NCBI GenBank assembly: GCA_014379385.1
Contig: JACMLW010000152.1
Location: 1 to 64,000, forward strand
Source: Phycisphaerales bacterium
GTDB lineage: Bacteria > Planctomycetota > Phycisphaerae > Phycisphaerales > UBA1924
DNA length: 64,000 bases
Direction of reading: 5' to 3'
Made by a program: the position numbers and the translations under genes. The number at the start of each line of letters is the position of its first letter. The stretch's first letter is position 1. Below the pieces are notes generated by a model, which did not search any database, was not told where the DNA came from, and was given only the letters and a program-made list of their open reading frames with translations. This document shows positions 1-64,000 of this stretch, piece after piece.

Positions 1-264
<264 letters not shown>

Positions 265-349
265 GGGCAAGGCGCTTGACGCGACGGGTTGTCGGCGCGG
301 CGCGGGGATTCGAGTTGTTCGGACACTGATGCCCAGTGCCCGATGTCTC

Positions 350-592
350 TTAGCCGATGCGGATCCACGCGATCCGGTCGGCGTCGAGGATGAAGATGGC
401 GTGTCCGTCGGTGACTTTCACGAGGTGGTCGGGCTCATCGGGGATGAGCATGGCTTTCTTGACGCGGCAGGCCGCGTGGGAAGGGCCGCCGGGAGCCGCG
501 CCGGAGACATCGAAGACGTTGGAGAAGACGACGGTGAGGTCGCGTTCGCCGTTGAGTTCGCGGAGGGCTTGGCGGAGTTGGTCGGAAGTCAT
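350..592 (-). CDS. small protein encoded between groES and groEL
   Basis: An 80-residue protein beginning MTSDQLRQALRELNGERD and ending DADRIAWIRIG. I do not recognise a family. The composition is that of a folded soluble protein with an N-terminal helix followed by likely beta strands, and codon use matches the neighbours. It sits between groES and groEL on the same strand and is presumably co-transcribed. The open frame extends upstream to 661, but that stretch is proline-rich and overlaps degenerate leader repeats, so the internal ATG at 592 is preferred. A chaperonin-related role is only a guess from position. Confidence 0.6.
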   Translation of the reverse strand: MTSDQLRQALRELNGERDLTVVFSNVFDVSGAAPGGPSHAACRVKKAMLIPDEPDHLVKVTDGHAIFILDADRIAWIRIG

Positions 593-693
593 GGGGAGGG
601 CACTGGGGAGTGGGACTGGGCAATGGGGAGGAGAAGGATGACGGGCGGTGGCGTTCGCCACAGCCCAACGCCCAATCCCCGGTGCCTCGTGGT

Positions 694-1056
694 TTAGTCG
701 TCGATGATCGCGAGGACCTCGTCTTCGGACATCACGAGCAGCTCCTGCTCGCTGCCTGCGGCGCCGAGCTTGACCTCGGTGCCGGCGTAGGACGTGAAGA
801 TCACGCGGTCGCCCTTCTTGACGGTCAGGGGGACGAGCTCGCCCGTGTCGGAGTTGATGGTGCCGGTGCCGACGGCCTCGACGACGCCGGACTTCGGCGT
901 GTCCTTGGCCTTCTCGGGGAGGAAGATGCCGCTATCGGTGCGCGACTGGGCCTCGTCGCGGCGGACGAGGATCTTGTCGTGCAGGGGGCGGATCTTGGCG
1001 CTAGGGGCGGAGGACTTGGACTTGGAAGGTGCGGACGGGGTCGAGGTCTTGGCCAT
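694..1056 (-). CDS. groES: GroES co-chaperonin
   Basis: The 10 kDa heptameric lid of the GroEL chamber. The 120-residue product has an N-terminal Ser/Pro/Lys-rich extension of about 27 residues not usual for GroES. The canonical fold follows: KIRPLHDKILVRRDEAQ, SGIFLPEKAKDTPKSG, KKGDRVIFTSYAGTEVK and the C-terminal strand ELLVMSEDEVLAIID. The ATG at 1056 has AAGGAG ten nt upstream; the open frame extends six codons further without support. It is the first gene of the groES-groEL unit. The upstream region carries a heptamer repeat and a polypurine tract. No convincing CIRCE inverted repeat was seen. Confidence 0.95.
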   Translation of the reverse strand: MAKTSTPSAPSKSKSSAPSAKIRPLHDKILVRRDEAQSRTDSGIFLPEKAKDTPKSGVVEAVGTGTINSDTGELVPLTVKKGDRVIFTSYAGTEVKLGAAGSEQELLVMSEDEVLAIIDD

Positions 1057-1079
1057 TGCGGGAAACTCCTTCAAGGGAA

Positions 1080-1107
1080 GGCACTAGGCACTGGGCACTA
1101 GGCACTG
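1080..1107. repeat. heptamer tandem repeat in the groES leader
   Basis: Exact second copy of the 28-bp array found at 237-264 (GGCACTA GGCACTG twice). It lies 24 nt before the groES start. In both leaders the array is followed, in the direction of transcription, by a TTGAAGGA ribosome-binding stretch, so the whole leader looks duplicated. Confidence 0.85.
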
Positions 1108-1161
1108 GGGGAACAGGGGAAGGGACGAAGAGGAAGGCACGGAGGGACAGCGGGACAAAGT

Positions 1162-1223
1162 GGGGAGGAAGAAGAAGCGGAGAGAAAAGAAGAGAAAGAA
1201 GAGAAGAGAAAGAAGAGAAGAGG
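1162..1223. repeat. polypurine tract upstream of groES
   Basis: Of these 62 plus-strand bases only one (C at 1178) is a pyrimidine. The core is built of overlapping AAGAAGAGAA repeats. Looser purine bias extends left to about 1108. It lies between the end of the receiver-like gene and the groES leader repeat. Confidence 0.7.
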
Positions 1224-1841
1224 TCAGGAGGGGGAATCGGGCCAGCGGTCTTGATAGTGGCGGCGGAGGACGCGCCGGAGGACTTCGAGCATGAGTTCGA
1301 GGTCCGCCGCGGCACGGTCAACGACGGCGAAGGCGTCGCAACGCAGGGCGACGGAGAGGGAGCGGGTGTTGTCGCGGGTGGTTCGCGGACCTTTGACGAC
1401 GACGGTAGGGGGAGGGCACTCGAGACGGCGGAGGAGCTCGAGGATGCGGGGGCCGGCCTCTTCGGCGGGGGGGCTCGCGGGGGAAGAGCCGGCGTCCTGA
1501 TCGAGGGGGATGCCGAGGTCGACGATCGCGATATGGACGGGAACGGAGCGGATGGTGCGCTCGGCCTCGCGGGCGGAGCGGGCCCGGAGGGAGCTGACGC
1601 CCATGGGCTCGAGAAGCTGCGGGATGCGGTCGGCCCAGGAATCGCGCCAGGAGGCGCAGGAGAGAAGAAGGTTGAGGCGGCCGCCCGGGAGGGCGCGGGG
1701 GGTGCAGGCGGGGGCGGGGTTTGCGGGATGGGGCTGGCCGGGATTGGGGAACTGGGAGGGTTCAGAGGCGGTGCCCGCCGGGCCGGGTCCGCCCGGGGGG
1801 GCGGAGTCGCAGGGGTCGGAATGACGGCGCACCGGCGGCAT
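1224..1841 (-). CDS. degenerate receiver-like protein with proline-rich N terminus
   Basis: A product of about 205 residues. Residues 1-60 are low-complexity and Pro/Ala-rich. The remainder has the alternating strand-helix pattern of a response-regulator receiver: RLNLLLSCASWRDSWADRI (strand 1, helix 1), VHIAIVDLGIPLD (strand 3 with an Asp where the phospho-acceptor would be), then PPTVVVKGPRTTRDN and CDAFAVVDRAAADLELMLE. The acidic pair after strand 1 is missing, so normal phosphotransfer is doubtful. The start at 1841 is the best of several in a long open frame. Function unknown. Confidence 0.5.
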   Translation of the reverse strand: MPPVRRHSDPCDSAPPGGPGPAGTASEPSQFPNPGQPHPANPAPACTPRALPGGRLNLLLSCASWRDSWADRIPQLLEPMGVSSLRARSAREAERTIRSVPVHIAIVDLGIPLDQDAGSSPASPPAEEAGPRILELLRRLECPPPTVVVKGPRTTRDNTRSLSVALRCDAFAVVDRAAADLELMLEVLRRVLRRHYQDRWPDSPS

Positions 1842-1985
1842 GTCGGAAGTGCGTAGGCAAGGGGTGTGCCGGGAGGGGGAGGGTCGGAATGAGGTGCCGC
1901 GTGCTGCCGAGGGCGAGGATAAGCGGCGCAAATCGAGCTGAGCAACGGCTCGGGCTGCCACCGAGGAGAGTGAGAAGGGGGAGGG

Positions 1986-2171
1986 GTGCCAGATTGGCAG
2001 GAAGGGAAGAAGGGCGAGAACAGCATTTCTGCTTCCGTGCTGATCGCCGCGGCCAAGAACGATGGCGAGGCCGACGCGTTCCTGAGCGTGCTGCCCGAGT
2101 GGCTGCGGGGGATGCGCCGCTTGAACCCGGCGTATGTGGAGGTCGTCGCAAGGCCGAAGAACGGCGGTTAG
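1986..2171 (+). CDS. possible small protein, 61 residues
   Basis: GTG-initiated frame with a purine-rich ribosome-binding stretch (GAAGGGGGAGG) just upstream. The translation reads like a soluble helical protein, with VLIAAAKNDGEADAFLSVLP then LRGMRRLNPAYVEVVARP, and third codon positions are G/C-rich. It lies between two minus-strand genes. I recognise no family. It could be the C-terminal remnant of a longer gene. Confidence 0.35.
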   Translation: MPDWQEGKKGENSISASVLIAAAKNDGEADAFLSVLPEWLRGMRRLNPAYVEVVARPKNGG

Positions 2172-2182
2172 TGCGGGCGGGG

Positions 2183-3745
2183 CTACGCCTCGTCGGGCTC
2201 GGCCTCTCCGTTGACGATGTGCGGGAGATCGAGGATCGGGGGGGCGTCGGACGAAGGAAGCTCCTGCACCGCGCGCAGCTTGCGGTCGATGGCGCGGGTG
2301 CGCACAAAGGTGGCGTCGATCGTGTTGGACGCTTCCTGCAGTTTTTTCTGCACCTTCTCCAGCACGCCGCCGAAGTTGGCAAACTCGGTCTTGACGCCGC
2401 CCAGGACACTCCACACCTCGCTCGATCGCTTCTCGATCGCCAGCGTGCGGAACCCCATCTGCAGGCTGTTGAGCAGCGCCCAGAGATTGGTCGGACCCGC
2501 CACTGCGACGTGGTAGTCTCGGCTCAGCGCATCGGCCAGCCCGGGGCGACGCACCACCTCGGCGTACAGGCCCTCGGTGGGCAGGAAGAGGATGGCGAAG
2601 TCTGTCGTGTGGGGCGGTGAGAGGTACTTTGACGAGATGTCCTTCGCGCACGCGCGCACACACTGCTCGAGCTGACGGGCCGAGTCTTCGACCGCCGCTG
2701 CGTCGCCCCGCTCGGCGGCGTGGCTGAGCCGCTCAAAGTCCTCCATGGGACACTTCGAGTCGATGGGCAGCCAGACCGGGGTTGAACCGTCGCGAGCGGA
2801 ACCCGGCAGGCGGATCGCGAACTCAACGCGGTCGGCGCTGCCCGGCTTGGTCGCGATGTTCGTGGCAAACTGGCCGGGGGCCAATACCTGCTCCAGCAGA
2901 ATGCCGAGTTGTTTCTCGAACGTCGTGCCGCGGACTTTGACGTTCGAGAGCACTCGCTTCAGATCGCCGACACCGGTCGCGAGGGCCTGCATCTCGCCGA
3001 GGCCCTTGTGGACCTGCTCGAGGCGTTCACCCACCTGCTTGAAGGACTCGCCGAGACGCTTCTCGAGCGTTCCCTGGAGCTTCTCGTCAACCGTGGCCCG
3101 CATCTGGTCGAGCTTCGCGGCGTTCTCGGTCTGGATCTGCTGCAAACGGTCGTCGATCGATTTCCGTGCCTCTTGCAGACGGGTGTCCGTTGTCTGGGTC
3201 AGGCGATCCAACCGGCAGTTGAAGGATTCGAGCTGCTCCTTCACCTGTTTCTGGAGGGCGACGAAGCTGGATGAGCTGGCCTGTCCGAAGGTCGAGAGCG
3301 ACTGCGCAACCTCCGTTCGGAGGTCGCCGGACGATTTGTTGCTCAGCTCCATTGAGGTCTTCAGGCTCCACGCCAGTTCGCTGCGAAGGCTGGTCGCGGC
3401 GCTGCCGGACACCTCGCCGAGCTTGCGAAGCTGGTCGGCGAACGCCGCGAGTTGCTCTTTCTGCAAGGAGCCGACGTCGGTCATGCTGCGTGAGAGTGTG
3501 GCGCCCAGTTCACTGATCGCTTTGCCAACCTCTTCGCGCAGGTTGCGGGCAGCGCTCGCGGATTCCTCGCGCGCCCGCCCGGCCTCCTCGCGGAGCGAGG
3601 GCTCAATCCGCGAAACTGACGACTCGATCTCGTGGATCTCCGAGGCGTTCGGTTGACCCTGACCAGCGCGGCGCAGCGACAGGACGTGGATGAGGAGGCT
3701 GGCCGCCGACAGGAGAACGGCCGCAATGACGAGCGCGATGAGCAT
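2183..3745 (-). CDS. rmuC: RmuC-family DNA recombination protein
   Basis: RmuC proteins are membrane-anchored and carry a nuclease-like fold; in E. coli loss affects recombination at inverted repeats. The 520-residue product has one N-terminal transmembrane segment (MLIALVIAAVLLSAASLLIHV), a long coiled coil to about residue 270, and the RmuC core: TTFEKQLGILLEQVLAPGQF, VWLPIDSKCPMEDFERL, LSPPHTTDFAILFLPTEGLY and NSLQMGFRTLAIEKRS. The open frame extends 81 codons upstream but overlaps the divergent gene, so ATG 3745 is chosen. It is transcribed away from the nucleosidase-nadD pair. Confidence 0.9.
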   Translation of the reverse strand: MLIALVIAAVLLSAASLLIHVLSLRRAGQGQPNASEIHEIESSVSRIEPSLREEAGRAREESASAARNLREEVGKAISELGATLSRSMTDVGSLQKEQLAAFADQLRKLGEVSGSAATSLRSELAWSLKTSMELSNKSSGDLRTEVAQSLSTFGQASSSSFVALQKQVKEQLESFNCRLDRLTQTTDTRLQEARKSIDDRLQQIQTENAAKLDQMRATVDEKLQGTLEKRLGESFKQVGERLEQVHKGLGEMQALATGVGDLKRVLSNVKVRGTTFEKQLGILLEQVLAPGQFATNIATKPGSADRVEFAIRLPGSARDGSTPVWLPIDSKCPMEDFERLSHAAERGDAAAVEDSARQLEQCVRACAKDISSKYLSPPHTTDFAILFLPTEGLYAEVVRRPGLADALSRDYHVAVAGPTNLWALLNSLQMGFRTLAIEKRSSEVWSVLGGVKTEFANFGGVLEKVQKKLQEASNTIDATFVRTRAIDRKLRAVQELPSSDAPPILDLPHIVNGEAEPDEA

Positions 3746-3860
3746 GATGGCCCCTGGTGAGGAATAGCATCCTACCAGTTGGCGAACTCGAATGCCACGA
3801 GGGGCGTTTTGCGGGGCTAACGCCGCCGGGATGTCTCGGCTCCGCCAACGGCACGCCGGG

Positions 3861-3866
3861 TACGCT
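3861..3866 (+). promoter_or_regulatory. TACGCT -10 element 6 nt before the nucleosidase start
   Basis: TACGCT, then six bases, then GTG at 3873. The spacing places the transcription start on the start codon itself, implying a leaderless mRNA and supporting GTG 3873 over the upstream ATGs. Confidence 0.5.
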
Positions 3867-3872
3867 CCGCGT

Positions 3873-4595
3873 GTGAACGCAGGAACGCCGGAGATAACTG
3901 TGATCTGCCCGCTCGATATCGAGCGGCGCGCGGTCGAGCGGGCGCTGCGGTTGCGGGTCGCTCGGAGCGAACTCGAGCCGGTGATCACGGTGGTCTGCTC
4001 GGGGCCCGGGACTGACGCCGTGCGATCGGCGGTGACGCGCTACGCCGCGGCGTCGAGCGAACTGGTCCTCGCTGGCTTGTGCGGCGGGCTGACTCCGGGA
4101 GAGGATGCTTCACAGGAGATCGCGGAGGTCATCGACTCTCGTGGCGGCCATTGGCGCTGCGCCGAGCGCGGCGCCGTGTTGATCGGTGTCGATGAGCCGG
4201 TGTGCAGTGTTGAGGCCAAGCGAGCGCTCGCGGCCCGCACCGGGGCGGCTCTCGTCGATATGGAGTCGCACGGGTTCGCCGCGGCGTGCAGCGAGGCGGG
4301 CGTGCCGTGGCGGATCATCCGCGAGGTTTCAGATGGTGGCGGCGCGGCCCTGCCGCGACAGGCGGCGTCGTGGGTGGATGAGCGCGGCCGGATGCGCGGC
4401 TTCCGGGTGCTTGTGGATGTGCTGCGGCGACCCTGGTGCCTTCCGGCGCTGATGCGTTTGGGGCGCGACTCGAAGGATGCGCTGCGGCGCTTGGGGGTGC
4501 GGGTCGTGGCGGCGGTCGAGGCTGCGGAGGAGGGGCGTGCGAGGCTGCGCGACTCGACTAAGGCGCTCCCGGGAAGCGGGGTGGCGCATGGATAG
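3873..4595 (+). CDS. nucleoside phosphorylase/nucleosidase family protein
   Basis: A 240-residue member of the PNP/MTA-SAH nucleosidase superfamily. It shows ITVICPLDIERRAVERAL at the N terminus, a GLCGGLTPGE loop, and VDMESHGFAAACSEAGVPW followed by IIREVSDG, the usual Glu and Asp that bind ribose and base. Members of this size include the HpnG-like adenosylhopane nucleosidases and futalosine or MTA hydrolases; the substrate cannot be told from sequence and no hopanoid gene lies nearby. The C-terminal 60 residues are helical and less conserved. The start is uncertain; GTG 3873 is favoured by the -10 spacing. The gene overlaps nadD by 8 nt. Confidence 0.75.
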   Translation: MNAGTPEITVICPLDIERRAVERALRLRVARSELEPVITVVCSGPGTDAVRSAVTRYAAASSELVLAGLCGGLTPGEDASQEIAEVIDSRGGHWRCAERGAVLIGVDEPVCSVEAKRALAARTGAALVDMESHGFAAACSEAGVPWRIIREVSDGGGAALPRQAASWVDERGRMRGFRVLVDVLRRPWCLPALMRLGRDSKDALRRLGVRVVAAVEAAEEGRARLRDSTKALPGSGVAHG

Positions 4596-5355
4596 CGCTG
4601 CGGAGCGCGAGCCGCCGGTGACGCCCCTGATGGTTCCGCCCGAAGCTACCCCCATCGTGCTCTACGGCGGGACGTTCGACCCCCCGCACCGGGCGCATCT
4701 TGAGTTGCCAACAAGGGTCTGCCGGTGGCTGGGGGCTCAGCCGGGGGCGGCAGGCGCGACTCGCCCGTGGATCGTCTATGTACCGGCGGCACGATCGCCC
4801 TTCAAGAGCAAGGGCGCGGCGGCGAGCGACGCCGATCGGGTGGCGATGCTCGCGATTGCCCGAGAGGGAGTATCGATCCGCTCGTCGGTCTGGACCGACG
4901 AGCTCGACCGTGCCGAGCCCGGGCAACCCAGCTACATGATCCAGACGGTGGAGCGTGCCCATCGTGCGCTGGGGCCGGGTCCGACGCTCAGGCTCCTGAT
5001 CGGCGCCGATCAGGCGATTCGGTTTCATGATTGGCGCGGGGCGCGACGGCTCATCGAGCTCGCGGAACCAGTGGTCATGGCGCGCTCGCTTGAGGGCCCG
5101 CCGGGCAGGGGAGCCGCCGCCGAAACCGAGCGCCTGATCGGCGAGATGGAGCGAGCCGCGTTCTGGAGCAACGATGAACTCGGGCGATGGCGGGAGCGAG
5201 TGGCCGACGTGGGCGTGATCGATGCCAGCGCGACCGGCATCCGCGAGCGCATCGCCGGGGGCGCCGAAGACGCCGAGCTGCTGGGCGTGCTGAGCCCCGG
5301 GGTGCTGGGATACATCCGCGCTCGCGGCCTGTATGGAAGCCGGCGCGGATCGTGA
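4588..5355 (+). CDS. nadD: nicotinate-nucleotide adenylyltransferase
   Basis: Adenylates nicotinate mononucleotide in NAD synthesis. The 255-residue product carries the nucleotidyltransferase motif GGTFDPPHRAH (about residues 24-34), the phosphate-binding RSPFK, LLIGADQAIRFHDW, and the C-terminal SATGIRERIAGG corresponding to the ISxTxIR signature. The ATG at 4588 lies inside the end of the nucleosidase gene (8-nt overlap), so the two are translationally coupled. The N-terminal 20 residues are a disordered extension. Confidence 0.93.
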   Translation: MDSAAEREPPVTPLMVPPEATPIVLYGGTFDPPHRAHLELPTRVCRWLGAQPGAAGATRPWIVYVPAARSPFKSKGAAASDADRVAMLAIAREGVSIRSSVWTDELDRAEPGQPSYMIQTVERAHRALGPGPTLRLLIGADQAIRFHDWRGARRLIELAEPVVMARSLEGPPGRGAAAETERLIGEMERAAFWSNDELGRWRERVADVGVIDASATGIRERIAGGAEDAELLGVLSPGVLGYIRARGLYGSRRGS

Positions 5356-5377
5356 TCCGGTGGCCCGCGGTCAGGTC

Positions 5378-6211
5378 TCAGCCGGGGAGCTTGGTGCTGG
5401 TCAGGTCGAGCACCAGCGTCTTGCCCTGGATCGGAGAGGCGCGGTCGAAGTCCGGATAGATGATGGAGAACTGCTGGTCGCGCTCCGGGTAGACACGCAC
5501 CTTCCAGGGGGCGAAGTCCGGCCCGCCGCCGAGGATGATGCCGATCAGGTCGCCGTCGGCGTTGAAGACCGGACCGCCGGAGTCGCCCTTGATGCTGGGG
5601 ATATCCAGCGCGAGGAACGTGCCGTCGATCGAGCGGCCGACGACCGCGCCCGTCGAATGTCGCAGCTTGGAGTTCAGGCCGCCGCCCAGGCCATAGGTCG
5701 TGACCGAATCACCGATGTTCGGCCGGCGGGTGGCGAGCCGGGCGGGCTCGACCTCGGCCGGCTTGGTGGTGTGAATAACCGCCACGTCCATGTAGGGCGA
5801 GCCGGCGAAGGTGCCGCCCTTGTCCGCGAAGTTGTTGGCCGCAGAACGGGGGGCGTTCCATGGGAGCAGGCGGATGCCGGCGACGGAGAAGTTGGCGGGC
5901 GCGGGGCCGTCGGCGATCACATGGTGCGCCGTGATGACGGTGTGACCGCCGATGTAGACGCCGGTGCCGGCTCGAAAGCAGCGGGGCCCGCCATCGGTGC
6001 TCGGTTCGGGAACCTCAACACGAATAACAGAGCGTTCCAGCCCGGAGCTCGACGGCGCCGAAAGCGTCTCGGAGTGAGATCGCGAGGCGGTCGGCGCGAT
6101 GGTCGGGCTATACCGTCCCGTCGAGCGTGTGAAGCTCTGGGAGGTGCAGGCCGAGGCCACAAGGAGGAAGCAGGTTGTCGCAGCAAGAACGACGTGGTTC
6201 GGGGTGCGCAT
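5378..6211 (-). CDS. trypsin-like serine protease, predicted lipoprotein
   Basis: A 277-residue exported protein. The N terminus is a lipoprotein signal peptide with Cys22 in LLVASAC. The protease domain shows the S1 triad: His in VITAHHVIAD (H97), Asp in SPYMDVAVIH (D142) and Ser in IKGDSGGPVFNADG (S211). It is most like HtrA or V8-type secreted proteases, but no PDZ domain follows. A Ser/Thr-rich linker separates the lipid anchor from the catalytic domain. Monocistronic by position. The substrate is unknown. Confidence 0.85.
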   Translation of the reverse strand: MRTPNHVVLAATTCFLLVASACTSQSFTRSTGRYSPTIAPTASRSHSETLSAPSSSGLERSVIRVEVPEPSTDGGPRCFRAGTGVYIGGHTVITAHHVIADGPAPANFSVAGIRLLPWNAPRSAANNFADKGGTFAGSPYMDVAVIHTTKPAEVEPARLATRRPNIGDSVTTYGLGGGLNSKLRHSTGAVVGRSIDGTFLALDIPSIKGDSGGPVFNADGDLIGIILGGGPDFAPWKVRVYPERDQQFSIIYPDFDRASPIQGKTLVLDLTSTKLPG

Positions 6212-6314
6212 CAGGTGGTTTCCCAGTTTTGGTCTTAGTCCGATACTGATTGCATCGGCCTTCGGATCGGGAAAACCTCCAAAGTTCTAAGACGTTTCGG
6301 TAATTAGCGTTGAC

Positions 6315-6329
6315 TTGCGCAGAGCGCAA
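6315..6329. promoter_or_regulatory. perfect palindrome upstream of the protease gene
   Basis: TTGCGC AGA GCGCAA, a perfect 6-bp dyad around a 3-nt centre, about 100 bp before the protease start. It could be an operator. It has no T-tract, so it is unlikely to be a terminator for the upstream amidohydrolase. Confidence 0.3.
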
Positions 6330-6374
6330 ATTTGAGGACTTCCGCCAAAATCACACTGGGCAAAGTCATCCCGG

Positions 6375-7517
6375 TTATGGGTGATCGCCGTTCCAGCGCT
6401 CTACGACCGACCGAGCCGCGCCGGCGTAGAGCGATTCCAGCAACTCCCGCGGCAGCGATCGCCCTTCAAGATGAGCTGGCGACATGGCGGTGTGATTCGC
6501 CGGGTTCGCCATCATCAGGTCGGGGTCGGCGATGTTGGCCGGGGCCGAGTGCGCGCTCTCCCACATCGTGCGGAGTGCCCAGTAGCGCGAGGCGTACAGA
6601 TCAAACGCAGACTGCGGGCTATCGGCCAGGTCCGCCATCGGGCTGGTCGTCGCCTTGGCCGGCTGCAGGTGGTCGTCCTGGGCCACGATGTCTGAGCCAA
6701 AGAGGATGCGGCCGTGCCAGCGAGTGAGGAAGTCGATCAGCCGTTGGCGCGGGTGCCGGCTGAGCTCGCGGATCATCCATTTTGTGGCCGAGGTGTCCAG
6801 GTGCAGATTGGGGTGACGATCGAGCAGGCCATCGAGGAAGTCCAGGTCCTCGGGCCATCCCCCCATGTGAGCGCCGATCCACGGAGCACCGAAACGGTCG
6901 AGCATGCGCTCCAGGGCCGTGTACTGGTGGCGCTTGGTCCCGTACTTGGACGCATCCCTGTAACGAGTCGCGAACCAGGTGTCGGGGTCGGCGACATGGA
7001 CCATGTACATCATGCCCAGCTTCTCGCCCAGTTCGCAGGCCTTCACACGCCACGGTGCATCGATCTCCCAGAGATCGGTCGCACCGTCTGGCAGCAGCTC
7101 CCGGAATCGCGGCGAGGCCCAGATCTTCAACATCCGGCTGCCGAAACGGTCGTGGAACTCCTGGATGTGATCGAGGTAGCCCTGCCGGAACGCGTGGCCG
7201 CGATCCTTGTCTGACCAGTTGGGCACCGCGATGAAGCGGACCGCATCTCCCATGACATCCCTTACCGACTGAGCCTGCTGAAGCGGGGTCATGGAGTACA
7301 CGCGATCGACGCCGTATGCACGACGGGCTTCATCAAAGATGCGGACAGCACCGTGGCCGCCGACGTGGCAGTGGGCGTCGATGATCGGGATGGCGGGTGG
7401 ACCCATCCGCACCGCTTCGGCTCGGTAATCGAGGCCTAGCAGGTTGGAGGCGGTTGGGGGACGTGGCGGTGGAGTGCGTGCGTCCGTGGGGGAGGAGGGG
7501 CGGGCGGCGCTGTGCAT
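6375..7517 (-). CDS. amidohydrolase-2 family metal-dependent hydrolase
   Basis: A 380-residue TIM-barrel hydrolase. Metal-binding motifs are visible in order: IIDAHCHVGG (HxH on strand 1), MYMVHVADPD (His), IGAHMGGWPED (His) and RILFGSDIVAQ (Asp on strand 8). The family includes decarboxylases and hydrolases of many small molecules, so the substrate is open. The N-terminal 35 residues are a disordered Pro/Ser-rich extension. The start at ATG 7517 is supported by a TAGAGT hexamer 6 nt upstream. Divergent from the glycosyltransferase gene. Confidence 0.85.
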   Translation of the reverse strand: MHSAARPSSPTDARTPPPRPPTASNLLGLDYRAEAVRMGPPAIPIIDAHCHVGGHGAVRIFDEARRAYGVDRVYSMTPLQQAQSVRDVMGDAVRFIAVPNWSDKDRGHAFRQGYLDHIQEFHDRFGSRMLKIWASPRFRELLPDGATDLWEIDAPWRVKACELGEKLGMMYMVHVADPDTWFATRYRDASKYGTKRHQYTALERMLDRFGAPWIGAHMGGWPEDLDFLDGLLDRHPNLHLDTSATKWMIRELSRHPRQRLIDFLTRWHGRILFGSDIVAQDDHLQPAKATTSPMADLADSPQSAFDLYASRYWALRTMWESAHSAPANIADPDLMMANPANHTAMSPAHLEGRSLPRELLESLYAGAARSVVERWNGDHP

Positions 7518-7523
7518 CGGCAA

Positions 7524-7529
7524 ACTCTA
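7524..7529 (-). promoter_or_regulatory. TAGAGT -10 element 6 nt before the amidohydrolase start
   Basis: On the minus strand TAGAGT is followed by six bases and the ATG at 7517; no Shine-Dalgarno is present. Predicted leaderless promoter. Confidence 0.5.
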
Positions 7530-7590
7530 TTCAGTCGGACTCGCTCCGCGGGTTGACTGGCCGCCGACGGCGGCGCTCGGCGACCGTCGT

Positions 7591-7596
7591 TACGCT
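7591..7596 (+). promoter_or_regulatory. TACGCT -10 element 7 nt before the GT4 start
   Basis: TACGCT, then seven bases, then ATG 7604, with no Shine-Dalgarno. Predicted leaderless promoter, back-to-back with the amidohydrolase promoter 60 bp away. Confidence 0.5.
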
Positions 7597-7603
7597 TCGA
7601 GCC

Positions 7604-8803
7604 ATGCGGATCGCTCTCGCACACGATTGGCTCTGCGGGTATCGCGGCGGCGAGGCCGTGCTGGAACGGCTTGCCGCGCTGGTGCGACGCCAACACGAGG
7701 CCGCCGGGCTGTACGTGATGGTCGATGACGGCGAGCGACTCGGTGCCGCAATCGACACGATCCCGCATGTTCGTTCGCGACTTGATCCTCTTCCTATGGC
7801 CGCGGGGCGACTGCGGCGATGGTACTTCCCTTTGTATGCGTGGGCGGTCGAAGGACTCTCGAACCAACTCGAGCGTGCGCACGCCATTCGGCCGATCGAC
7901 CTCGTGATCTCGACCAGCTCGGCCGCGATCAAGGGCCTTCGCCCGCCCACGGGCGTGCCGCATCTCTGTTATTGCCATTCACCCGCTCGATACGCGTGGT
8001 CGCAGCGGCGCGAGTATTCATCGGGGCGGCTCGGGGGGTTGCGCGGAGCCGGCCTCGCGATGTTTGCACGCCGGTTTCAGAAATGGGACGTGGCAACCGC
8101 GGCGAATGTCACCCGCTTCGTTGCCAACTCGGGGCATACCGCGGCGGAGATCAAGCGGTGCTACGGGCGTGACGCAGAGATCGTGCATCCGCCGGTGCGC
8201 TGCGAATACTTCACGCCGGATGTGTCTGTGGCGCGCGAGGACTTCTGGCTCGTGGTCTCCGCGCTCGAGCCCTACAAGCGAGTTGAACTGGCCATCGAGG
8301 CCGCGCGCCGGGCGGGCAAGCGCCTGGTTGTGGCAGGATCAGGCTCGCAGCGCCGGTACCTGCAATCGCTGTCGCGAGGCTCGCGACCGGGGAGCGTGGT
8401 GTTCGTGGACCGCGTCCCCGATGACGAACTCAGACAGTTCTACCGGAAGGCGGCGGTGCTTGTCTTCCCGCAAGTGGAGGACTTTGGGATCATCGCGGTG
8501 GAGGCGATGGCGTGCGGCTTGCCCGTGGTGGCCCGGCGCGCGGGCGGCGCTCTGAGCACGATCGTGGACGGCGTCACCGGCGCCCTCTTTGACCGGGATG
8601 ATCCCGCGGCGGTCGTCGAAGCGATGTCGCGCCTCCCGAGCAGCGCGGCCGGCGCGTGCCGCGTGCAGGCCGCGCGATTCAGCGAGCGTGTGTTCGATGA
8701 ACGAATGAGCCTAATTATTTCGCAGGCCCTCGGTGGCTCGCTAGCGATCCAGCCCGCGGGGCTCCCGGTCAGCAGACCCTCGCGGCGAGCACCAGCCCAA
8801 TAA
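7604..8803 (+). CDS. GT4-family glycosyltransferase
   Basis: A retaining GT-B glycosyltransferase of 399 residues, probably transferring a hexose from a nucleotide sugar to a surface glycan or lipid carrier. N-terminal acceptor domain: MRIALAHDWLCGYRGGEAVLE and HLCYCHSPARYAWSQRREY. The C-terminal donor domain has LVVSALEPYKRVELAIEAAR, RLVVAGSGSQRRYLQSL and the EX7E element in EDFGIIAVEAMACGLPVVA. Sequence resembles WbaZ-type mannosyltransferases. Start chosen at the conserved N terminus and the TACGCT spacing. The 3' end overlaps the convergent flavin reductase gene by 35 bp. Confidence 0.88.
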   Translation: MRIALAHDWLCGYRGGEAVLERLAALVRRQHEAAGLYVMVDDGERLGAAIDTIPHVRSRLDPLPMAAGRLRRWYFPLYAWAVEGLSNQLERAHAIRPIDLVISTSSAAIKGLRPPTGVPHLCYCHSPARYAWSQRREYSSGRLGGLRGAGLAMFARRFQKWDVATAANVTRFVANSGHTAAEIKRCYGRDAEIVHPPVRCEYFTPDVSVAREDFWLVVSALEPYKRVELAIEAARRAGKRLVVAGSGSQRRYLQSLSRGSRPGSVVFVDRVPDDELRQFYRKAAVLVFPQVEDFGIIAVEAMACGLPVVARRAGGALSTIVDGVTGALFDRDDPAAVVEAMSRLPSSAAGACRVQAARFSERVFDERMSLIISQALGGSLAIQPAGLPVSRPSRRAPAQ

Positions 8804-9245
8804 AGAGCTCGTAGTCCGCCTCGAGATCGAAGTGCCGCACGACCTCGCAGTCGATGACCGCCACGGCCTTCTTGAGCAGCGGGGAGCGCGAGGCGAGCGT
8901 GAAGGTCTCGATGGCGTCAAAGACTTCGCTGCTCCCCTCGCTCTGCGAAAACCGGCGGGTGAGTTGTTTGTCGGACTTGCCGAGGATGCTCAGCCCAAAG
9001 TGGTGGCTATCGCGGATGATCGGGTCGATCTTGTGGCCCTTGCGCATCGCGACGCCGATGTGCAAGGGCTCGTCGGAGCACTGCATCACGCGATCAACCA
9101 CGGCCCCGGCGCGATCGCGTTCAAAGCACGAAGAGAGGACGCACGTAAGCGTGGGCAAAAACGCAAGCGTGCTGCGCACCTGCTCGTTCGCCGCGGGCGC
9201 AACCGCAGCGGTCCCGGAGCCGCGTTCTCGAATGTCGCTGATCAT
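8769..9245 (-). CDS. flavin reductase-like FMN-binding protein
   Basis: A 158-residue protein of the flavin reductase-like (split beta-barrel) family, which binds FMN and often reduces it with NAD(P)H for a partner enzyme. Visible features are LTCVLSSCFERDRAGAVV, EPLHIGVAMRKGHKIDPII, HHFGLSILGKSDKQLTRRF (the substrate-loop region) and a C-terminal strand-rich stretch ending ELFIGLVLAARV. ATG 9245 follows GAAGGAC at good spacing. It is transcribed divergently from mraZ; no partner monooxygenase is adjacent. Confidence 0.8.
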   Translation of the reverse strand: MISDIRERGSGTAAVAPAANEQVRSTLAFLPTLTCVLSSCFERDRAGAVVDRVMQCSDEPLHIGVAMRKGHKIDPIIRDSHHFGLSILGKSDKQLTRRFSQSEGSSEVFDAIETFTLASRSPLLKKAVAVIDCEVVRHFDLEADYELFIGLVLAARVC

Positions 9246-9350
9246 TGGGCGTCCTTCAAAGGCGGCGACTCGCAACCAGCCCTCGTTCAGAGTCTAAACG
9301 ATTCGCGAGCAAACGAAAAACGAACAAAAATATTTCGTGAGAAACCGCCA

Positions 9351-9410
9351 GTGGGTTGGAATCGTGGGGCAAAGTGGGGCATAATCCCACAACTGCCCAC
9401 GGAGACCCAC
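9351..9410. promoter_or_regulatory. MraZ operator: six GTGGG/CCCAC boxes
   Basis: Three GTGGG boxes (9351, 9364, 9374) face three CCCAC boxes (9386, 9396, 9406). The three CCCAC boxes repeat with an exact 10-nt period, as do the inner two GTGGG boxes. MraZ is known to bind TGGG-containing direct repeats with a 10-bp helical period just upstream of its own gene. The last box ends one base before the mraZ start, so binding should block initiation. Confidence 0.8.
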
Positions 9411-9411
9411 G

Positions 9412-9864
9412 TTGCTCTTCACCGGTCAGTCCGAACACAGCATCGACCAAAAGTTGCGGCTGGCGATCCCGGCAAAGTACCGCAACCAATGGGACTCAAC
9501 ACGCGACGGCGCGGCTTGGTTCTCGCTTCCCTGGCCCACCGGCCATGTGAGGCTCTTCACCGAAGGTGAGTTTCATCGGCTTGCCGAGCAGCGCAAGCCG
9601 ACCCTCACCCCGAGCAAGGTCAGAGCCGAGGTCGATTCGCTGATTTTCGGATATGCCGAACGCCTGGAGATGGACTCGAACGGACGGATCACGCTGCCGC
9701 GAAAGCACATCGACCTGACCAGGCTCGGGACGGACGTGATGGTGGTTGGTGTCTCGAACCGGCTGGAAGTGCATGACCGGGAGAAGTGGGAGACGGAGCA
9801 GGATCAGAACTTCCCCAAGCTGCTGGGCCTGATCGAGCAGCTCGAGAAGCTGGAAGAACGGTGA
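9412..9864 (+). CDS. mraZ: MraZ transcriptional regulator
   Basis: MraZ is an AbrB-like ring-forming DNA-binding repressor, normally the first gene of the division and cell-wall (dcw) cluster. The 150-residue product has both half-repeats: SEHSIDQKLRLAIPAKYRN in the first and ERLEMDSNGRITLPRKHIDL in the second. The start is TTG at 9412, with GGAGA seven nt upstream. Unusually, rsmH, fts and mur genes do not follow: the next annotated gene is on the other strand and a terminator lies 355 nt downstream. The box array immediately upstream suggests intact autoregulation of a solitary gene. Confidence 0.92.
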   Translation: MLFTGQSEHSIDQKLRLAIPAKYRNQWDSTRDGAAWFSLPWPTGHVRLFTEGEFHRLAEQRKPTLTPSKVRAEVDSLIFGYAERLEMDSNGRITLPRKHIDLTRLGTDVMVVGVSNRLEVHDREKWETEQDQNFPKLLGLIEQLEKLEER

Positions 9865-10218
9865 ACACCACGGTGTCTGGGAGCCCTGGCGCCAAACGTT
9901 TGAGGGTCGAGAGTTTGATGGGAGCAAGTGAAACCCGCCGTGGTCGGAAACGACCGAAGCCGGGATTTGCAGGTTGAAAACAGGGCCCGAGAAGGAACGT
10001 AAACGAACGGACTCGGAGCTCTTGCCACGCTGGTGGCGCCGCCGGAACCGCATGGAAGCGGAGCCGGCCTCGGTTTGTGCGACCGGACTGCCAGCGAGCT
10101 AGAGCGGTTCCTGATCGAGCTTGAACATGCGCCCGGCCGCGTCGCAACGTCCGGGCGCCTTGATCGAAATCCCACCAGGCGACGGGGGTCTCCCACCACC
10201 CACCCAACCCCGTCGCCC
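9861..10218 (+). other. mraZ transcript tail with two tiny coupled ORFs
   Basis: These 350 nt lie between mraZ and its terminator. A GTG frame (9861-9977, 38 codons) overlaps the mraZ stop as GTGA, and a TTG frame (9974-10102, 42 codons) overlaps the next stop as TTGA. A third frame then reads TASELERFLIELEHAPG (from about 10090), so the tail could be one small gene with a frameshift. No family is recognised and rsmH is not present in any frame. Whether it is translated is unknown. Confidence 0.35.
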
Positions 10219-10271
10219 ACGCCGCCTGCCCGAGCGCTGAACAAGCGTCGGGGCGGGCGGCGTTCTTTTTT
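10219..10271 (+). terminator. Rho-independent terminator of the mraZ unit
   Basis: A long G+C-rich hairpin starts ACGCCGCC, has a TGAACAA loop and returns as GGCGGCGT, followed by TTC and six T residues. It is the strongest intrinsic terminator in the window and closes the mraZ transcript. Confidence 0.8.
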
Positions 10272-10351
10272 GGGAAGTGACAAAGGAACAAAGGCTCTGA
10301 CGGCGTGTCGAGCGGGAGCGTACTGGTGAAGGTTGGCTTGGCCGGGATGGA

Positions 10352-11470
10352 CTACCTGACGAAGCGGTCGTCCGCGTAGCCGAAGGGGGCGGTGGTCAGT
10401 GGGCCGGAGGGACCGATCAGATCCACGACCGCCTTGGAGAAGCCGGTCGTATCGCCCGCATCGAGGAGGCTCCCTAACGCCGGGTCTCGCAGCGGGCCGC
10501 CCAGAGCCTCGTTAGTGAAGTGATACACAGACTCGGCGGACTTGGTGAGGGCCGTGAGCCGATCACGCTCGTCGCTCGCCAGATCAGGGGCCGCCAAGCG
10601 GGCCCGCACATACGCCAGGATGTCGCCGCTGAGACCGCCGACATCAACGAGCGACTGGGTAGGAAGCTGGGGCTCGTTCTTGTCCATGTGGACGCGGGTA
10701 AGCGCATCGTGGGCGATCTGGCTGGCACGAAGGAGCGCCCGCGAGAGGTCAAGTTTGTTGTTGGCTCTCTCCCCGCCTCCCGCATCGGCGGCGGCCCGCG
10801 CTCCCATGGTGGTCGCGAGCGCGGAGACGGAGCTTGAGCGAAGATCCTTCACCTGCTCGGCGGGAACCTTGGCGCCGGCCTCGAGCGCTCGGAGCAATCC
10901 CTCGATGACCTTGGTGTCGATCTCGCCGGGGATGGCCCCAACGACCGTGCCGAGGGCGTCGGTTGCCTGCTTGGAGGTCAGGGCAGGGCTGCCCTGGATC
11001 AGGCGCTCGAACAACCGCTTGTACCCGAAAGCGGCGCCATAGCGGACCGGTGGACGCTTGTCAGCGAGCCCGCGTTCGAGGATGGGAGAAGCGGCAGGAA
11101 CGCCGAGCTCGCCGGCGATGATCAGCGCGTTGGCCGCGATGAGATCGCCCTCGTTGACGATGAGGGGCTCGACCACCGGCAGGAGCTGACGGGCATATTC
11201 AAGGCGGAACGCGATGCTTGGCTGGCTGCCGGTGCCCTGGGCGCGGAGCTGGCGGACGATGCGCTCGCGCGACGCCTTGATGCGCACCGGCTCGCCGGTG
11301 AGCTCGGGCGTCAAGCCGGTGAGAAACTGGCGGATCTCGGTCTTGTCGGCGTCAGAGAGGGCGCCCGACTCGATGATGGACGGCTCTAGATCACGCTGGG
11401 CCCGCGCGGGCGCGGCGAAGCCGAAGCAGGTTGCGAGCGCCAAGCCGAGAGCGGTGGATCGGAGGATCAT
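10352..11470 (-). CDS. exported helical-repeat protein of unknown function
   Basis: A 372-residue protein with a clear Sec signal peptide (MILRSTALGLALATCFGFAA, cleavage after ARA). The mature part is almost all alpha-helical with Ala/Leu-rich repeats such as ASPILERGLADKRPPVRYG, which resembles HEAT-type repeats; this is inference from composition. No catalytic motif was seen. It is the last of three exported-protein genes lying downstream of the chemotaxis genes on the same strand, 133 bp after its neighbour, and could be independently transcribed. Confidence 0.7.
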   Translation of the reverse strand: MILRSTALGLALATCFGFAAPARAQRDLEPSIIESGALSDADKTEIRQFLTGLTPELTGEPVRIKASRERIVRQLRAQGTGSQPSIAFRLEYARQLLPVVEPLIVNEGDLIAANALIIAGELGVPAASPILERGLADKRPPVRYGAAFGYKRLFERLIQGSPALTSKQATDALGTVVGAIPGEIDTKVIEGLLRALEAGAKVPAEQVKDLRSSSVSALATTMGARAAADAGGGERANNKLDLSRALLRASQIAHDALTRVHMDKNEPQLPTQSLVDVGGLSGDILAYVRARLAAPDLASDERDRLTALTKSAESVYHFTNEALGGPLRDPALGSLLDAGDTTGFSKAVVDLIGPSGPLTTAPFGYADDRFVR

Positions 11471-11603
11471 GGTTGGTTCGTGGCCCGGCTCGCGATTCGT
11501 GCCCGGGACTTTCGTCAATGAAAAGAAGGGTTGGTGCAGCCGGAGCGGGTGGGAAAGCTATCCGGCGGCCGGAAAGGGGTCAAACTGCATATTCAGGGGT
11601 TGT

Positions 11604-13646
11604 TTAGCCGCCGCCGGGACCGCCCATCCCACCCAGGCCGGTTTTTTGCATGATGGGGCCGACCTTCTGGAAGAGGGCCATGAGCATGACATCGGGGGTC
11701 TGGAACTTGTCGGCCTTGACGTCCGCGGTCATCTCGTCGGCCAACACCTTGAGGTCGGGGAGCACGGAGGCGAATCCCTGGATTCCTGCTTCCATTTCAG
11801 CGGGGATCTCAACGAGAACCTTCCACTGGCCGCCCGAACGGATGAAGTTCAGCGGTTCGCCGTCCTGTGTGATCCTGGCTGACTGCGGACCGGTTGAGAA
11901 GACTTCGACCGTGTCTATCTCCGCCCGAGCCTCGGCGAGGTTGCCTGTGAACTGGGAGAAGCCAAACTGGTCTCCGAGCCCCGCGCCCATCGGAGACTCC
12001 TTGAAGAGCTCGATGAAGCCCTTGTCGAACTTCTCTTTGCAGGCCGACTCGAAGGCCAGAGCGCTGCCGGCAAATGATTTTGCGTCGCGGAGGAGGCTGG
12101 ACTCTTTTTCAGACGCTCCCTGCAGCTTTGAGAAGATCGCTTCGATATCCATCTTCTCGGCCGCGTCGGCGAGGTCGCGGAACGTCGCGCGAACCGAGGC
12201 CGTAGTGGCCTCGTCCGCGGGCGGGGCGTCGCCTTCGACGGGCGCGCTTTCCTCAACGTTCAAATCCTCGTCGCCGGACGGAAAGTCTCGCCGTGAGGCC
12301 TCGATCTGGTCGGGGTTGGCGAGCTTGTCCAAGTCCGCGGCGATGCGCTCAATCTGTTCCTTGGAGACGGAGCGCCCGCTGGCCGACTCGTAGGCATTTT
12401 TGGCGGCCTCATAGGCCTCCTTGGCGGCGGCGAGCGCTGCCTCAAGTTCTTTGGTAGCCTGGTCCGCTGCCGCGGAGAGCTTGCCGCCGTCGGGGAGCGT
12501 GGGGGCCGCGCTCGCGAGCGCTGACAGCAGCGCGGCGTGGGAGCGAAGCCCGGAGGTGCGGAGCGAGATCACATCGGCGAGCGCATGGAGCCGGGATGCT
12601 TCGGCGAGCTTGGCGCCGCTCTTTTTATCGGCAGAGAGACCATCGCCGGAGGCGGCCTGACGTGCCTCGGTTGCCGCCGCTTTGAGCGTTGCGGCGGCCT
12701 TGTCGATCGCGGGGTCGATGCTCTGGCGATCGGCGATGAGTTCGTCGAGGAGGCGGCCAACATCGGCGGCGGCCGTCGCGGCGGCCTCGCGGGCGTCTTT
12801 CGCCTTGTCACGGTTGACAGTGGCGATCGCCTCGATCTCCTGGCGAGCCTCGGCGAGGAGTTGCTTCTGGGCCGTCAGCATGTCGATCTGGGCCTGCGCC
12901 GAGAGCGACTGGGGCGAGAGATTTGTGGCTTCGGCTTGGAGGCGGGCGGCGTCAACATCGTGAAGGTCGGCGGCGCGCCGCTCTTTCGCCGCGTCTTCGA
13001 TGATGGTGGCCGCCTGGGTCGCGGAGACGTCCGCCGCACGGGCGCGGAACTGGGTTTCCTGTTCGCGGCGGGTGCGCGCCTGTGCGAGCGAGCCCTCGGC
13101 GCGCTTCTCGAGGTCGGCGATAGCGTCGTCGACCTTCTTTTTGGCGGCCCATGCCGTCGCGATATCTTCCTCGCGCTCGCGAGTAGTGCCCTGGATGTCC
13201 TCAAAGGCGGGCTCGGGGTCGTATTCCTCCAGGGCGCTGGCCAGGGCCTGCGAACTGAGGTATCGGTCCAGGGCGCTCCAACTGCTGGCGCCTTTATGGC
13301 TGAATCCGCGCTGCTGCTGGGCGGCGATATCAGCTTCAACCTGGGCCTGCCCCGCGAGCGCGCGCGACTTGAGAAGCCGGGCAGCGGAGACCTCACCGGG
13401 GAGATCGCTCGCGAGGGCCGGCTCAAGCCCGGTGACGATCTGCGAATAGACCTTCAAGCGGTCTGAAGTCCAGGGGGCGGTGCTTGCACCGCCGCCCGAG
13501 ATGGAATCAAGCCGCATGCTCGCTGTCTGGATGGCTTCGGCGGCCTGGTTGTCGTCGTCGCATCCACCGATCAGAAAGGACGCTGCTGCGGCGGCCATCA
13601 GGAAGGCGATCCGGAAGGCTTTGCGGTCACTCGCGGGATGGGTCAT
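11604..13646 (-). CDS. large helical lipoprotein
   Basis: A 680-residue predicted lipoprotein: the signal peptide ends in SFLIGGCDDDNQ, so the Cys would be lipidated. Residues about 60-480 are very rich in Ala, Glu, Lys and Arg with heptad character and look like extended coiled coil, for example the EEDIATAWAAKKKVDDAIA region. An acidic linker with DEDLNVEESAPVEGD follows. The C-terminal 170 residues look globular and end in a Gly-rich tail. Placed at the cell envelope; no enzymatic motif. I do not recognise the family. Confidence 0.7.
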   Translation of the reverse strand: MTHPASDRKAFRIAFLMAAAAASFLIGGCDDDNQAAEAIQTASMRLDSISGGGASTAPWTSDRLKVYSQIVTGLEPALASDLPGEVSAARLLKSRALAGQAQVEADIAAQQQRGFSHKGASSWSALDRYLSSQALASALEEYDPEPAFEDIQGTTREREEDIATAWAAKKKVDDAIADLEKRAEGSLAQARTRREQETQFRARAADVSATQAATIIEDAAKERRAADLHDVDAARLQAEATNLSPQSLSAQAQIDMLTAQKQLLAEARQEIEAIATVNRDKAKDAREAAATAAADVGRLLDELIADRQSIDPAIDKAAATLKAAATEARQAASGDGLSADKKSGAKLAEASRLHALADVISLRTSGLRSHAALLSALASAAPTLPDGGKLSAAADQATKELEAALAAAKEAYEAAKNAYESASGRSVSKEQIERIAADLDKLANPDQIEASRRDFPSGDEDLNVEESAPVEGDAPPADEATTASVRATFRDLADAAEKMDIEAIFSKLQGASEKESSLLRDAKSFAGSALAFESACKEKFDKGFIELFKESPMGAGLGDQFGFSQFTGNLAEARAEIDTVEVFSTGPQSARITQDGEPLNFIRSGGQWKVLVEIPAEMEAGIQGFASVLPDLKVLADEMTADVKADKFQTPDVMLMALFQKVGPIMQKTGLGGMGGPGGG

Positions 13647-13822
13647 TGGCTTCTCGGTGCTCGACAAGGCAAGGCTCGACAGGCGTGAGAGCCGGTCGGC
13701 AGGAGGGACCATGGCGGGGCGCGACGGGCGCGTGCGCGACACTTTAGCAAAGTCGGCAGGGGGACGGTGGGGCGGACGGAGAGGTGGGGCCCCCAATCCA
13801 GAGGAATCCGGCCGGTTCACGG

Positions 13823-15202
13823 TTAGCGGCGGATTGGTTCTGGATCGCCTGGGGCCGGGTCGGGCTTTGAGGGAGCGGTGGAGGGGAGCGGGGGGGCGTA
13901 GGTAACTGGGTAGTCGGGGTGGGGCCGGTACATGGAGCCGATCCAATCGACGGCGTCGCGGAAACGGGACTCGTCGGTGGACCGGAAAACCGGCCGCCAG
14001 GCGTTACGCTGGGCGGCCCCTTGCGGTACGAGCGGGTGCTTGTGGATCGACTGCTCGCGGGCGAGGGCGAGGTGAAGGAGCGGCGAGTTCCCGGGTTCGT
14101 CAAAGTTGATGAGGGGGGTGCCGTCGTCGAGGCGGTAACGTTCAAGGATAAGCATGTTCGTGAGGTAACTGCGTTCATTGCTTGGCTTGCGGGCCATCAG
14201 AGCCAGGCGGCCGGCTCCCTGACCGCCGTGACAGGCGGTGGTGGCGCAGGAGTTCACCAGCCAGGCTCGATTGACATTGTCGCGGAAAAGCTCGAACGGG
14301 CGTGGCGTGTCGAGCACCAGGATTTCCGGGTAGTGGTCGCGGGCCTGGAGCCGGAACATGAGTTCAAGCATCTGGGCGGGCGTGCGACGGAAGAGGGCTT
14401 CCCGCCCTTCCTTGGTGACTGGGATCAAGGGGTGGCCGGCGTGCTTTTGGATTACCCGCTCGAGCGTGGCGCGATCGATGATGATGCGACCGGGGTTCTT
14501 GAGGTCGATCTCGTAGACCTTGAGCAAGTTGACCTGCTCGGGCGTGAGGAGCGGGAACGGCTTGTCATTGTCGGGCTCGCGCGGCGCAAGATCGTTTGGC
14601 GCGGGCTTGGCAGCGCCCGCCTTGCGGCGCAGCTTGATCAGTTCTGTGAGGAGGATTTTGGCGCGGCTGGCCTCGGCGTTGGTGGGCTCGATCTTGAGGG
14701 CGCGATCGATCTCCTGGAGCGCCAGTTCGTACCGCTCGCGGACTCGGAGCCATTCGGCGAGCTTGACGATCTGCTCCGGGTCATCCCCCACTGCGTCGCG
14801 GATTTCCTGGTAACGCTCGCCGATGGGCGGGAGGGTCTCGAATCGCTCGACCTGATCGGCCTCAAAGTTGGTATCCAGCCCACCGATGCGCACGACCAGC
14901 CTTGAAGCTGTCTGGGCGACGAGCAGGCCGCTGAATCGCTGGCCGTCCTTGAGATAGAGGATGACCTCGGGAAGCTCGGCGGGCTGCGCCGGAGGTTGGA
15001 TGGGGGCTTGAGAGGGGGGTTGGGTGACGGGCTTCGAAGCGGGCTGGGCGGGCGTGTAGCGTTCCGAGCGATGTTTTTCGGGCGCCATGGAGGCAGGTTG
15101 AGCGGTCGAGCGGGTTCCCGGCTGGCGCGCCGAGTGCGCGACCATCGGGAACGTGCAGAGGGCGAGCGCAACGAGCAGCAATGGCCGGGAACGGCTTGTC
15201 AT
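13823..15202 (-). CDS. exported protein with a CX4CH heme-like motif
   Basis: A 459-residue protein with signal peptide MTSRSRPLLLVALALCTFP. A Pro/Gln-rich linker follows, then a small beta domain (VILYLKDGQRFSGLLVAQ). A region of about 60 residues resembles a TPR pair (ERYELALQEIDRALKIEP). The C-terminal half holds VNSCATTACHGGQG, a Cys-X4-Cys-His motif where cytochrome c would have CXXCH; CX4CH variants are known to carry heme. The motif and signal peptide together suggest a periplasmic or surface heme protein, but the function is unknown. Start taken at ATG 15202. Confidence 0.7.
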   Translation of the reverse strand: MTSRSRPLLLVALALCTFPMVAHSARQPGTRSTAQPASMAPEKHRSERYTPAQPASKPVTQPPSQAPIQPPAQPAELPEVILYLKDGQRFSGLLVAQTASRLVVRIGGLDTNFEADQVERFETLPPIGERYQEIRDAVGDDPEQIVKLAEWLRVRERYELALQEIDRALKIEPTNAEASRAKILLTELIKLRRKAGAAKPAPNDLAPREPDNDKPFPLLTPEQVNLLKVYEIDLKNPGRIIIDRATLERVIQKHAGHPLIPVTKEGREALFRRTPAQMLELMFRLQARDHYPEILVLDTPRPFELFRDNVNRAWLVNSCATTACHGGQGAGRLALMARKPSNERSYLTNMLILERYRLDDGTPLINFDEPGNSPLLHLALAREQSIHKHPLVPQGAAQRNAWRPVFRSTDESRFRDAVDWIGSMYRPHPDYPVTYAPPLPSTAPSKPDPAPGDPEPIRR

Positions 15203-15269
15203 GTCGGGATTGTCACCTCTTTGCGGGCGCCTGTCGAGGCAGGACTATTCGCGGCCGGGGGCGGCCGGT

Positions 15270-16805
15270 TCAGGCCGCGTTGGCGACAGACGGGCCCTCG
15301 TAGCGGTCGTGCTTGCTGATCCGGGCGATCTGGTGCAGCTCGACGCGGGTGCCCTTGATGAGATCCTCGACCACAACGTGGGCTGGAATGGTGGGGCGCG
15401 GGGGGGCGCCCGGGTCAACGAGCTCCGGCGGGATCTGATGGGTGATCCGGATCGGCCCCTTGATGTCTTCCTGCATCTTGGCGCAGATGGTGCCGATCCA
15501 GAGCGTGACGCCGGCGTGGATTTTTTTATGCACCATCAGGTCCACCCGGCTGTTCTCGATCATGAGTGTCCGGAGACGGAGCTGGGCCGCTTCGATCGGT
15601 GCGGACTTGGCACGGGCGCGACTGAGCTCGAACTCCAGCTGGGTCAGTTCTTCGGCCTGGGCCGCGGTGGGCCTGGGCGTTGATTTTCTGATTTGCTCGA
15701 GGCGTGACGCGGCACGCTCCTCCCAAGCGGTGATGCTTGGGCGCAGCCCCTCGAGTTGGTCTGAGAGTTCGGCAAGCTCGGCGAGTCGGCCGAGGACAAC
15801 CGTGGTGGCGACCGCCGAGGGGGTGCCGAGTTGGCCGATCGAGACTTCGCGAGTGGCGAGCAGGACACCGCCGCTGACGGCGCACCCCTCGCACAGGACT
15901 TTGCGGCCGACTCCGATCCGGCAGTTGATGATCTCTTTGGCGACGGAGAGGTCGCGACCGACGAGGCACTGGACATTGTCCAGATAACGGGCGGTGAGAT
16001 TGCGACCGGCGCTGAGGGTGCCTCGCTCGCGAGCGGCCATGCCGCCGTTGAGGAAAACGTTTCCCTTGGCATTGATCCTGGCGGCCTCGACAAGGCCGTC
16101 GACGGTCAGGTCGCCCTCGACATGCAGCTCGAAGCAGTCGCGGACACCCTTGGCAACCTGGACGTTGCCGGGGAAGGCGATGTTGCCGGTGGTGAAATCA
16201 ACGAAGCCGGGAATTAGAAGCTCGCGGGCGACGCGGAGGAGTGGGGGGCGGTGCTCCAGGACACCGTCGGCCTGTGCCCACAGTTCGCCGTCGGGCGTCC
16301 TGGCGACCGTGGAATCGAGGTTGAGGAATACGGGCTTGCCGGACTTGCTGGCGAGCCGTTGCCCGAAGACGTTGAACCCGTCTTCGCCGACGGTTGGCTC
16401 GATGACCCGTCCGATAACCTCGCCGGTCCGGATTGCGTTCACGATCGTGCGGGCGTGATGGTCGATGGCGGCGCCCTCGGCCGACCCCGGAGGGATTTCC
16501 GCGGGCGCCTTGTTGTTGAGGCATGTCAGATCAAGCCGGCCGTCGGTACCGTGGATCGGGCGCGTTCCTACGGCGACGACGGCGCGGATTTGTTCCGTTG
16601 CGTCGGGGGCGTAGGACTTGAGCAGGGCCGAGATCCTGCTCTCAACGTCGGGGCTGATCTGAACTTGGCGGCCACGGAGGGTCGCGATTAGCGAGGCGAC
16701 GTTGAGAAGCTCGGGCGGGACACCGGGCTCGAGCCGAATGGTGACCGACAGCGCATCGCGTGCGATGTCGAGATGCACCTTCTTGACCGGGTCGGGGTTA
16801 CCCAT
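15270..16805 (-). CDS. FapA (DUF342) family protein
   Basis: A 511-residue member of the FapA/DUF342 family, characterised by a right-handed beta-helix core built from short strands such as LHVEGDLTVDGLVEAARIN, AKGNVFLNGGMAARERG and VGRDLSVAKEIINCRIG. A C-terminal coiled coil (about 330-420) follows. Family members act in polymer or motility-linked functions of poorly defined mechanism. It starts 22 nt after cheY and probably belongs to the chemotaxis operon. No start ambiguity. Confidence 0.85.
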   Translation of the reverse strand: MGNPDPVKKVHLDIARDALSVTIRLEPGVPPELLNVASLIATLRGRQVQISPDVESRISALLKSYAPDATEQIRAVVAVGTRPIHGTDGRLDLTCLNNKAPAEIPPGSAEGAAIDHHARTIVNAIRTGEVIGRVIEPTVGEDGFNVFGQRLASKSGKPVFLNLDSTVARTPDGELWAQADGVLEHRPPLLRVARELLIPGFVDFTTGNIAFPGNVQVAKGVRDCFELHVEGDLTVDGLVEAARINAKGNVFLNGGMAARERGTLSAGRNLTARYLDNVQCLVGRDLSVAKEIINCRIGVGRKVLCEGCAVSGGVLLATREVSIGQLGTPSAVATTVVLGRLAELAELSDQLEGLRPSITAWEERAASRLEQIRKSTPRPTAAQAEELTQLEFELSRARAKSAPIEAAQLRLRTLMIENSRVDLMVHKKIHAGVTLWIGTICAKMQEDIKGPIRITHQIPPELVDPGAPPRPTIPAHVVVEDLIKGTRVELHQIARISKHDRYEGPSVANAA

Positions 16806-16826
16806 GGCGAGTCTGGGGGCGGGGTG

Positions 16827-17195
16827 TCAGGCGGCCTTCTTGTTCATGGTCTCGTTGATGCGCTGGCTGAGCAGGTCGGGGGTGAACGGTTTGACGACGT
16901 AGTTGTTGACCCCGGCTTTGATAGCGTCGATGACGCGACTCTTCTCGCTCTCGGTGGTCACCATGATGACGGGGGTGGCCTTGTTGCCGTGGCGGAAGGC
17001 CTTGACAAACGAGAGTCCGTCCATGTTGGGCATGTTCCCGTCAACCAGGATGAGGTCGGGCTGGAAGGCGCCGATTTTTGACAGGGCGTCCTGGCCATCG
17101 CAGGCCTCTTCTATCGCGGTGTGACCGAGCTGCGCGAGCACCGATTCTTGGATGTTGCGCATGGTCTTGGAATCGTCGATGAGCATGATCTTCAT
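16827..17195 (-). CDS. cheY: CheY-like response regulator
   Basis: Single-domain receiver of 122 residues. All active-site positions are intact: acidic pair D7/D8 in MLIDDSKTMR, phospho-acceptor D52 in LILVDGNMPNMDG, T80/T81 in MVTTES and K102 in VVKPFTPD. It would relay phosphate from CheA to a motor or pilus target. It follows cheX by 25 nt. The upstream extension of the frame lacks conservation, so ATG 17195 is used. Confidence 0.92.
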   Translation of the reverse strand: MKIMLIDDSKTMRNIQESVLAQLGHTAIEEACDGQDALSKIGAFQPDLILVDGNMPNMDGLSFVKAFRHGNKATPVIMVTTESEKSRVIDAIKAGVNNYVVKPFTPDLLSQRINETMNKKAA

Positions 17196-17220
17196 GGAAT
17201 GCTCCAGTTGGGCTAGCGGG

Positions 17221-17700
17221 TCAGGCGGCGATCGCGGCGGAGGAGACTGCCTTGACGGCGATCTCGATGGCGAGCTCGCCGCAATCGGTGTCACAAGGGA
17301 TAACGATGCAGGGGGTGCCCTTCTGGCGCGCGACCGTGTGATCGCGTCCAACGATGACGCTGGGGCAGGAGATGCTCACCTTGCGGCCCTTGAACATGGC
17401 CTTGGCGCCACCGGAGATCATGTTGACCAGCTCGCCCACGGCATCGGCAAAGTCGGGATTGGTCGGCAGCATGTCGGCGCCCGCAAAGAGCGAGACGACT
17501 CGACGGGCGGTGGCTTCCGGGAAGCTCAGCACCACGGAACCGACGACGTCGCCGCTCATGCCGATGATGCCGGAGACGTCATATGTGGTGGCCGAATCAG
17601 CTTTGATCCGGGGATCCTTGATGGTGACGGGCAACTGGAGCATGGTGGAAAAAACATCTTGAATGCTGGCGATAAAGGGCGTGATAAATGCGGGATCCAT
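17221..17700 (-). CDS. cheX: CheX-like chemotaxis phosphatase
   Basis: A 159-residue CheC/CheX/FliY-family protein that dephosphorylates CheY-P. The conserved E-X2-N catalytic pair is present in VGELVNMISGGAK (E90, N93). The N terminus reads MDPAFITPFIASIQDVFSTML, typical of CheX. It lies directly upstream of cheY, its likely substrate, and downstream of the damaged cheA, so an off-switch is retained even though the kinase looks broken. Confidence 0.88.
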   Translation of the reverse strand: MDPAFITPFIASIQDVFSTMLQLPVTIKDPRIKADSATTYDVSGIIGMSGDVVGSVVLSFPEATARRVVSLFAGADMLPTNPDFADAVGELVNMISGGAKAMFKGRKVSISCPSVIVGRDHTVARQKGTPCIVIPCDTDCGELAIEIAVKAVSSAAIAA

Positions 17701-17752
17701 GGCCTCTTTTCCTCGCGAGGGGCGGGGGTTACACGGAGGTACTATCGGTCAA

Positions 17753-18712
17753 TCAGTTGGTCATCTTGGCGGCTAGCTGGACGACATGGCGCACGTCAAC
17801 GATCAAACTGACGCCGCCGTCGTCCCGGACGGTGGCGCCGCTGACAAGGCTGCCGCGGGAGCCGGTCAGGGAGTCGAGTGGCTTGATAACTACCTCTTGC
17901 TGCCCGATCAGGGAGCTGACGAGCGGCCGACCCGTTTTTGGTCGCATACCAGAACAACCGCGAACGATCCGGGGGTGCGCCGGCTGCGGGGAACCCCGAA
18001 CGCGTCGGAGGCGTCGACGAGCGGGAGGATCGAGTTTCGCACACACAGGACCGAGCTTGAGCCGATGGTCTTGAGGTGGGCGGGCTCGGTCCGGACGACC
18101 TCGAGGATGTTAGTGAGCGGGAGGGCGTAGATCTCGCCGGACACGTCGACCATCATCGCGGTCATGGTGGCGACGGTGAGGGGGATGCGGATCGTGATGG
18201 TGGTTCCCTGACCCGGGATGCTCGAGATGTCGACCCCTCCCTTGAGGGCTTCGATGTTGGTCTTGACGACATCCAGGGCCGGCGCTCACGCCCGAACCGG
18301 TCTGGACCGTTGGTCCCGGGGCCTGGCCTTCCCCGAGCGAGGCGAGCAGCCGGACGACCTCGGAGTCGGCGGGCGTGAGATCAGCGCCCTGAGCGAGCTG
18401 GGTGAACTGCTTGCGGATCGCGTCAACCGCGGAGAGCAGCAGGTCCATCGCGCGGCGATCAATCGTGATCACTCGGTTGCGGGCGCTGTTGAGCGCACTC
18501 TCGGCGGCGTGCGCGACCGCCACGAGGTGGGTGAGGCTCAGGAACGAGGCGCTGCCCTTGATCGTGTGCAGAGCGCGGAAGACCTGGCTAAGAAGCTCGG
18601 GGTCGGAGGGCGACTGCTCGAGCGTCACCAGATCGTGGTCGAGGCGCTCGAGGAGCTCACCGGACTCGGTGAAGAAGTCCTGGACGATGGAGGGATCGAA
18701 TCCGTGGCTCAT
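17753..18712 (-). pseudogene. cheA: CheA histidine kinase, internally deleted and frameshifted
   Basis: The N terminus is an intact Hpt domain with phospho-His H49 in RALHTIKGSASF. After residue about 140 the sequence jumps, near 18283, straight to the last part of the ATPase domain (LDVVKTNIEALKGGVDISS) in another frame, then to the CheW-like P5 domain (VSGEIYALPLTNILEVVRT). The dimerisation domain and the N, G1 and F boxes of the kinase are missing, some 350 residues by comparison with usual CheA. A second shift at the AAAAA run near 17930-17935 returns to the first frame (RPLVSSLIGQQEVVIKPL). ATG overlaps the cheW stop as ATGA. As read, it cannot be an active kinase. Confidence 0.85.
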
Positions 18713-19209
18713 GGCTTCGCGCCGTTGTGTTGTCCGGACTTGAAGTAGCAGAAGCCCTGCGGGATGGCGAGCTGCTCGAAACGCGGCTCGGCGCGCAGGC
18801 CGCGCAGGGTCTCGATGTGCGGGGCGGGCTCGATGATGCCGCTGTCGATGCGGAGTACCTCGTGGACACGGTCGACAATGAAGCCGATCACGTGCCCGTG
18901 AACCGCAACAACGATGATGCGGCTGTGCTCGTCGTGCTCGGTGGCGGCAAGGCCGAAGCGCTCGTGGAGATCCAGAACGGGGATGATCTTCCCGCGCAGG
19001 TTGATGACCCCCTCGACTCCGAAGGGGCTCTGGGGCACGCGGGTGAGCTGCATCATCCGGTTGATTTCCTGGACCGCCAGGATATCGACACCGAACTCTT
19101 CGTCGCCGATCCCGAACGTGACGAGCTGGAGCTGATTGCCCGCGGTGCGGCTGGACGCGGACGTGAGTTGGTCGGATTCGTGAAGCGACGCGGTTGGCGC
19201 AGGGTTCAT
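18709..19209 (-). CDS. cheW: CheW coupling protein
   Basis: A 166-residue adaptor that couples chemoreceptors to CheA. The CheW fold is intact: LVTFGIGDEEFGVDILAVQE, EGVINLRGKIIPVLDLHERF and HVIGFIVDRVHEVLRID. The N-terminal 30 residues are a disordered extension. ATG 19209 is preceded by AAGGAAGG. The stop overlaps the cheA start by 4 nt. No methyl-accepting receptor gene lies in the window. Confidence 0.92.
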   Translation of the reverse strand: MNPAPTASLHESDQLTSASSRTAGNQLQLVTFGIGDEEFGVDILAVQEINRMMQLTRVPQSPFGVEGVINLRGKIIPVLDLHERFGLAATEHDEHSRIIVVAVHGHVIGFIVDRVHEVLRIDSGIIEPAPHIETLRGLRAEPRFEQLAIPQGFCYFKSGQHNGAKP

Positions 19210-19323
19210 GGGGCCTTCCTTGTCGCGTGAATGGTGAGTCGAGAGAAAGATCCTGGGAGAGTCATCGGATCGAGAACTATCCGCCTTCACTCGACACCCG
19301 AACGGCGCCGTGAAATCGCGCCT

Positions 19324-20497
19324 CTACGCGGCGCCACGCCTCGCGGGGTGCGCGACGAGCGACGCGAGCAGGTCGCGAATTTGGAGGGGCGGCATGGCCG
19401 CGGCGGCGGCGCCCGACTCCACAACCGCCTTCGGCATGCCGTACACGACGCAGGTCTCGGCGGACTGTGCGAGAACGGTGGCTCCGAGGGCGTGGAGGCG
19501 CGCGGCGCCCAGGCTCCCGTCATCGCCCATCCCGGTCAGGACAATCGCGAGGCACTCGCGCCCGATCACGGCGGCGGCCGACAGGAGAAGCTCGTTGACC
19601 GATAGCCGATACAGCGCCGCTTTCGGTTCCGGAGAAACTTCAAGCGCAGCTCGCTCTTCCCGGGGATGCGCCTGATCCGGCCGTGCTGGCCGCCGGGGAT
19701 GATGTACACGCAGCCCGCGCACAGCGGCGCACCGTCCTGAGCATGAAGCACGCTGATCGCGCACGATGCGTCGAATCGTTCGGACATGCTGCGCGTGAAC
19801 GCCGCCGGCATGTGCTGCGCGATCACGATGGGCACGGGCAGCGTCGCCGGCAAGCCGGAGAGGATGAACTCGAGCACCGGTGGACCGCCCGTTGAGGATC
19901 CGATCACGATCGCGGCTGGGAGCGTCTTTCGCGAGAGCTCGAATGGTGGCGCGGGGGTCGGGATTGGCCCGATGCGTGGTGCAGGCCGGCGCGGAGCAGG
20001 GGCGAGTTTCCGATGCGCCGTGAGCGAGGGTGCGCCGGACCGGAGCAGAGAACGGCGAGGGGCGATCGCCTTGATGCGGGCGACGATCTCGTCGCGCATC
20101 GCGGTCGCGCCGGCGCCGAACGCGCTGGCGTCCTTGGCGATAACGTCGGCGGCTCCGAGGGTCAGGGCCTTGAGAGCCGCGTGGCTGCCCTCGGTCGCAA
20201 GGCTTGAGCACATGAGCACGGCGGGCGGGTTGGGGCACTCGCGCCGGATGCGAACGAGCGCCTCGATGCCGGTGAGCACGGGCCATTTCAATGTCAAGGG
20301 TTGACGTCCGGGCAGAGGCGGCGGGCCTTCTCAACGCCGTCCTCGCCGTTGCGCGCCGTGTCGAGGACGCGCAGTCCCGGATCGGAGTTGATGATGTCGC
20401 TCAGGGCGCGGCGCATGAAGGCCGAGTCATCGACCACCAGCACGCCAATCTGGCGGTTCGCGGGTGAAGCCGGGCAATGGCGGAACGATTCGTCCAT
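19324..20497 (-). pseudogene. cheB: CheB methylesterase, three frameshifts
   Basis: CheB demethylates or deamidates receptor glutamates. All parts are recognisable but in different frames. The receiver start [20 protein letters not shown] is in one frame; TLDIEM (about 20290-20300) is in a second; PVLTGIEALVRIRREC through the catalytic VIGSSTGGP and AQHMP is in a third. After about 19637 the end, with LTGMGDDGSLGA, returns to the second. Restoring the frame needs about two missing bases near 20300, one extra G near 20283 and one missing G near 19637. No large deletion. Either sequencing error or decay. Confidence 0.85.
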
Positions 20498-20679
20498 AAC
20501 ACTCGCACGCGTGGACCCTGTGAGGTTCCACGAAAGGATATCGACCCACGAGCGTTCGCCCTAAAGGGACAGCCAAGCGGGCCATCGGTATTGGCTGGAG
20601 TATTCCCGTCTATCGGGGAGAGATGACGCACTGCCCTCATGGCTCGGGGCGCACGGGACCATCCGGTCCAAACGAGAAA

Positions 20680-20761
20680 TGCCCAGGAGAGGATTCGAAC
20701 CTCCACGCCTTGCGGCGCTACCACCTCAAGGTAGTGCGTCTGCCAGTTCCGCCACCTGGGC
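20680..20761 (-). tRNA. tRNA-Leu, anticodon GAG
   Basis: Minus-strand cloverleaf: acceptor GCCCAGG pairs with CCTGGGC, the D-arm holds GCGGAACTGGCAGACGC, and the anticodon stem CTACC/GGTAG encloses TTGAGGT (anticodon GAG). A long variable arm (class II) and a T-arm with GGTTCGAATCC complete it. The discriminator is A and CCA is not encoded. Confidence 0.95.
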
Positions 20762-21096
20762 TAGTGGTTGCCCGGGCCGAAGGGCGGCCCGGGTTTGTGA
20801 CTGCAACCATAGATATCCTGTTCCGGGTTGTCGAGCGTCATTGGCTCGGCGAGGATCCTGGCCGCTCCGGACGAGGCGTCCCAAACGGGCGGGGGTAGCG
20901 CTGCCTATTTGTTAGGCGAACTTTGGCCAGTTCAGCGAGGCGAGGTACTCTCAATCGCGGGCCTGCGGCCATCCGAGGCCCGACAGGGCGCGTCCGCGGC
21001 GCCTTGGCGTGCGCTCAGCCGTTCTCCCATGCGATGGGCCGAACGGCACTCTCGTGGGCTCAGCGCCTCGGTTCTCGCGGCCGAAAGGAGTCGGCC

Positions 21097-21363
21097 ATGA
21101 GCGGTAGTTATATCGCTGTTTTGCGATTGGGAGAGGATGGTTCGCGCCGGGCGGTTGTCAGCAGATTTGCCGAGGCGATCGAGGATCTAGGTGGGGTGCA
21201 GAGTGTCGATCTGGACTTGGCGGGGAGGTGCCTACTGGTCTGGTTCGACCGGGCCAGGGTCACGCTCGCCGATCTTGTCCGCACCGTCGAGGATCAAGGC
21301 GGGTGGGTGAGCGGCGTGGCACAGACGCGCGCCGTCACAGCCGCGATTGCTGCGATCGCCTGA
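21097..21363 (+). CDS. small HMA-fold-like protein
   Basis: An 88-residue protein with the beta-alpha-beta-beta-alpha-beta pattern of heavy-metal-associated domains (SYIAVLRLGEDGSRRAVV, DLGGVQSVDLDLAGRCLLV, VTLADLVRTVEDQGGWVSG). It lacks the metal-binding CXXC. An AAAGGAG six nt before ATG 21097 fixes the start; the upstream extension of the frame is discarded. It precedes a conserved hypothetical and a glycosyltransferase on the same strand. Function unknown. Confidence 0.65.
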   Translation: MSGSYIAVLRLGEDGSRRAVVSRFAEAIEDLGGVQSVDLDLAGRCLLVWFDRARVTLADLVRTVEDQGGWVSGVAQTRAVTAAIAAIA

Positions 21364-21435
21364 GATAAATTGGATGGTTGAAGCTCTCGGCGGTCACGGG
21401 GTTGTGAATTGCGATGGGTGCAATCGTCCCGCGCC

Positions 21436-21441
21436 TACGCT
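21436..21441 (+). promoter_or_regulatory. TACGCT -10 element 9 nt before ATG 21451
   Basis: TACGCT followed by nine bases and ATG, with no Shine-Dalgarno. A near-leaderless promoter for the 21451-23539 pair. Confidence 0.4.
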
Positions 21442-21450
21442 TGAGCCCGT

Positions 21451-21993
21451 ATGCGGCCTTGCGCACTCCGAGAACAATCCGTCGTGGTGGAATCCAGACA
21501 CGACAACCCGGGTCGGTGGCCGTCGAGCGACGGTTCCGCGATGCTAAGCGCTGTGGCCGATCGCGCCAGAGCGTCTGGGGTCTTTGGCGAAACCACCCTC
21601 CGCGCCGATCGGCTGGAGTGCCTGGCGGTGGGCTCCTCGGCGCCGGCGTCGTACGGACTCGAGGTTGAGGGTGACCGGCTCTGGGTCACGCTCCGCACCG
21701 CTGACCGGTGGCTGAGCCAGTCAATCGAAGCGGACCTTGTGCATACCGGCGATGACCTGTCGGACCTGATCGATGAGGAACTCTCGGATCTTGGGATTCG
21801 TGGCACTCGGGCGAGCTTCGAGCACTTCCGGAGCGGCGAGAAACTCTTTACGTTCCGGTCCCCAGTTCCCATTCCGGCGACCGATTGGGGCACGCCCGCC
21901 GCGGCGGAGCAGTCACTGAAGTGGTTGCTCGCGTACGAACAGTGCTTCCGTGGGCTGGGGGATATGGAAGCCGACGAAGCCAACGAGTTGTAG
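21451..21993 (+). CDS. conserved hypothetical protein
   Basis: A soluble protein of 180 residues, or 150 if it starts at ATG 21541. The core reads ECLAVGSSAPASYGLEVEGD, LWVTLRTADRWLSQSIEAD and ELSDLGIRGTRASFEHFRS: a mixed alpha/beta domain I cannot assign. It ends 10 nt before the glycosyltransferase start and is likely co-transcribed with it. The first 30 codons look less gene-like, but a TACGCT hexamer near 21436 supports the earlier start. Confidence 0.6.
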   Translation: MRPCALREQSVVVESRHDNPGRWPSSDGSAMLSAVADRARASGVFGETTLRADRLECLAVGSSAPASYGLEVEGDRLWVTLRTADRWLSQSIEADLVHTGDDLSDLIDEELSDLGIRGTRASFEHFRSGEKLFTFRSPVPIPATDWGTPAAAEQSLKWLLAYEQCFRGLGDMEADEANEL

Positions 21994-22003
21994 CGGAGCC
22001 CCC

Positions 22004-23539
22004 ATGCGCATTCTCATGCTGGGTTGGGAGTTCCCTCCTTTTATCGCGGGCGGTTTAGGCACGGCGTGCTACGGGTTGACGAAGGCCCTTGATCGTCTCG
22101 GGCACGAGGTAATTTTCGTGCTTCCCCGGCCGGTTGAACAGGCGCACACATCACATATTCAGGTGGTGAGCCCCGCGGGGTCAACGGGCGCGGCGAGCGC
22201 GCCGGCCGCAGCGCCATCTGACGCCGAGACGGTTGAGGGTGTGAGCACCGTCACGAGCAACGGGCTGACAGTGGCGAGCGCGGGGGCGGTATTCGGCGAG
22301 CGGTCACGAGTTCGCGCACCCATTGGCTGGAGCCAGGCGTACCGGGTTCCCGACTTCGAGCACGCCGTGTTCCGGGCTGTGCCCGCGACGTTCTCCTCTC
22401 CCTATCGGGTGTTCACCGGCGCGGGCGAGAGCGGCGCGGCCGGTGGTCTACCAAGTAGCCCGGGTGCTGGTGAGGCCAACCCCAGCCGCCCCCAAGGGAC
22501 GGCTGGGGTTGGCGACTCCAAAGCGACCGATCCTTCCTATGCGGCGGCCGGCGTTGGCGGGAGCGGTGGCGAGGTGTCGAGCGCGGCCGGGCATGGGTAC
22601 GGGCACGACATGATGGGGGATGCCGATCGCTATTCGAGGCTCGTGGTCGCCATGTGCCGGGGCGAGCGGTTTGACGTTATCCACGCGCACGACTGGATGA
22701 CGTTTCCGGCGGGGCTGGCGCTGGCGCAGGTTTCGGGCAAGCCTCTGGTAGCGCATGTTCACTCAACGGAGTTTGACCGGTCTGGCGAGCATCCCAACCA
22801 ACGGATCTACGACCTGGAGCGGCGCGGGATGCACGGTGCGCTCCGGACCATCGCGGTCTCCAACCTGACACGCTCCATCTGCATGAAACGCTACGGCCTT
22901 AGCGCCGATCGCATCGATGTGGTGTGGAACGGCATTGATTCGCCGGCGGGCACGCCGCCGGCCGGGGCCCGCATTAACCCGAAGGACCGCATCGTCCTGT
23001 TCCTCGGGCGGATCACAATGCAGAAGGGGCCGGAATACTTCATCGCCGCCGCGAAGCGAGTGCTGGAGAAGGTGCCGGAGGCGAAGTTCGTGGTCGCCGG
23101 TTCGGGCGATATGTATGAGCGGATGGTCGAGCAGGCGGCGCAGCTGGGCATCGGCCACAAGGTGCTGTTCACCGGCTTCCTGCGGGGACCGCAGGTCGAC
23201 CGGATATTCCGCATGGCGGACTGCTATGTGATGCCGAGCGTCTCTGAGCCCTTCGGGATTGCTCCCCTGGAGGCGATGCGGAACGACGTACCGGTGATCA
23301 TCTCGAAGCAATCGGGGGTTTCCGAGGTTGTCACCCACGCCCTGAAAGTAGATTTCTGGGACATCGACGACATGGCCAACAAGATCGTGGCTGTGCTTCG
23401 GTATCCCCCACTCGGGCAGACGCTCCGAGAGCACGGTTCGTTCGAGCTTCGCAAGCTGACGTGGGAGGGCGCTGCGGAGAAGTGCGTACAGACATACGGG
23501 GCCGCGATCGGCGCTCAGGCGCGGCGCGCCAAGGGTTAG
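22004..23539 (+). CDS. glycogen synthase-like GT4/GT5 glycosyltransferase
   Basis: A 511-residue GT-B enzyme. The N-terminal MRILMLGWEFPPFIAGGLGTACYGLTKAL matches the starch/glycogen synthase-like donor loop. DVIHAHDWMTFPAGLALAQ, PKDRIVLFLGRITMQKGPEYF-type and SEPFGIAPLEAMRNDVPV (EX7E) elements follow. It probably extends an alpha-glucan or a related polymer. Residues about 60-205 hold a long Gly/Ala/Ser-rich insert, part of which is encoded by a 14-bp palindrome (22475-22513). GGAG before ATG 22004 fixes the start. Confidence 0.85.
   Translation: MRILMLGWEFPPFIAGGLGTACYGLTKALDRLGHEVIFVLPRPVEQAHTSHIQVVSPAGSTGAASAPAAAPSDAETVEGVSTVTSNGLTVASAGAVFGERSRVRAPIGWSQAYRVPDFEHAVFRAVPATFSSPYRVFTGAGESGAAGGLPSSPGAGEANPSRPQGTAGVGDSKATDPSYAAAGVGGSGGEVSSAAGHGYGHDMMGDADRYSRLVVAMCRGERFDVIHAHDWMTFPAGLALAQVSGKPLVAHVHSTEFDRSGEHPNQRIYDLERRGMHGALRTIAVSNLTRSICMKRYGLSADRIDVVWNGIDSPAGTPPAGARINPKDRIVLFLGRITMQKGPEYFIAAAKRVLEKVPEAKFVVAGSGDMYERMVEQAAQLGIGHKVLFTGFLRGPQVDRIFRMADCYVMPSVSEPFGIAPLEAMRNDVPVIISKQSGVSEVVTHALKVDFWDIDDMANKIVAVLRYPPLGQTLREHGSFELRKLTWEGAAEKCVQTYGAAIGAQARRAKG
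22475..22513. repeat. long palindrome inside the glycosyltransferase gene
   Basis: GCCAACCCCAGCCG and CGGCTGGGGTTGGC are perfect 14-bp inverted arms around an 11-nt loop. It encodes part of the low-complexity insert and looks like an inserted palindromic repeat element, not conserved coding sequence. Confidence 0.75.
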
Positions 23540-23593
23540 TGCTTCAATGCGGCGATGGGTGCCGAACCGCCGTCGAAGTTGAGCCAGCCGCGA

Positions 23594-23851
23594 TCAGCCG
23601 CCGGATTCCACGATACCCTCTTCCTCCATCTCAGCTTCCGCCTCTTCCTGCAGTTCGCGGGCTTCCTCGATGGTTTCGTCGGGCAGAGCGGTGTCCGCCT
23701 GGCCCACGCCTGACGGTGCGCTCGTTGGCAGCTTGTCGCCTTCGAACACACCGAAGTGATAGGCAACCAGCAGCAGGCTCGCGCCAATGGCCGCGACCGC
23801 GAGGCCGACTTTCAGTTTATCAGTTGAGCTATTGATCTCGGCCTTTGCCAT
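23594..23851 (-). CDS. small single-pass membrane protein
   Basis: An 85-residue protein. A short N-terminal cytoplasmic stretch (MAKAEINSSTDKLK) is followed by one transmembrane helix (VGLAVAAIGASLLLVAYHFGVF). A very acidic tail contains a run of Glu/Ala (EEARELQEEAEAEMEEEG). ATG 23851 is preceded by GGAGG. It lies downstream of the ABC-2 permease on the same strand, 64 bp away, and may be its partner. No family recognised. Confidence 0.65.
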   Translation of the reverse strand: MAKAEINSSTDKLKVGLAVAAIGASLLLVAYHFGVFEGDKLPTSAPSGVGQADTALPDETIEEARELQEEAEAEMEEEGIVESGG

Positions 23852-23915
23852 CGAACCAACCTCCGATCGCGCAACATGGCTCGCGGGCGAGTGCCCGCTC
23901 TTGGATACAGGAAGT

Positions 23916-25271
23916 TTACCCCACTTCTCGCCGCTGGAACAATATGATCGCCAGCGACAGGAACACAATAATCTGGACCGCGCCGTACGCGGCGACCAGC
24001 AAGATGTGACGGGCCGGGACGGGATTAGCCTGGGTTACCGCGTCCACAAGCCAGAAAAACTGGACGTTCGGAATAACCCCCCAGAGTGTCACGGCCACAG
24101 GGTTGACGAAAGTCGGCCGAATAAAGACGTAGTCCCCGTTGCGAGGCGGGAGCACCGCAAGATCCGCGGCGGGCCCGACATGCTTGACCGTCAACCGGAC
24201 GTTCTCGGCTTCCACCACTACCAGCGCCGGCTCGCGGTTGTTGTCAAACATGGCCATCCGGTCGGAAGTGTCTCCCTTGAAGGGCTTATATGGATTGATA
24301 TTGAGGGGGACGCCGTTGGGATTGGGGCCGTAATAGAAGGGCGTCCCGACGGTGATCGGCTCGCGCGGCGCGTACCGAAGGGCGATGTCGTAGGTGTCGC
24401 CCGGCTGGTTAAAGCTGGTCTCACCCTCTCGCTGGGGCTCGGCGGAGTGAATGACCGCCGCGTAGCGGTTGGAGTGGGCATGACGTCCGATAAAGTGGTT
24501 CGAGAGCAGACCGAGCAGAAAGACCCCTGCGCAGACGACAATCGTCATGACTTGGCCAAGCCGGGTCGAAGCAGCGGTCGCGACAGCGGTCAAGACCAGT
24601 AGGGCCATGAGCACGCTCAGGCTGATGAGCGCCACCTGGGGCTTGAAGTCCGTGGCGATCGGTTGGAAGTGCCAGTCCTTTGAGAGCAATAGTGTCCCAA
24701 CCCATGCGGCCGTGAACAGCGGGAACATGAGCAGCGTGGCGGTCTGCGAGAAAACCCACCCGTAAAAAAAATTGCACCAGATCGCGATGCCGAACGCGAA
24801 GAAGGTCGCCAGGAATGAGAAGAGGACGACCGGCTTGTCAACCTGGTCGGAGGCGTTGGAGAGCACCTGGTGCCGGAGTGAGAGCTGGAGGAAAAGCAGC
24901 ATGGTCAGGACTGCGATGACCATGGCTCCCGAGACGCCTAGGTACTTCCCCACGATCAACACCGGGCGCGAGACGGGCTTGCTGACGACCGTGAGGACCG
25001 TCTTGTTCTCGATCTCGCGCGAGACGACCGCGGTCGCGATGAACGCGGCGAGCAGCATCCCGCACACGAAGACCGTGGCAAGACCGATCTCGAGCAGCAT
25101 TTTATCGTCGCCCGAGACCTCGCCCGACTCGGTGTACCCCATCGAGAAGCCGGTTCCCCACGTCGTCAGGATCTGCGCGATCCCGCAGATCGCGAGCAGG
25201 ATGAAGTAGATAGGCTGCCTGACGGATTCGACGAAGGTGTTCCGGGCGATAGTGAGCAGTTGGCTTGGCAT
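23916..25271 (-). CDS. ABC-2 type transporter permease with extracytoplasmic domain
   Basis: A 451-residue permease. About six transmembrane helices occur in the first 270 residues, starting MPSQLLTIARNTFVESVRQP. The coupling region REIENKTVLTVVSKPVSRPV is typical of ABC-2 permeases of the NosY/GldF kind. A soluble domain of about 130 residues follows, then a last helix and LFQRREVG. It shares the 'KPVS....GK..GV' element with the permease at 31467. No ATPase gene is adjacent on this strand, so the ATPase at 30169 could serve both permeases. The start is ATG 25271; the upstream extension overlaps the divergent promoter region. Confidence 0.82.
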   Translation of the reverse strand: MPSQLLTIARNTFVESVRQPIYFILLAICGIAQILTTWGTGFSMGYTESGEVSGDDKMLLEIGLATVFVCGMLLAAFIATAVVSREIENKTVLTVVSKPVSRPVLIVGKYLGVSGAMVIAVLTMLLFLQLSLRHQVLSNASDQVDKPVVLFSFLATFFAFGIAIWCNFFYGWVFSQTATLLMFPLFTAAWVGTLLLSKDWHFQPIATDFKPQVALISLSVLMALLVLTAVATAASTRLGQVMTIVVCAGVFLLGLLSNHFIGRHAHSNRYAAVIHSAEPQREGETSFNQPGDTYDIALRYAPREPITVGTPFYYGPNPNGVPLNINPYKPFKGDTSDRMAMFDNNREPALVVVEAENVRLTVKHVGPAADLAVLPPRNGDYVFIRPTFVNPVAVTLWGVIPNVQFFWLVDAVTQANPVPARHILLVAAYGAVQIIVFLSLAIILFQRREVG

Positions 25272-25618
25272 GGTGAGGGCCCAGACAATACCCTCAAAAG
25301 GTTCGCCGGGGCATCGAACTGAGGGCCTTTGGCTACGTACATCAACGCGGCGGGGAGGGTGGATGTTCGGCGCGCCCGCTCGGGATGTGTCGAATGACCG
25401 ACGACTTAAAGTGGACAGCAGAGCCCCGGTCGCGGAGAATAGTCCCCTTTTGACCGGTGCAAAACTCAAGGGGGTGCGGCCTTGGCGGCGGGATCTTGGG
25501 CGACTCGCACCACGCGGCCGAAGTCGATGGGTATCGAGGTTCAGGGAATCCGCCCCGTGTTGGGCACGATACGGTGGGGGCTCGTGGTGGGGGTTGGCGA
25601 CGACCAGCAGGGGCACTG

Positions 25619-27661
25619 ATGAAGGCCGATTACCTGAGCTTCAAGCGGGCAACGAACGTAGCGCTGCTGGGTCTGATCCTGCAGTTGCTGACCGGGTTCA
25701 CGCTGCTGACGTATTCATTCCTTGACCGCGACCATGCGACGCAGACTGCGTCGTTCATGATCCTCATCGGATCCGGGGTTTGGCTGGGGCTGGCGATTGT
25801 CTTTGACCAGCATCGGCGAGAGCGAGTGGAGGCGATGGAGGCCGCCTCGCTTACGGCGCAGCAGGCCCGGGCCAGCACCGTGTTCGAGGAGAATGCCGAC
25901 GATCTGCGTCTCGCGGCCAAGCGGCTGGCGTGGATGCACAGGTTGCTGCTTCCCATGGTGGGCCTGCTGCTTGCGGGGCTCCTCATAGGCGTAGGAGTTT
26001 TCCGTTTCCAGCAGGCCAGAGAACTGGTTGACCCCGATAAGTTCAGTGCTCCCGATGCCCGTGGCTGGGCGATCGCGCTCGGCCTGATCTTCGGCGTGAG
26101 CAACTTTCTCTTTGCGCGCTATGTCTCGGGCCTTGGCAAAGTGCCCATGTGGGTGAACCTGCGGGCCGGTGCCGCCCAGGCGGTCGGGTCGGCGCTCGTG
26201 TGCGCCGCCATTGCGATCGGCCAGTTCGTTGATTATGCCGGCCCTGACGCGGTGCTCCGATACCTGCAGGTGGTCTTCCCCGCGATGATGGTGATGCTGG
26301 GGGCCGAGTTCGTCCTGAGCTTCCTGCTGAATATCTACCGCCCGCGCAAGGCCGGCGAGACGCCGCGCCCCGCCTTTGACTCGAGAGTGCTCGGGTTCGT
26401 GGCGGCGCCCGACAAGATCGCGGAATCGATCAGCGAGGCGATCAACTATCAGTTCGGGTTTGATGTTACGTCGAGCTGGTTCTACCGGCTGTTGAGCCGG
26501 TCGATGCTCGTGCTGACGCTCGTGGGCGTGGCGGTGATCTGGTTGATGACCGCGGTGGCGGTGGTCGGGCCGGACGAGCGGGGTATCCGCATTCGCAACG
26601 GGGCGCGCGTGAGCGAAGTGGGCCCTGGCGCGTATGTCAAGTGGCCGTGGCCGGTCGAGCGCGTCGAGCGCTTCAAGGCGACGGAGGCCAGGCGCCTCGA
26701 CCTGTCGAGCCCGCCGCCCGCGGGCGATAAGGCCATCTTGTGGACCAACGAGCACGGCGTGGACGAGAAGGATCATTACCTCCTCGTCCGCCCCTCGGCC
26801 GAGGAGGCAGATGCACGATCGCCGGGGGCGTCCGCGACGTCGGACTTTGTGCTCGTGACCGCCGAAGTCCCCATGTATTACGCCGTCGAGGACGTGACGA
26901 AATACGAGGAGTTTGCCGCCCCCGAGTCGCGACAGGAGTTGCTCAAGTCGATCGGGATGCGTGCGCTGCTGGAATACATGGGGACGGTGCGGGTTGACGA
27001 CCTGCTGGGCAACGCAAGAACGGATACAGCCGAGGGTGCGCGTCAGGCGGTCCAGCAGGCCTATCAGGCGATGAATCCCTCGCCGGGCATCCGTGTACTC
27101 TTTGTGGGCATCGAAGGGGCGCACCCTCCCACTGAGACCGCGGCGAGCTTCGAGCAGGTTGTCACGAGCGAGCAGACGCGAGAGAGCGCCATCGAGCAGG
27201 CACAGAGCGAGCGCATCGCGTTCCTGACCGCCGCGGCAGGGAGTGTGGAGGCCGCCGAGCGGGTGCTCGTGCTGCTGGACGAACTCGACGTGCTTAAGCG
27301 AACCGAGAGCGCAGGCCCCGAGGCGATCAAAGAAAAAGAACAGGCGATTACCACCTTGCTCGGCGGCGATGGCGGCGCCGCCTCGGCGATCATTCGCCAG
27401 GCCAAGGCCGCCCGCTGGAAGAGCCACATGGAGGAGCGGGGCCTCGCCGAGCGATACCAGGGCGAGCTGCGCGCTTACGCGGCGAACCCGCAGCTCTATG
27501 CCGCCGAGCGCTACTTCAGAACCCTGCGCGACGTGATGGCCGGGAGCCGGGTGTACATCATCAGCGACGATGTGCCGGTTGAACTGCGCACCAATCTTGA
27601 GGATGTGGATACAGGCGGCAACGCGCTGACGACCGAGACAGCCGACGAGGAACCGGGGTGA
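25619..27661 (+). CDS. multi-spanning membrane protein fused to an SPFH domain
   Basis: A 680-residue protein. The N-terminal half has roughly six to eight hydrophobic helices (for example VALLGLILQLLTGFTLL and LLLPMVGLLLAGLLIGVGVF). A last helix at about residue 300 then leads into a band-7/SPFH domain: AVVGPDERGIRIRNG, GPGAYVKWPWPVERVERF. A helical tail rich in Glu/Ala/Gln follows. HflK normally has only one helix before the SPFH domain, so this is an extended relative. It heads a unit with two more SPFH genes and an ABC transporter. ATG 25619; the longer frame is unlikely. Confidence 0.8.
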   Translation: MKADYLSFKRATNVALLGLILQLLTGFTLLTYSFLDRDHATQTASFMILIGSGVWLGLAIVFDQHRRERVEAMEAASLTAQQARASTVFEENADDLRLAAKRLAWMHRLLLPMVGLLLAGLLIGVGVFRFQQARELVDPDKFSAPDARGWAIALGLIFGVSNFLFARYVSGLGKVPMWVNLRAGAAQAVGSALVCAAIAIGQFVDYAGPDAVLRYLQVVFPAMMVMLGAEFVLSFLLNIYRPRKAGETPRPAFDSRVLGFVAAPDKIAESISEAINYQFGFDVTSSWFYRLLSRSMLVLTLVGVAVIWLMTAVAVVGPDERGIRIRNGARVSEVGPGAYVKWPWPVERVERFKATEARRLDLSSPPPAGDKAILWTNEHGVDEKDHYLLVRPSAEEADARSPGASATSDFVLVTAEVPMYYAVEDVTKYEEFAAPESRQELLKSIGMRALLEYMGTVRVDDLLGNARTDTAEGARQAVQQAYQAMNPSPGIRVLFVGIEGAHPPTETAASFEQVVTSEQTRESAIEQAQSERIAFLTAAAGSVEAAERVLVLLDELDVLKRTESAGPEAIKEKEQAITTLLGGDGGAASAIIRQAKAARWKSHMEERGLAERYQGELRAYAANPQLYAAERYFRTLRDVMAGSRVYIISDDVPVELRTNLEDVDTGGNALTTETADEEPG

Positions 27662-27755
27662 ATCCCGGCCCGGCGATTATGCGAGTCGGCGATGGGAGTG
27701 TGGCGGAGTGGTGATGGCGGGGGTGTGACGGTGTGACGGCGTAAGGAGCTCCTGC

Positions 27756-28790
27756 TTGCAACGTTTGATGATCATCGTGCTGGTGGTGTTCGTCGTGCTC
27801 GCGTTCATGACGACGTACACCGTGCGGTTCACCGAGACGGCGGTCGTGACCACCTTTGGCAACGCGGGCCCGGACTCCGTGATCACCGAGCCGGGGCTCC
27901 GCTTCAAGATTCCCTATGTGCAGACCGTCACCAAGTATGACCGGCGCGCGAAGTTCCTCGAGAACCGCATGGAGACCCAACAGACGGCCGACCAGCGCCA
28001 AGTCGTTGTGACCACGTACATGACCTGGCGGGTGGCCGACCCACTGAAGTTTTTCCAGAAGTTCGGTGGCAGCGGCGATCGTGAGGCCGACCACTACAGG
28101 GCCGCCGAGGGAACGCTCCACTCTCAACTGCGGGCCGCCATGAGTGCCCTGAGCCGCTACCGGCTTGACGAGCTCCTCGGCACGCGCGAGGGCAAGCTGG
28201 CGCAGCTCGAGAAGGACATGATGGGCACCCTGATGCGGAGCGACGGCGGCAGCGGAACCGCGGCCCTTTCGGATTATGGCGTCGAGCCTGTCACGGTTGC
28301 CATCAGCGCGATCAGCTTCCCGCAGGCGACCAGCAAGGCCGTCTTTGAGCGCATGATCGTGAGCCGCACCACCGTTGCCAATGAGGCGATCGCCCAGGGC
28401 TCGTCTCGGGCCGAGACCATCCGGAAGCGGGCCGAGGCCGATGCGCAGCGCATCACCGCCTTCGCCGAGCGGCTCGCCGGCGACATCCGGTCCAAGGGCG
28501 TCTCCGAGGCGGCCCAGTACACGCGCCAGATGGCCAGCCAGCCGCAGCTCGCGGTGTTCCTCAAGCAGATGGAGTTTTTACGCGAGGCGTACGCCAAGCA
28601 GGCCACGCTCGTATTCAGCACGGGTATGCCCGGCCTTGATATCTTCAGGCCCGACTTCATCACGCGCCTCGGCAACGGCAATGCGGAACCGCTCGATGTC
28701 GAGTCGCTCGGCGCGGCCAAGCCCGCGCCCACTCCTGGCGGTGAGAAGTGGGCGACGAGCAAATCATCCGCACGCCGGGAACGGGCCTGA
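27756..28790 (+). CDS. hflC: SPFH-domain protein, HflC-like
   Basis: A 344-residue protein with one N-terminal transmembrane helix (LMIIVLVVFVVLAFMTTYTV) and a full SPFH domain (TETAVVTTFGNAG, EPGLRFKIPYVQTVTKYDRR, TTYMTWRVADPLKFF). A C-terminal Ala/Glu-rich helix with AETIRKRAEADAQRITAFAE follows, as in HflC. HflC with HflK forms a membrane cage around FtsH in E. coli; no ftsH is in the window. It starts at TTG 27756 with AAGGAG eight nt upstream. The 3' end overlaps the next gene by 43 bp. Confidence 0.85.
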   Translation: MQRLMIIVLVVFVVLAFMTTYTVRFTETAVVTTFGNAGPDSVITEPGLRFKIPYVQTVTKYDRRAKFLENRMETQQTADQRQVVVTTYMTWRVADPLKFFQKFGGSGDREADHYRAAEGTLHSQLRAAMSALSRYRLDELLGTREGKLAQLEKDMMGTLMRSDGGSGTAALSDYGVEPVTVAISAISFPQATSKAVFERMIVSRTTVANEAIAQGSSRAETIRKRAEADAQRITAFAERLAGDIRSKGVSEAAQYTRQMASQPQLAVFLKQMEFLREAYAKQATLVFSTGMPGLDIFRPDFITRLGNGNAEPLDVESLGAAKPAPTPGGEKWATSKSSARRERA

Positions 28791-30168
28791 CCCCGGGGGC
28801 TTCGCGCGCCCCGCGTGCCGCGTCGGTGCGTCTTGCGCAGGAAGGTCCGGAGGGCGCTGGCGATCCCGCCGCCAGGTCGCTGGCCGATGCGCTCCGCGTC
28901 ACCTACCGCCTGCTGCAGCTCGCGATGATCGTGCTGCTTGTGGTCTTTCTTTTCAGTGGATTCCAGTCGGTGAAGCTGGGCGAACGGGCCGTCCGTCTGC
29001 AGTTCGGAAAGCCGGTCGCCGAGGATCTGGGCCCCGGCTTTCGCTGGAGCCTGCCGTATCCGCTCGGGGAGCTTGTCAAGACCGAGGCCGCGGTGCCGCA
29101 GCTCGAGGTTGACACGGCGTTCTGGCCGAACATGACGGATGAAGAACGCAAGATGACGATCGATCAGCTCGCGGGTGGCGGGCAGGATTCACTCGACCCG
29201 CAGGTCGATGGCTCGTTGATAACCGGCGACGGCATGATCGTGCATGCGCGGTGGACGGTGAAGTACCGGCGCGCCGAGCCCAGGCGTGTGCTCGAGACGA
29301 TCGATCCCGATCACGAGCACTCGATCGTGCTCGCGGCCGTCTTCCGCGGCGCCGTGCATGCCGCGGCGATGGTGACCAGCGACGAGTTCCTGACCGGCCA
29401 GCCGGACGCGGAACGCGAGGGAACATTCGAGGCTGTTGACACGCTGGCCAAGCGGGTCGCGCAGCAGACGCTCGATGCCATGGGAAGCGGGATCGTGATC
29501 GAGCGCTTGACGAAGCGCGATTCGATGGTGCCTCGCTTCGTGGCGCCCACATTCAACAGCGTGACGACGGCGGTGCAGAGCGCGAGCAAGGCGCTGGCCG
29601 ACGCAAAGGGCGAGGAGGCCACCAAGCTGAGCGAGGTCGCGGGCAATGCCGGGCGCGTCATTCTTGAGCAGATCGAGCGATACGAGGTCCATCTCGAGCT
29701 CGGGGCACAAGACGAGGCCGCGGCCGCCCAGGAGCGGATCGACCGGTTGCTGCTGGGGCAGCCTGTCACGATCGATGGAACGGAAGTGGCGCCCGCGGTC
29801 AGTGGGCGGGTGACGTCCATCCTCTCGGAGGCCGAGCAGGACCGCTCGCGCCGGGTGAGTCTTGCGCAGACCGACCTGGCGATGTTCAACGCTCTGCGTG
29901 AGAGCTACGAGCACAGCCCGATGGTCGTGATCAACCGCGAGTGGGCCGACGCCCTCCAGGCATTCATGTCGAGGCCCACGGTGCAGACGCTCCAGCTCAA
30001 CCCGTCGCTGCGGCGGCTCGTGCTGAATATCAATCGGGATCCGATGGTGGCTCGCGAGCAGAACGTCGCGATGCGGCGGGCCGAGTTGGAAAGCCTGCGA
30101 GACAAGCGTGACCGCAACCGAATTCGAGAGCGATTCGAGGCCCCCAAAAGCGGCAGCATGCTGTCCGA

Positions 30169-30172
<4 letters not shown>
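28748..30172 (+). CDS. hflK: SPFH-domain protein, HflK-like
   Basis: A 474-residue protein with a disordered N-terminal segment of about 50 residues, one transmembrane helix (LLQLAMIVLLVVFLFSGF), and an SPFH domain (VKLGERAVRLQFGKPVAEDL, GPGFRWSLPYPLGELVKTE). It has a long helical C-terminal region. The GTG start at 28748 lies inside hflC, and the stop overlaps the ABC ATPase start (GTGA), so the genes are tightly coupled. HflK is assigned by position and domain order; sequence alone gives only the SPFH family. Confidence 0.82.
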
Positions 30173-31466
<1,294 letters not shown>

Positions 31467-31470
<4 letters not shown>

Positions 31471-33464
31471 AGCCCCTCGAGGTGCTCGCCCGGCTCGACC
31501 GGCTCCAGCAGGCGCGAACCTTCAAGATCGTCGCTTCCGCCGTGCTGGTCGCTCTCGCGCTCAGCGTGCTGATCATCTACGCGGTCTCGATCCAAAGCCG
31601 GGCGCAGGAAAGCCGTCTGATCATCGACCCGGGCACCGGGCTCGGGGCGACTGCTCCGGCGGCGCCGACCGCCGACGGCGAGCCCGCGGAGGAGGACCCG
31701 GCGCTGATCGCGGCCCGGAAGACCCTCGGTGTGCTGAACCAGATCACCGGCCGCAGCAGCGACTGGACAGCGATGGCGGTTGGCGTGGGCGTTGCGCTCG
31801 CTGTGTCCCTGACGGTTGTCTGGATCGGCCTGGGGCTGACCTACCTCGGGCTCGGGCTCATCACCGGCCTTGTGGTGCTCCCGCTCATGACGGTCTTCCG
31901 CAGTTACTACATTTATCGCAACGCCAATGGCGATCCCTCGCTGTACCTGCGCGACATCGGGGCGTTCATCGGCGCGGTCGTGGTGCTCACGGCTTCCTTT
32001 GTGGGCCTTATGCAGGCCCTCAAGCTCGCTCTCTCCGGTCCGTGGTCAGTCGCGGCCATCGCGCGCAACGTGGTGAACGAGGCGGTCCGCATGCGGGTCT
32101 CTCTTGTTTTCATCATCATGCTCATCTTCGGCCTCGCCGCGCTCCCGGGCCTTCTCGACGCCGGGACGCCTCTTCGATACCGCGTGCAGGCGTTCCTCCA
32201 GTACGGTACCGGCGGGACGTTCTGGGTCATCGCCATCATGACGCTGTTCCTTTCCGTAGGGAGCGTCGCGTTCGAGCAGCGCGACCGGGTCATCTGGCAG
32301 ACGATGACCAAGCCGGTCTCGCCGTGGCAGTATGTGCTGGGAAAGTGGGTCGGTGTTGCCGGGGTCGCCGCGGTGCTGCTGGCGGTCTCCTCCTCGGGTG
32401 TGTTCCTGTTCACAGAATATCTCCGGCTGCAACCGGCGCAGGGCGAGATCCGCGCGTACCTCTCCGGCACCGATGCCCCGGTTACCGAGGACCGCTTCAT
32501 CCTGGAATCACAGGTGCTCACGGCTCGCCGGGTCGTTCGCCCATCGATCGACATTATCGACGCCACGGGTCTGGAGACGCTTGTGACGGAGCGGTTCGCG
32601 TCGGCACTGCAGGCCGACGGCACGCTCAAGGACACGGCGGCGGTCCGGCAGCGCCTTCGCTACGAAATCCTTCAGGAACTGCGGCAGCAACACCTGACCA
32701 TCGAGTCAGGGCGCGACGAACGGTACATCTTCACGGGGCTGACCGACGCCGCGAGCCGCGCGAGCTCCCTGACACTCCGCTACAAAGTTGATTCGGGCGG
32801 CAACGATCCGCGCACATTCTACAAGCTGACGTTCTACATTCCCGGCACCATGCCGACGGTTGAGGAAGTACCGCTTGGCCAGGCGATGAAGCTGGACATC
32901 TCGCCAAGCGTCATCGACGAGAATGGCCAGCTCACGATGGTGATCGCGAATGGCGATGCCGGCACCGACGAGGTGAACCCGGCGAGCATCACGTTTCCCC
33001 CCGACGGGCTCGAGCTTTACTACGGCGTCGGCAGCTACCGAGCCAACTTCCTTCGTGTCGTGTTCATTCTCTGGCTCAAGCTCGGCTTCCTCGCAATGCT
33101 CGGAATCGTCGCGGCGACCTTCCTCGCCTTCCCTGTCGCCAGTCTCGTTGCTTTCGGCGTGTTCCTCATGGCCGAGAGCGCGGCGTTCCTCTCCGAATCT
33201 CTCCAGTACTACGACGCAGCCGAGCAGGACGGGACCGTTATCTACTGGCGCGTGGTCGTCCGGCTCGTCGCGCTGCCGGTCTCCTACATCTTCCGATTTT
33301 ACTCCAACCTCAAGCCCACACGAGAGTTGATCGAGGGCAAGCTCGTTGGCTGGAGCACGCTGGGCGGAGCCGTGTTCACCCTCGGGCTCCTGACCGCCAT
33401 CCTCTATCTCGCCGGATCGCTCATATTCCGCAAGCGCGAGCTCGCCACCTACTCGGGGCAGTAA
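31467..33464 (+). CDS. large ABC-2 type permease
   Basis: A 665-residue membrane protein. An N-terminal helix and short periplasmic loop come first, then helices from about residue 100 to 220, and the permease core with EQRDRVIWQTMTKPVSPW and YVLGKWVGVAGVAAVLLAV. An extracytoplasmic domain of about 220 residues is followed by a final bundle of helices ending SLIFRKRELATYSGQ. The domain order mirrors the permease at 23916 on a larger scale. GTG 31467 overlaps the ATPase stop as GTGA. The exported substrate is unknown. Confidence 0.85.
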
Positions 33465-33522
33465 CGCCGCGCCAGCAGTGCGGCCGCGAATCGCGCCACC
33501 CCGCCCCACAGATAGGAGCCAC

Positions 33523-35538
33523 ATGCGACGCGATACCGTGATCCAGCTCAGCGCCGCGGGTGTCCTGGCGCTCTGCCTCGCCGCCTCGATCGCGCTCACC
33601 TCGGCCGTCTCCGCCTCCGCCGGACGGCACAAACTCACCTACACCGACACCGCCGAGGCCGGCACACCGCCCGTCGTCGCGATCGGTGTCGCGATGGGCG
33701 CGTTCCGCGGCATCTTCGTGAACTATCTCTGGATCCGCGCCAACACCTTGAAGGAGGAGGGCAAGTTCTACGAGGCGGTCGATCTCGCCAGCACCATCAC
33801 CAAGCTCCAGCCACGCTTCCCCCGCGTCTGGGCCTTCCACGCATGGAACCTCTCGTACAACATCTCCGTTGCCACCCACACGCCCGAGGAGCGCTGGCAG
33901 TGGGTGCAGGCCGGCATCCGGCTGCTTCGGGACCAGGGAATTCCCGCGAACCCGAGTGACCTGCTGATCCACAAGGAACTCTGCTGGATCTTCCTCCACA
34001 AGGTCCAGGGCATTTCCGATGATGCCAATAACTTCTACAAGCGCGAGATCGCCCGCGAATGGACCATCGTGCTCGGCCCACCGCCGCGCCGGGAGAACAT
34101 CCTGCAAGGCAGGGGGGAGATGAAGGAGAGGTACACCACGTGGCTCCGCCGCGTCGCCGATGCTCCCGATTCGCTGGAGCAGGTTTACACCATCGAGCCC
34201 GCGGCGCAGATGCTCGTTACCCGGCTCCGAGATGAGGTCGGCTGGGATCTCACCGGGCCCCTGTACAACGCCACGAACACCGGCCCCGCCGAGCAACTGC
34301 TCACGATGGTGGAGGAACTGCGCAGCATCGGCCGCGCCGAGCAGGCGCTCAAGGTCTCCGGGGCTCGCCCGCCGGGACTCTCAGAGGCGGCCGTCAAGCT
34401 GCTCGCCGACGAGACCATCCCGCGTCCCGCTTGGATCCAGCTCTCGTTCCACCTTCGCAAACGCCTCCTGGTGGACAAGTACAAGATGGAGCCGGAGCGG
34501 ATGATCCGCTTTACCGAAAAATACGGCCCCCTCGATTGGCGCCACCCCGCCTCCCATGCGCTCTACTGGGGAGCTCGTGGTGTTGAAGAAGCCCTCCTCC
34601 GCGTCACCGAAAAAACCAAGCGCGACTTTGACTTCACCAACACCGACCGCCTGGTCATCCACGCCATCCAGGAGCTTTACCGCTCGGGCGAAGTCACGTT
34701 CGACATCCTCAACCCGGGTTTCTTCATCCAGATGCCCAACCCCGACTACATCGACGCCTACACCGAGGTTGTCACGGAGATCGCGCTGCGGGAGGGCTGG
34801 GCCAACGACCACCGCTGGAACCCCAAGCGCCGCATCTACACGCTCTATGGCGCCGGCGCGGAGAACTTCCTGCGCGACGTCATCCGGTTCCTCTACCGCC
34901 GCGGCGACAAGGCCGGCGCCGAGCGCAAACTCAACGAGCTCCGCACCTCCGACATTCTTAACACCAACAACCCGGACGTGCTCGAGTCGCTCAACCTGCC
35001 GCTCGATGAGTTCGTCGTGTACGAGATCCGGCACGACGACCGCTTCACCAGCCCCGAGGTCGCGCGTTCCGAGGTCGTCGCCGCCCTCCAGGCCGCCACC
35101 ATCTCCGGACTCCTCCAGGGAAACATGGAGCTCTTCTGGTCGCAGTTCAAGTACGCCAAGGAGTTCCACAAGATATACACCGACAGGCAGGTCTTCGAGA
35201 CCGTCGTCACAAGGGACTCAACCGGCCGTATGGAAGTGATGGACCGGGACTTCCGCCTGTACGCGGCCCGCGTCATCGCCGGGTTCATCATCGGTGCCGG
35301 CATTCCCGATGGCCCGATGATGTTCCAGCGCATCCCCGCCGAGGCCGAGGTCCAGCCTTGGATCTATGTCCTCCTCGAGGTCCAGCACGGGCAGCAACTG
35401 GAGGGTTCCGAGGAGAACCGAGCCAACTTCAACATGTGGTTCCCGCCGCCCTCCGATCTCGACCTCGTGCGGGCCGAGATCGACGCGATGCTGCGGCAGG
35501 CGCAAGACGAGCAGCAGGGCGCTGTCGAGCTCAAGTAG
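33523..35538 (+). CDS. membrane-anchored protein at the end of the SPFH-ABC unit
   Basis: A 671-residue protein with an N-terminal signal anchor (LSAAGVLALCLAASIALTSA) and a large extracytoplasmic portion. The segment VNYLWIRANTLKEEGKFYEA with LQPRFPRVWAFHAWNLSYN resembles TPR-like helical pairs; the rest is helical with many aromatic residues. No enzymatic motif seen. AGGAG before ATG 33523 fixes the start. It lies 58 bp after the permease and probably completes the transporter as a periplasmic partner; this role is inferred from position. Confidence 0.72.
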   Translation: MRRDTVIQLSAAGVLALCLAASIALTSAVSASAGRHKLTYTDTAEAGTPPVVAIGVAMGAFRGIFVNYLWIRANTLKEEGKFYEAVDLASTITKLQPRFPRVWAFHAWNLSYNISVATHTPEERWQWVQAGIRLLRDQGIPANPSDLLIHKELCWIFLHKVQGISDDANNFYKREIAREWTIVLGPPPRRENILQGRGEMKERYTTWLRRVADAPDSLEQVYTIEPAAQMLVTRLRDEVGWDLTGPLYNATNTGPAEQLLTMVEELRSIGRAEQALKVSGARPPGLSEAAVKLLADETIPRPAWIQLSFHLRKRLLVDKYKMEPERMIRFTEKYGPLDWRHPASHALYWGARGVEEALLRVTEKTKRDFDFTNTDRLVIHAIQELYRSGEVTFDILNPGFFIQMPNPDYIDAYTEVVTEIALREGWANDHRWNPKRRIYTLYGAGAENFLRDVIRFLYRRGDKAGAERKLNELRTSDILNTNNPDVLESLNLPLDEFVVYEIRHDDRFTSPEVARSEVVAALQAATISGLLQGNMELFWSQFKYAKEFHKIYTDRQVFETVVTRDSTGRMEVMDRDFRLYAARVIAGFIIGAGIPDGPMMFQRIPAEAEVQPWIYVLLEVQHGQQLEGSEENRANFNMWFPPPSDLDLVRAEIDAMLRQAQDEQQGAVELK

Positions 35539-35569
35539 CAAAGCAGAGCCGATCATTCGGGCCCCCGCC

Positions 35570-36553
35570 TCAGCGGCAGAGCCGGTCGCGCGCCTCGGTG
35601 TAGCGGGCTAGGGTTCCCTCAACGATCGCGCCCGGCAGCTCCGGCCCGGGTGGCGATTTGTCCCACGCGCCCGCGAGCACGAGCCCCTCCAGATACTCGC
35701 GCACGAACTGCTTGTCATAGCTCGCCTGCGCTTGCCCAGGCTGGTACCGATCGGCGTCCCAGAACCGCGAACTGTCCGGCGTCAGCGCCTCGTCGATAAG
35801 GATCGGCTGCGACCACGCGCGCCCGGCCCGCGCCGAATCCCCTCCCGGAATCCCGAACTCGAACTTCGTATCCGCGATGATGATCCCGCGCTCCAGCGCG
35901 TGCGCCGCGGCGGCCTTGTAGATCGAGAGCGACAGGTCGCGCAGCACGCCCATCGTCTCCAGGCCCGCGATCTCCGCCGCCCTCTCAAAGGTGATGTTCT
36001 CGTCGTGCCCGACGGCTGCCTTCGTCGCGGGGGTGAAGATCGGCTCCGGCAACCTCTGACACTGCCGCAGCCCGGCCGGCAGCCTGATCCCGCACACGCT
36101 CCCCGTCTGCTGGTACTCCTTCCAGCCCGACCCTTCCAAGTACCCGCGCACCACGCACTCGATTGGCACCACCGAGCATCGCCGCCCGATGGTGATCCGC
36201 CCGCGCAACTGCTCGCGAAGCCGCGACCCCTCATCCCCCGCTCCAAAGGCTCCGTTGGGCACAACGTCAACGCTTGTGGACAGCAGATGGGTCTCCGCCA
36301 GCCGGCGCTCGCGGATGAATCCAAACCACCAAGTTGCGATCTCGGTCAGCAGTCTGCCCTTGCCGGTCATCCGGGTAGGGAGAACAACATCGAACGCCGA
36401 GATGCGGTCCGACGCCACGAACAGCAGGCGGGGCTCGCCAAAGGGCTCTGCCGGCGGGAGCTCGTAGACATCCCGCACTTTCCCATGCCGAACCACCGGC
36501 AGTGTCGGGGCCGGGTCGGTCGGTGCGCTCATCACCCCACTCTGTTCTGACAT
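35570..36553 (-). CDS. purC: SAICAR synthetase
   Basis: Phosphoribosylaminoimidazole-succinocarboxamide synthase, ligating aspartate to CAIR in purine synthesis. The 327-residue protein shows RHGKVRDVYELP, LLFVASDRISAFDVVLP, IECVVRGYLEGSGWKEYQ, IIIADTKFEFGI and ILIDEALTPDSSRFW, all classical PurC blocks; the length fits the longer eukaryote-like form. ATG 36553 is chosen because a TACCAT hexamer ends 5 nt upstream. It is convergent with the SPFH-ABC unit, with 31 bp between the stop codons. Confidence 0.95.
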   Translation of the reverse strand: MSEQSGVMSAPTDPAPTLPVVRHGKVRDVYELPPAEPFGEPRLLFVASDRISAFDVVLPTRMTGKGRLLTEIATWWFGFIRERRLAETHLLSTSVDVVPNGAFGAGDEGSRLREQLRGRITIGRRCSVVPIECVVRGYLEGSGWKEYQQTGSVCGIRLPAGLRQCQRLPEPIFTPATKAAVGHDENITFERAAEIAGLETMGVLRDLSLSIYKAAAAHALERGIIIADTKFEFGIPGGDSARAGRAWSQPILIDEALTPDSSRFWDADRYQPGQAQASYDKQFVREYLEGLVLAGAWDKSPPGPELPGAIVEGTLARYTEARDRLCR

Positions 36554-36558
36554 CGTCC

Positions 36559-36564
36559 ATGGTA
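36559..36564 (-). promoter_or_regulatory. TACCAT -10 element 5 nt before the purC start
   Basis: Minus-strand TACCAT, five bases, then ATG 36553. Predicted leaderless promoter. A plus-strand TATGCT at 36595-36600 may serve the divergent gene at 36696. Confidence 0.45.
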
Positions 36565-36695
36565 CGGCCGATCGCACGCCCGCACGCGCCGGGCTATGCT
36601 GCCGATCGCGCGCTCTCCCTTACACGCCGCGCCCCAGCGGGTGGGGGCCACGGGGGTGGGGGGAGGGGCGCGTCGCCACAAGGACCCGACGACGG

Positions 36696-38375
36696 ATGCT
36701 CAGCTTCGCGGTATTTGATGACGCCGGGCCCGCCCGCGAGTGGCCGCTCACGCACGCCTTTCTCGTGGGGCCTGGCAACTCGCCCGTCCCGGCTGAGATC
36801 GAGTTTTTGGGAGGCGTCATCCGTTGCGAGAAACGCGCCGCCGACGCAGCGGGCATCTCGCTGCTCTTCCCCGTCGAACCCATCCAGCCCGCTCCCGGTT
36901 CGCCCGCTGCGCCGCCCGGTGCTCGCGGGGTGCTCATGCTCCAGACCTGTCTCCTGCCTGAGCGCCCCGCCCCGTACCTGCTCAGCGTCGAGCTTGCGCG
37001 CCACCGGCTCATGCTCGTCATCAACAAGCTCGAAGACTGGGCGCTCTTTGATCTCCCGCCCGAAGACCTTGTTCTCGGCGTCTTTGAGCGGGCGCGTCTG
37101 GCCTTTACCGAGGCCGTGACCGCGCAGGGCTCCGGGCCAGGCCGGGCCGCGGGCGAAGCACGGGGGTACTCGCAGCAGGCCGATCGGCTGGGGCGCGAGG
37201 CCCTCGCCCTCGCGCTCGAGGCGAGCGAGCTACTCGCCGTCCGACAGGCGCGCCTGGGCCAGGAGCGCCGCTACTCAGGAGAGCTGGTCGCGCTCGCGGA
37301 GCGGTACCGCCCGCCCGAGAACGCGCTCACCGAGCACGAGACGCGCGAGAGCATCAACGCCCTGACCGGCACCGTGGGCGTCATCCTTCCGGCGGCGCCA
37401 CTGATCGGATGCACCGTCAGCCCCGACCAGTCGTCCCCGGCGTTGCAGCAGGCCGTGCAGTCCACCTGCGACTTCTTGTGCATGCCCATGCGGTGGGTGG
37501 AGATGGAGCCCAACGAGGGCCGGTACACCTTCACGCCCACAGATAAGTGGATCGAGTGGGCGGTGCGAACCGCCAAAATCCCCGTGGTCGGTGGGCCGGT
37601 TATTGACTTCCGTTCCCGCTGCGTCCCCGAGTGGATGTACATCTGGGAGCACGACTATGAGACGCTCCGAGAGCTCGTCTACGAGTATGTCAAGAACATC
37701 GTGACCCGGTACCGGCGAACGGTCGGCACATGGACCGCCGTCTCCGGCCTTAATGTCAACGGCAATCTCACCCGTACAATCGAGCAGATGATGGACCTGA
37801 CGCGGGTATGTGTCGCGCTCGTCCGCAAGCTCCAGCCGAACGCCGTCGTGCAGGTTGAGGTAGACCAGCCCTGGGGCGAATACCATGGCGCCAATCCGCG
37901 CTCCATGCCCCCAATGATGTACGCCGAGGTGGTCAGCCAAGCGGCGGTGAACGCCGACGTCATCGGCCTCCGCATCCAGATGGGCCAGCCCGAGGAGAAA
38001 GCCGGCAAGGGCTACGGACGCCCCACTCGCGACCTCATGGCCCTCTCGGCGCTGCTCGACGAGTACGCCGAACTCGATAAGCCAATTGCGGTCACCGCGC
38101 TCGGGGCACCGAGCAGGCCCACCGATCCCGCCGCCGGTTTCTGGCGGAGGCCCTGGAGCCCCGAGGCGCAGGCCGACTGGGTCGCGGCGACCACCGCGAT
38201 CATCGCGAGCAAGCCGTACGTCAAGAGCATCTGCTGGCAGGAACTCTGCGACACGGCGCGCCTCCCCGGCTGTGACGGCCTGGTCGGCGCCGACGGCCAG
38301 CCCAAGCTCGCCATCAAGCGGCTCGCCGAGGTTCGGCAAAGCCTGCGCGAAAAGCGGGTGTTCCCTGTACTCTGA
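36696..38375 (+). CDS. GH10-like protein lacking both catalytic glutamates
   Basis: A 559-residue protein without a signal peptide. Residues 1-210 are an N-terminal domain of unknown fold with a helical linker. Residues about 230-540 follow a GH10 (xylanase-type) TIM barrel: FLCMPMRWVEMEPNEGRYTF, then TPTDKWIEWAVRTAKIPVVG. Where GH10 has the acid/base 'WDVVNE' this protein has WTAVSGLN, and where the nucleophile 'TELD' is expected it has VTALGAPS. Both carboxylates are therefore gone. It is probably a binding or regulatory relative, not a xylanase. AAGGA lies 11 nt before ATG. Confidence 0.7.
   Translation: MLSFAVFDDAGPAREWPLTHAFLVGPGNSPVPAEIEFLGGVIRCEKRAADAAGISLLFPVEPIQPAPGSPAAPPGARGVLMLQTCLLPERPAPYLLSVELARHRLMLVINKLEDWALFDLPPEDLVLGVFERARLAFTEAVTAQGSGPGRAAGEARGYSQQADRLGREALALALEASELLAVRQARLGQERRYSGELVALAERYRPPENALTEHETRESINALTGTVGVILPAAPLIGCTVSPDQSSPALQQAVQSTCDFLCMPMRWVEMEPNEGRYTFTPTDKWIEWAVRTAKIPVVGGPVIDFRSRCVPEWMYIWEHDYETLRELVYEYVKNIVTRYRRTVGTWTAVSGLNVNGNLTRTIEQMMDLTRVCVALVRKLQPNAVVQVEVDQPWGEYHGANPRSMPPMMYAEVVSQAAVNADVIGLRIQMGQPEEKAGKGYGRPTRDLMALSALLDEYAELDKPIAVTALGAPSRPTDPAAGFWRRPWSPEAQADWVAATTAIIASKPYVKSICWQELCDTARLPGCDGLVGADGQPKLAIKRLAEVRQSLREKRVFPVL
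38368..38373 (+). promoter_or_regulatory. TACTCT -10 element 8 nt before the ComEA-like start
   Basis: TACTCT overlaps the last codons of the upstream gene and lies 8 nt before ATG 38382. A possible leaderless promoter, though read-through from upstream is equally likely. Confidence 0.3.
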
Positions 38376-38381
38376 CAAGTC

Positions 38382-38831
38382 ATGCCCGCCGACCACCAAG
38401 CCGATTGGACGTCCGGCCCCGCAAAATGGGCCGCCGTCATCGTTCTTGGTGCGGCGTCCATCGGCACAGCTGCATGGTCCATCTTCGGTCGGACCGCTCG
38501 CGATCAGAGCGCAGCGCGGGTGGACACCGCCGTACATCAGGCGGCGTTGTCGGTGGAACCCGCGACCGACCGTCTCTCCGGTGAACCGAAACCGCCGCCT
38601 CCCGCTGAACGCGTGGGCACGCTGATCGATCTCAACACCGCCAGCGCCGTTCAGCTCGAGCTCCTGCCGGGCGTCGGCCCCGCGCTGGCAGCCCGGATCG
38701 TCGAAGACCGCTCGCTCAGGGGTCTGTTCAAGACCATTTACTCGCTCGATCGAGTCTCAGGCATCGGTCCCAAGACCATCGAACGGCTCAAGGATTTCGT
38801 TACCGTTTCGACGGCCAAAGAGCCAGGCTGA
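38382..38831 (+). CDS. ComEA-like helix-hairpin-helix protein
   Basis: A 149-residue protein with one N-terminal transmembrane helix (KWAAVIVLGAASIGTAAW), a disordered linker and a C-terminal double HhH domain: LIDLNTASAVQLELLPGVGP then LDRVSGIGPKTIERLKDF. This is the architecture of ComEA, the membrane-tethered DNA receptor of natural competence, though the same domain occurs in other DNA-binding roles. It lies 80 bp before mfd. No other competence genes are in the window. Confidence 0.82.
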   Translation: MPADHQADWTSGPAKWAAVIVLGAASIGTAAWSIFGRTARDQSAARVDTAVHQAALSVEPATDRLSGEPKPPPPAERVGTLIDLNTASAVQLELLPGVGPALAARIVEDRSLRGLFKTIYSLDRVSGIGPKTIERLKDFVTVSTAKEPG

Positions 38832-38910
38832 GCCACCTATCATCGGCCAAGCAAGGCCTTGTTGACACCCGGAGCACTCGTCCGAGGCGCGCCGACGTGC
38901 GCGGAGTTTG

Positions 38911-41900
38911 ATGGCGATTAACCTCGTCAACCTGATGGCGTCCGAGGCCGCGGTGGTTCACCTCTGCGAACTCTGCCAGCGCAGCCGACGGGTCATCGCC
39001 CGAGGCTCCGCCGGCTCGAGCGCCGCGTTGCTCGCGGGCGCCGTATCGGTTCGCACCGCGCGACCCGTGCTGCTGGTGGCCGCGCATCTCGACGAGGCCG
39101 AGGAAGCCCTCGACGAGCTCGGCAGCGCCGGCCTGAGCGCGCTCCGGCTCCCGGCCCTCGAGGTGCTTCCGGGCGAATCCAACATCAGCCTCGACCTCTT
39201 TGCGCAGCGAGTCGCCGTCGTCCGGAGGCTGTCGGTCGCGGCACAAGCACAACCCGGCGAGAAGTCCGCAAGCCCTCAGGTCATCATCGCGCCGGTCCAG
39301 GCGCTTATGCAGTCGGTGCCGGACCCGGCCGCGCTCGGATTCCTCACTCTCTCGCTCGCCCGGGCTCAGCGGCGCGACCCGGCCGAGATCATCTCATGGC
39401 TCGAGCGGGCGGGCTACCAGCGCATGGACGCCATCGAAGAGCCCGGCGACTACGCCGTCCGGGGCGGAATCATCGACATCTTCCCTCCCGGTGAAGCACC
39501 CAACTCATCCGCGGCGGGAGCGGGTGGAGGGGGGAGCGGGGGGGCGGGGCTGCCGATTCGCATGGACTTCTTCGGCGATGAGATCGACAAGCTCAGCGAG
39601 ATCGACCTCGACACCATGGGCTCCGACCGCGCGATCGACTCGGCGCAGCTCGTGTGCGCGAGCATCGAGGCCGTGCAGGCGCACGAGAAGTTCGGATCGG
39701 TCAGCTTCCTCGAGGTCGTGCCGCGCGACGCGATCGTCCTCCTGCACGAAACCCTGGAAGTCACCGAGCAGGCCCGCGGGTACTTCGAGCGCATCACCGA
39801 CAGCCGCGGCATCTTCGGACCGCCCGCGGTCCTCAAGGCGCTTCAGGAGAGGTTTGCCTGCTTCGTCGAGGTGAACCAGTTCTCGGCGGCACGCACGACC
39901 GCCGACGTGTTGCTCGAGCTGCCCGTCTCGTTGCTCCCTGCCTTCGCGAAGGACGTGCCCGAGGCCATCGCGGAGCTCAAGCAGCTCGGCGCGGAACGGC
40001 GCACGATCGTCTGTTGCCAGAATCAGGGCGAGCTGCAGCGATTCGGAGAACTTCTTGCAGAAGCCGGAGGTGGGGACCAGGCGGAGACAACATCCCCGAC
40101 CCCCGCTCCATCCCGCGTTGAGTCGGTGCTCGCATACTTGAATCTTGGGTTCCTGTGGGGTGATCCCGCCGACGCGCAGGGTCCTGCGCTCGCGTTCGTT
40201 CCCTACCACGAGCTGCTGCATCGCTTCCAGACGCGCCGCCGGCTGCGCGCCGGCGAAGGGGGGCGCACCACCAGCGGCGACGGCCGTCTGCGCGCCGGCC
40301 GAGCGCTCGACACCTTTCTCGATTTCCAACCCGGCGATCTCGTCGTCCACCGCGATCACGGCATCGCCAAGTACACCGGCCTCAAGCTCATGGCGCCTGG
40401 GAGCGCTCGGCTCTCCGCCGCGGCCAAGGTAGTTCAGGGCCCGGCGAATGCCAGGCCACGACGCCGCAAGGCCGAGGAGGATCTCGAGGAATACCTCACG
40501 CTCGAGTTCGCCGGCAGTGCCAAGCTGCACGTGCCCGCGACCAAGATCGACCAGGTGCAGCGATACGTTGGGCGGCGCGCTCGGGGGCCTCCGGCGCTCC
40601 CGTGCTCTCCAAGCTCGGCGGCGAGCGCTGGAAACGGCAGAAGGAAGAGGTCGCCCAGTCCGTCCGTGACCTCGCGGGTGAACTTTTGCGCGTGCGGGCC
40701 GCGAGAGAGCATCTTCCCGGCATCCGCTACCCAGCCGACACCACCTGGCAGAAGGAGTTCGAGGCCGAGTTCCCCTACGAGGAGACCGACGACCAGCTCG
40801 CGGCCCTCGCCGAGATCAAGAAGGACATGCACTCGCCGCGCCCGATGGACCGCCTCCTCTGCGGCGACGTGGGGTACGGCAAGACCGAGGTCGCCGTTCG
40901 CGCGGCGTTCAAGGCCGCGGAGTTCGGCAAACAGGTCGCCGTGCTCGTGCCCACCACGATCCTCGCGGAGCAGCACGAGCGCACCTTCGGTTCGCGCCTC
41001 TCCGGCTACCCCTTCCGCGTGCAGTCGCTGTCGCGCTTCAAGACGACCAAGGAAGTGAACGACGTGCTGGCGCAGCTCCGAAAGGGGCATGTCGATATCG
41101 TCATCGGCACGCACCGGCTGCTCTCGAAGGATGTAAAGTTCGCCGACCTCGGCCTGGTGGTGATCGACGAAGAGCAGCGCTTCGGCGTCGAGCACAAGGA
41201 GCGGCTGCTCTCGCTCCGCATGACGGTGGACGTGCTGACCCTCTCGGCCACGCCTATCCCGCGCACGCTGCACATGTCGATGCTCGGCCTGCGCGACATC
41301 TCCAGCCTCGCCACCGCCCCGCTCGACCGGCGCGCGGTCGTCACCGAGGTCGCGCCCTTCAACGAGCGACGCATCCAGCAGGCGATCGTGCGTGAACTCT
41401 CGCGCGATGGCCAGATCTACTTCGTCCACAACCGCATCCACAACATCCAGTCGATCGCGGACCAGGTGCAGAAGCTCGCCCCCGAGGCGCGCATCGTCGT
41501 CGGTCACGGGCAGATGGAGCCGAAGGAACTCGAGAAGGTCATGCTCGCCTTCATGCGCCGCGAGGCGGACATCCTCGTCTCCACCACCATCATCGAGTCG
41601 GGCATCGACAACCCCACCGCCAACACGATGATCATCAACGACGCCGACCGCTTCGGCCTCGCCGACCTCCACCAACTCCGCGGGCGCGTGGGGCGCTACA
41701 AGCACCGTGCGTACTGCTACCTGCTGCTCCCCAATGATCGGCCCGTCGCCGAGAAGGCGGTCAAGCGACTCAAGGCCATCGAGGAGTTCTCGATGCTCGG
41801 CGCCGGCTTCAAGATCGCCATGCGCGACCTCGAGATCCGCGGCGCCGGCAACATCCTCGGCCCGGAACAATCAGGGCACATCGCGGCCGTCGGCTACGAG

Positions 41901-42440
41901 ATGTACTGCCAGCTCCTCGACCACGCTGTCAAGGAGCTTAAGAACGAGCCCGTCGCGATCGTCAGCGAAACCGCGATCGAGCTCGGCGTCAGCGGTCACA
42001 TCCCCAAGGCGTACATCCCCTCCGATGCGCGCCGCATGGACGCGTACCGTCGCCTCGCCACCGCACCGATGAGCGCCGACCTCGTCAAGTTCGAGCAAGA
42101 GCTCACCACGGCGTATGGCTCGCCGCCGGTCACGGTGCGCCGTCTCATCGAGCTGGCTGAGCTCCGCATCGCGCTCAGCCAGCTCGAGGTGCGATCGCTT
42201 GCTATCCGCGATGGGGATCTGGTGGCTCGCACCCCCGACCCCGGCGCCCTCATGGCCCGGCTCAAGGAAGCCAAGGGCACGCTCCGCATGCTCCCGCCCA
42301 AGCCCGGCGAGTCGTCCTGCGAGGTGTATTACCGGCCGCCCGAGAACTATCTCAAGCCCGACACACTCCTGGCCGTCCTGCGGAAGCACCTCGTGGGTTC
42401 CGGCATGATCCAGCACGCAGGTGTCCGCATGCCTGCGTGA
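38911..42440 (+). pseudogene. mfd: Mfd transcription-repair coupling factor, frameshifted
   Basis: Mfd removes stalled RNA polymerase and recruits UvrA. The UvrB-like N-terminal module (GGIIDIFPPGE) and the polymerase-interacting domain (FQPGDLVVHRDHGIAKYTGL) are in the first frame, through VPATKIDQVQRYVG. The frame then breaks at a G-rich stretch (about 40570-40590) and resumes as VLSKLGGERWKRQKEEVAQS. The translocase motifs LCGDVGYGKTEVA, DEEQRFGVEHK and TLSATPIPRTLHMS and the C-terminal D7 domain follow in the second frame. Two extra Gs or one missing base would restore a protein of about 1,170 residues. All domains are otherwise conserved, so sequencing error is likely. Confidence 0.88.
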
Positions 42441-42577
42441 CCGCAAAATTAACATGACACCGAACCGAAGCTCCACTTGGGGTTTGGGCCTCGTTCTGGT
42501 AGGCTCGGATGCGCCGTGCACAACGTCTTCCCATTCGTGGACGCGAGCGGCCCACACGTTCGTCCGGAGGCGACCTT

Positions 42578-45082
42578 ATGTTGATGCGGAATCAACCTTG
42601 CGGGGTGGTGCTCGGCGCCGCCGCGGCGGTGCTGATCTCGGCCGGCGTCGCTCGCGCTCAATCCGATCAGTGCAACCAGGCCACCCAGATCACCGCCGGC
42701 ACCTACACCGGTACAACGGTGGGATTCACCAACGACGGCGCCGCCGGCTGCGGCGAGAGCTCTCAGAGCGCTGACGCTTGGTATCGCTTCACCGCGGCCA
42801 CTACCTGCCCGCTGCGCATCCGCACCTGCGGTAGCTCCTACGACACCGTGCTCTCGGTCCACTCTGCGTGCCCCGGAACGCCCGGCAACGGGCTTGCGTG
42901 CAACGACGACACCTGCGCCCTGGGCTCGACGGTCATCATTGAAGGCGTCGAGGGCGAGAGCTACCTGATCCGGATCGCCGGCTGGCAGGGCGCTACGGGC
43001 AGCTACCTCCTCGAGGTAGCGTGCGAGGGCAGCCCCGAGCCGCTCGACGACTGCTCCTCCCCGCAGGACATCGGGCCCGGCACTGTCAGCGGCTCGACCG
43101 CCGGCGCGAGCAACGATGGAGCCGCAAGTTGCGGCGACTCGGCCTCGACGCCAGATCACTGGTATCGCTACACGCCCTCAGCGCCGTGCCTGCTGCGCGC
43201 TCAGACGTGCGGCAGCGCGTACGACACCGTTCTCTCCATCCACACGGCATGCCCGGACGACGGCGGCCTCGAGCTCGACTGCAACGACGACACGTGCGCC
43301 CTCGGTTCGGTCGTTGAGGCTCCAGTGGAAGCTGGAATCCCCTATCTCATCCGCGTCTCCGGCTGGGCCGGCGCTACGGGCGATTACACCCTCGACCTCG
43401 CGTGTACACCCTACATCCAGTCCGACTCCTGCACGGCCGCGGCGGTCATCGACAGCGGTAGCTTCGCCGGGACCACCACCGGGGCCACACCCGATGGAAT
43501 GGCTTCGTGCGGTGACGCCGGAGACCTCGATGTGTGGTTCATGGTCTCACCCGAGGCCGATTGCTCGCTCTCGCTCGACACCTGCGGCAGCCACACGCCC
43601 GTAGTTCTCTCGGTGCATTCGGCGTGCCCGGGCACCCCCGCCAACGAAGTGGCGTGCAGCACCACCGGCTGCAACGACGGCGTGACTCTGTACGCGAGTC
43701 TAGTGGGCGGTCAGGACTACTGGGTCCGCGTCGGCACTCCCTCCGATCAGACTGGCACCTTCATCCTTCATGCACGGTGTGCCCAGCCCGGCGCCGACGT
43801 TTTCATCGGCGAACTCACGACTCTCGAGCAGTATGGTCGCCTCGGGGACACCATCGGGTGCGCGCTGGACTCCCCGCTCTGCAACGCAGGCACCGAGCCG
43901 CTCGATTGGTTTGCCAATCCCGACCCGCGCCACCCCTTCATGATCATGAATATGTACCGTGTCGCCGCGGGCGGGACGCGCGTTGAGCAGATTGGCCAGT
44001 CGTGGGCCAAGCACGGATTCGGCGCTGCGCAGGACAACGCGTGCGGCCTCGGATGCACCCCATTTCCCAACGGCACGCGTCTTGGCGTCGGCTGCTCCGA
44101 CACCTACAGCGCCGGCCTGAACGCCGAGCAGACGCTGCTCGGGCCCCGCACCGAGATCAACCCGTGGACGGGCTCGTTCACCTTCGAGGGGTCGCACTTC
44201 GTAACACCGCAGCCCGCGCACACGCCCATCAGCCACCGCCTGCAGATCCGCGACGCCGACCTCGACCCAGCGCTCCATCCCGGTGCCGCGTACTTCGTCG
44301 AACTCTACATCCCGGCGCACGACGACACCGACCACATGAACAGCGTGGCGTGGGAGCCGGTCGCTGTCTCCGGCACCCCCGGCGGCACCTGGAACTTTAA
44401 CATCGGGGGCGCCGCAACCCAGATAGGCCCCGCCATCAATGGCTGGCCCGCGAGCACCCGCACCACCATCCCCGAGACGCCTGTCGATGACGGTCGCTGC
44501 ATCCTCGCCACCCGCGTCACGGACAATGGCGACGGCACCTGGCACTACGAGTTTGCGCTGTACAACCACGACATGGATCGTGGCGTCCGCACCTTCTCCG
44601 TGCCCGCGCGCCCCGCAACCACAATCACGAACATCGGGTTCTCGGCCCCGCGCTCGCACGGCGAGGCATTCCACAACAATCCGTGGCAGGCGAACCGGAC
44701 GGGGTCGGGCCTCACGTGGTCCACCGGCGCCTTCCAGGATCCGCCGGCGTCCAATCCATTGCGCTGGGGCACGATGCACAACTTCTGGTTCGACGCCGAT
44801 GCGACGCCCGTTGATTCCGCCGCGACGCTCGGCCTGTACAAGCCGGGTGCTCCTTCAACGCTCGCCGGCGCCACCCCGGCCCCGTCCATCCCGTGCCCGG
44901 CTGACTTCAACCGCGACGGAGCCATCGGGAGCAGCGACATCACCGCTTTCCTCTCCGTGTGGTTCAGCGACCTTCAGAACGGAACCTCGCTGTCAAACTT
45001 CGACGCGAACCCCGCGGTCACGTCCGCCGATATCACGGCCTTCCTGAGCACCTGGTTCGCGGCGCTCCAGAGCGGATGTTGA
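42578..45082 (+). CDS. secreted three-repeat protein with dockerin-like C-terminal tail
   Basis: An 834-residue exported protein with signal peptide VVLGAAAAVLISAGVARAQ. Residues about 30-420 hold three tandem domains of about 130 residues with the pattern ADAWYRFTA, CGSSYDTVLSVHSACPGTP, CNDDTCALGS and YLIRIAGW, resembling pre-peptidase C-terminal domains. A beta-rich region follows. The last 62 residues are CPADFNRDGAIGSSDITAFL plus a second SADITAFLSTWF copy: two calcium-binding dockerin-like repeats common in planctomycete secreted proteins. GGAGG lies 7 nt before ATG 42578. Confidence 0.82.
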   Translation: MLMRNQPCGVVLGAAAAVLISAGVARAQSDQCNQATQITAGTYTGTTVGFTNDGAAGCGESSQSADAWYRFTAATTCPLRIRTCGSSYDTVLSVHSACPGTPGNGLACNDDTCALGSTVIIEGVEGESYLIRIAGWQGATGSYLLEVACEGSPEPLDDCSSPQDIGPGTVSGSTAGASNDGAASCGDSASTPDHWYRYTPSAPCLLRAQTCGSAYDTVLSIHTACPDDGGLELDCNDDTCALGSVVEAPVEAGIPYLIRVSGWAGATGDYTLDLACTPYIQSDSCTAAAVIDSGSFAGTTTGATPDGMASCGDAGDLDVWFMVSPEADCSLSLDTCGSHTPVVLSVHSACPGTPANEVACSTTGCNDGVTLYASLVGGQDYWVRVGTPSDQTGTFILHARCAQPGADVFIGELTTLEQYGRLGDTIGCALDSPLCNAGTEPLDWFANPDPRHPFMIMNMYRVAAGGTRVEQIGQSWAKHGFGAAQDNACGLGCTPFPNGTRLGVGCSDTYSAGLNAEQTLLGPRTEINPWTGSFTFEGSHFVTPQPAHTPISHRLQIRDADLDPALHPGAAYFVELYIPAHDDTDHMNSVAWEPVAVSGTPGGTWNFNIGGAATQIGPAINGWPASTRTTIPETPVDDGRCILATRVTDNGDGTWHYEFALYNHDMDRGVRTFSVPARPATTITNIGFSAPRSHGEAFHNNPWQANRTGSGLTWSTGAFQDPPASNPLRWGTMHNFWFDADATPVDSAATLGLYKPGAPSTLAGATPAPSIPCPADFNRDGAIGSSDITAFLSVWFSDLQNGTSLSNFDANPAVTSADITAFLSTWFAALQSGC

Positions 45083-45612
45083 GGCACCCAGGCCTTTTCT
45101 TGAAGGGGTCGGTCCTCGTGGGCCAGCCTCTCTCTTTCAGATCGGCGCCGAGTAATCAAACAGTTTTTTGCTACCGTTCGAGATGCTTCTCGTGACCACC
45201 GCTCGGGAGTTCCTTCGCGCCACCGTCGTGATCGATCGCAATCACGCGACGGTTCGTGCCGCCGCCTATGAGATCCGGGGCGACCGATCCCAAGACGTGG
45301 AGATCGCTCTCGCTTGCTGACTGGGTCCGAACGAGGTTCGTCATAGCGTGGATTTCCGCCAAGGCCCCGTGACTGCCGGGCCTCAGACGTCCGACTCCAT
45401 TGCACGGGATTCTGATACTTCCAGCATCACCTGTTGGCGGCGTTGCTGCGAACTGGCTTCACCCCTTGATACTGCTGCTGGTGTCTGGTCGCCGACGCGC
45501 TGGATGGTCACCGAGCCTACATCCTCCACGGCTCGAGCGCAGTCCGGGCGGTCAGCGATCACGACTTCGACAGGCTGGTGGGTCTGACCCGCCGCGTTCA
45601 TGAAGCCCCAAA
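45083..45612. other. intergenic region, no convincing gene
   Basis: Short frames exist on both strands (plus 45183-45317, minus 45171-45362 and 45383-45600) with mildly gene-like translations, but they overlap each other and none has a clear ribosome-binding site. It may hold the remains of a decayed gene. No RNA gene was recognised. Confidence 0.4.
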
Positions 45613-45651
45613 GAAAAAACCCAGCGCCGAGCACAAAGCCTGGCGCCGGGT
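45613..45651 (-). terminator. Rho-independent terminator downstream of the glycosylase gene
   Basis: On the minus strand ACCCGGCGCC and GGCGCTGGGT form a stem around a 13-nt loop, followed directly by TTTTTTC. It would end the transcript of the minus-strand genes at 45799-47540. Confidence 0.75.
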
Positions 45652-45798
45652 CTCGTGGGGGTCTGGGTAAACCTCCCCTTCCCGCCAACTCTGTCCGATT
45701 CAACGCGGCTCATGGTTCCGCGTGGCGTCGCAATTTATTTGAGTTTCTTCCCCGAATCGTGCGGTAGGCAAACGATCTGTCGCGGATGCGAGACAGTG

Positions 45799-46647
45799 CT
45801 AACTTGGTCCGGCGACCCCGCCGGCAAGGCCGAGCCGATCCATGACGATCCGGAGGTCCGACCAGACCTTGCCGCGAATCTCGGGCGTGTAGGAACGCAG
45901 GACAAAGGCCGGGTGATATGTGGGCATTACCGGCACCGTGACGCCCTCCCCGCGCCATTCGTGCCAGCGGCCGCGGAGTCGTGCCATCGCGTCGTCGCTC
46001 TTGAGCAGCACGCGGCTGGCGGGCAGGCCGAGCGCGACAATCACCTCGGGCCTCACGACCCGGATCTGTTCGCTGAGGCACGGTTCGCAGAGCGCGGCTT
46101 CGTCCATGGTCGGCGTCGCGTTATTGGGGGGGCGCGTCTTGAGCACGTTGGTGATGTACACCTGCTCGCGGCTGAGGCCCATCGCCACGATCATCTTCTC
46201 GAGGAGTTGGCCGGCACGGCCGACGAACGGCAGACCGGCCTTGTCCTCTTCAGCGCCGGGAGCCTCACCTATGAACATCAGGCGTGCACACGGGTCGCCG
46301 GACCCGAATACGATGGTGGTATGCGCGGTGACAAAGTGCTGATGTGGTGCGTCGTGCTCGTAGCGAGCCCGCACCGCGTCGAGCAGCCGCTGCGTCTCGG
46401 CGCGATCGCGGCCTCCATCGGGCTGTTGCAGGGTCGGCGCGAGCGGTGCTGATTTCGGTTCGAATATGGCGGAAGGTGCGGACGCGTCCGGTTCAACCAT
46501 CTGGATCAGCGTCGACGATCGGAATATCGGGACAAAGTCAACACCCATGAGCTTCGACGTCTGGGCGTGTTGGCGCGCAATCTTTGCCAAGCGAGCGGCG
46601 TCGGTCGGCTGCAAGCCACTTCCAACATTGATATGAGGATGGCTCAT
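45799..46647 (-). CDS. family-4-like uracil-DNA glycosylase without a full Fe-S site
   Basis: A 282-residue UDG-superfamily protein. Motif 1 is GEAPGAEEDKAGLPFVG (127 onward) and the HPA motif is in MPTYHPAFVL (H245), so a DNA-glycosylase fold is clear. Family-4 enzymes bind a 4Fe-4S cluster through an N-terminal CXXC pair, the Cys of K-C-RPP, and one further Cys. Here the CXXC is absent, KTRPP (170-174) replaces KCRPP, and only C187/C190 remain. The N-terminal 80 residues are an extra disordered stretch. ATG overlaps the upstream stop as ATGA. Confidence 0.8.
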   Translation of the reverse strand: MSHPHINVGSGLQPTDAARLAKIARQHAQTSKLMGVDFVPIFRSSTLIQMVEPDASAPSAIFEPKSAPLAPTLQQPDGGRDRAETQRLLDAVRARYEHDAPHQHFVTAHTTIVFGSGDPCARLMFIGEAPGAEEDKAGLPFVGRAGQLLEKMIVAMGLSREQVYITNVLKTRPPNNATPTMDEAALCEPCLSEQIRVVRPEVIVALGLPASRVLLKSDDAMARLRGRWHEWRGEGVTVPVMPTYHPAFVLRSYTPEIRGKVWSDLRIVMDRLGLAGGVAGPS

Positions 46648-47012
46648 CGCCCAGGGGAATCCGGGTTTGTGGGGGGCACCCGCGGCGTGCGAGGCGCCGT
46701 GGGCCCATCGGTCGGCGTCGGCGGCCTATTCGGGTCGATGACTTCTTTGTCGTCAGGCGTGACCAGAGGGACAGTCGGGGGTCCTTCGCTCGCCGCGCGC
46801 TGCTTGGGTGTTTCGCTCGTTACTCGGCCACGGGGCGCCAGCACGGGCTCAGCCGGCACTAGCAACGCCGGCAGCGTGGCTCCGGCGAATCCGCCTACCA
46901 CGAGCCCGACAACAAGCCCAGGCACGAACATGCGGAGGAACCCGCTCCTGCACGGAACGGGTGCCGTTGCGCCGGCCTCACCGGCCTTGCAACAAGAATC
47001 CTGCTGTGTCAT
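46644..47012 (-). CDS. small glycine-zipper membrane protein, coupled to the glycosylase
   Basis: A 122-residue protein. The N terminus is Cys/Gly-rich (MTQQDSCCKAGEAGATAPVP), then there is one hydrophobic Gly-rich helix (FVPGLVVGLVVGGFAGATLP), then a Pro/Thr-rich tail. The stop codon overlaps the glycosylase ATG by 4 nt. Architecture parallels the next gene upstream (47172-47540), suggesting distant paralogues. Function unknown. Confidence 0.65.
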   Translation of the reverse strand: MTQQDSCCKAGEAGATAPVPCRSGFLRMFVPGLVVGLVVGGFAGATLPALLVPAEPVLAPRGRVTSETPKQRAASEGPPTVPLVTPDDKEVIDPNRPPTPTDGPTAPRTPRVPPTNPDSPGR

Positions 47013-47171
47013 TGAAGCACCTCGCGGGCGGCGGCGGGGGGGCGGTGCCCGCACGCGGCACGGGAAGTCTAGTCGGCCAAAGGCACGAAATTCGCTTCTT
47101 GGGCGACGAGCCGAATGGTGTTGCTCGGCTCGCCGCCCCATTCGCCAGAGTTCACTGGATAGTGTGCCGTT

Positions 47172-47540
47172 TTACCGTGGGGGCGTGGTCTCGGCCGGGT
47201 TGGGGGGGCTCTCGCGCAGGGGAGTCGTCTCGGTGCCCCGGTCGAGTGTTGAATCGGTGGTGGAGGGCATGGTGCCCGTCGGCGTCGTGTCCGTCCGCCC
47301 GCCGTTGTTGTTCAGACCGTTGGCGTTGTCGTTCCGGTCCATCGACGGAGTCGTGATGGCGGTCCGGTCATTATCAACACCATCGTCGCTCAGCATGGCA
47401 CCGAGCACCCCGCCGGCGATGCCACCCACGATGAGGCCGATCGCAAGGCCCATGCCAAACTTCTTGTTCGCTTCCTCGACCGTGGTGGTGCGGGCCCCGG
47501 TGGGCTCGCCGCGCAAGTCGGCTCGGATGGCTTCTGACAT
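47172..47540 (-). CDS. small glycine-zipper membrane protein
   Basis: A 122-residue protein with a charged N terminus, one glycine-zipper helix (FGMGLAIGLIVGGIAGGVLG) and a Thr/Asn/Pro-rich, probably disordered tail. AGGGAA precedes ATG 47540, and a perfect TATAAT on the minus strand lies about 65 bp upstream. Probably the first gene of the unit ending with the glycosylase. No family recognised. Confidence 0.65.
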   Translation of the reverse strand: MSEAIRADLRGEPTGARTTTVEEANKKFGMGLAIGLIVGGIAGGVLGAMLSDDGVDNDRTAITTPSMDRNDNANGLNNNGGRTDTTPTGTMPSTTDSTLDRGTETTPLRESPPNPAETTPPR

Positions 47541-47605
47541 TGGATTCCCTTTCGCTGGAGGTGAGAGATCGGATTTGAGGTAAAGCAGTTTCTGTGCTTT
47601 ACAGT

Positions 47606-47611
47606 ATTATA
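47606..47611 (-). promoter_or_regulatory. TATAAT -10 element
   Basis: A perfect TATAAT on the minus strand in an AT-rich pocket (47590-47625) of an otherwise G+C-rich region, 65 bp before the 47540 start. No good -35 hexamer is seen. Confidence 0.45.
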
Positions 47612-47730
47612 AGTATCAGCGCGTCGCCGAGAGATCGACACCCGCAAAGCGCCGTAATACCAGGCCGATAGTGATCGGGCGACCCCACTCAACAGGTGCG
47701 TGCCGAATGCTAGGTGCGACACCATGCCGC

Positions 47731-47931
47731 TTATCCTCGCCTCATGCGACGAACCCACGCGCCGTACTCGAGCACGGAGGCGAGAAGCTCGCGCCGCGAC
47801 TCCGGCAGGCCGCGACCGAAGGCGGTGTGCTGGCGCCATGTCCAGTACGGGCCCTTGAAGCGGAATCGGGTCAGAATGGCCAGTCGCGCGAGCTCGTACA
47901 CCGCGCCGATGAGGTCGAGCACTCGGTTCAT
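47731..47931 (-). CDS. small conserved-looking protein
   Basis: A 66-residue protein, MNRVLDLIGAVYELARLAIL followed by TRFRFKGPYWTWRQHTAFGR and a helical end. The N terminus is an amphipathic or membrane-associated helix. ATG 47931 overlaps the end of the epimerase gene by 4 nt, so it is translationally coupled to it. The aromatic pattern suggests a conserved family, but I cannot name it. Confidence 0.6.
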   Translation of the reverse strand: MNRVLDLIGAVYELARLAILTRFRFKGPYWTWRQHTAFGRGLPESRRELLASVLEYGAWVRRMRRG

Positions 47932-48947
47932 GCGCGCGCCAACGATTCCTTGTACCACGCGATGGTCTCGGCCAAGCCCTCTTCGAATGAGACGACCGGC
48001 TCATACCCCAGCAGCTCGCGGGCCCGCGCGATGTCCGCCTGGGAGTCGCGCACATCCCCCGCCCGCGCCGGCTCGAATCTTGGCTGCAGGATCGCGGGCT
48101 CGGGGCCCGCGCACGCGCGCGTCATCGCCTCGGCCAACTCGCGAACGCTGATCCGTCGCCCAGTGCCGATGTTGGCGACCTCGCCCTTGAGCAGTCGCTG
48201 GCTGCTCCCCGCGAGCAGGTTGGCGAGCACCGCGTTCGTCACGTGCGTGAAGTCGCGGGATTGCCCCCCGTCGCCGTGGATCACAGGCGCTTCCCCTGCC
48301 AGGAGCCGCTTCGCAAAGGCGCTCACCACGGCCGCGTATGCCGAGTCGGCCGACTGGCGCGGCCCGAAGATGTTGAAGTACCGCAGGCTGATGGTTGAAA
48401 GCCCGTAGCTGTGCGCCCACGCCATCATGGCGCCTTCACCCGCGAGCTTGCTGGCCGCGTACGGCGAGATGGGGGTGGGGAACTCGCTCTCGCGCCGGGG
48501 CAGCACCTCGCTCAGGCCGTAGGCGGAGCTGGAGGCCGAGAAGACTACGCGCGAGGCCTTGGCCGCGCGGGCCGCCTCGAGCACGCGCACCGTGCCGGTC
48601 GAGTTCACGGACCACGAACGCTGCGGTTGCTCGATCGAGAGCGGCACGCTGCCCACTGCGGCCAGGTGGAATACGACCTTCACGCCGTCGGTGGCCTCGC
48701 GCATCGCCTCATCATCGAGGATCGAGCCATGGAAGAATCGGACCCGCTCGGGCTCAAGCTCGATCAGGCCCGCCAGGTGCTCGGTGTTCGAGTTTGAGAG
48801 ATCGTCAATCACATTGATGCGAGCGCCGAGCGAGACAAGGGCATCCACCAGGTGGCCGCCGATGAACCCGGCGCCGCCCGTGACGCACACGCCGATACCC
48901 GCGTAACGGGTCCGCAATCGATCAACAATGTGGGCCGGCATACGCAT
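47928..48947 (-). CDS. NAD-dependent nucleotide-sugar epimerase
   Basis: A 339-residue extended SDR enzyme of the UDP-glucose 4-epimerase family. It has the Rossmann motif VTGGAGFIGGHLVDAL, HLAAVGSVP, the catalytic Ser region VVFSASSSAYG and the Tyr-Lys pair in SPYAASKLAGEG, plus RYFNIFGPRQ and NIGTGRRISV. Sequence resembles WbpP/TviC-type and GalE-type enzymes; the exact sugar is uncertain. ATG 48947 (or 48941) follows a TACAAT hexamer at 48957-48962. It likely supplies an activated sugar for envelope polysaccharide. Confidence 0.87.
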   Translation of the reverse strand: MRMPAHIVDRLRTRYAGIGVCVTGGAGFIGGHLVDALVSLGARINVIDDLSNSNTEHLAGLIELEPERVRFFHGSILDDEAMREATDGVKVVFHLAAVGSVPLSIEQPQRSWSVNSTGTVRVLEAARAAKASRVVFSASSSAYGLSEVLPRRESEFPTPISPYAASKLAGEGAMMAWAHSYGLSTISLRYFNIFGPRQSADSAYAAVVSAFAKRLLAGEAPVIHGDGGQSRDFTHVTNAVLANLLAGSSQRLLKGEVANIGTGRRISVRELAEAMTRACAGPEPAILQPRFEPARAGDVRDSQADIARARELLGYEPVVSFEEGLAETIAWYKESLARA

Positions 48948-48956
48948 GGACGCGGG

Positions 48957-48962
48957 ATTGTA
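48957..48962 (-). promoter_or_regulatory. TACAAT -10 element 9 nt before the epimerase start
   Basis: Minus-strand TACAAT, nine bases, ATG 48947. The predicted transcript has a leader of only a few nucleotides and no Shine-Dalgarno. Confidence 0.45.
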
Positions 48963-49057
48963 CGAACCTTACGGCCCGGGAGCGCTCGCTCACAGGGTTG
49001 CAGGCGGGGCGGGACGCACGACGTGGCGGCCCGGTATAGGAGGCGATCGTGGGTCAG

Positions 49058-49645
49058 CTATTTGGGAGGGGTCACCGGCTCGGGCCCGTCCGCGGGCGGC
49101 TTGTTCGGTTCGGGCTGTGGGGGCTGGGCGGCGCGGAAGACCAGTTCGGTCTCCGCGGGGAGTTTCTTCATCGACGTCACATGCCACTTGATGCTCGGCG
49201 TCCACCAGACGCTGAACGTCACCTCCACAATGTCCCCAAGCGCCAAGCCATCAAGGCGTACGCCCGGCCCCAGCGGGAACGGCATCACCATCGCCCCCAT
49301 GCCCACAACCTTCCCCTCGGCATTGGCGAAGGTGTCGATCGCCTCGTGCTTGATGCGGAAATCCGCCCCCGGCTTCACCTGGTCGGGCATCTCGGCGACC
49401 ACACCGCGGACGGTATAGGTAGCCGCCGGATCGCCGGGGCCGACCTCGGTTGCTGGGCTTGAGGCGGCAGCACTCTTCGTCGGAGTGGCTTGGCCGTTGG
49501 CCGCGGCTGGAACAGTTGCCGCTTCTGGCGCGGGAGCCTGCTGGGGAGTGGAAGGGGCCGGTTTACGTTCCTCGCACGCCGCCATCGCGAGGGCCGCCGC
49601 GAGCACCCACCAAGGAAGAAGGGAGCGGGGGGATCGCCTTGTCAT
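49058..49645 (-). CDS. lipoprotein with a CusF-like copper-binding domain
   Basis: A 195-residue predicted lipoprotein (LAMAACEER gives the lipidated Cys). A Pro/Ala-rich linker of about 50 residues leads to a small beta-barrel: TYTVRGVVAEMPDQ, DFRIKHEAIDTFAN, GMGAMVMPFPLGPGVRLDGL and LGDIVEVTFSVWW. The 'H-E-A-I ... M..M.MPF' arrangement is that of copper-binding CusF-like domains associated with copper efflux. No efflux pump lies nearby. The start at ATG 49645 is supported by a TACCAT hexamer 5 nt upstream. Confidence 0.72.
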   Translation of the reverse strand: MTRRSPRSLLPWWVLAAALAMAACEERKPAPSTPQQAPAPEAATVPAAANGQATPTKSAAASSPATEVGPGDPAATYTVRGVVAEMPDQVKPGADFRIKHEAIDTFANAEGKVVGMGAMVMPFPLGPGVRLDGLALGDIVEVTFSVWWTPSIKWHVTSMKKLPAETELVFRAAQPPQPEPNKPPADGPEPVTPPK

Positions 49646-49650
49646 GCGTA

Positions 49651-49656
49651 ATGGTA
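49651..49656 (-). promoter_or_regulatory. TACCAT -10 element 5 nt before the copper-lipoprotein start
   Basis: Minus-strand TACCAT, five bases, ATG 49645. It is back-to-back with the threonine aldolase promoter within 47 bp. Confidence 0.45.
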
Positions 49657-49691
49657 CGACGCGAACCCGGCCGCCTCGGCGATTCCTCAGG

Positions 49692-49697
49692 TATCCT
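49692..49697 (+). promoter_or_regulatory. TATCCT -10 element 6 nt before the threonine aldolase start
   Basis: TATCCT, six bases, ATG 49704, with no Shine-Dalgarno. Predicted leaderless promoter. Confidence 0.5.
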
Positions 49698-49703
49698 CTT
49701 GGC

Positions 49704-50765
49704 ATGTCCCCCACCGACCTTCGCTCCGACACCGTGACCCGTCCAACCAAGGCCATGCTCGCCGCGATGGCCGCCGCCCCGGTTGGTGACGATGTGCTCG
49801 GCGACGATCCGACCGTGATCGCGCTGCAGGAGCGGGTCGCGAGCATTATGGGAAAGCAGGCGGCCTGCTTCGTGCCATCGGGCACGATGGCGAACCAGAC
49901 TGCGATCCGGGCGCACACCGAGCACGGCGACGAGGTCATCGCGCACAAGGATTCGCACATCATCCATTATGAGACGGGTGCGCCCGCGGCGCTCTCGGGA
50001 TGCATGATCCGGCCGCTCGATGGTCCCTGTGGCCTGTTCGATGAACAGGACATCGAGCCGGTTATCCGGCCCGAGTCATCGCACTTCCCCCGCTCGCGAC
50101 TGCTCATCATCGAGAACACCCACAATCGCGGCGGCGGCGCCGTGTGGCCGATCGAGCAGGTCGCTCGCGTGACCTCACGCGCCCGCAAGCACGGGCTCCG
50201 CCTCCACCTGGATGGTGCCCGCATCTGGAACGCCTGCACCGCCACTGGTCTGAAGCCCGCCGATTATGCCAGGCACTTCGACACGGTCTCGTGCTGCTTT
50301 TCCAAGGGCCTCGGTGCCCCGTGCGGGTCGGCGGTGGCCGGGGACCGCGAGATCATCGCGCGGATCCTCCGCTTCCGCAAGATGTTCGGTGGCGCCATGC
50401 GTCAGGCGGGCCTCCTCGCGGGGGCGGCTCTGCACGCCCTCGACTATCACGTCGATCGTCTCGCCGACGACCACGAGCGAGCGCGGGCGCTCGCCGACGG
50501 GCTGGCCGAGATTCCCGGCATCACGATCCCGCTCCCAGTGCAAACCAACATGGTCTTCTTTGACCTCGGCCCCGCGCTCGGCGGCGCCGCCGACTTCTGC
50601 GCCAAGCTCAAGACCCATTCCGTGCTCGCACTCCCCACCTCGTCCCAGCGGGTCCGCATGGTCACGCACCTGGACATCTCGGGCGAGCAGATCGGCGGGG
50701 CTGTCGAGGCCGTCGCCCAGGTCGCCGGCGCGCAGCCCACCGCGGTTCACGGCGCCGTTCGCTAA
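49704..50765 (+). CDS. ltaE: low-specificity L-threonine aldolase
   Basis: A PLP enzyme cleaving L-threonine or allo-threonine to glycine and acetaldehyde. The 353-residue product begins with the family block DLRSDTVTRPTKAMLAAM and GDDVLGDDPTVIALQE. It continues with FVPSGTMANQTAI, the Asp that holds the pyridine ring in LHLDGARIWNA, and the PLP lysine in SCCFSKGLGAPCGS. The C-terminal domain is complete. Start fixed by conservation and by the TATCCT hexamer. The downstream permease begins 18 bp later, probably in the same transcript. Confidence 0.93.
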   Translation: MSPTDLRSDTVTRPTKAMLAAMAAAPVGDDVLGDDPTVIALQERVASIMGKQAACFVPSGTMANQTAIRAHTEHGDEVIAHKDSHIIHYETGAPAALSGCMIRPLDGPCGLFDEQDIEPVIRPESSHFPRSRLLIIENTHNRGGGAVWPIEQVARVTSRARKHGLRLHLDGARIWNACTATGLKPADYARHFDTVSCCFSKGLGAPCGSAVAGDREIIARILRFRKMFGGAMRQAGLLAGAALHALDYHVDRLADDHERARALADGLAEIPGITIPLPVQTNMVFFDLGPALGGAADFCAKLKTHSVLALPTSSQRVRMVTHLDISGEQIGGAVEAVAQVAGAQPTAVHGAVR

Positions 50766-50783
50766 AGGAAGCGAAGCCGCCCC

Positions 50784-52337
50784 GTGCATGTGCTGAGCAA
50801 CACCCTGTTATTCCCCGCACTGATCGCCCTGCTGGCGACTGTGCTGGCGATCCCAGCCGCGTGGGCGATCAGGTCTGCCGGGGGAAGCAGTGGGGTGATC
50901 GCAGGGGGCGGCAGGGGGGTTGGGCCGACGTGGAGCCTCTGGTTCACGCTCGTCGCATCGCCGCTGCTGCTCCCGAACTATCTCGCGTACGCGGGGTGGG
51001 GGTTGTTGCGGGCGCCGCGCACCCCCCTCGGCGACTGGCTAGCGCATCAGCCCGAATGGACGATCGTCGCTTTCAACAAGGCCCTCGCCGTGGCGGGCCT
51101 TTCGCTGTGGGCGTGGCCCATCGCTGCAATGGCGCTGGCTCCGGGCGTTTCGCGCCTCTCGCAGGATGTGCTTGATTCGCTCGCTCTCGATTCGGTCTCT
51201 CGCCCGGCGCGCTCGCTCGGGCTGGTTCGTCTCATCACGCGCCCGCTCACTTTCGCATTCGGCTGTGTCTTTCTCGTGATGCTTGGCTCGGTGGTGCCAC
51301 TGCACCTGGCGCAGATCGAGACCGCGGCGACCGATTCGTGGCGGCGTTTGAGCCTTAGCGCGGGCATGGGCCCTGCCCTCGCCGCCGCGTGGCCGGTGCT
51401 GCTGGTTGCTTGCGGGGCGGCGCTGCTGATCACGCGGACGATCGTGCGCGAGCGCTCTATTGACGAGCCGGACGCGGGCGTCCCGGCCCGATCGGCGCGC
51501 GCGGCGCCGATCCTCGCCGCCGCCATCTGGGCGCTCTCGATCCCGGCGCCCCTCGCCTTATTCCTGTATTACGTCCGGCCACCAGGCTCCGCGGTCGGCT
51601 GGCTCGAAGCTCTCCGGCAGCAATCGCACGCCTTCTGGCGCGACAGCGGGGGCGCCGTCGTGCAGAGCCTTGCCATCGCGGGCTCTGTGGGTGCGCTGGC
51701 GGCGGTGGTCGCGTTCGGCACGTGGGCCGCGTGTTCACTCGGCGATCAAGGGCCGGCGGCGCGGCTCGCCCGCGGCGCGGCCACGCTCCTGACGCTCGTG
51801 CTTTTCTTTGTGGGTCTCTCACCAGGCGTGCTCCTCGGCGCGGCGCTGGCGCACCTGACGACGCGAGCCCCGCTCTGGCTCGCTGATAGCTCGGCGCCGC
51901 TGATCGCAGCGCACCTGCTCAGGTTCGGATTCGTGGCCGCGCTGCTCGGCGCGCTCGCCGCCGTTCTTGAACCGCGCGCCCAGCGTGATCTGCGCCGTCT
52001 CGATCGCGCCACCGGCTTGCGCGGTTGGGTAACCGCCGCCATGCTCCCGCGACTGCCCCTCGTGGGCGCGGGGGCGATCGTTGTGGCACTGCTCAGCTTC
52101 CACGAGATCGAATCGACGATCTTCCTCCTGAACCCCGGCGCCCAGAGCCTCTCTCAGCAGCTCCTCGAGCAGCTCCACTTCGCCCGCGACCAGCGGCTCG
52201 CCGCCGCCGCGGCAAATCTGCTGGTTATCGGTTTGGCGCTCTCGATGCTCGCCGCAGTCCTGCTGGCACGCTCGTTCAGGCCCGGGGCGCCGCCTTCGAT
52301 CGGGCGCGGCTCCGCTATCCCTGACCAGAAGCAATAG
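50784..52337 (+). CDS. binding-protein-dependent ABC transporter permease
   Basis: A 517-residue membrane protein with about 12 hydrophobic helices in two halves, the layout of fused iron(III)- or thiamine-type permeases (FbpB/ThiP). The coupling-helix region of the first half is DSLALDSVSRPARSLGLVRL; the second half has RRLDRATGLRGWVTAAMLPR. The substrate is not evident and neither ATPase nor binding-protein gene is adjacent. GTG 50784 is the likely start, with AAAGGAAG upstream; GTG 50790 is possible. Confidence 0.75.
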   Translation: MHVLSNTLLFPALIALLATVLAIPAAWAIRSAGGSSGVIAGGGRGVGPTWSLWFTLVASPLLLPNYLAYAGWGLLRAPRTPLGDWLAHQPEWTIVAFNKALAVAGLSLWAWPIAAMALAPGVSRLSQDVLDSLALDSVSRPARSLGLVRLITRPLTFAFGCVFLVMLGSVVPLHLAQIETAATDSWRRLSLSAGMGPALAAAWPVLLVACGAALLITRTIVRERSIDEPDAGVPARSARAAPILAAAIWALSIPAPLALFLYYVRPPGSAVGWLEALRQQSHAFWRDSGGAVVQSLAIAGSVGALAAVVAFGTWAACSLGDQGPAARLARGAATLLTLVLFFVGLSPGVLLGAALAHLTTRAPLWLADSSAPLIAAHLLRFGFVAALLGALAAVLEPRAQRDLRRLDRATGLRGWVTAAMLPRLPLVGAGAIVVALLSFHEIESTIFLLNPGAQSLSQQLLEQLHFARDQRLAAAAANLLVIGLALSMLAAVLLARSFRPGAPPSIGRGSAIPDQKQ

Positions 52338-52415
52338 GCGCCCGAACGATCCGGCGCCTCGCCGCGGTAAACTCTGCGTGCCTCCCACTACGCCCGTTCC
52401 TCGCGAGCACCAATC

Positions 52416-54806
52416 ATGCCCAGCCCCACCTCTGCGCCAACCGGCTCCTCATCCGGCAACATCGAGTCGATTCTCAACGAATCGCGCCTGTTCCAGCCCC
52501 CCACCGCGGCATCGCTGGGGCTCAAGTCCTGGCTCGTTGAATCAATCGATGAGTATCGGCACCTTCACGCGCAATCGCTCGCCGATCCCGACGCCTTCTG
52601 GGCCGAGCAGGCACGCGGCCTGCACTGGTTCCAGCCGTGGAGCAAGGTCTCGTCATGGAACCCTCCCGACGCTAAGTGGTTCATCGGCGGTAAGACCAAC
52701 GTGGCGTACAACTGTTTGGATCGGCAGGTGCAGGCGGGCTTCGGTGATTCCCCCGCGATCATCTGGGAGGGCGAGCCGCACGGGCCGGGCGGGCCGGAGG
52801 TCCGCAAGCTCACGTACGCCGACCTTCTGCGCGAATCGAGCAAACTGGCGAACGCGCTCAAGGGCCTTGGCGTCAAACGCGGCGATGTCGTCACGATCTA
52901 CATGGGCATGGTCCCCGAGCTTCCGATCGCGATGCTCGCGTGTGCCCGCATCGGCGCGCCCCACAGCGTGATCTTCGGCGGGTTCAGCGCGCAGGCCATC
53001 GCGGATCGGGTCGTGGATGCATCGAGCCGCGTCATCATCACCTGCGACGGCGCCTGGCGCCGCGGCAAGGTTGTCCCGCTCAAAGAGAACGTTGACGCGG
53101 CGGTCAACCAGCTCGAGCGGTCGGGCTACCTCGGCGGAGCGGGCGGCTCCGCGATTGACCATGTGCTGGTGCTCAAGCGCTGTGGCAACCGGGTTGCCTG
53201 GCATCCGAAGCGCGACCACTGGTGGCACGAGCGAGTGGACGGGCAGACCGACACATGCCCCGCGGAGCACATGGACGCGGAAGACATGCTCTTCCTGCTC
53301 TACACCTCGGGCTCCACGGGAAAGCCGAAGGGCATCGTGCATACCACGGGTGGCTACATGGTGTACGCGGCCACCACAGCCAAGTACGTCTTTAACCTGC
53401 ACAATCCCACGCTCGAAACGGAGTTGAAGCCCGTTCGAGGCTCCACGTCGCCCTCTTCGTCTTCCCTCAGCCCTCACCCCATATCCCTCGCCCCTCTCTA
53501 CTGGTGTACGGCCGATCTCGGCTGGGTTACCGGCCATTCGTACATTCTCTACGGCATCCTGCCCAACCGCGTGCCCTCCCTGGTGTACGAGGGCGCGCCC
53601 AACTTCCCCGCGGAGGACCGCTTCTGGGAGATCATCGCCCGCCACAAGATCACGCATTTCTATACCGCACCCACCGCCATCCGGGCCTTCATGAAGTGGG
53701 GCGATGAGCACCCCCGGAAGCACGACCTCTCCAGCCTGAAGGTGCTCGGCACCGTCGGCGAGCCGATCAACCCCGAGGCCTGGATGTGGTACAGCACAAT
53801 GATTGGTGGCGGCACGCCCACGCAGGCCCGCTGCCCGATCGTTGACACCTGGTGGCAGACGGAAACCGGCGGCCACATGATCACGCCCTTGCCGGGCGCC
53901 ATCCCCACCAAGCCCGGCTCATGCACGCTTCCATTTTTCGGTATCGACGCCGCGATCGTGGCCGACGACGGTCGCGAGTGCCCGCCCAACGTCGGCGGGC
54001 TGCTCGTCATCCGCCGGCCCTGGCCCGGGATGACCCGCGGCGTGCATGGCGACCGCCAGCGCTTCATCGACACCTACTTCTCGCGCGTGATGCCAGGTGG
54101 TGCTTCCGGCACGGGTGCCCCGCCTCTGAGTCGGGGTGGGACAGGTATCCCGCCCTTGAACTCAATGAACTTCGATCCGATCACGCCGCTCGCCGCGGCC
54201 ACGCCTTTCCACACGACCGGTGAAGTCAGGCTTCCGGAAACCGTGGATGACACAGACGGTGGCACGGGCAACCTGCCTGTCTCCGAATCGGTCGGTGACT
54301 CCGACGTACTTCTTGTGAATCCAAACCCCATCTCCCCCTACTACTTCACCGGTGATGGCGCGCGCCGCGACGCCGATGGGTACTTCTGGATCATGGGGCG
54401 AGTCGACGACGTCATCAACGTCGCCGGCCACCGCCTCGGCACGATGGAAATCGAGTCGGCCCTCGTCTCGCACCCCGCCGTCGCCGAGGCCGCCGTCGTC
54501 GGCATGCCGCACGACCTCAAGGGCACGGGCATCGCGGCGTTTGTGACGCTCCGTCCGGCCTACGCCGCGGGCGATGTGGAGAGCTTCAAGAGGACGCTCG
54601 CCGAGCACGTCGCAAAAGAGATCGGCGCGATCGCCCGCCCCGATACGATCCGCTTCACCGAGGCGCTCCCCAAGACGCGCTCGGGCAAGATCATGCGGCG
54701 GCTGCTGAGGGATATCGCCGCGGGCGTGGTGCAGACCAAGCAGGACACCACAACGCTCGAGGACTTCTCGATCCTCGCGAAGCTGCAGGAATCACAGGAG
54801 GGCTGA
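52416..54806 (+). CDS. acs: acetyl-CoA synthetase with repeat-encoded inserts
   Basis: AMP-forming acetate-CoA ligase, 796 residues against about 650 usual for the family. All key elements are present: IMSI-like N-terminal cap ([18 protein letters not shown]), P-loop [38 protein letters not shown], the hinge [20 protein letters not shown], and the acetylatable Lys in [17 protein letters not shown]. The extra length comes from a Ser/Pro insert near 53430-53490 and one of about 80 residues at 54090-54335, the latter carrying three copies of a 22-bp repeat. Both sit in surface-loop positions and keep frame. Start at ATG 52416. Confidence 0.93.
54108..54282. repeat. three copies of a 22-bp repeat inside acs
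   Basis: Copies at 54108-54129, 54138-54159 and 54261-54282 align as GGCACGGGTGCCCCGCCTCTGA, with variants GGGACAGGTATCCCGCCC... and GGCACGGGCAACCTGCCT... Distances of 30 and 123 bp keep all three in the same codon frame, giving GTGAPPL, GTGIPPL and GTGNLPV. Confidence 0.8.
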
Positions 54807-54919
54807 GGCTGCCGGCACAGTCACCGATCCAAGCGCAGTCGCCCCGTCCCGGTTGCACAGGCGTACCGCCGGTGCGGAGAGAGAGAGAGAGCGCCAAGCA
54901 GACCAACTCTCTGAAAGAT

Positions 54920-55570
54920 TCAGTTGTTTCCGCCACGCCCGCGCCCGCACTCCGGGCACGGGTTCCCCGCGGGCAGCCCCGACAGTTGGTACCCGCACGA
55001 AGCGCAGCACCGGATCCGCGAGCGCCGGCGATCTCGAAAGCACAGCGCCGCCGCCGCGCCCCCCGCAAGCCCCACGAGCAGCGAGGGCATCCAGTACGGG
55101 ACATCAAGCTCCACATCGTCGCTCTTCCCGTACCCCAGTCGCGAGAGGGTCAGCCCGCCGAACCCCCACTGCGGCCGAGGCGCAACCGAGTACAGCACCA
55201 TCCCAATGCGCGAATACGTGGAAGCAAACTCGATGCCGGTCGCCGCCGCCGCGGCCCGCTCCCGCGCCGCCGCCTCGTCCTTCCAGGTTTCATAGCGAGA
55301 GTTCCGGCGATACAGCACCATGCCATCCGTGTGCCCCAGCGAACGCGTGACCTGGTAGTGCCGCCACGGGAGCAATCCAAGATCATCGAGGTCGTCGCCC
55401 CGCCCGATGTGCCCGGTGTCCAGCACCACCTGGTCGGTCGTCCAATAGCTGCGTATCCAACCGAACGCCACGACCCCGAGCAGCGCCGCGCACGCCGCGG
55501 CCATCATGAGCCGTCGCCGCTGCTTCCGCCGGAGCTTGTTCGCGAGCGTTCGGCGCCGGCTCATGGTCAT
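54920..55570 (-). CDS. membrane protein with C-terminal zinc ribbon
   Basis: A 216-residue protein. A basic N terminus and transmembrane helix (LMMAAACAALLGVVAFGWI) precede an extracytoplasmic domain of about 110 residues. A second helix (MPSLLVGLAGGAAAALCF) and a cytoplasmic zinc ribbon follow: CCASCGYQLSGLP with NPCPECGRG. This architecture recurs in planctomycete genomes with unknown function. The ATG at 55570 (or 55564) lies within the end of the neighbouring related gene. Confidence 0.75.
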   Translation of the reverse strand: MTMSRRRTLANKLRRKQRRRLMMAAACAALLGVVAFGWIRSYWTTDQVVLDTGHIGRGDDLDDLGLLPWRHYQVTRSLGHTDGMVLYRRNSRYETWKDEAAARERAAAAATGIEFASTYSRIGMVLYSVAPRPQWGFGGLTLSRLGYGKSDDVELDVPYWMPSLLVGLAGGAAAALCFRDRRRSRIRCCASCGYQLSGLPAGNPCPECGRGRGGNN

Positions 55571-55976
55571 TCCGTTGTGGTCGTACCCTCGTGGCTAGAC
55601 CGGACAACTGTTTTCCCTGGTCGCACTCAGGGCAGACGATTCCAAGGCCCGTCATGTCATACCGGCACTGGCGGCACTGGGCGCCGCACACACGTCGTCG
55701 CCATGCCGAATACCGAAGCCAACCGGACGTGGTCGCACACAGCAGCACCGGAAGCACAATGGGAAACTTGAAGCCAACTTCGCCCGGTTGCGTCTGATCC
55801 TCCGCTCGCGAGTGAACTGGATTTGCCCACATGCATTCAATGGCGTCGCTGCACCAGAGCGAGCGGAACCAGATCAACATTGTGGCAAGCAGCGCGATCC
55901 AATAGGTAGTTTCAACAATGAGTCGGCGCTGTTGCTTTCGCTTGATTCGTTGTGTGGGCGAGTGACTGCGGGGCAT
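55383..55976 (-). CDS. second zinc-ribbon membrane protein, with run-on C terminus
   Basis: A 197-residue frame. The part up to residue about 120 parallels the previous gene: basic start, helix TYWIALLATMLIWFRSLW, extracytoplasmic loop, helix PIVLPVLLCATTSGW, and a zinc ribbon CRQCRYDMTGLGIVCPECD. After the ribbon the frame runs on for about 75 Arg/Ala/Gly-rich residues that overlap the downstream gene by 188 nt in another frame. This suggests the original stop was lost, or a frameshift; the last 75 residues are probably not original. Confidence 0.6.
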   Translation of the reverse strand: MPRSHSPTQRIKRKQQRRLIVETTYWIALLATMLIWFRSLWCSDAIECMWANPVHSRAEDQTQPGEVGFKFPIVLPVLLCATTSGWLRYSAWRRRVCGAQCRQCRYDMTGLGIVCPECDQGKQLSGLATRVRPQRNDHEPAPNAREQAPAEAAATAHDGRGVRGAARGRGVRLDTQLLDDRPGGAGHRAHRAGRRPR

Positions 55977-56082
55977 GAGTGTTCATCTCATCGAGCTACG
56001 ACTTTGGGACATCGCGGCGATGGTTCATACCCCCATGCTCGGGGAACAGTATCGCCAAGGCACGCGGTCCGCACCCTCGTCG

Positions 56083-57507
56083 TCACCGGCTCGGAAACAG
56101 CGCCTCCAGCGCCTTGGGCAGCCGTTCCGCCCACGCGCCCTCGTTATGCACCGCATCCGCGCCGATCACCACCGCGTGCAGCGTGGCCCCTCGCTTGGTC
56201 GCGAGCTCGCCCAGCTCCTTCGCCAGCGCCACGTACTGCTCGTTGAGCTTCGCCGCGTCTTCGCCCGTGCCCGTTTCCTTCCCGCCCATCCCGATCCACA
56301 CCTCGGCCGGCCACGCATCCGGACCCGGCCCCTCGAAGAACTTCACCAGCGCCTTCTCCTTCGAGAGCATCGCCGGGCTCTCCAGCAGCACCTTGCCGAA
56401 CACGCCGGGATGTCTCATCGCCGTGTGCAGCGCCGCCACCGCTCCCAGCGAGCTCCCGCCGATCCCACGGTTCTCCGCCCCCGCCTTCGCCCGCACCGCC
56501 CGCTCAACCCGCGGCAGCACCTCGCGCACCACGAAGTCCGCGTACGCATCGCCCCCCGGCGCGTGCCCTTCGTACACCTCGATCGGCACGTACTCCGCGA
56601 TCCGCCCCTTCCCAGCATGCGGGATCCCCACCACGATCAGCGGCTCGATCGTCCCCGCCGCCATCAGCGCCGCCGCCGTCTCATCCACCTTCCACTCGCC
56701 GGGCACGCCCGGCATCTGCTCGAACAGGTTCTGCCCGTCCTGCAGGTAGAGCACCGGATACCGGCGCTCGGCGTTCGCCGCGTCGTCGTATCCAGGCGGC
56801 AGCCAGATGAGACAGTCCCGCACCATCGCGCCGTTGCTCGCCCCGCCGCCGGTCACGTCCACCCGCACAATCGACCCCGCGCTCACCTTCACCTCGCGGT
56901 ATTCATTGAGCCGCAGCGCCGCGGGCTCGCTCGCGCTCGGCGAGAAGTCCTTCCACCCCTCCACCGTCAGCTCGATGACCGGCTTCTCCCCCTCCTTGAG
57001 CTTCGAGACATCCACCAGCGGCAGCATCCGGTTCTCGATATCGCTGTAGTCCGCCTTCGTCTCCACGGCCTCCCACGAGCCCCGCGCGAACTTGAAGGCG
57101 ATCCGCGAATCGAGCGCCGGCTTTTCCCACACGATCTGCCATCGCATGTCCGAGCGCTGGCTGAGCTGCATCTTTCCATCCGCCGGGTTCCACCCGTTGT
57201 GGCTCGAGGCCATCACGATCGGCGAAGCGCCGGTCGATTTCTTCGACTTGTCCTCCACCACAACAATGAACCCTTGCGCCAGCGACTCGGGCTGGACGCC
57301 CGCCGCCTCAGCCGGGGGCTGCCCCGTTGCTTTCGGTGTTGTCGCATCGTGCGACGAAGCATCGATCCGCATCAGTTGCGTATGCATCGCCGCGGCAGAG
57401 GGCTTCCCGCGTTCGCGATCCACCGCCCACACCCACAGCACCCCGATCACCACGATGGGCATCGCCAGCCACATCGCGAGCACGACTTTGTTCATGCGCA
57501 GCGCCAT
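56083..57507 (-). CDS. membrane-anchored esterase with an N-terminal CBM20-like domain
   Basis: A 474-residue protein. An N-terminal signal anchor (VVLAMWLAMPIVVIGVLWVW) is followed by a beta-sandwich resembling starch-binding or E-set domains (ASSHNGWNPADGKMQLSQR). Then comes a putative-esterase (EstD/IroE-like) alpha/beta hydrolase: LIWLPPGYDDAANAERRYPV, LYLQDGQNLFEQMPG and the nucleophile Ser in GIGGSSLGAVAALHTA. A C-terminal VIGADAVHNEGAWAERLP holds the likely catalytic His. Such proteins often release feruloyl or acetyl groups from glycans; the substrate is not known. ATG 57507 is favoured by a TATGCT hexamer 6 nt upstream; 57555 is possible. Confidence 0.8.
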   Translation of the reverse strand: MALRMNKVVLAMWLAMPIVVIGVLWVWAVDRERGKPSAAAMHTQLMRIDASSHDATTPKATGQPPAEAAGVQPESLAQGFIVVVEDKSKKSTGASPIVMASSHNGWNPADGKMQLSQRSDMRWQIVWEKPALDSRIAFKFARGSWEAVETKADYSDIENRMLPLVDVSKLKEGEKPVIELTVEGWKDFSPSASEPAALRLNEYREVKVSAGSIVRVDVTGGGASNGAMVRDCLIWLPPGYDDAANAERRYPVLYLQDGQNLFEQMPGVPGEWKVDETAAALMAAGTIEPLIVVGIPHAGKGRIAEYVPIEVYEGHAPGGDAYADFVVREVLPRVERAVRAKAGAENRGIGGSSLGAVAALHTAMRHPGVFGKVLLESPAMLSKEKALVKFFEGPGPDAWPAEVWIGMGGKETGTGEDAAKLNEQYVALAKELGELATKRGATLHAVVIGADAVHNEGAWAERLPKALEALFPSR

Positions 57508-57513
57508 ACGCGC

Positions 57514-57519
57514 AGCATA
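57514..57519 (-). promoter_or_regulatory. TATGCT -10 element 6 nt before the esterase start
   Basis: Minus-strand TATGCT, six bases, ATG 57507, with no Shine-Dalgarno at that start. Predicted leaderless promoter. Confidence 0.45.
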
Positions 57520-57617
57520 GCGGAGCGGCCAAGCCGCTTTGTTCCGCCATTTCATTCGAGCCTCGTGCATGCCGCGCAACGGACCCCGGCCGCGGCGCTC
57601 TTTCCGCGCCGCCTGCC

Positions 57618-58250
57618 TTATCGCGCCGCGCCGAAGTTCTTGGCGACCTCGGACCAGTTGACGACGTTCCACCACGCGGTGATGTAATCCGGTCGTTTGT
57701 TCTGGTATTTCAGGTAGTACGCGTGCTCCCAAACGTCGATTCCCAGGACCGGCGTTCCCCCGCACCCGGCCACGCCCTCGCCCATCAGCGGGCTGTCCTG
57801 GTTGGCGGTCGAGCAGATCACAAGTTTTCCACCGTTCACACACAGCCAGGCCCAGCCGGAGCCAAACCGCCCGGTACCGGCGGCCGCGAACTTCTCCTTG
57901 AACCCGTCGAACGATCCAAACGCTTGGTCGATCGCGGACGCCAACTCGCCCGACGGCTTTCCGCCCCCACCCTGTCCAGCAGCAGCCATCAACTTCCAGA
58001 ACATGGAGTGGTTGGCGTGCCCGCCTGCGTTATTCCGCACCGGACCCCGCTTGTCGTCAGGCAACTCGCTCAGCCGCGGCAGCAGCTGCTCCACCGGCAG
58101 GTCGGTCCACTTGGTTCCCTCCAGCGCCTTGTTCGCGTTGGTGACATAGGCGTTGTGGTGCTTTCCATGGTGGATCTCCATGGTCTGGCTATCGATGTGG
58201 GGCTCCAGGGCGCTTGGGGCGTATGGGAGCGGGGGGAGCGTGTACGGCAT
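57618..58250 (-). CDS. sodA: Fe/Mn superoxide dismutase
   Basis: Dismutates superoxide; 210 residues, cytoplasmic. The iron/manganese ligands are visible: His in [13 protein letters not shown], His in [16 protein letters not shown], and Asp and His in [19 protein letters not shown]. The N terminus [20 protein letters not shown] is standard. Gly at GGHANHS and the DVWEHAY block resemble Mn-type enzymes, but metal choice cannot be settled by eye. GAGGA lies 10 nt before ATG 58250. The convergent region beyond the stop leads into the esterase. Confidence 0.95.
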
Positions 58251-58921
58251 GGATGAATCCTCGGCAGAGTGTCTTACAGAATGGATTGGCAGTAAAACGG
58301 GGAGAGAGCGAGGGAGGAGGTGGTGGGTGGGAGAACCACCTGCCTGCCGGTGATCGTCCCTTGAAAATCTGGGACGCCACAACTAAGCGTACCGGGTCTG
58401 AGATTGAATCATGCTGGGTGTGATCCCGTTTTTCCGGGTTGCCCGATGGTACGGTCCGATGTATCTTGGTGACTCTCCGGTGCGTCACCTACCACAATAG
58501 GTGGGCGGGGGAGATAGGCGATTCAGGGTGCGTGTAGAGCCCTGACGAGCGAGCCGGAGGCTCCCGAGGCCCGCCTGTCAAAATAGGGGCTTAACCGGTC
58601 CGCCTCAGGTTGCGGGGCGGCTGCGGGGTTAGGCACGTGCGATTGGGTGTTCGGGAGCCGCCCGTGTTGTCTGCTCTGGGTGCTATCTAAAAAGCGGAAC
58701 ATTTCAGGCGTTTCGGCGTATACCCAGTATTCGCGATTCTTCGGTATACTTACAGTTCTGTTTGGATCGTGAAAGGTGCAACGATAGGGTGTTTCGATGA
58801 GAATCCAATCAAAACCCGATCGTTAAAATACCGAAGGCTATCTGCGGTTTCGTTGCTCTAGCGGCCCATCGCCGTCAGCCGGATTGTTGGTAGCATCCTC
58901 TCCACGAAAGAGATTCCAGGA
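58251..58921. other. 670-bp intergenic region upstream of the sigma factor
   Basis: No gene was found. The left part carries the sod leader. The middle (58500-58650) is G+C-rich with several short hairpins. The right part (58680-58850) is AT-richer and holds two inverted repeats: GTATACC/GGTATAC (58718-58724 and 58743-58749), and AACGATAGGGT/ACCCGATCGTT (58780-58790 and 58814-58824, 10 of 11 pairs). The length and structure fit a long regulated leader or operator region for the sigma factor; no known riboswitch was recognised. Confidence 0.5.
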
Positions 58922-60022
58922 ATGAGCCAGATAATGACCATGCCACCTTCACCACTCGAGCAGCATCGCCGGCGCACGCGGGTGCAGCTGTCGGCGGGCC
59001 CGGAGAAGGCCGTGGAATCCGCAGTAGGGGCGGGGGCCCCTCGGCGCGTGAAGCGCGCGCTCAGCCGTGAGGACGAGAAGCTTCTCGCCTCCATTCTATC
59101 CGCCGAGCAGGATTTCATCGACAGCCCGGCCTTCCGCGAAGAGAAGGCCGAGACGGCCATCTACGACGAGGCGCCGGACATCCAGAAGCCCGATACCAGT
59201 TGGTATCACCCGGTGATGGACGATCTGTCGCCCGGCAAGAGCCGGACCGTCAAGAGCGCCCAGCAGGTCATCCTGACGGGCGCCGAGGAGAAGGTCCTGT
59301 TCCACCAGTTCAACTACGCGCGTTTCCGCGTGTGGAAGCTCCAGCAGGATGTCTGGGCCTCGCCCTCCAAGCAGCCCACCGCCGAGCAGGCGGAGGACAT
59401 CCTGCGCTGGTACCGCAAGAGCGAGGTCATCCGCGAGCAGATCGCCGAGACCAACCTCGCGCTGGTGCTCGCGATGGCCAAGCGCACCCGCATGAGCGAG
59501 GTGGACTTCGCCGACCTGGTCTCCGAGGGCAACATGGCCCTCCTCCGCGCCGTCGATAAGTTCGATGCGGGTCGCGGCTACAAGTTCAGCACGTACGCCT
59601 GCCGCGCCATCCTCAAGGCGTTCAGCCGGCAGGGCATGAAGCTGAGCAAGTACCGCCAGCGGTTCCCGACGGACTTTGATCCGAAGCTGGAGAAGTCCAA
59701 CTTCCTGGAGACCAAGCGGGCCTCGTTCGAGAAGGAAGCGGCCGAGGAGGTCAAGCGGATCGTGCTTGACAACAAGGCCGACCTGACCGATGTCGAGCGC
59801 ACCGTGATCGAGCACCGCTTCGGTCTCGAGGCGGGCGAGATCGAGAAGCCCATGACGCTCGAGCAGGTGGGCCAGATTATCGGCGTGACCAAGGAGCGCG
59901 TCCGCCAGATCCAGAATAAGGCCATGGAGAAGATCCGCATTGCCCTGGAGGCCGGCTTCCTGGGCACCCGCCAGGAAGACGAGGACGGTCAGGCCCCCAC
60001 GGACCTCCCCAGCCTCAACTGA
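58922..60022 (+). CDS. divergent sigma-70 family factor without region 3
   Basis: A 366-residue RNA polymerase sigma factor. An N-terminal extension of about 150 residues precedes region 2 (ETNLALVLAMAKRTRMSEVD, FADLVSEGNMALLRAVDKFD, GRGYKFSTYACRAILKAFSR). Here CRAILKAF replaces the usual WWIRQAI of region 2.3-2.4. A spacer of only about 55 residues leads directly to region 4 (LTDVERTVIEHRFGLEAGEI, EQVGQIIGVTKERVRQIQNK). A normal region 3 is not visible. The intact HTH and RpoD-like VRQIQ end suggest a group 2-4 factor with its own promoter class. ATG 58922 is the only good start. An intrinsic terminator follows. Confidence 0.88.
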   Translation: MSQIMTMPPSPLEQHRRRTRVQLSAGPEKAVESAVGAGAPRRVKRALSREDEKLLASILSAEQDFIDSPAFREEKAETAIYDEAPDIQKPDTSWYHPVMDDLSPGKSRTVKSAQQVILTGAEEKVLFHQFNYARFRVWKLQQDVWASPSKQPTAEQAEDILRWYRKSEVIREQIAETNLALVLAMAKRTRMSEVDFADLVSEGNMALLRAVDKFDAGRGYKFSTYACRAILKAFSRQGMKLSKYRQRFPTDFDPKLEKSNFLETKRASFEKEAAEEVKRIVLDNKADLTDVERTVIEHRFGLEAGEIEKPMTLEQVGQIIGVTKERVRQIQNKAMEKIRIALEAGFLGTRQEDEDGQAPTDLPSLN

Positions 60023-60063
60023 TGCGAGGCACGCAGCGTTTCAACTCAATCAAGTAACAAAGA

Positions 60064-60091
60064 AGGCCCGGTCACGCGACCAGGCCTTTTC
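60064..60091 (+). terminator. Rho-independent terminator after the sigma gene
   Basis: AAGGCCCGGT, loop CACGCG, ACCAGGCCTT then TTTC. Reverse reading also gives an A/T-flanked hairpin, so it may also close the convergent gene at 60130. Confidence 0.85.
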
Positions 60092-60129
60092 ATTGCGCTA
60101 CACCATCCTGACAGGCGTGCTGTTTCTCG

Positions 60130-61496
60130 TCAGCACCCGTTGCTCGCGCCCTCGAACCACGCTGCTAGAAACGCCGTGATGTCCGCCGCCGTTGTCGTGC
60201 CCGAGCCGTCATAATCGGCGCTATTGATGCCCTGCGAGAGATCGGCGAACCAGACGCTCAAGAACGACGTGATGTCGCGCCGCCGTCACCGTTGAAATCC
60301 GCCGGGCACGGGGCGGCGTCCGGAGTGAGGTGCTCGATCAGGGCTCCATAGAATCCTGTCGAGTCCATCTGCGAGCCGACCGCCCACACATCGCACGGGC
60401 CCGCCGCGGCGAGCGACCGGACCGAATCAACCTGTCCTTGTGGCGGCGGAGGGTTCGGAACCTCGGTCCAGCTCGTTCCGTCCAATGGAAAAATCGAAGT
60501 GACCGGCCCGGACGTTGCCGCGTAGATGCTGTTGCGCGACGTCCCCACCAGTGCGATAACAGCGTTGCCACTCCCGCCGGGGATCGGGGGCGTCTCCCAC
60601 GAACTGCCGTTCCAGCGGTACAGCAGAGGGTCCGTGTAGTTGATGGCTCCCGCCACCCACACCTCGTCGGAGTCGATGGCGAGCACCTCGTGGAACTGGC
60701 TCTGCGGGATGGTCAGCGCCGGATGGCTCACGACGCTCCACGAGTTCCCATCCCAGCGCTGGATGAATCCAAGGAACGGGCCCGCGATGGCCCGTGAAGT
60801 GCCGACCACCCAGACGTCGTTCGAGGCGGAGGCCGAGACCGCATCAAAGCGGTGCGTCCGGTTCGCGGCGATCGGCGTCGGGACATCCTCCCAGCCCGAG
60901 CCGTCCCAGTGAAGAGCCAAGGCGACCGACGAGGTCACCGCGTCGCCAAACCCGTCGGCCTGGCCAACGACCCACACATCGTCGTGCGAGATCACCTCGG
61001 CCGCGTATGCGAATCCGCTGCGCGGCGAATACGGATACTCGGTCTGGGGGCGGAGCGAGGGTGTCTCAACTGATGCCCACCCCCCGTTGCGCCACACGGC
61101 GATAAGCGGAAGATAGTTTGGTGGAATCTCGGGTCGTCACATACCCGACAAGCCACGCATCGGACCCGGTCGCCGCTGCCATCTCGGCGTCCATGAAGAC
61201 TGGCTCGATTCCCAAGCCCCCAAGAGGCGGCGGCGTAACGCTGCTCCAAACTGATCCGTCGTATCGATAGAGGAGCGGGGTAAATGCCCCGAATCCCTGG
61301 GGTAATACCTGCCCACGGCAAACGCCGCGGAACCACTGGCACCCACGGCGGACAGCATGCGCCCCGCGGCGCCTTGCCCTGGGCTGGCGACGCTGGCCAA
61401 TGAGCCGCAGACGTCGCCTCCAACCGGTTGCGCCGCCGCGTGCGAGCCGAGGAACGCGCCGGAAAGTACCACCGACGCTAATGCCTGATATCTCAT
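60130..61496 (-). pseudogene. secreted beta-propeller-like protein with dockerin-like tail, frameshifted
   Basis: Signal peptide MRYQALASVVLSGAFLGSHA, then repeated units ending in W (DVWVVGQADG, DVWVVGTSRA, EVWVAGAINY, DVWAVGSQMD), resembling propeller blades. The C terminus encodes CPADFNGDGG and, in another frame, DITSFLSVWFADLSQGINSA and AADITAFLAAWFEG. Three frame changes are visible, near 61300 (a run of C), 61125 and 60280 (GGCGGCG). With them removed, the protein would be about 455 residues. GGAGG lies just before ATG 61496. Confidence 0.72.
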
Positions 61497-61873
61497 TGTC
61501 CTCCTCCGTTGTTGAGCCGGTGATCACCCAGCCCGAGTCCCGCGGCACGTCTCGGCCAGACCTCTGGCCAGGCGGCGGACCACGTGACTGTTCCGCCCTC
61601 GAACCCCAAGTCGCGGCCGTCCGTCCTGTAACCGCCCCCGTTGGAAGATGCCAATGCAACTGGCGTGCCCCGCGCTTGTGGGCTGCGGCGCTCACCCGCA
61701 CAGGGCCACTCTTAAATTGGCGGGGCTGTTGGAACAACTCCCTACCGGTGAAGCCGAGTCGCGCAGCCCATGAGCGCTCAATGCTCTGTCGGCAACCGGT
61801 TTCCGGGCCCGTGCGAATGGGCCGGGCTTTCGCACCGGCCAGTTCTCGTATACGATCCAATAAGGGGAATTTC
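61497..61873. other. intergenic region between divergent genes
   Basis: No convincing gene; plus-strand frames here are extensions of pilT without conservation. A TATACG-like hexamer near 61850 and AAGGGGAA at 61862-61869 serve pilT. Nothing else recognised. Confidence 0.5.
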
Positions 61874-63178
61874 TTGATCAGCCCATCGCCGAAGGGCGCG
61901 GCGGCCGTCGCCGAGCCGTCAACCAAGCCGTCCGTCAAACTGGGTGTCAATGGTGCCGCGACCAACACGTCGGGCGCCAACAGGCCGCCCGCCAACGCGG
62001 CGCCCGAGAAGGAAGCCAAGTCCATGAACCGGACCGCTGAGCACCAAGCCGAGCAGTACGCGCCGCACGTCACGCTCGACCCGGACCAGAAGCACGACCC
62101 GCACGCGACGCGCTTCGGCAAGTTCCTTCAGGCCGCCATCAAATTCGAGGCCTCGGACCTCATCATCAAGTCTGGCCAGCAGCCCAAGATCCGCCTGCGC
62201 GGGGCGCTCAAGCCGCTCGACACGCCCGCCGTCACCGGCGACGAGTTCATGTCGATCGCCCAGCACATCCTCTCCGAGGAGCAGTGGAAGGATCTCCACC
62301 GCCTCGGCTCGGTTGACTTCGCGTACGACTACGACGACCACAACCGCTTCCGTGTGAACCTTTTCCAGGCGCGCGGCAAGCTCTCTGTTGCTTGCCGCCT
62401 CATCACCAGCAAGATTCGCCGGTTCGAGGAGCTCTACCTCCCCTCGATCATGGCGGAGATCGCGATGCAGCCCCAGGGCATCGTGCTGCTCTGCGGCGTC
62501 ACCGGCTCGGGCAAGTCAACGACGATCGCCGCGATGCTCGACTATGTGAACGAGCGCAAGTCCGTCCACATCGTGACGATCGAGGACCCGATCGAGTACA
62601 TCTTCACGGACAAGAAGGCGACGATTAACCAGCGCGAGATCGGTATCGACGTGCTGGACTTCAAGATCGCGCTGCGCGCCCTGGTGCGCGAGAACCCCGA
62701 CGTTGTGCTCGTCGGCGAGATGCGCGACTCCGAAACCTTCGAGGCCGCGCTGCACGCGGCAGAGACGGGTCACCTGGTCTTCGGGACGATCCACTCCAGC
62801 TCGACTACGCAGACGTTCAGCCGCATCTACGACCTTTTCGCGCACGAGGAGCGGGATCAGGTCCGCAAGATCCTCGCGTACCAGATGCGGGCCTTCGTAT
62901 ACCAGAAGCTCCTGCCGACGCTCCACGAGAAGATCCACCGCATCCCGGCGCTCGAGATCCTCATCAACAACGGCGTGGCCCGCAAGTACATCCTCGAAGG
63001 GCGCGAGGGCGAGCTCCGCGAGTACCTCATGAGCGTCGAGGCCACCCAGCAGGGCATGATCGACTTCAACGGATCGCTCGTGAAACTCGTCGAGGACGAG
63101 TACATCCACATGCGCGTCGCGATGGAAGCGACCCCTAACCCCGACGAGTTGATGATGCGCCTCAAGAAGCTAGGCTAA
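61874..63178 (+). CDS. pilT: PilT-like twitching motility ATPase
   Basis: Hexameric ATPase retracting type IV pili. The core is ASDLIIKSGQQPKIRLRGAL, Walker A in LLCGVTGSGKSTTIAAML, the Asp box IVTIEDPIEYIFTDKKATIN, Walker B in RENPDVVLVGEMRDSETF and the His box in ETGHLVFGTIHSSSTTQTF; ending residues match PilT. The TTG start at 61874 has AAGGGGAA upstream and adds a disordered Ala/Pro-rich N terminus of 50 residues; ATG 62024 would give the normal PilT length of 384. A pilus-linked gene neighbourhood cannot be seen beyond the next ORF. Confidence 0.9.
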   Translation: MISPSPKGAAAVAEPSTKPSVKLGVNGAATNTSGANRPPANAAPEKEAKSMNRTAEHQAEQYAPHVTLDPDQKHDPHATRFGKFLQAAIKFEASDLIIKSGQQPKIRLRGALKPLDTPAVTGDEFMSIAQHILSEEQWKDLHRLGSVDFAYDYDDHNRFRVNLFQARGKLSVACRLITSKIRRFEELYLPSIMAEIAMQPQGIVLLCGVTGSGKSTTIAAMLDYVNERKSVHIVTIEDPIEYIFTDKKATINQREIGIDVLDFKIALRALVRENPDVVLVGEMRDSETFEAALHAAETGHLVFGTIHSSSTTQTFSRIYDLFAHEERDQVRKILAYQMRAFVYQKLLPTLHEKIHRIPALEILINNGVARKYILEGREGELREYLMSVEATQQGMIDFNGSLVKLVEDEYIHMRVAMEATPNPDELMMRLKKLG

Positions 63179-63246
63179 GTGGGCGTGGCCCCGTGCCGGC
63201 CGCGCTTCCGGGAGCAACCGCGAGGCTGCCGGCGCACGAATACACG

Positions 63247-63275
63247 AGGGGTCGGCGAGGTTTCGCCGGCCCCTT
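63247..63275 (+). terminator. Rho-independent terminator after pilT
   Basis: GGGGTCGGCGA, short loop, TTCGCCGGCCCC followed by TTT. The tail is short, so termination may be partial. Confidence 0.7.
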
Positions 63276-63464
63276 TGCAGTTGCCGGACAGGGCGGCCGG
63301 ACAGGGGGGTGGGGAGGCGGGCGCCGAGCCGGTGTTCTTTGGAAAGCCGGGCCGGTTGGCCGCGAGCGCGTAAACTTGGTACGTTCCTCGCCTTGTATCG
63401 AGGCGAAGGCGTGAGTGGGGGGGTGGGGGCTGGGCCGCCGGGCGGCCGCGGGAACTGCATTCCG

Positions 63465-64000
63465 ATGACACCTAGCTTTATGAACCTGGGCCTTCTGAAC
63501 GTGGGCTCGTTGAACCTGGGCCTTTCCGGCGCGCTGGGCAGCCCCGACCTCTCGGGTACATCGCTCGTGATTGGTCTCCAGGGGTACTCACTGGTTGCCT
63601 TCTGGAAGCCCCTGATCCTGCTCCTGTTCTTCGTGCCCTGGGCGTGGGTCATCACCAAGATCTACGACAAGCACGCCGGGCGCTTCTTTCTCCCGCGACG
63701 GATGTGGAACCTCATCCACCTCAGCGCCGGCACGGCCGCGATCGCCGTGTGCTTGCTCATGCCGATCAAGGGCGAAGCCGCCTTCTGGGTCGGCCTGCTC
63801 GCGATGATCGCGATCCTCGCGGCGGACATCGTGGCCTACGCGGTGGTCGCAAACAAGGACGACCGCGTCCCCGAGAACTTCCACATCGGTTTCAAGATGG
63901 ACTCGCTCACCGAGAAGCGCGAGGCCAAAGCTGCGGCCAAGCAACAGTCCAAGGCCACGCTGCTCATCCGGACGCCGGACAAGCAGATCGTCAAGGTGCC
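63465..64000 (+). CDS. membrane protein, N-terminal part (runs off the window)
   Basis: At least 178 residues, open to the right edge and absent from frames that need a stop. ATG 63465 opens a Leu/Gly-rich segment (MNLGLLNVGSLNLGLSGALG). Transmembrane helices follow (FWKPLILLLFFVPWAWVIT, then IHLSAGTAAIAVCLLMPI and VGLLAMIAILAADIVAYAVV), and a soluble C-terminal region begins at about residue 145. Lying directly after pilT, it may belong to a type IV pilus or secretion system, perhaps as the membrane part of an ATPase. This is position-based inference. Confidence 0.6.
   Translation, partial: MTPSFMNLGLLNVGSLNLGLSGALGSPDLSGTSLVIGLQGYSLVAFWKPLILLLFFVPWAWVITKIYDKHAGRFFLPRRMWNLIHLSAGTAAIAVCLLMPIKGEAAFWVGLLAMIAILAADIVAYAVVANKDDRVPENFHIGFKMDSLTEKREAKAAAKQQSKATLLIRTPDKQIVKV

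Follow-up and report, generated by a model that had tools for sequence, protein, structure and literature searches.

How is mraZ regulated once it no longer heads a dcw cluster, and what can boxes that face the wrong way contribute? The MraZ regulator is conserved across many bacteria, and in the accessible parts of the literature its sites are direct repeats. Boxes flipped in place put to the test the way in which a ring made of identical subunits recognises DNA: one MraZ subunit may accept a box in either orientation, or rings facing opposite ways may pack on one array. The question is raised by the window, the 64,000-nucleotide stretch of a Phycisphaerales contig that was analysed as a whole, in which GTGGG and CCCAC pentamers crowd the region upstream of a solitary mraZ.

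The initial annotation had placed six pentamers there, and all six were found at the claimed sites (GTGGG at 9351, 9364 and 9374; CCCAC at 9386, 9396 and 9406), with exact 10-nt steps from 9364 to 9374 and along 9386-9396-9406. The last box was said to touch the TTG start; the two are adjacent without contact, the box ending at 9410 and TTG beginning at 9412 with one G between. When each box is taken as 7 bp, the direct slots at 9364 and 9374 and the flipped slots at 9384, 9394 and 9404 all lie in register, and the 12-nt step between the apparent arms results from the flip alone. Positions 9364-9410 thus form one continuous five-slot array of 7-bp boxes with a 10-bp period, the last three boxes being flipped (Table 1). 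The slot at 9354 is degenerate in the window, as it is in relatives, where the -35 element occupies the same slot; the slot ahead of the first strong box reads GTGTTGCA in relatives. The six boxes make up the densest 60 bp of the window, the runner-up being a separate cluster of four (10171-10220). Among 200 copies of the window simulated by a first-order Markov model, none held more than four boxes in any 60 bp, so that 0/200 reached six, and the longest same-strand run at 10 bp was two, compared with three in the real window.

Table 1. Coordinates of the array, its promoter and the neighbouring features in the window.
Feature	Position	Strand	Remarks
Flavin reductase-like gene (PF01613)	8769..9251	-	Divergent from mraZ; start approximate
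Off-register sixth box, GTGGG	9351..9355	+	Adjoins -35; next box 13 nt on
Predicted sigma70 mraZ promoter	9356..9385	+	-35 TTGGAA 9356-9361, 18-bp spacer, -10 CATAAT 9380-9385
Slot 1, direct MraZ-type box GTGGGGC	9364..9370	+	Direct there in 104/115 family loci
Slot 2, direct MraZ-type box GTGGGGC	9374..9380	+	Promoter spacer; direct in 101/115 family loci
Slot 3, flipped box ATCCCAC	9384..9390	-	Overlaps -10 end and discriminator; CCCA in 74/120 loci
Slot 4, flipped box TGCCCAC	9394..9400	-	CCCA in 9/120 loci, 7 genera
GGAGA, likely mraZ Shine-Dalgarno	9401..9405	+	Putative, from sequence
Slot 5, flipped box GACCCAC	9404..9410	-	Between Shine-Dalgarno and start; unconserved, 1/120 (window only)
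mraZ, TTG start, 150 aa, two PF02381 stretches	9412..9864	+	Profile match; single copy found in genome
Conserved structured RNA	10147..10275	+	CCACC-rich hairpin loop; terminator hairpin follows

The identity of the gene is clear. Its product matches PF02381 at 68.3 bits (curated cut-off 23) in two stretches, and its best PDB sequence matches are solved MraZ chains. Members of the MraZ family carry a DxxxR motif in both halves; D12/R16 and D88/R92 are invariant in 18 aligned MraZ sequences. A structure model predicted from the single sequence, with no alignment, had a pLDDT of 39. The gene was described as solitary, with no dcw genes after it, and indeed rsmH has no match on its 120.5-kb contig; the rsmH and division genes that would mark mraZ as the head of a dcw cluster are not behind it. 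The same separation was seen in relatives: mraZ was found in 41/41 genomes and rsmH in 40/41, the two lying on separate contigs in 38 of the 40 genomes that hold both. They share a contig in G013 and G039, yet are distant there (about 63 kb and 1.8 Mb). The genome of the window carries two rsmH-like genes (L068 and L069, on contigs C14 and C203), a case of either contamination or paralogy; no MraZ array was seen by eye upstream of either.

Inspection of positions 9200-9450 gave a single promoter-like site on either strand (mean in shuffles 0.0), the predicted mraZ promoter on the plus strand, so the boxes surround this promoter. Those at 9364 and 9374 fall in the spacer, that at 9386 lies directly past the -10 element, and those at 9396 and 9406 are in the leader. 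Both the -35 and the -10 are conserved among relatives. In leaders of the family an ATG is frequently seen by eye just past the flipped box (for example in L005, L116 and L119); it is possibly a leaderless upstream ORF or a piece of a degenerate second box.

Conservation was assessed in 142 mraZ upstream regions, of which 126 belong to the family of the window (63 genera) and the other 16 to further families within the order. The 126 loci were drawn from the 153 of 163 family genomes that retain mraZ. The anchor template consisted of the -35, the two direct boxes and the -10; it ends at offset 28, ahead of the flipped box, so flipped boxes are not selected for by the anchoring. Promoter plus array exceeded the 99% level set by shuffling upstream DNA in 120/126 family loci and 14/16 loci of other families. 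The array is thus conserved upstream of mraZ in relatives, and the lack of such conservation, named at the outset as a possible refutation, was not observed. The six family loci below the threshold were kept out of the position counts; five further loci, which on visual inspection seemed shifted out of register by 10 bp, are inside the 120-locus counts and outside the 115-locus slot counts. The genus-weighted profile reads GTGTTGCAtt-GTGGGGCAAA-GTGGGG-nATAAT-CCCAC. The two direct boxes are near-universal in family loci, and CCCA stands at offset 29, past the -10, in 74/120 loci and 36/61 genera. At any other offset from -30 to 74 it occurs in at most 12 loci, a number reached at -30 within 2 genera. 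At least 4 of the 16 other-family loci also carry CCCA at offset 29 (L031, L059, L060 and L063). A flipped-like box at 29 and a direct box at 27 are both absent from 24/120 family loci. What is conserved is therefore two direct boxes and one flipped box past the -10, and the arrangement of three boxes facing three does not hold as the family design: the second flipped box is found in 7 genera, the third in the window only, and the box at 9351 is off register.

The rarer flipped boxes obey the same register. Leaving offset 29 aside, CCCA near the core reaches the most genera at -21, -11 and 39 (6, 7 and 7), all of them multiples of 10 bp from 29; a flipped box is present in 9 loci at offset 39 (10 bp on), in 9 at -11 and in 6 at -21 (40 and 50 bp upstream). 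When the flanks of each genus were rotated, a null with a per-offset mean below one genus, offset 39 was expected in 0.81 genera on average and none of 5000 draws reached the observed 7; the three offsets jointly held 20 genus-positions against 2.7 in the null (maximum 11 in 5000 draws). With the box taken as the 7-nt repeat and 3-nt spacer described for Burkholderia, direct boxes begin at 7+10n, and the flipped boxes occupy identical 7-bp slots. GTGG/GTGT boxes at 10 bp are thus present upstream of mraZ as in described MraZ sites, but the boxes are not all direct as in those sites, since flipped CCCA stands at the main slot and at three further slots. That direct and flipped boxes exclude each other at one slot is trivial, because the two overlap. 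The idea that flipped boxes serve to spare the -10 found no support, matches to TATAAT averaging 3.85 with a flipped box and 3.25 with a direct box in the slot (p 0.12). On a tree of 79 MraZ proteins, which is poorly resolved (39/76 inner branches drawn open), the flipped box changed 17 times and the second flipped box 6 times; for the latter, L140, below the anchor threshold, was scored as a carrier, and L086 was excluded from the tree and from the covariance-model locus search.

We consider it probable, at roughly 0.68, that the array is the operator by which MraZ represses its own gene, embedded in the promoter and with the flipped boxes included. The array is real and conserved, and among MraZ operators it would be a variant set apart by its flipped boxes; it is their position that argues for the flipped slots as MraZ sites. 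We infer that MraZ binds the array and that it would bind the flipped boxes too, each in the 7-bp slot that a direct box would fill. The 7-bp boxes, at their period of 10 bp, would run from the -35/-10 spacer over the edge of the -10 and the start site, and on through the leader as far as the start codon. With promoter and leader so covered, bound MraZ rings would exclude RNA polymerase, and the predicted effect of MraZ on its own promoter is repression. A flipped box might be read through the two similar half-domains of each MraZ subunit, or through a second ring facing the opposite way.

The main rival concerns the first flipped box. Here the direct boxes alone would be MraZ sites, the CCCA past the -10 would be a C-rich discriminator that renders open complexes unstable, as in control of the growth-rate or ppGpp type, and the other CCCA would be chance. 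This is rather unlikely in our judgement, even though the first flipped box sits exactly between the -10 and the expected start site and the flipped boxes lack the A-rich triplet found before GTG in direct boxes (offsets 34-36 are not TTT). A discriminator leaves unexplained the CCCA at the other three offsets (39, -11 and -21), where the excess over the rotation null was seen, and CCCA past the -10 occurred in 0/5 consensus promoters of relatives, a small sample. We likewise regard as unlikely the arrangement first drawn, in which two MraZ rings occupy two separate arms that face each other across the -10. In the window the direct and flipped boxes do flank a dyad inside the -10, but family-wide the two sides differ, with two direct boxes and usually one flipped; flipped boxes are also found upstream of the direct ones, and a single 10-bp register needs no second arm.

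A far less probable alternative takes the inverted part as a divergent operator of the flavin reductase gene, which the initial annotation had proposed as a second target of MraZ. A divergent flavin reductase-like gene is a conserved neighbour (33/46 family loci, and 5/16 loci of other families), and in the raw counts neighbour and flipped box are associated (Fisher p 0.0014). Control of the neighbour by MraZ found no support: no promoter-like site was detected on the minus strand in 9200-9450, the association was lost in the tree-based test, which gave just 4 supported independent pairs and no significance, and the flipped box also occurs in loci where no flavin reductase neighbour was detected (L004, L017, L020 and L071-L073). 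Lastly, a chance cluster in G+C-rich DNA can be dismissed despite the commonness of GTGGG (185 in the window) and a genome-wide count of GTGGGN5GTGGG not above control (24 matches vs 33, uninformative alone), for the simulated windows and the position-exact conservation over 61 genera refute it for slots 1-3; it is possible for the box at 9351 and for slot 5.

If the array is the operator of mraZ, as we favour, MraZ seems to have few other targets. Searching 100 family genomes for a promoter pattern that includes two direct boxes yielded 42 matches, 39 of them just upstream of mraZ; two of the remaining three lie elsewhere (G091 and G023) and one is in G129, in which no mraZ was found. The reversed control also gave 3 matches, the same as the count away from mraZ. 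The pattern matched 41/100 genomes and missed 59, including that of the window with its 18-bp spacer; it is thus specific rather than sensitive, and variant targets elsewhere may have escaped it. The array-bearing promoter is essentially confined to mraZ, which fits the earlier suggestion that MraZ here mainly regulates itself.

The unit ends, in the non-coding stretch behind mraZ, in a conserved structured RNA. Its CCACCACC is unpaired and is followed by a hairpin of 7 bp whose loop contains ACCACC, a terminator hairpin and a T-rich tail. Among 17 sequences 92.6% of the pair cells pair, and 10/17 pairs are changed on both sides. The covariation score was reached by 0/500 shuffles and collapsed in slid controls; sequence guided the alignment, from which the structure was then taken. 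A covariance model gave 12 matches in 11/41 genomes, of which 10 sit 195-411 nt behind the mraZ match, the remaining two being weak and elsewhere in the genomes. At 57 bits or more the RNA was detected in 18/61 loci, all from the family of the window (18/45), 17 of the 18 being already in the model. Rfam gave no match at gathering scores, and at E up to 5 it gave two weak matches far below their gathering scores; conserved and outside the Rfam families, the RNA appears to be new. Speculatively, it could be a small RNA of the 3'-end type whose synthesis MraZ controls.

Since no dcw gene lies behind mraZ, the products of the unit would be MraZ and this RNA. FtsZ (PF00091) was found in 0/31 genomes (that of the window and 30 relatives), though mraZ and rsmH are retained, whereas the search detected PF00091 in 13/14 control genomes; a loss of FtsZ would fit Planctomycetota, as far as the accessible part of PMC12283558 goes. 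With no FtsZ and no division gene behind a retained mraZ, the clade shows what MraZ does once its classical targets are gone. A broader proposal, which we put forward tentatively and think doubtful, is that in this FtsZ-less clade MraZ reads its 7-bp boxes either way on one 10-bp register placed over the promoter and that the circuit makes just two products, MraZ and an undescribed RNA from the 3' end of the transcript, a former regulator of the division operon now heading a small RNA-producing unit.

Compared with known MraZ operators, the array is close in its units and different in its layout. The 15-mer GTGGGGCAAAGTGGG of the window recurs letter for letter ahead of E. coli mraZ, as expected of an MraZ-type array, and the 10-bp period is shared. 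The E. coli operator differs in having three direct boxes with no CCCA after them, and there rsmH follows mraZ; its boxes lie downstream of the -10 according to the accessible part of PMC7761207, whereas those of the window are within the promoter. Repression by MraZ is described for its own operon in E. coli and for the remaining cluster genes in Mycoplasma (PMC8475190, in its accessible part). The same 15-mer matches the Mollicutes consensus (AAAGTGKN3)3, given in the accessible part of PMC5282649, which also describes binding of MraZ as an octamer and tolerance of a 1-nt change in spacing. The AAAGTG core and the 10-nt unit are shared with this site, relatives of the window showing AAAGTGTGG units; the Mollicutes site, as described there, consists of direct repeats and has dcw genes behind. 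PmraBc of Burkholderia cenocepacia has in common 7-nt repeats, 3-nt spacers and an overlap with the start site; by the same portion of PMC7761207 it is downstream of the -10, while the boxes of the window are inside the promoter and some are flipped. No flipped MraZ boxes were recognised in the literature covered, in which Fisunov 2016 is represented by the papers that cite it. In the same phylum outside the order, a loose pattern applied within 300 bp upstream gave 2 to 5 GTGG/GTGT boxes at 10 bp in 23/25 loci (L184-L208), some of which runs (L200, L204) may be chance. By eye these differ from the window in being mostly direct runs near the start codon, and a TTGACA-like promoter stands ahead of several. 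Four loci of a distant lineage of this phylum (L190, L198, L199 and L205) show, again by eye, a single CCCA just ahead of two direct boxes; flipped boxes thus perhaps extend beyond the order, and they may be older than it.
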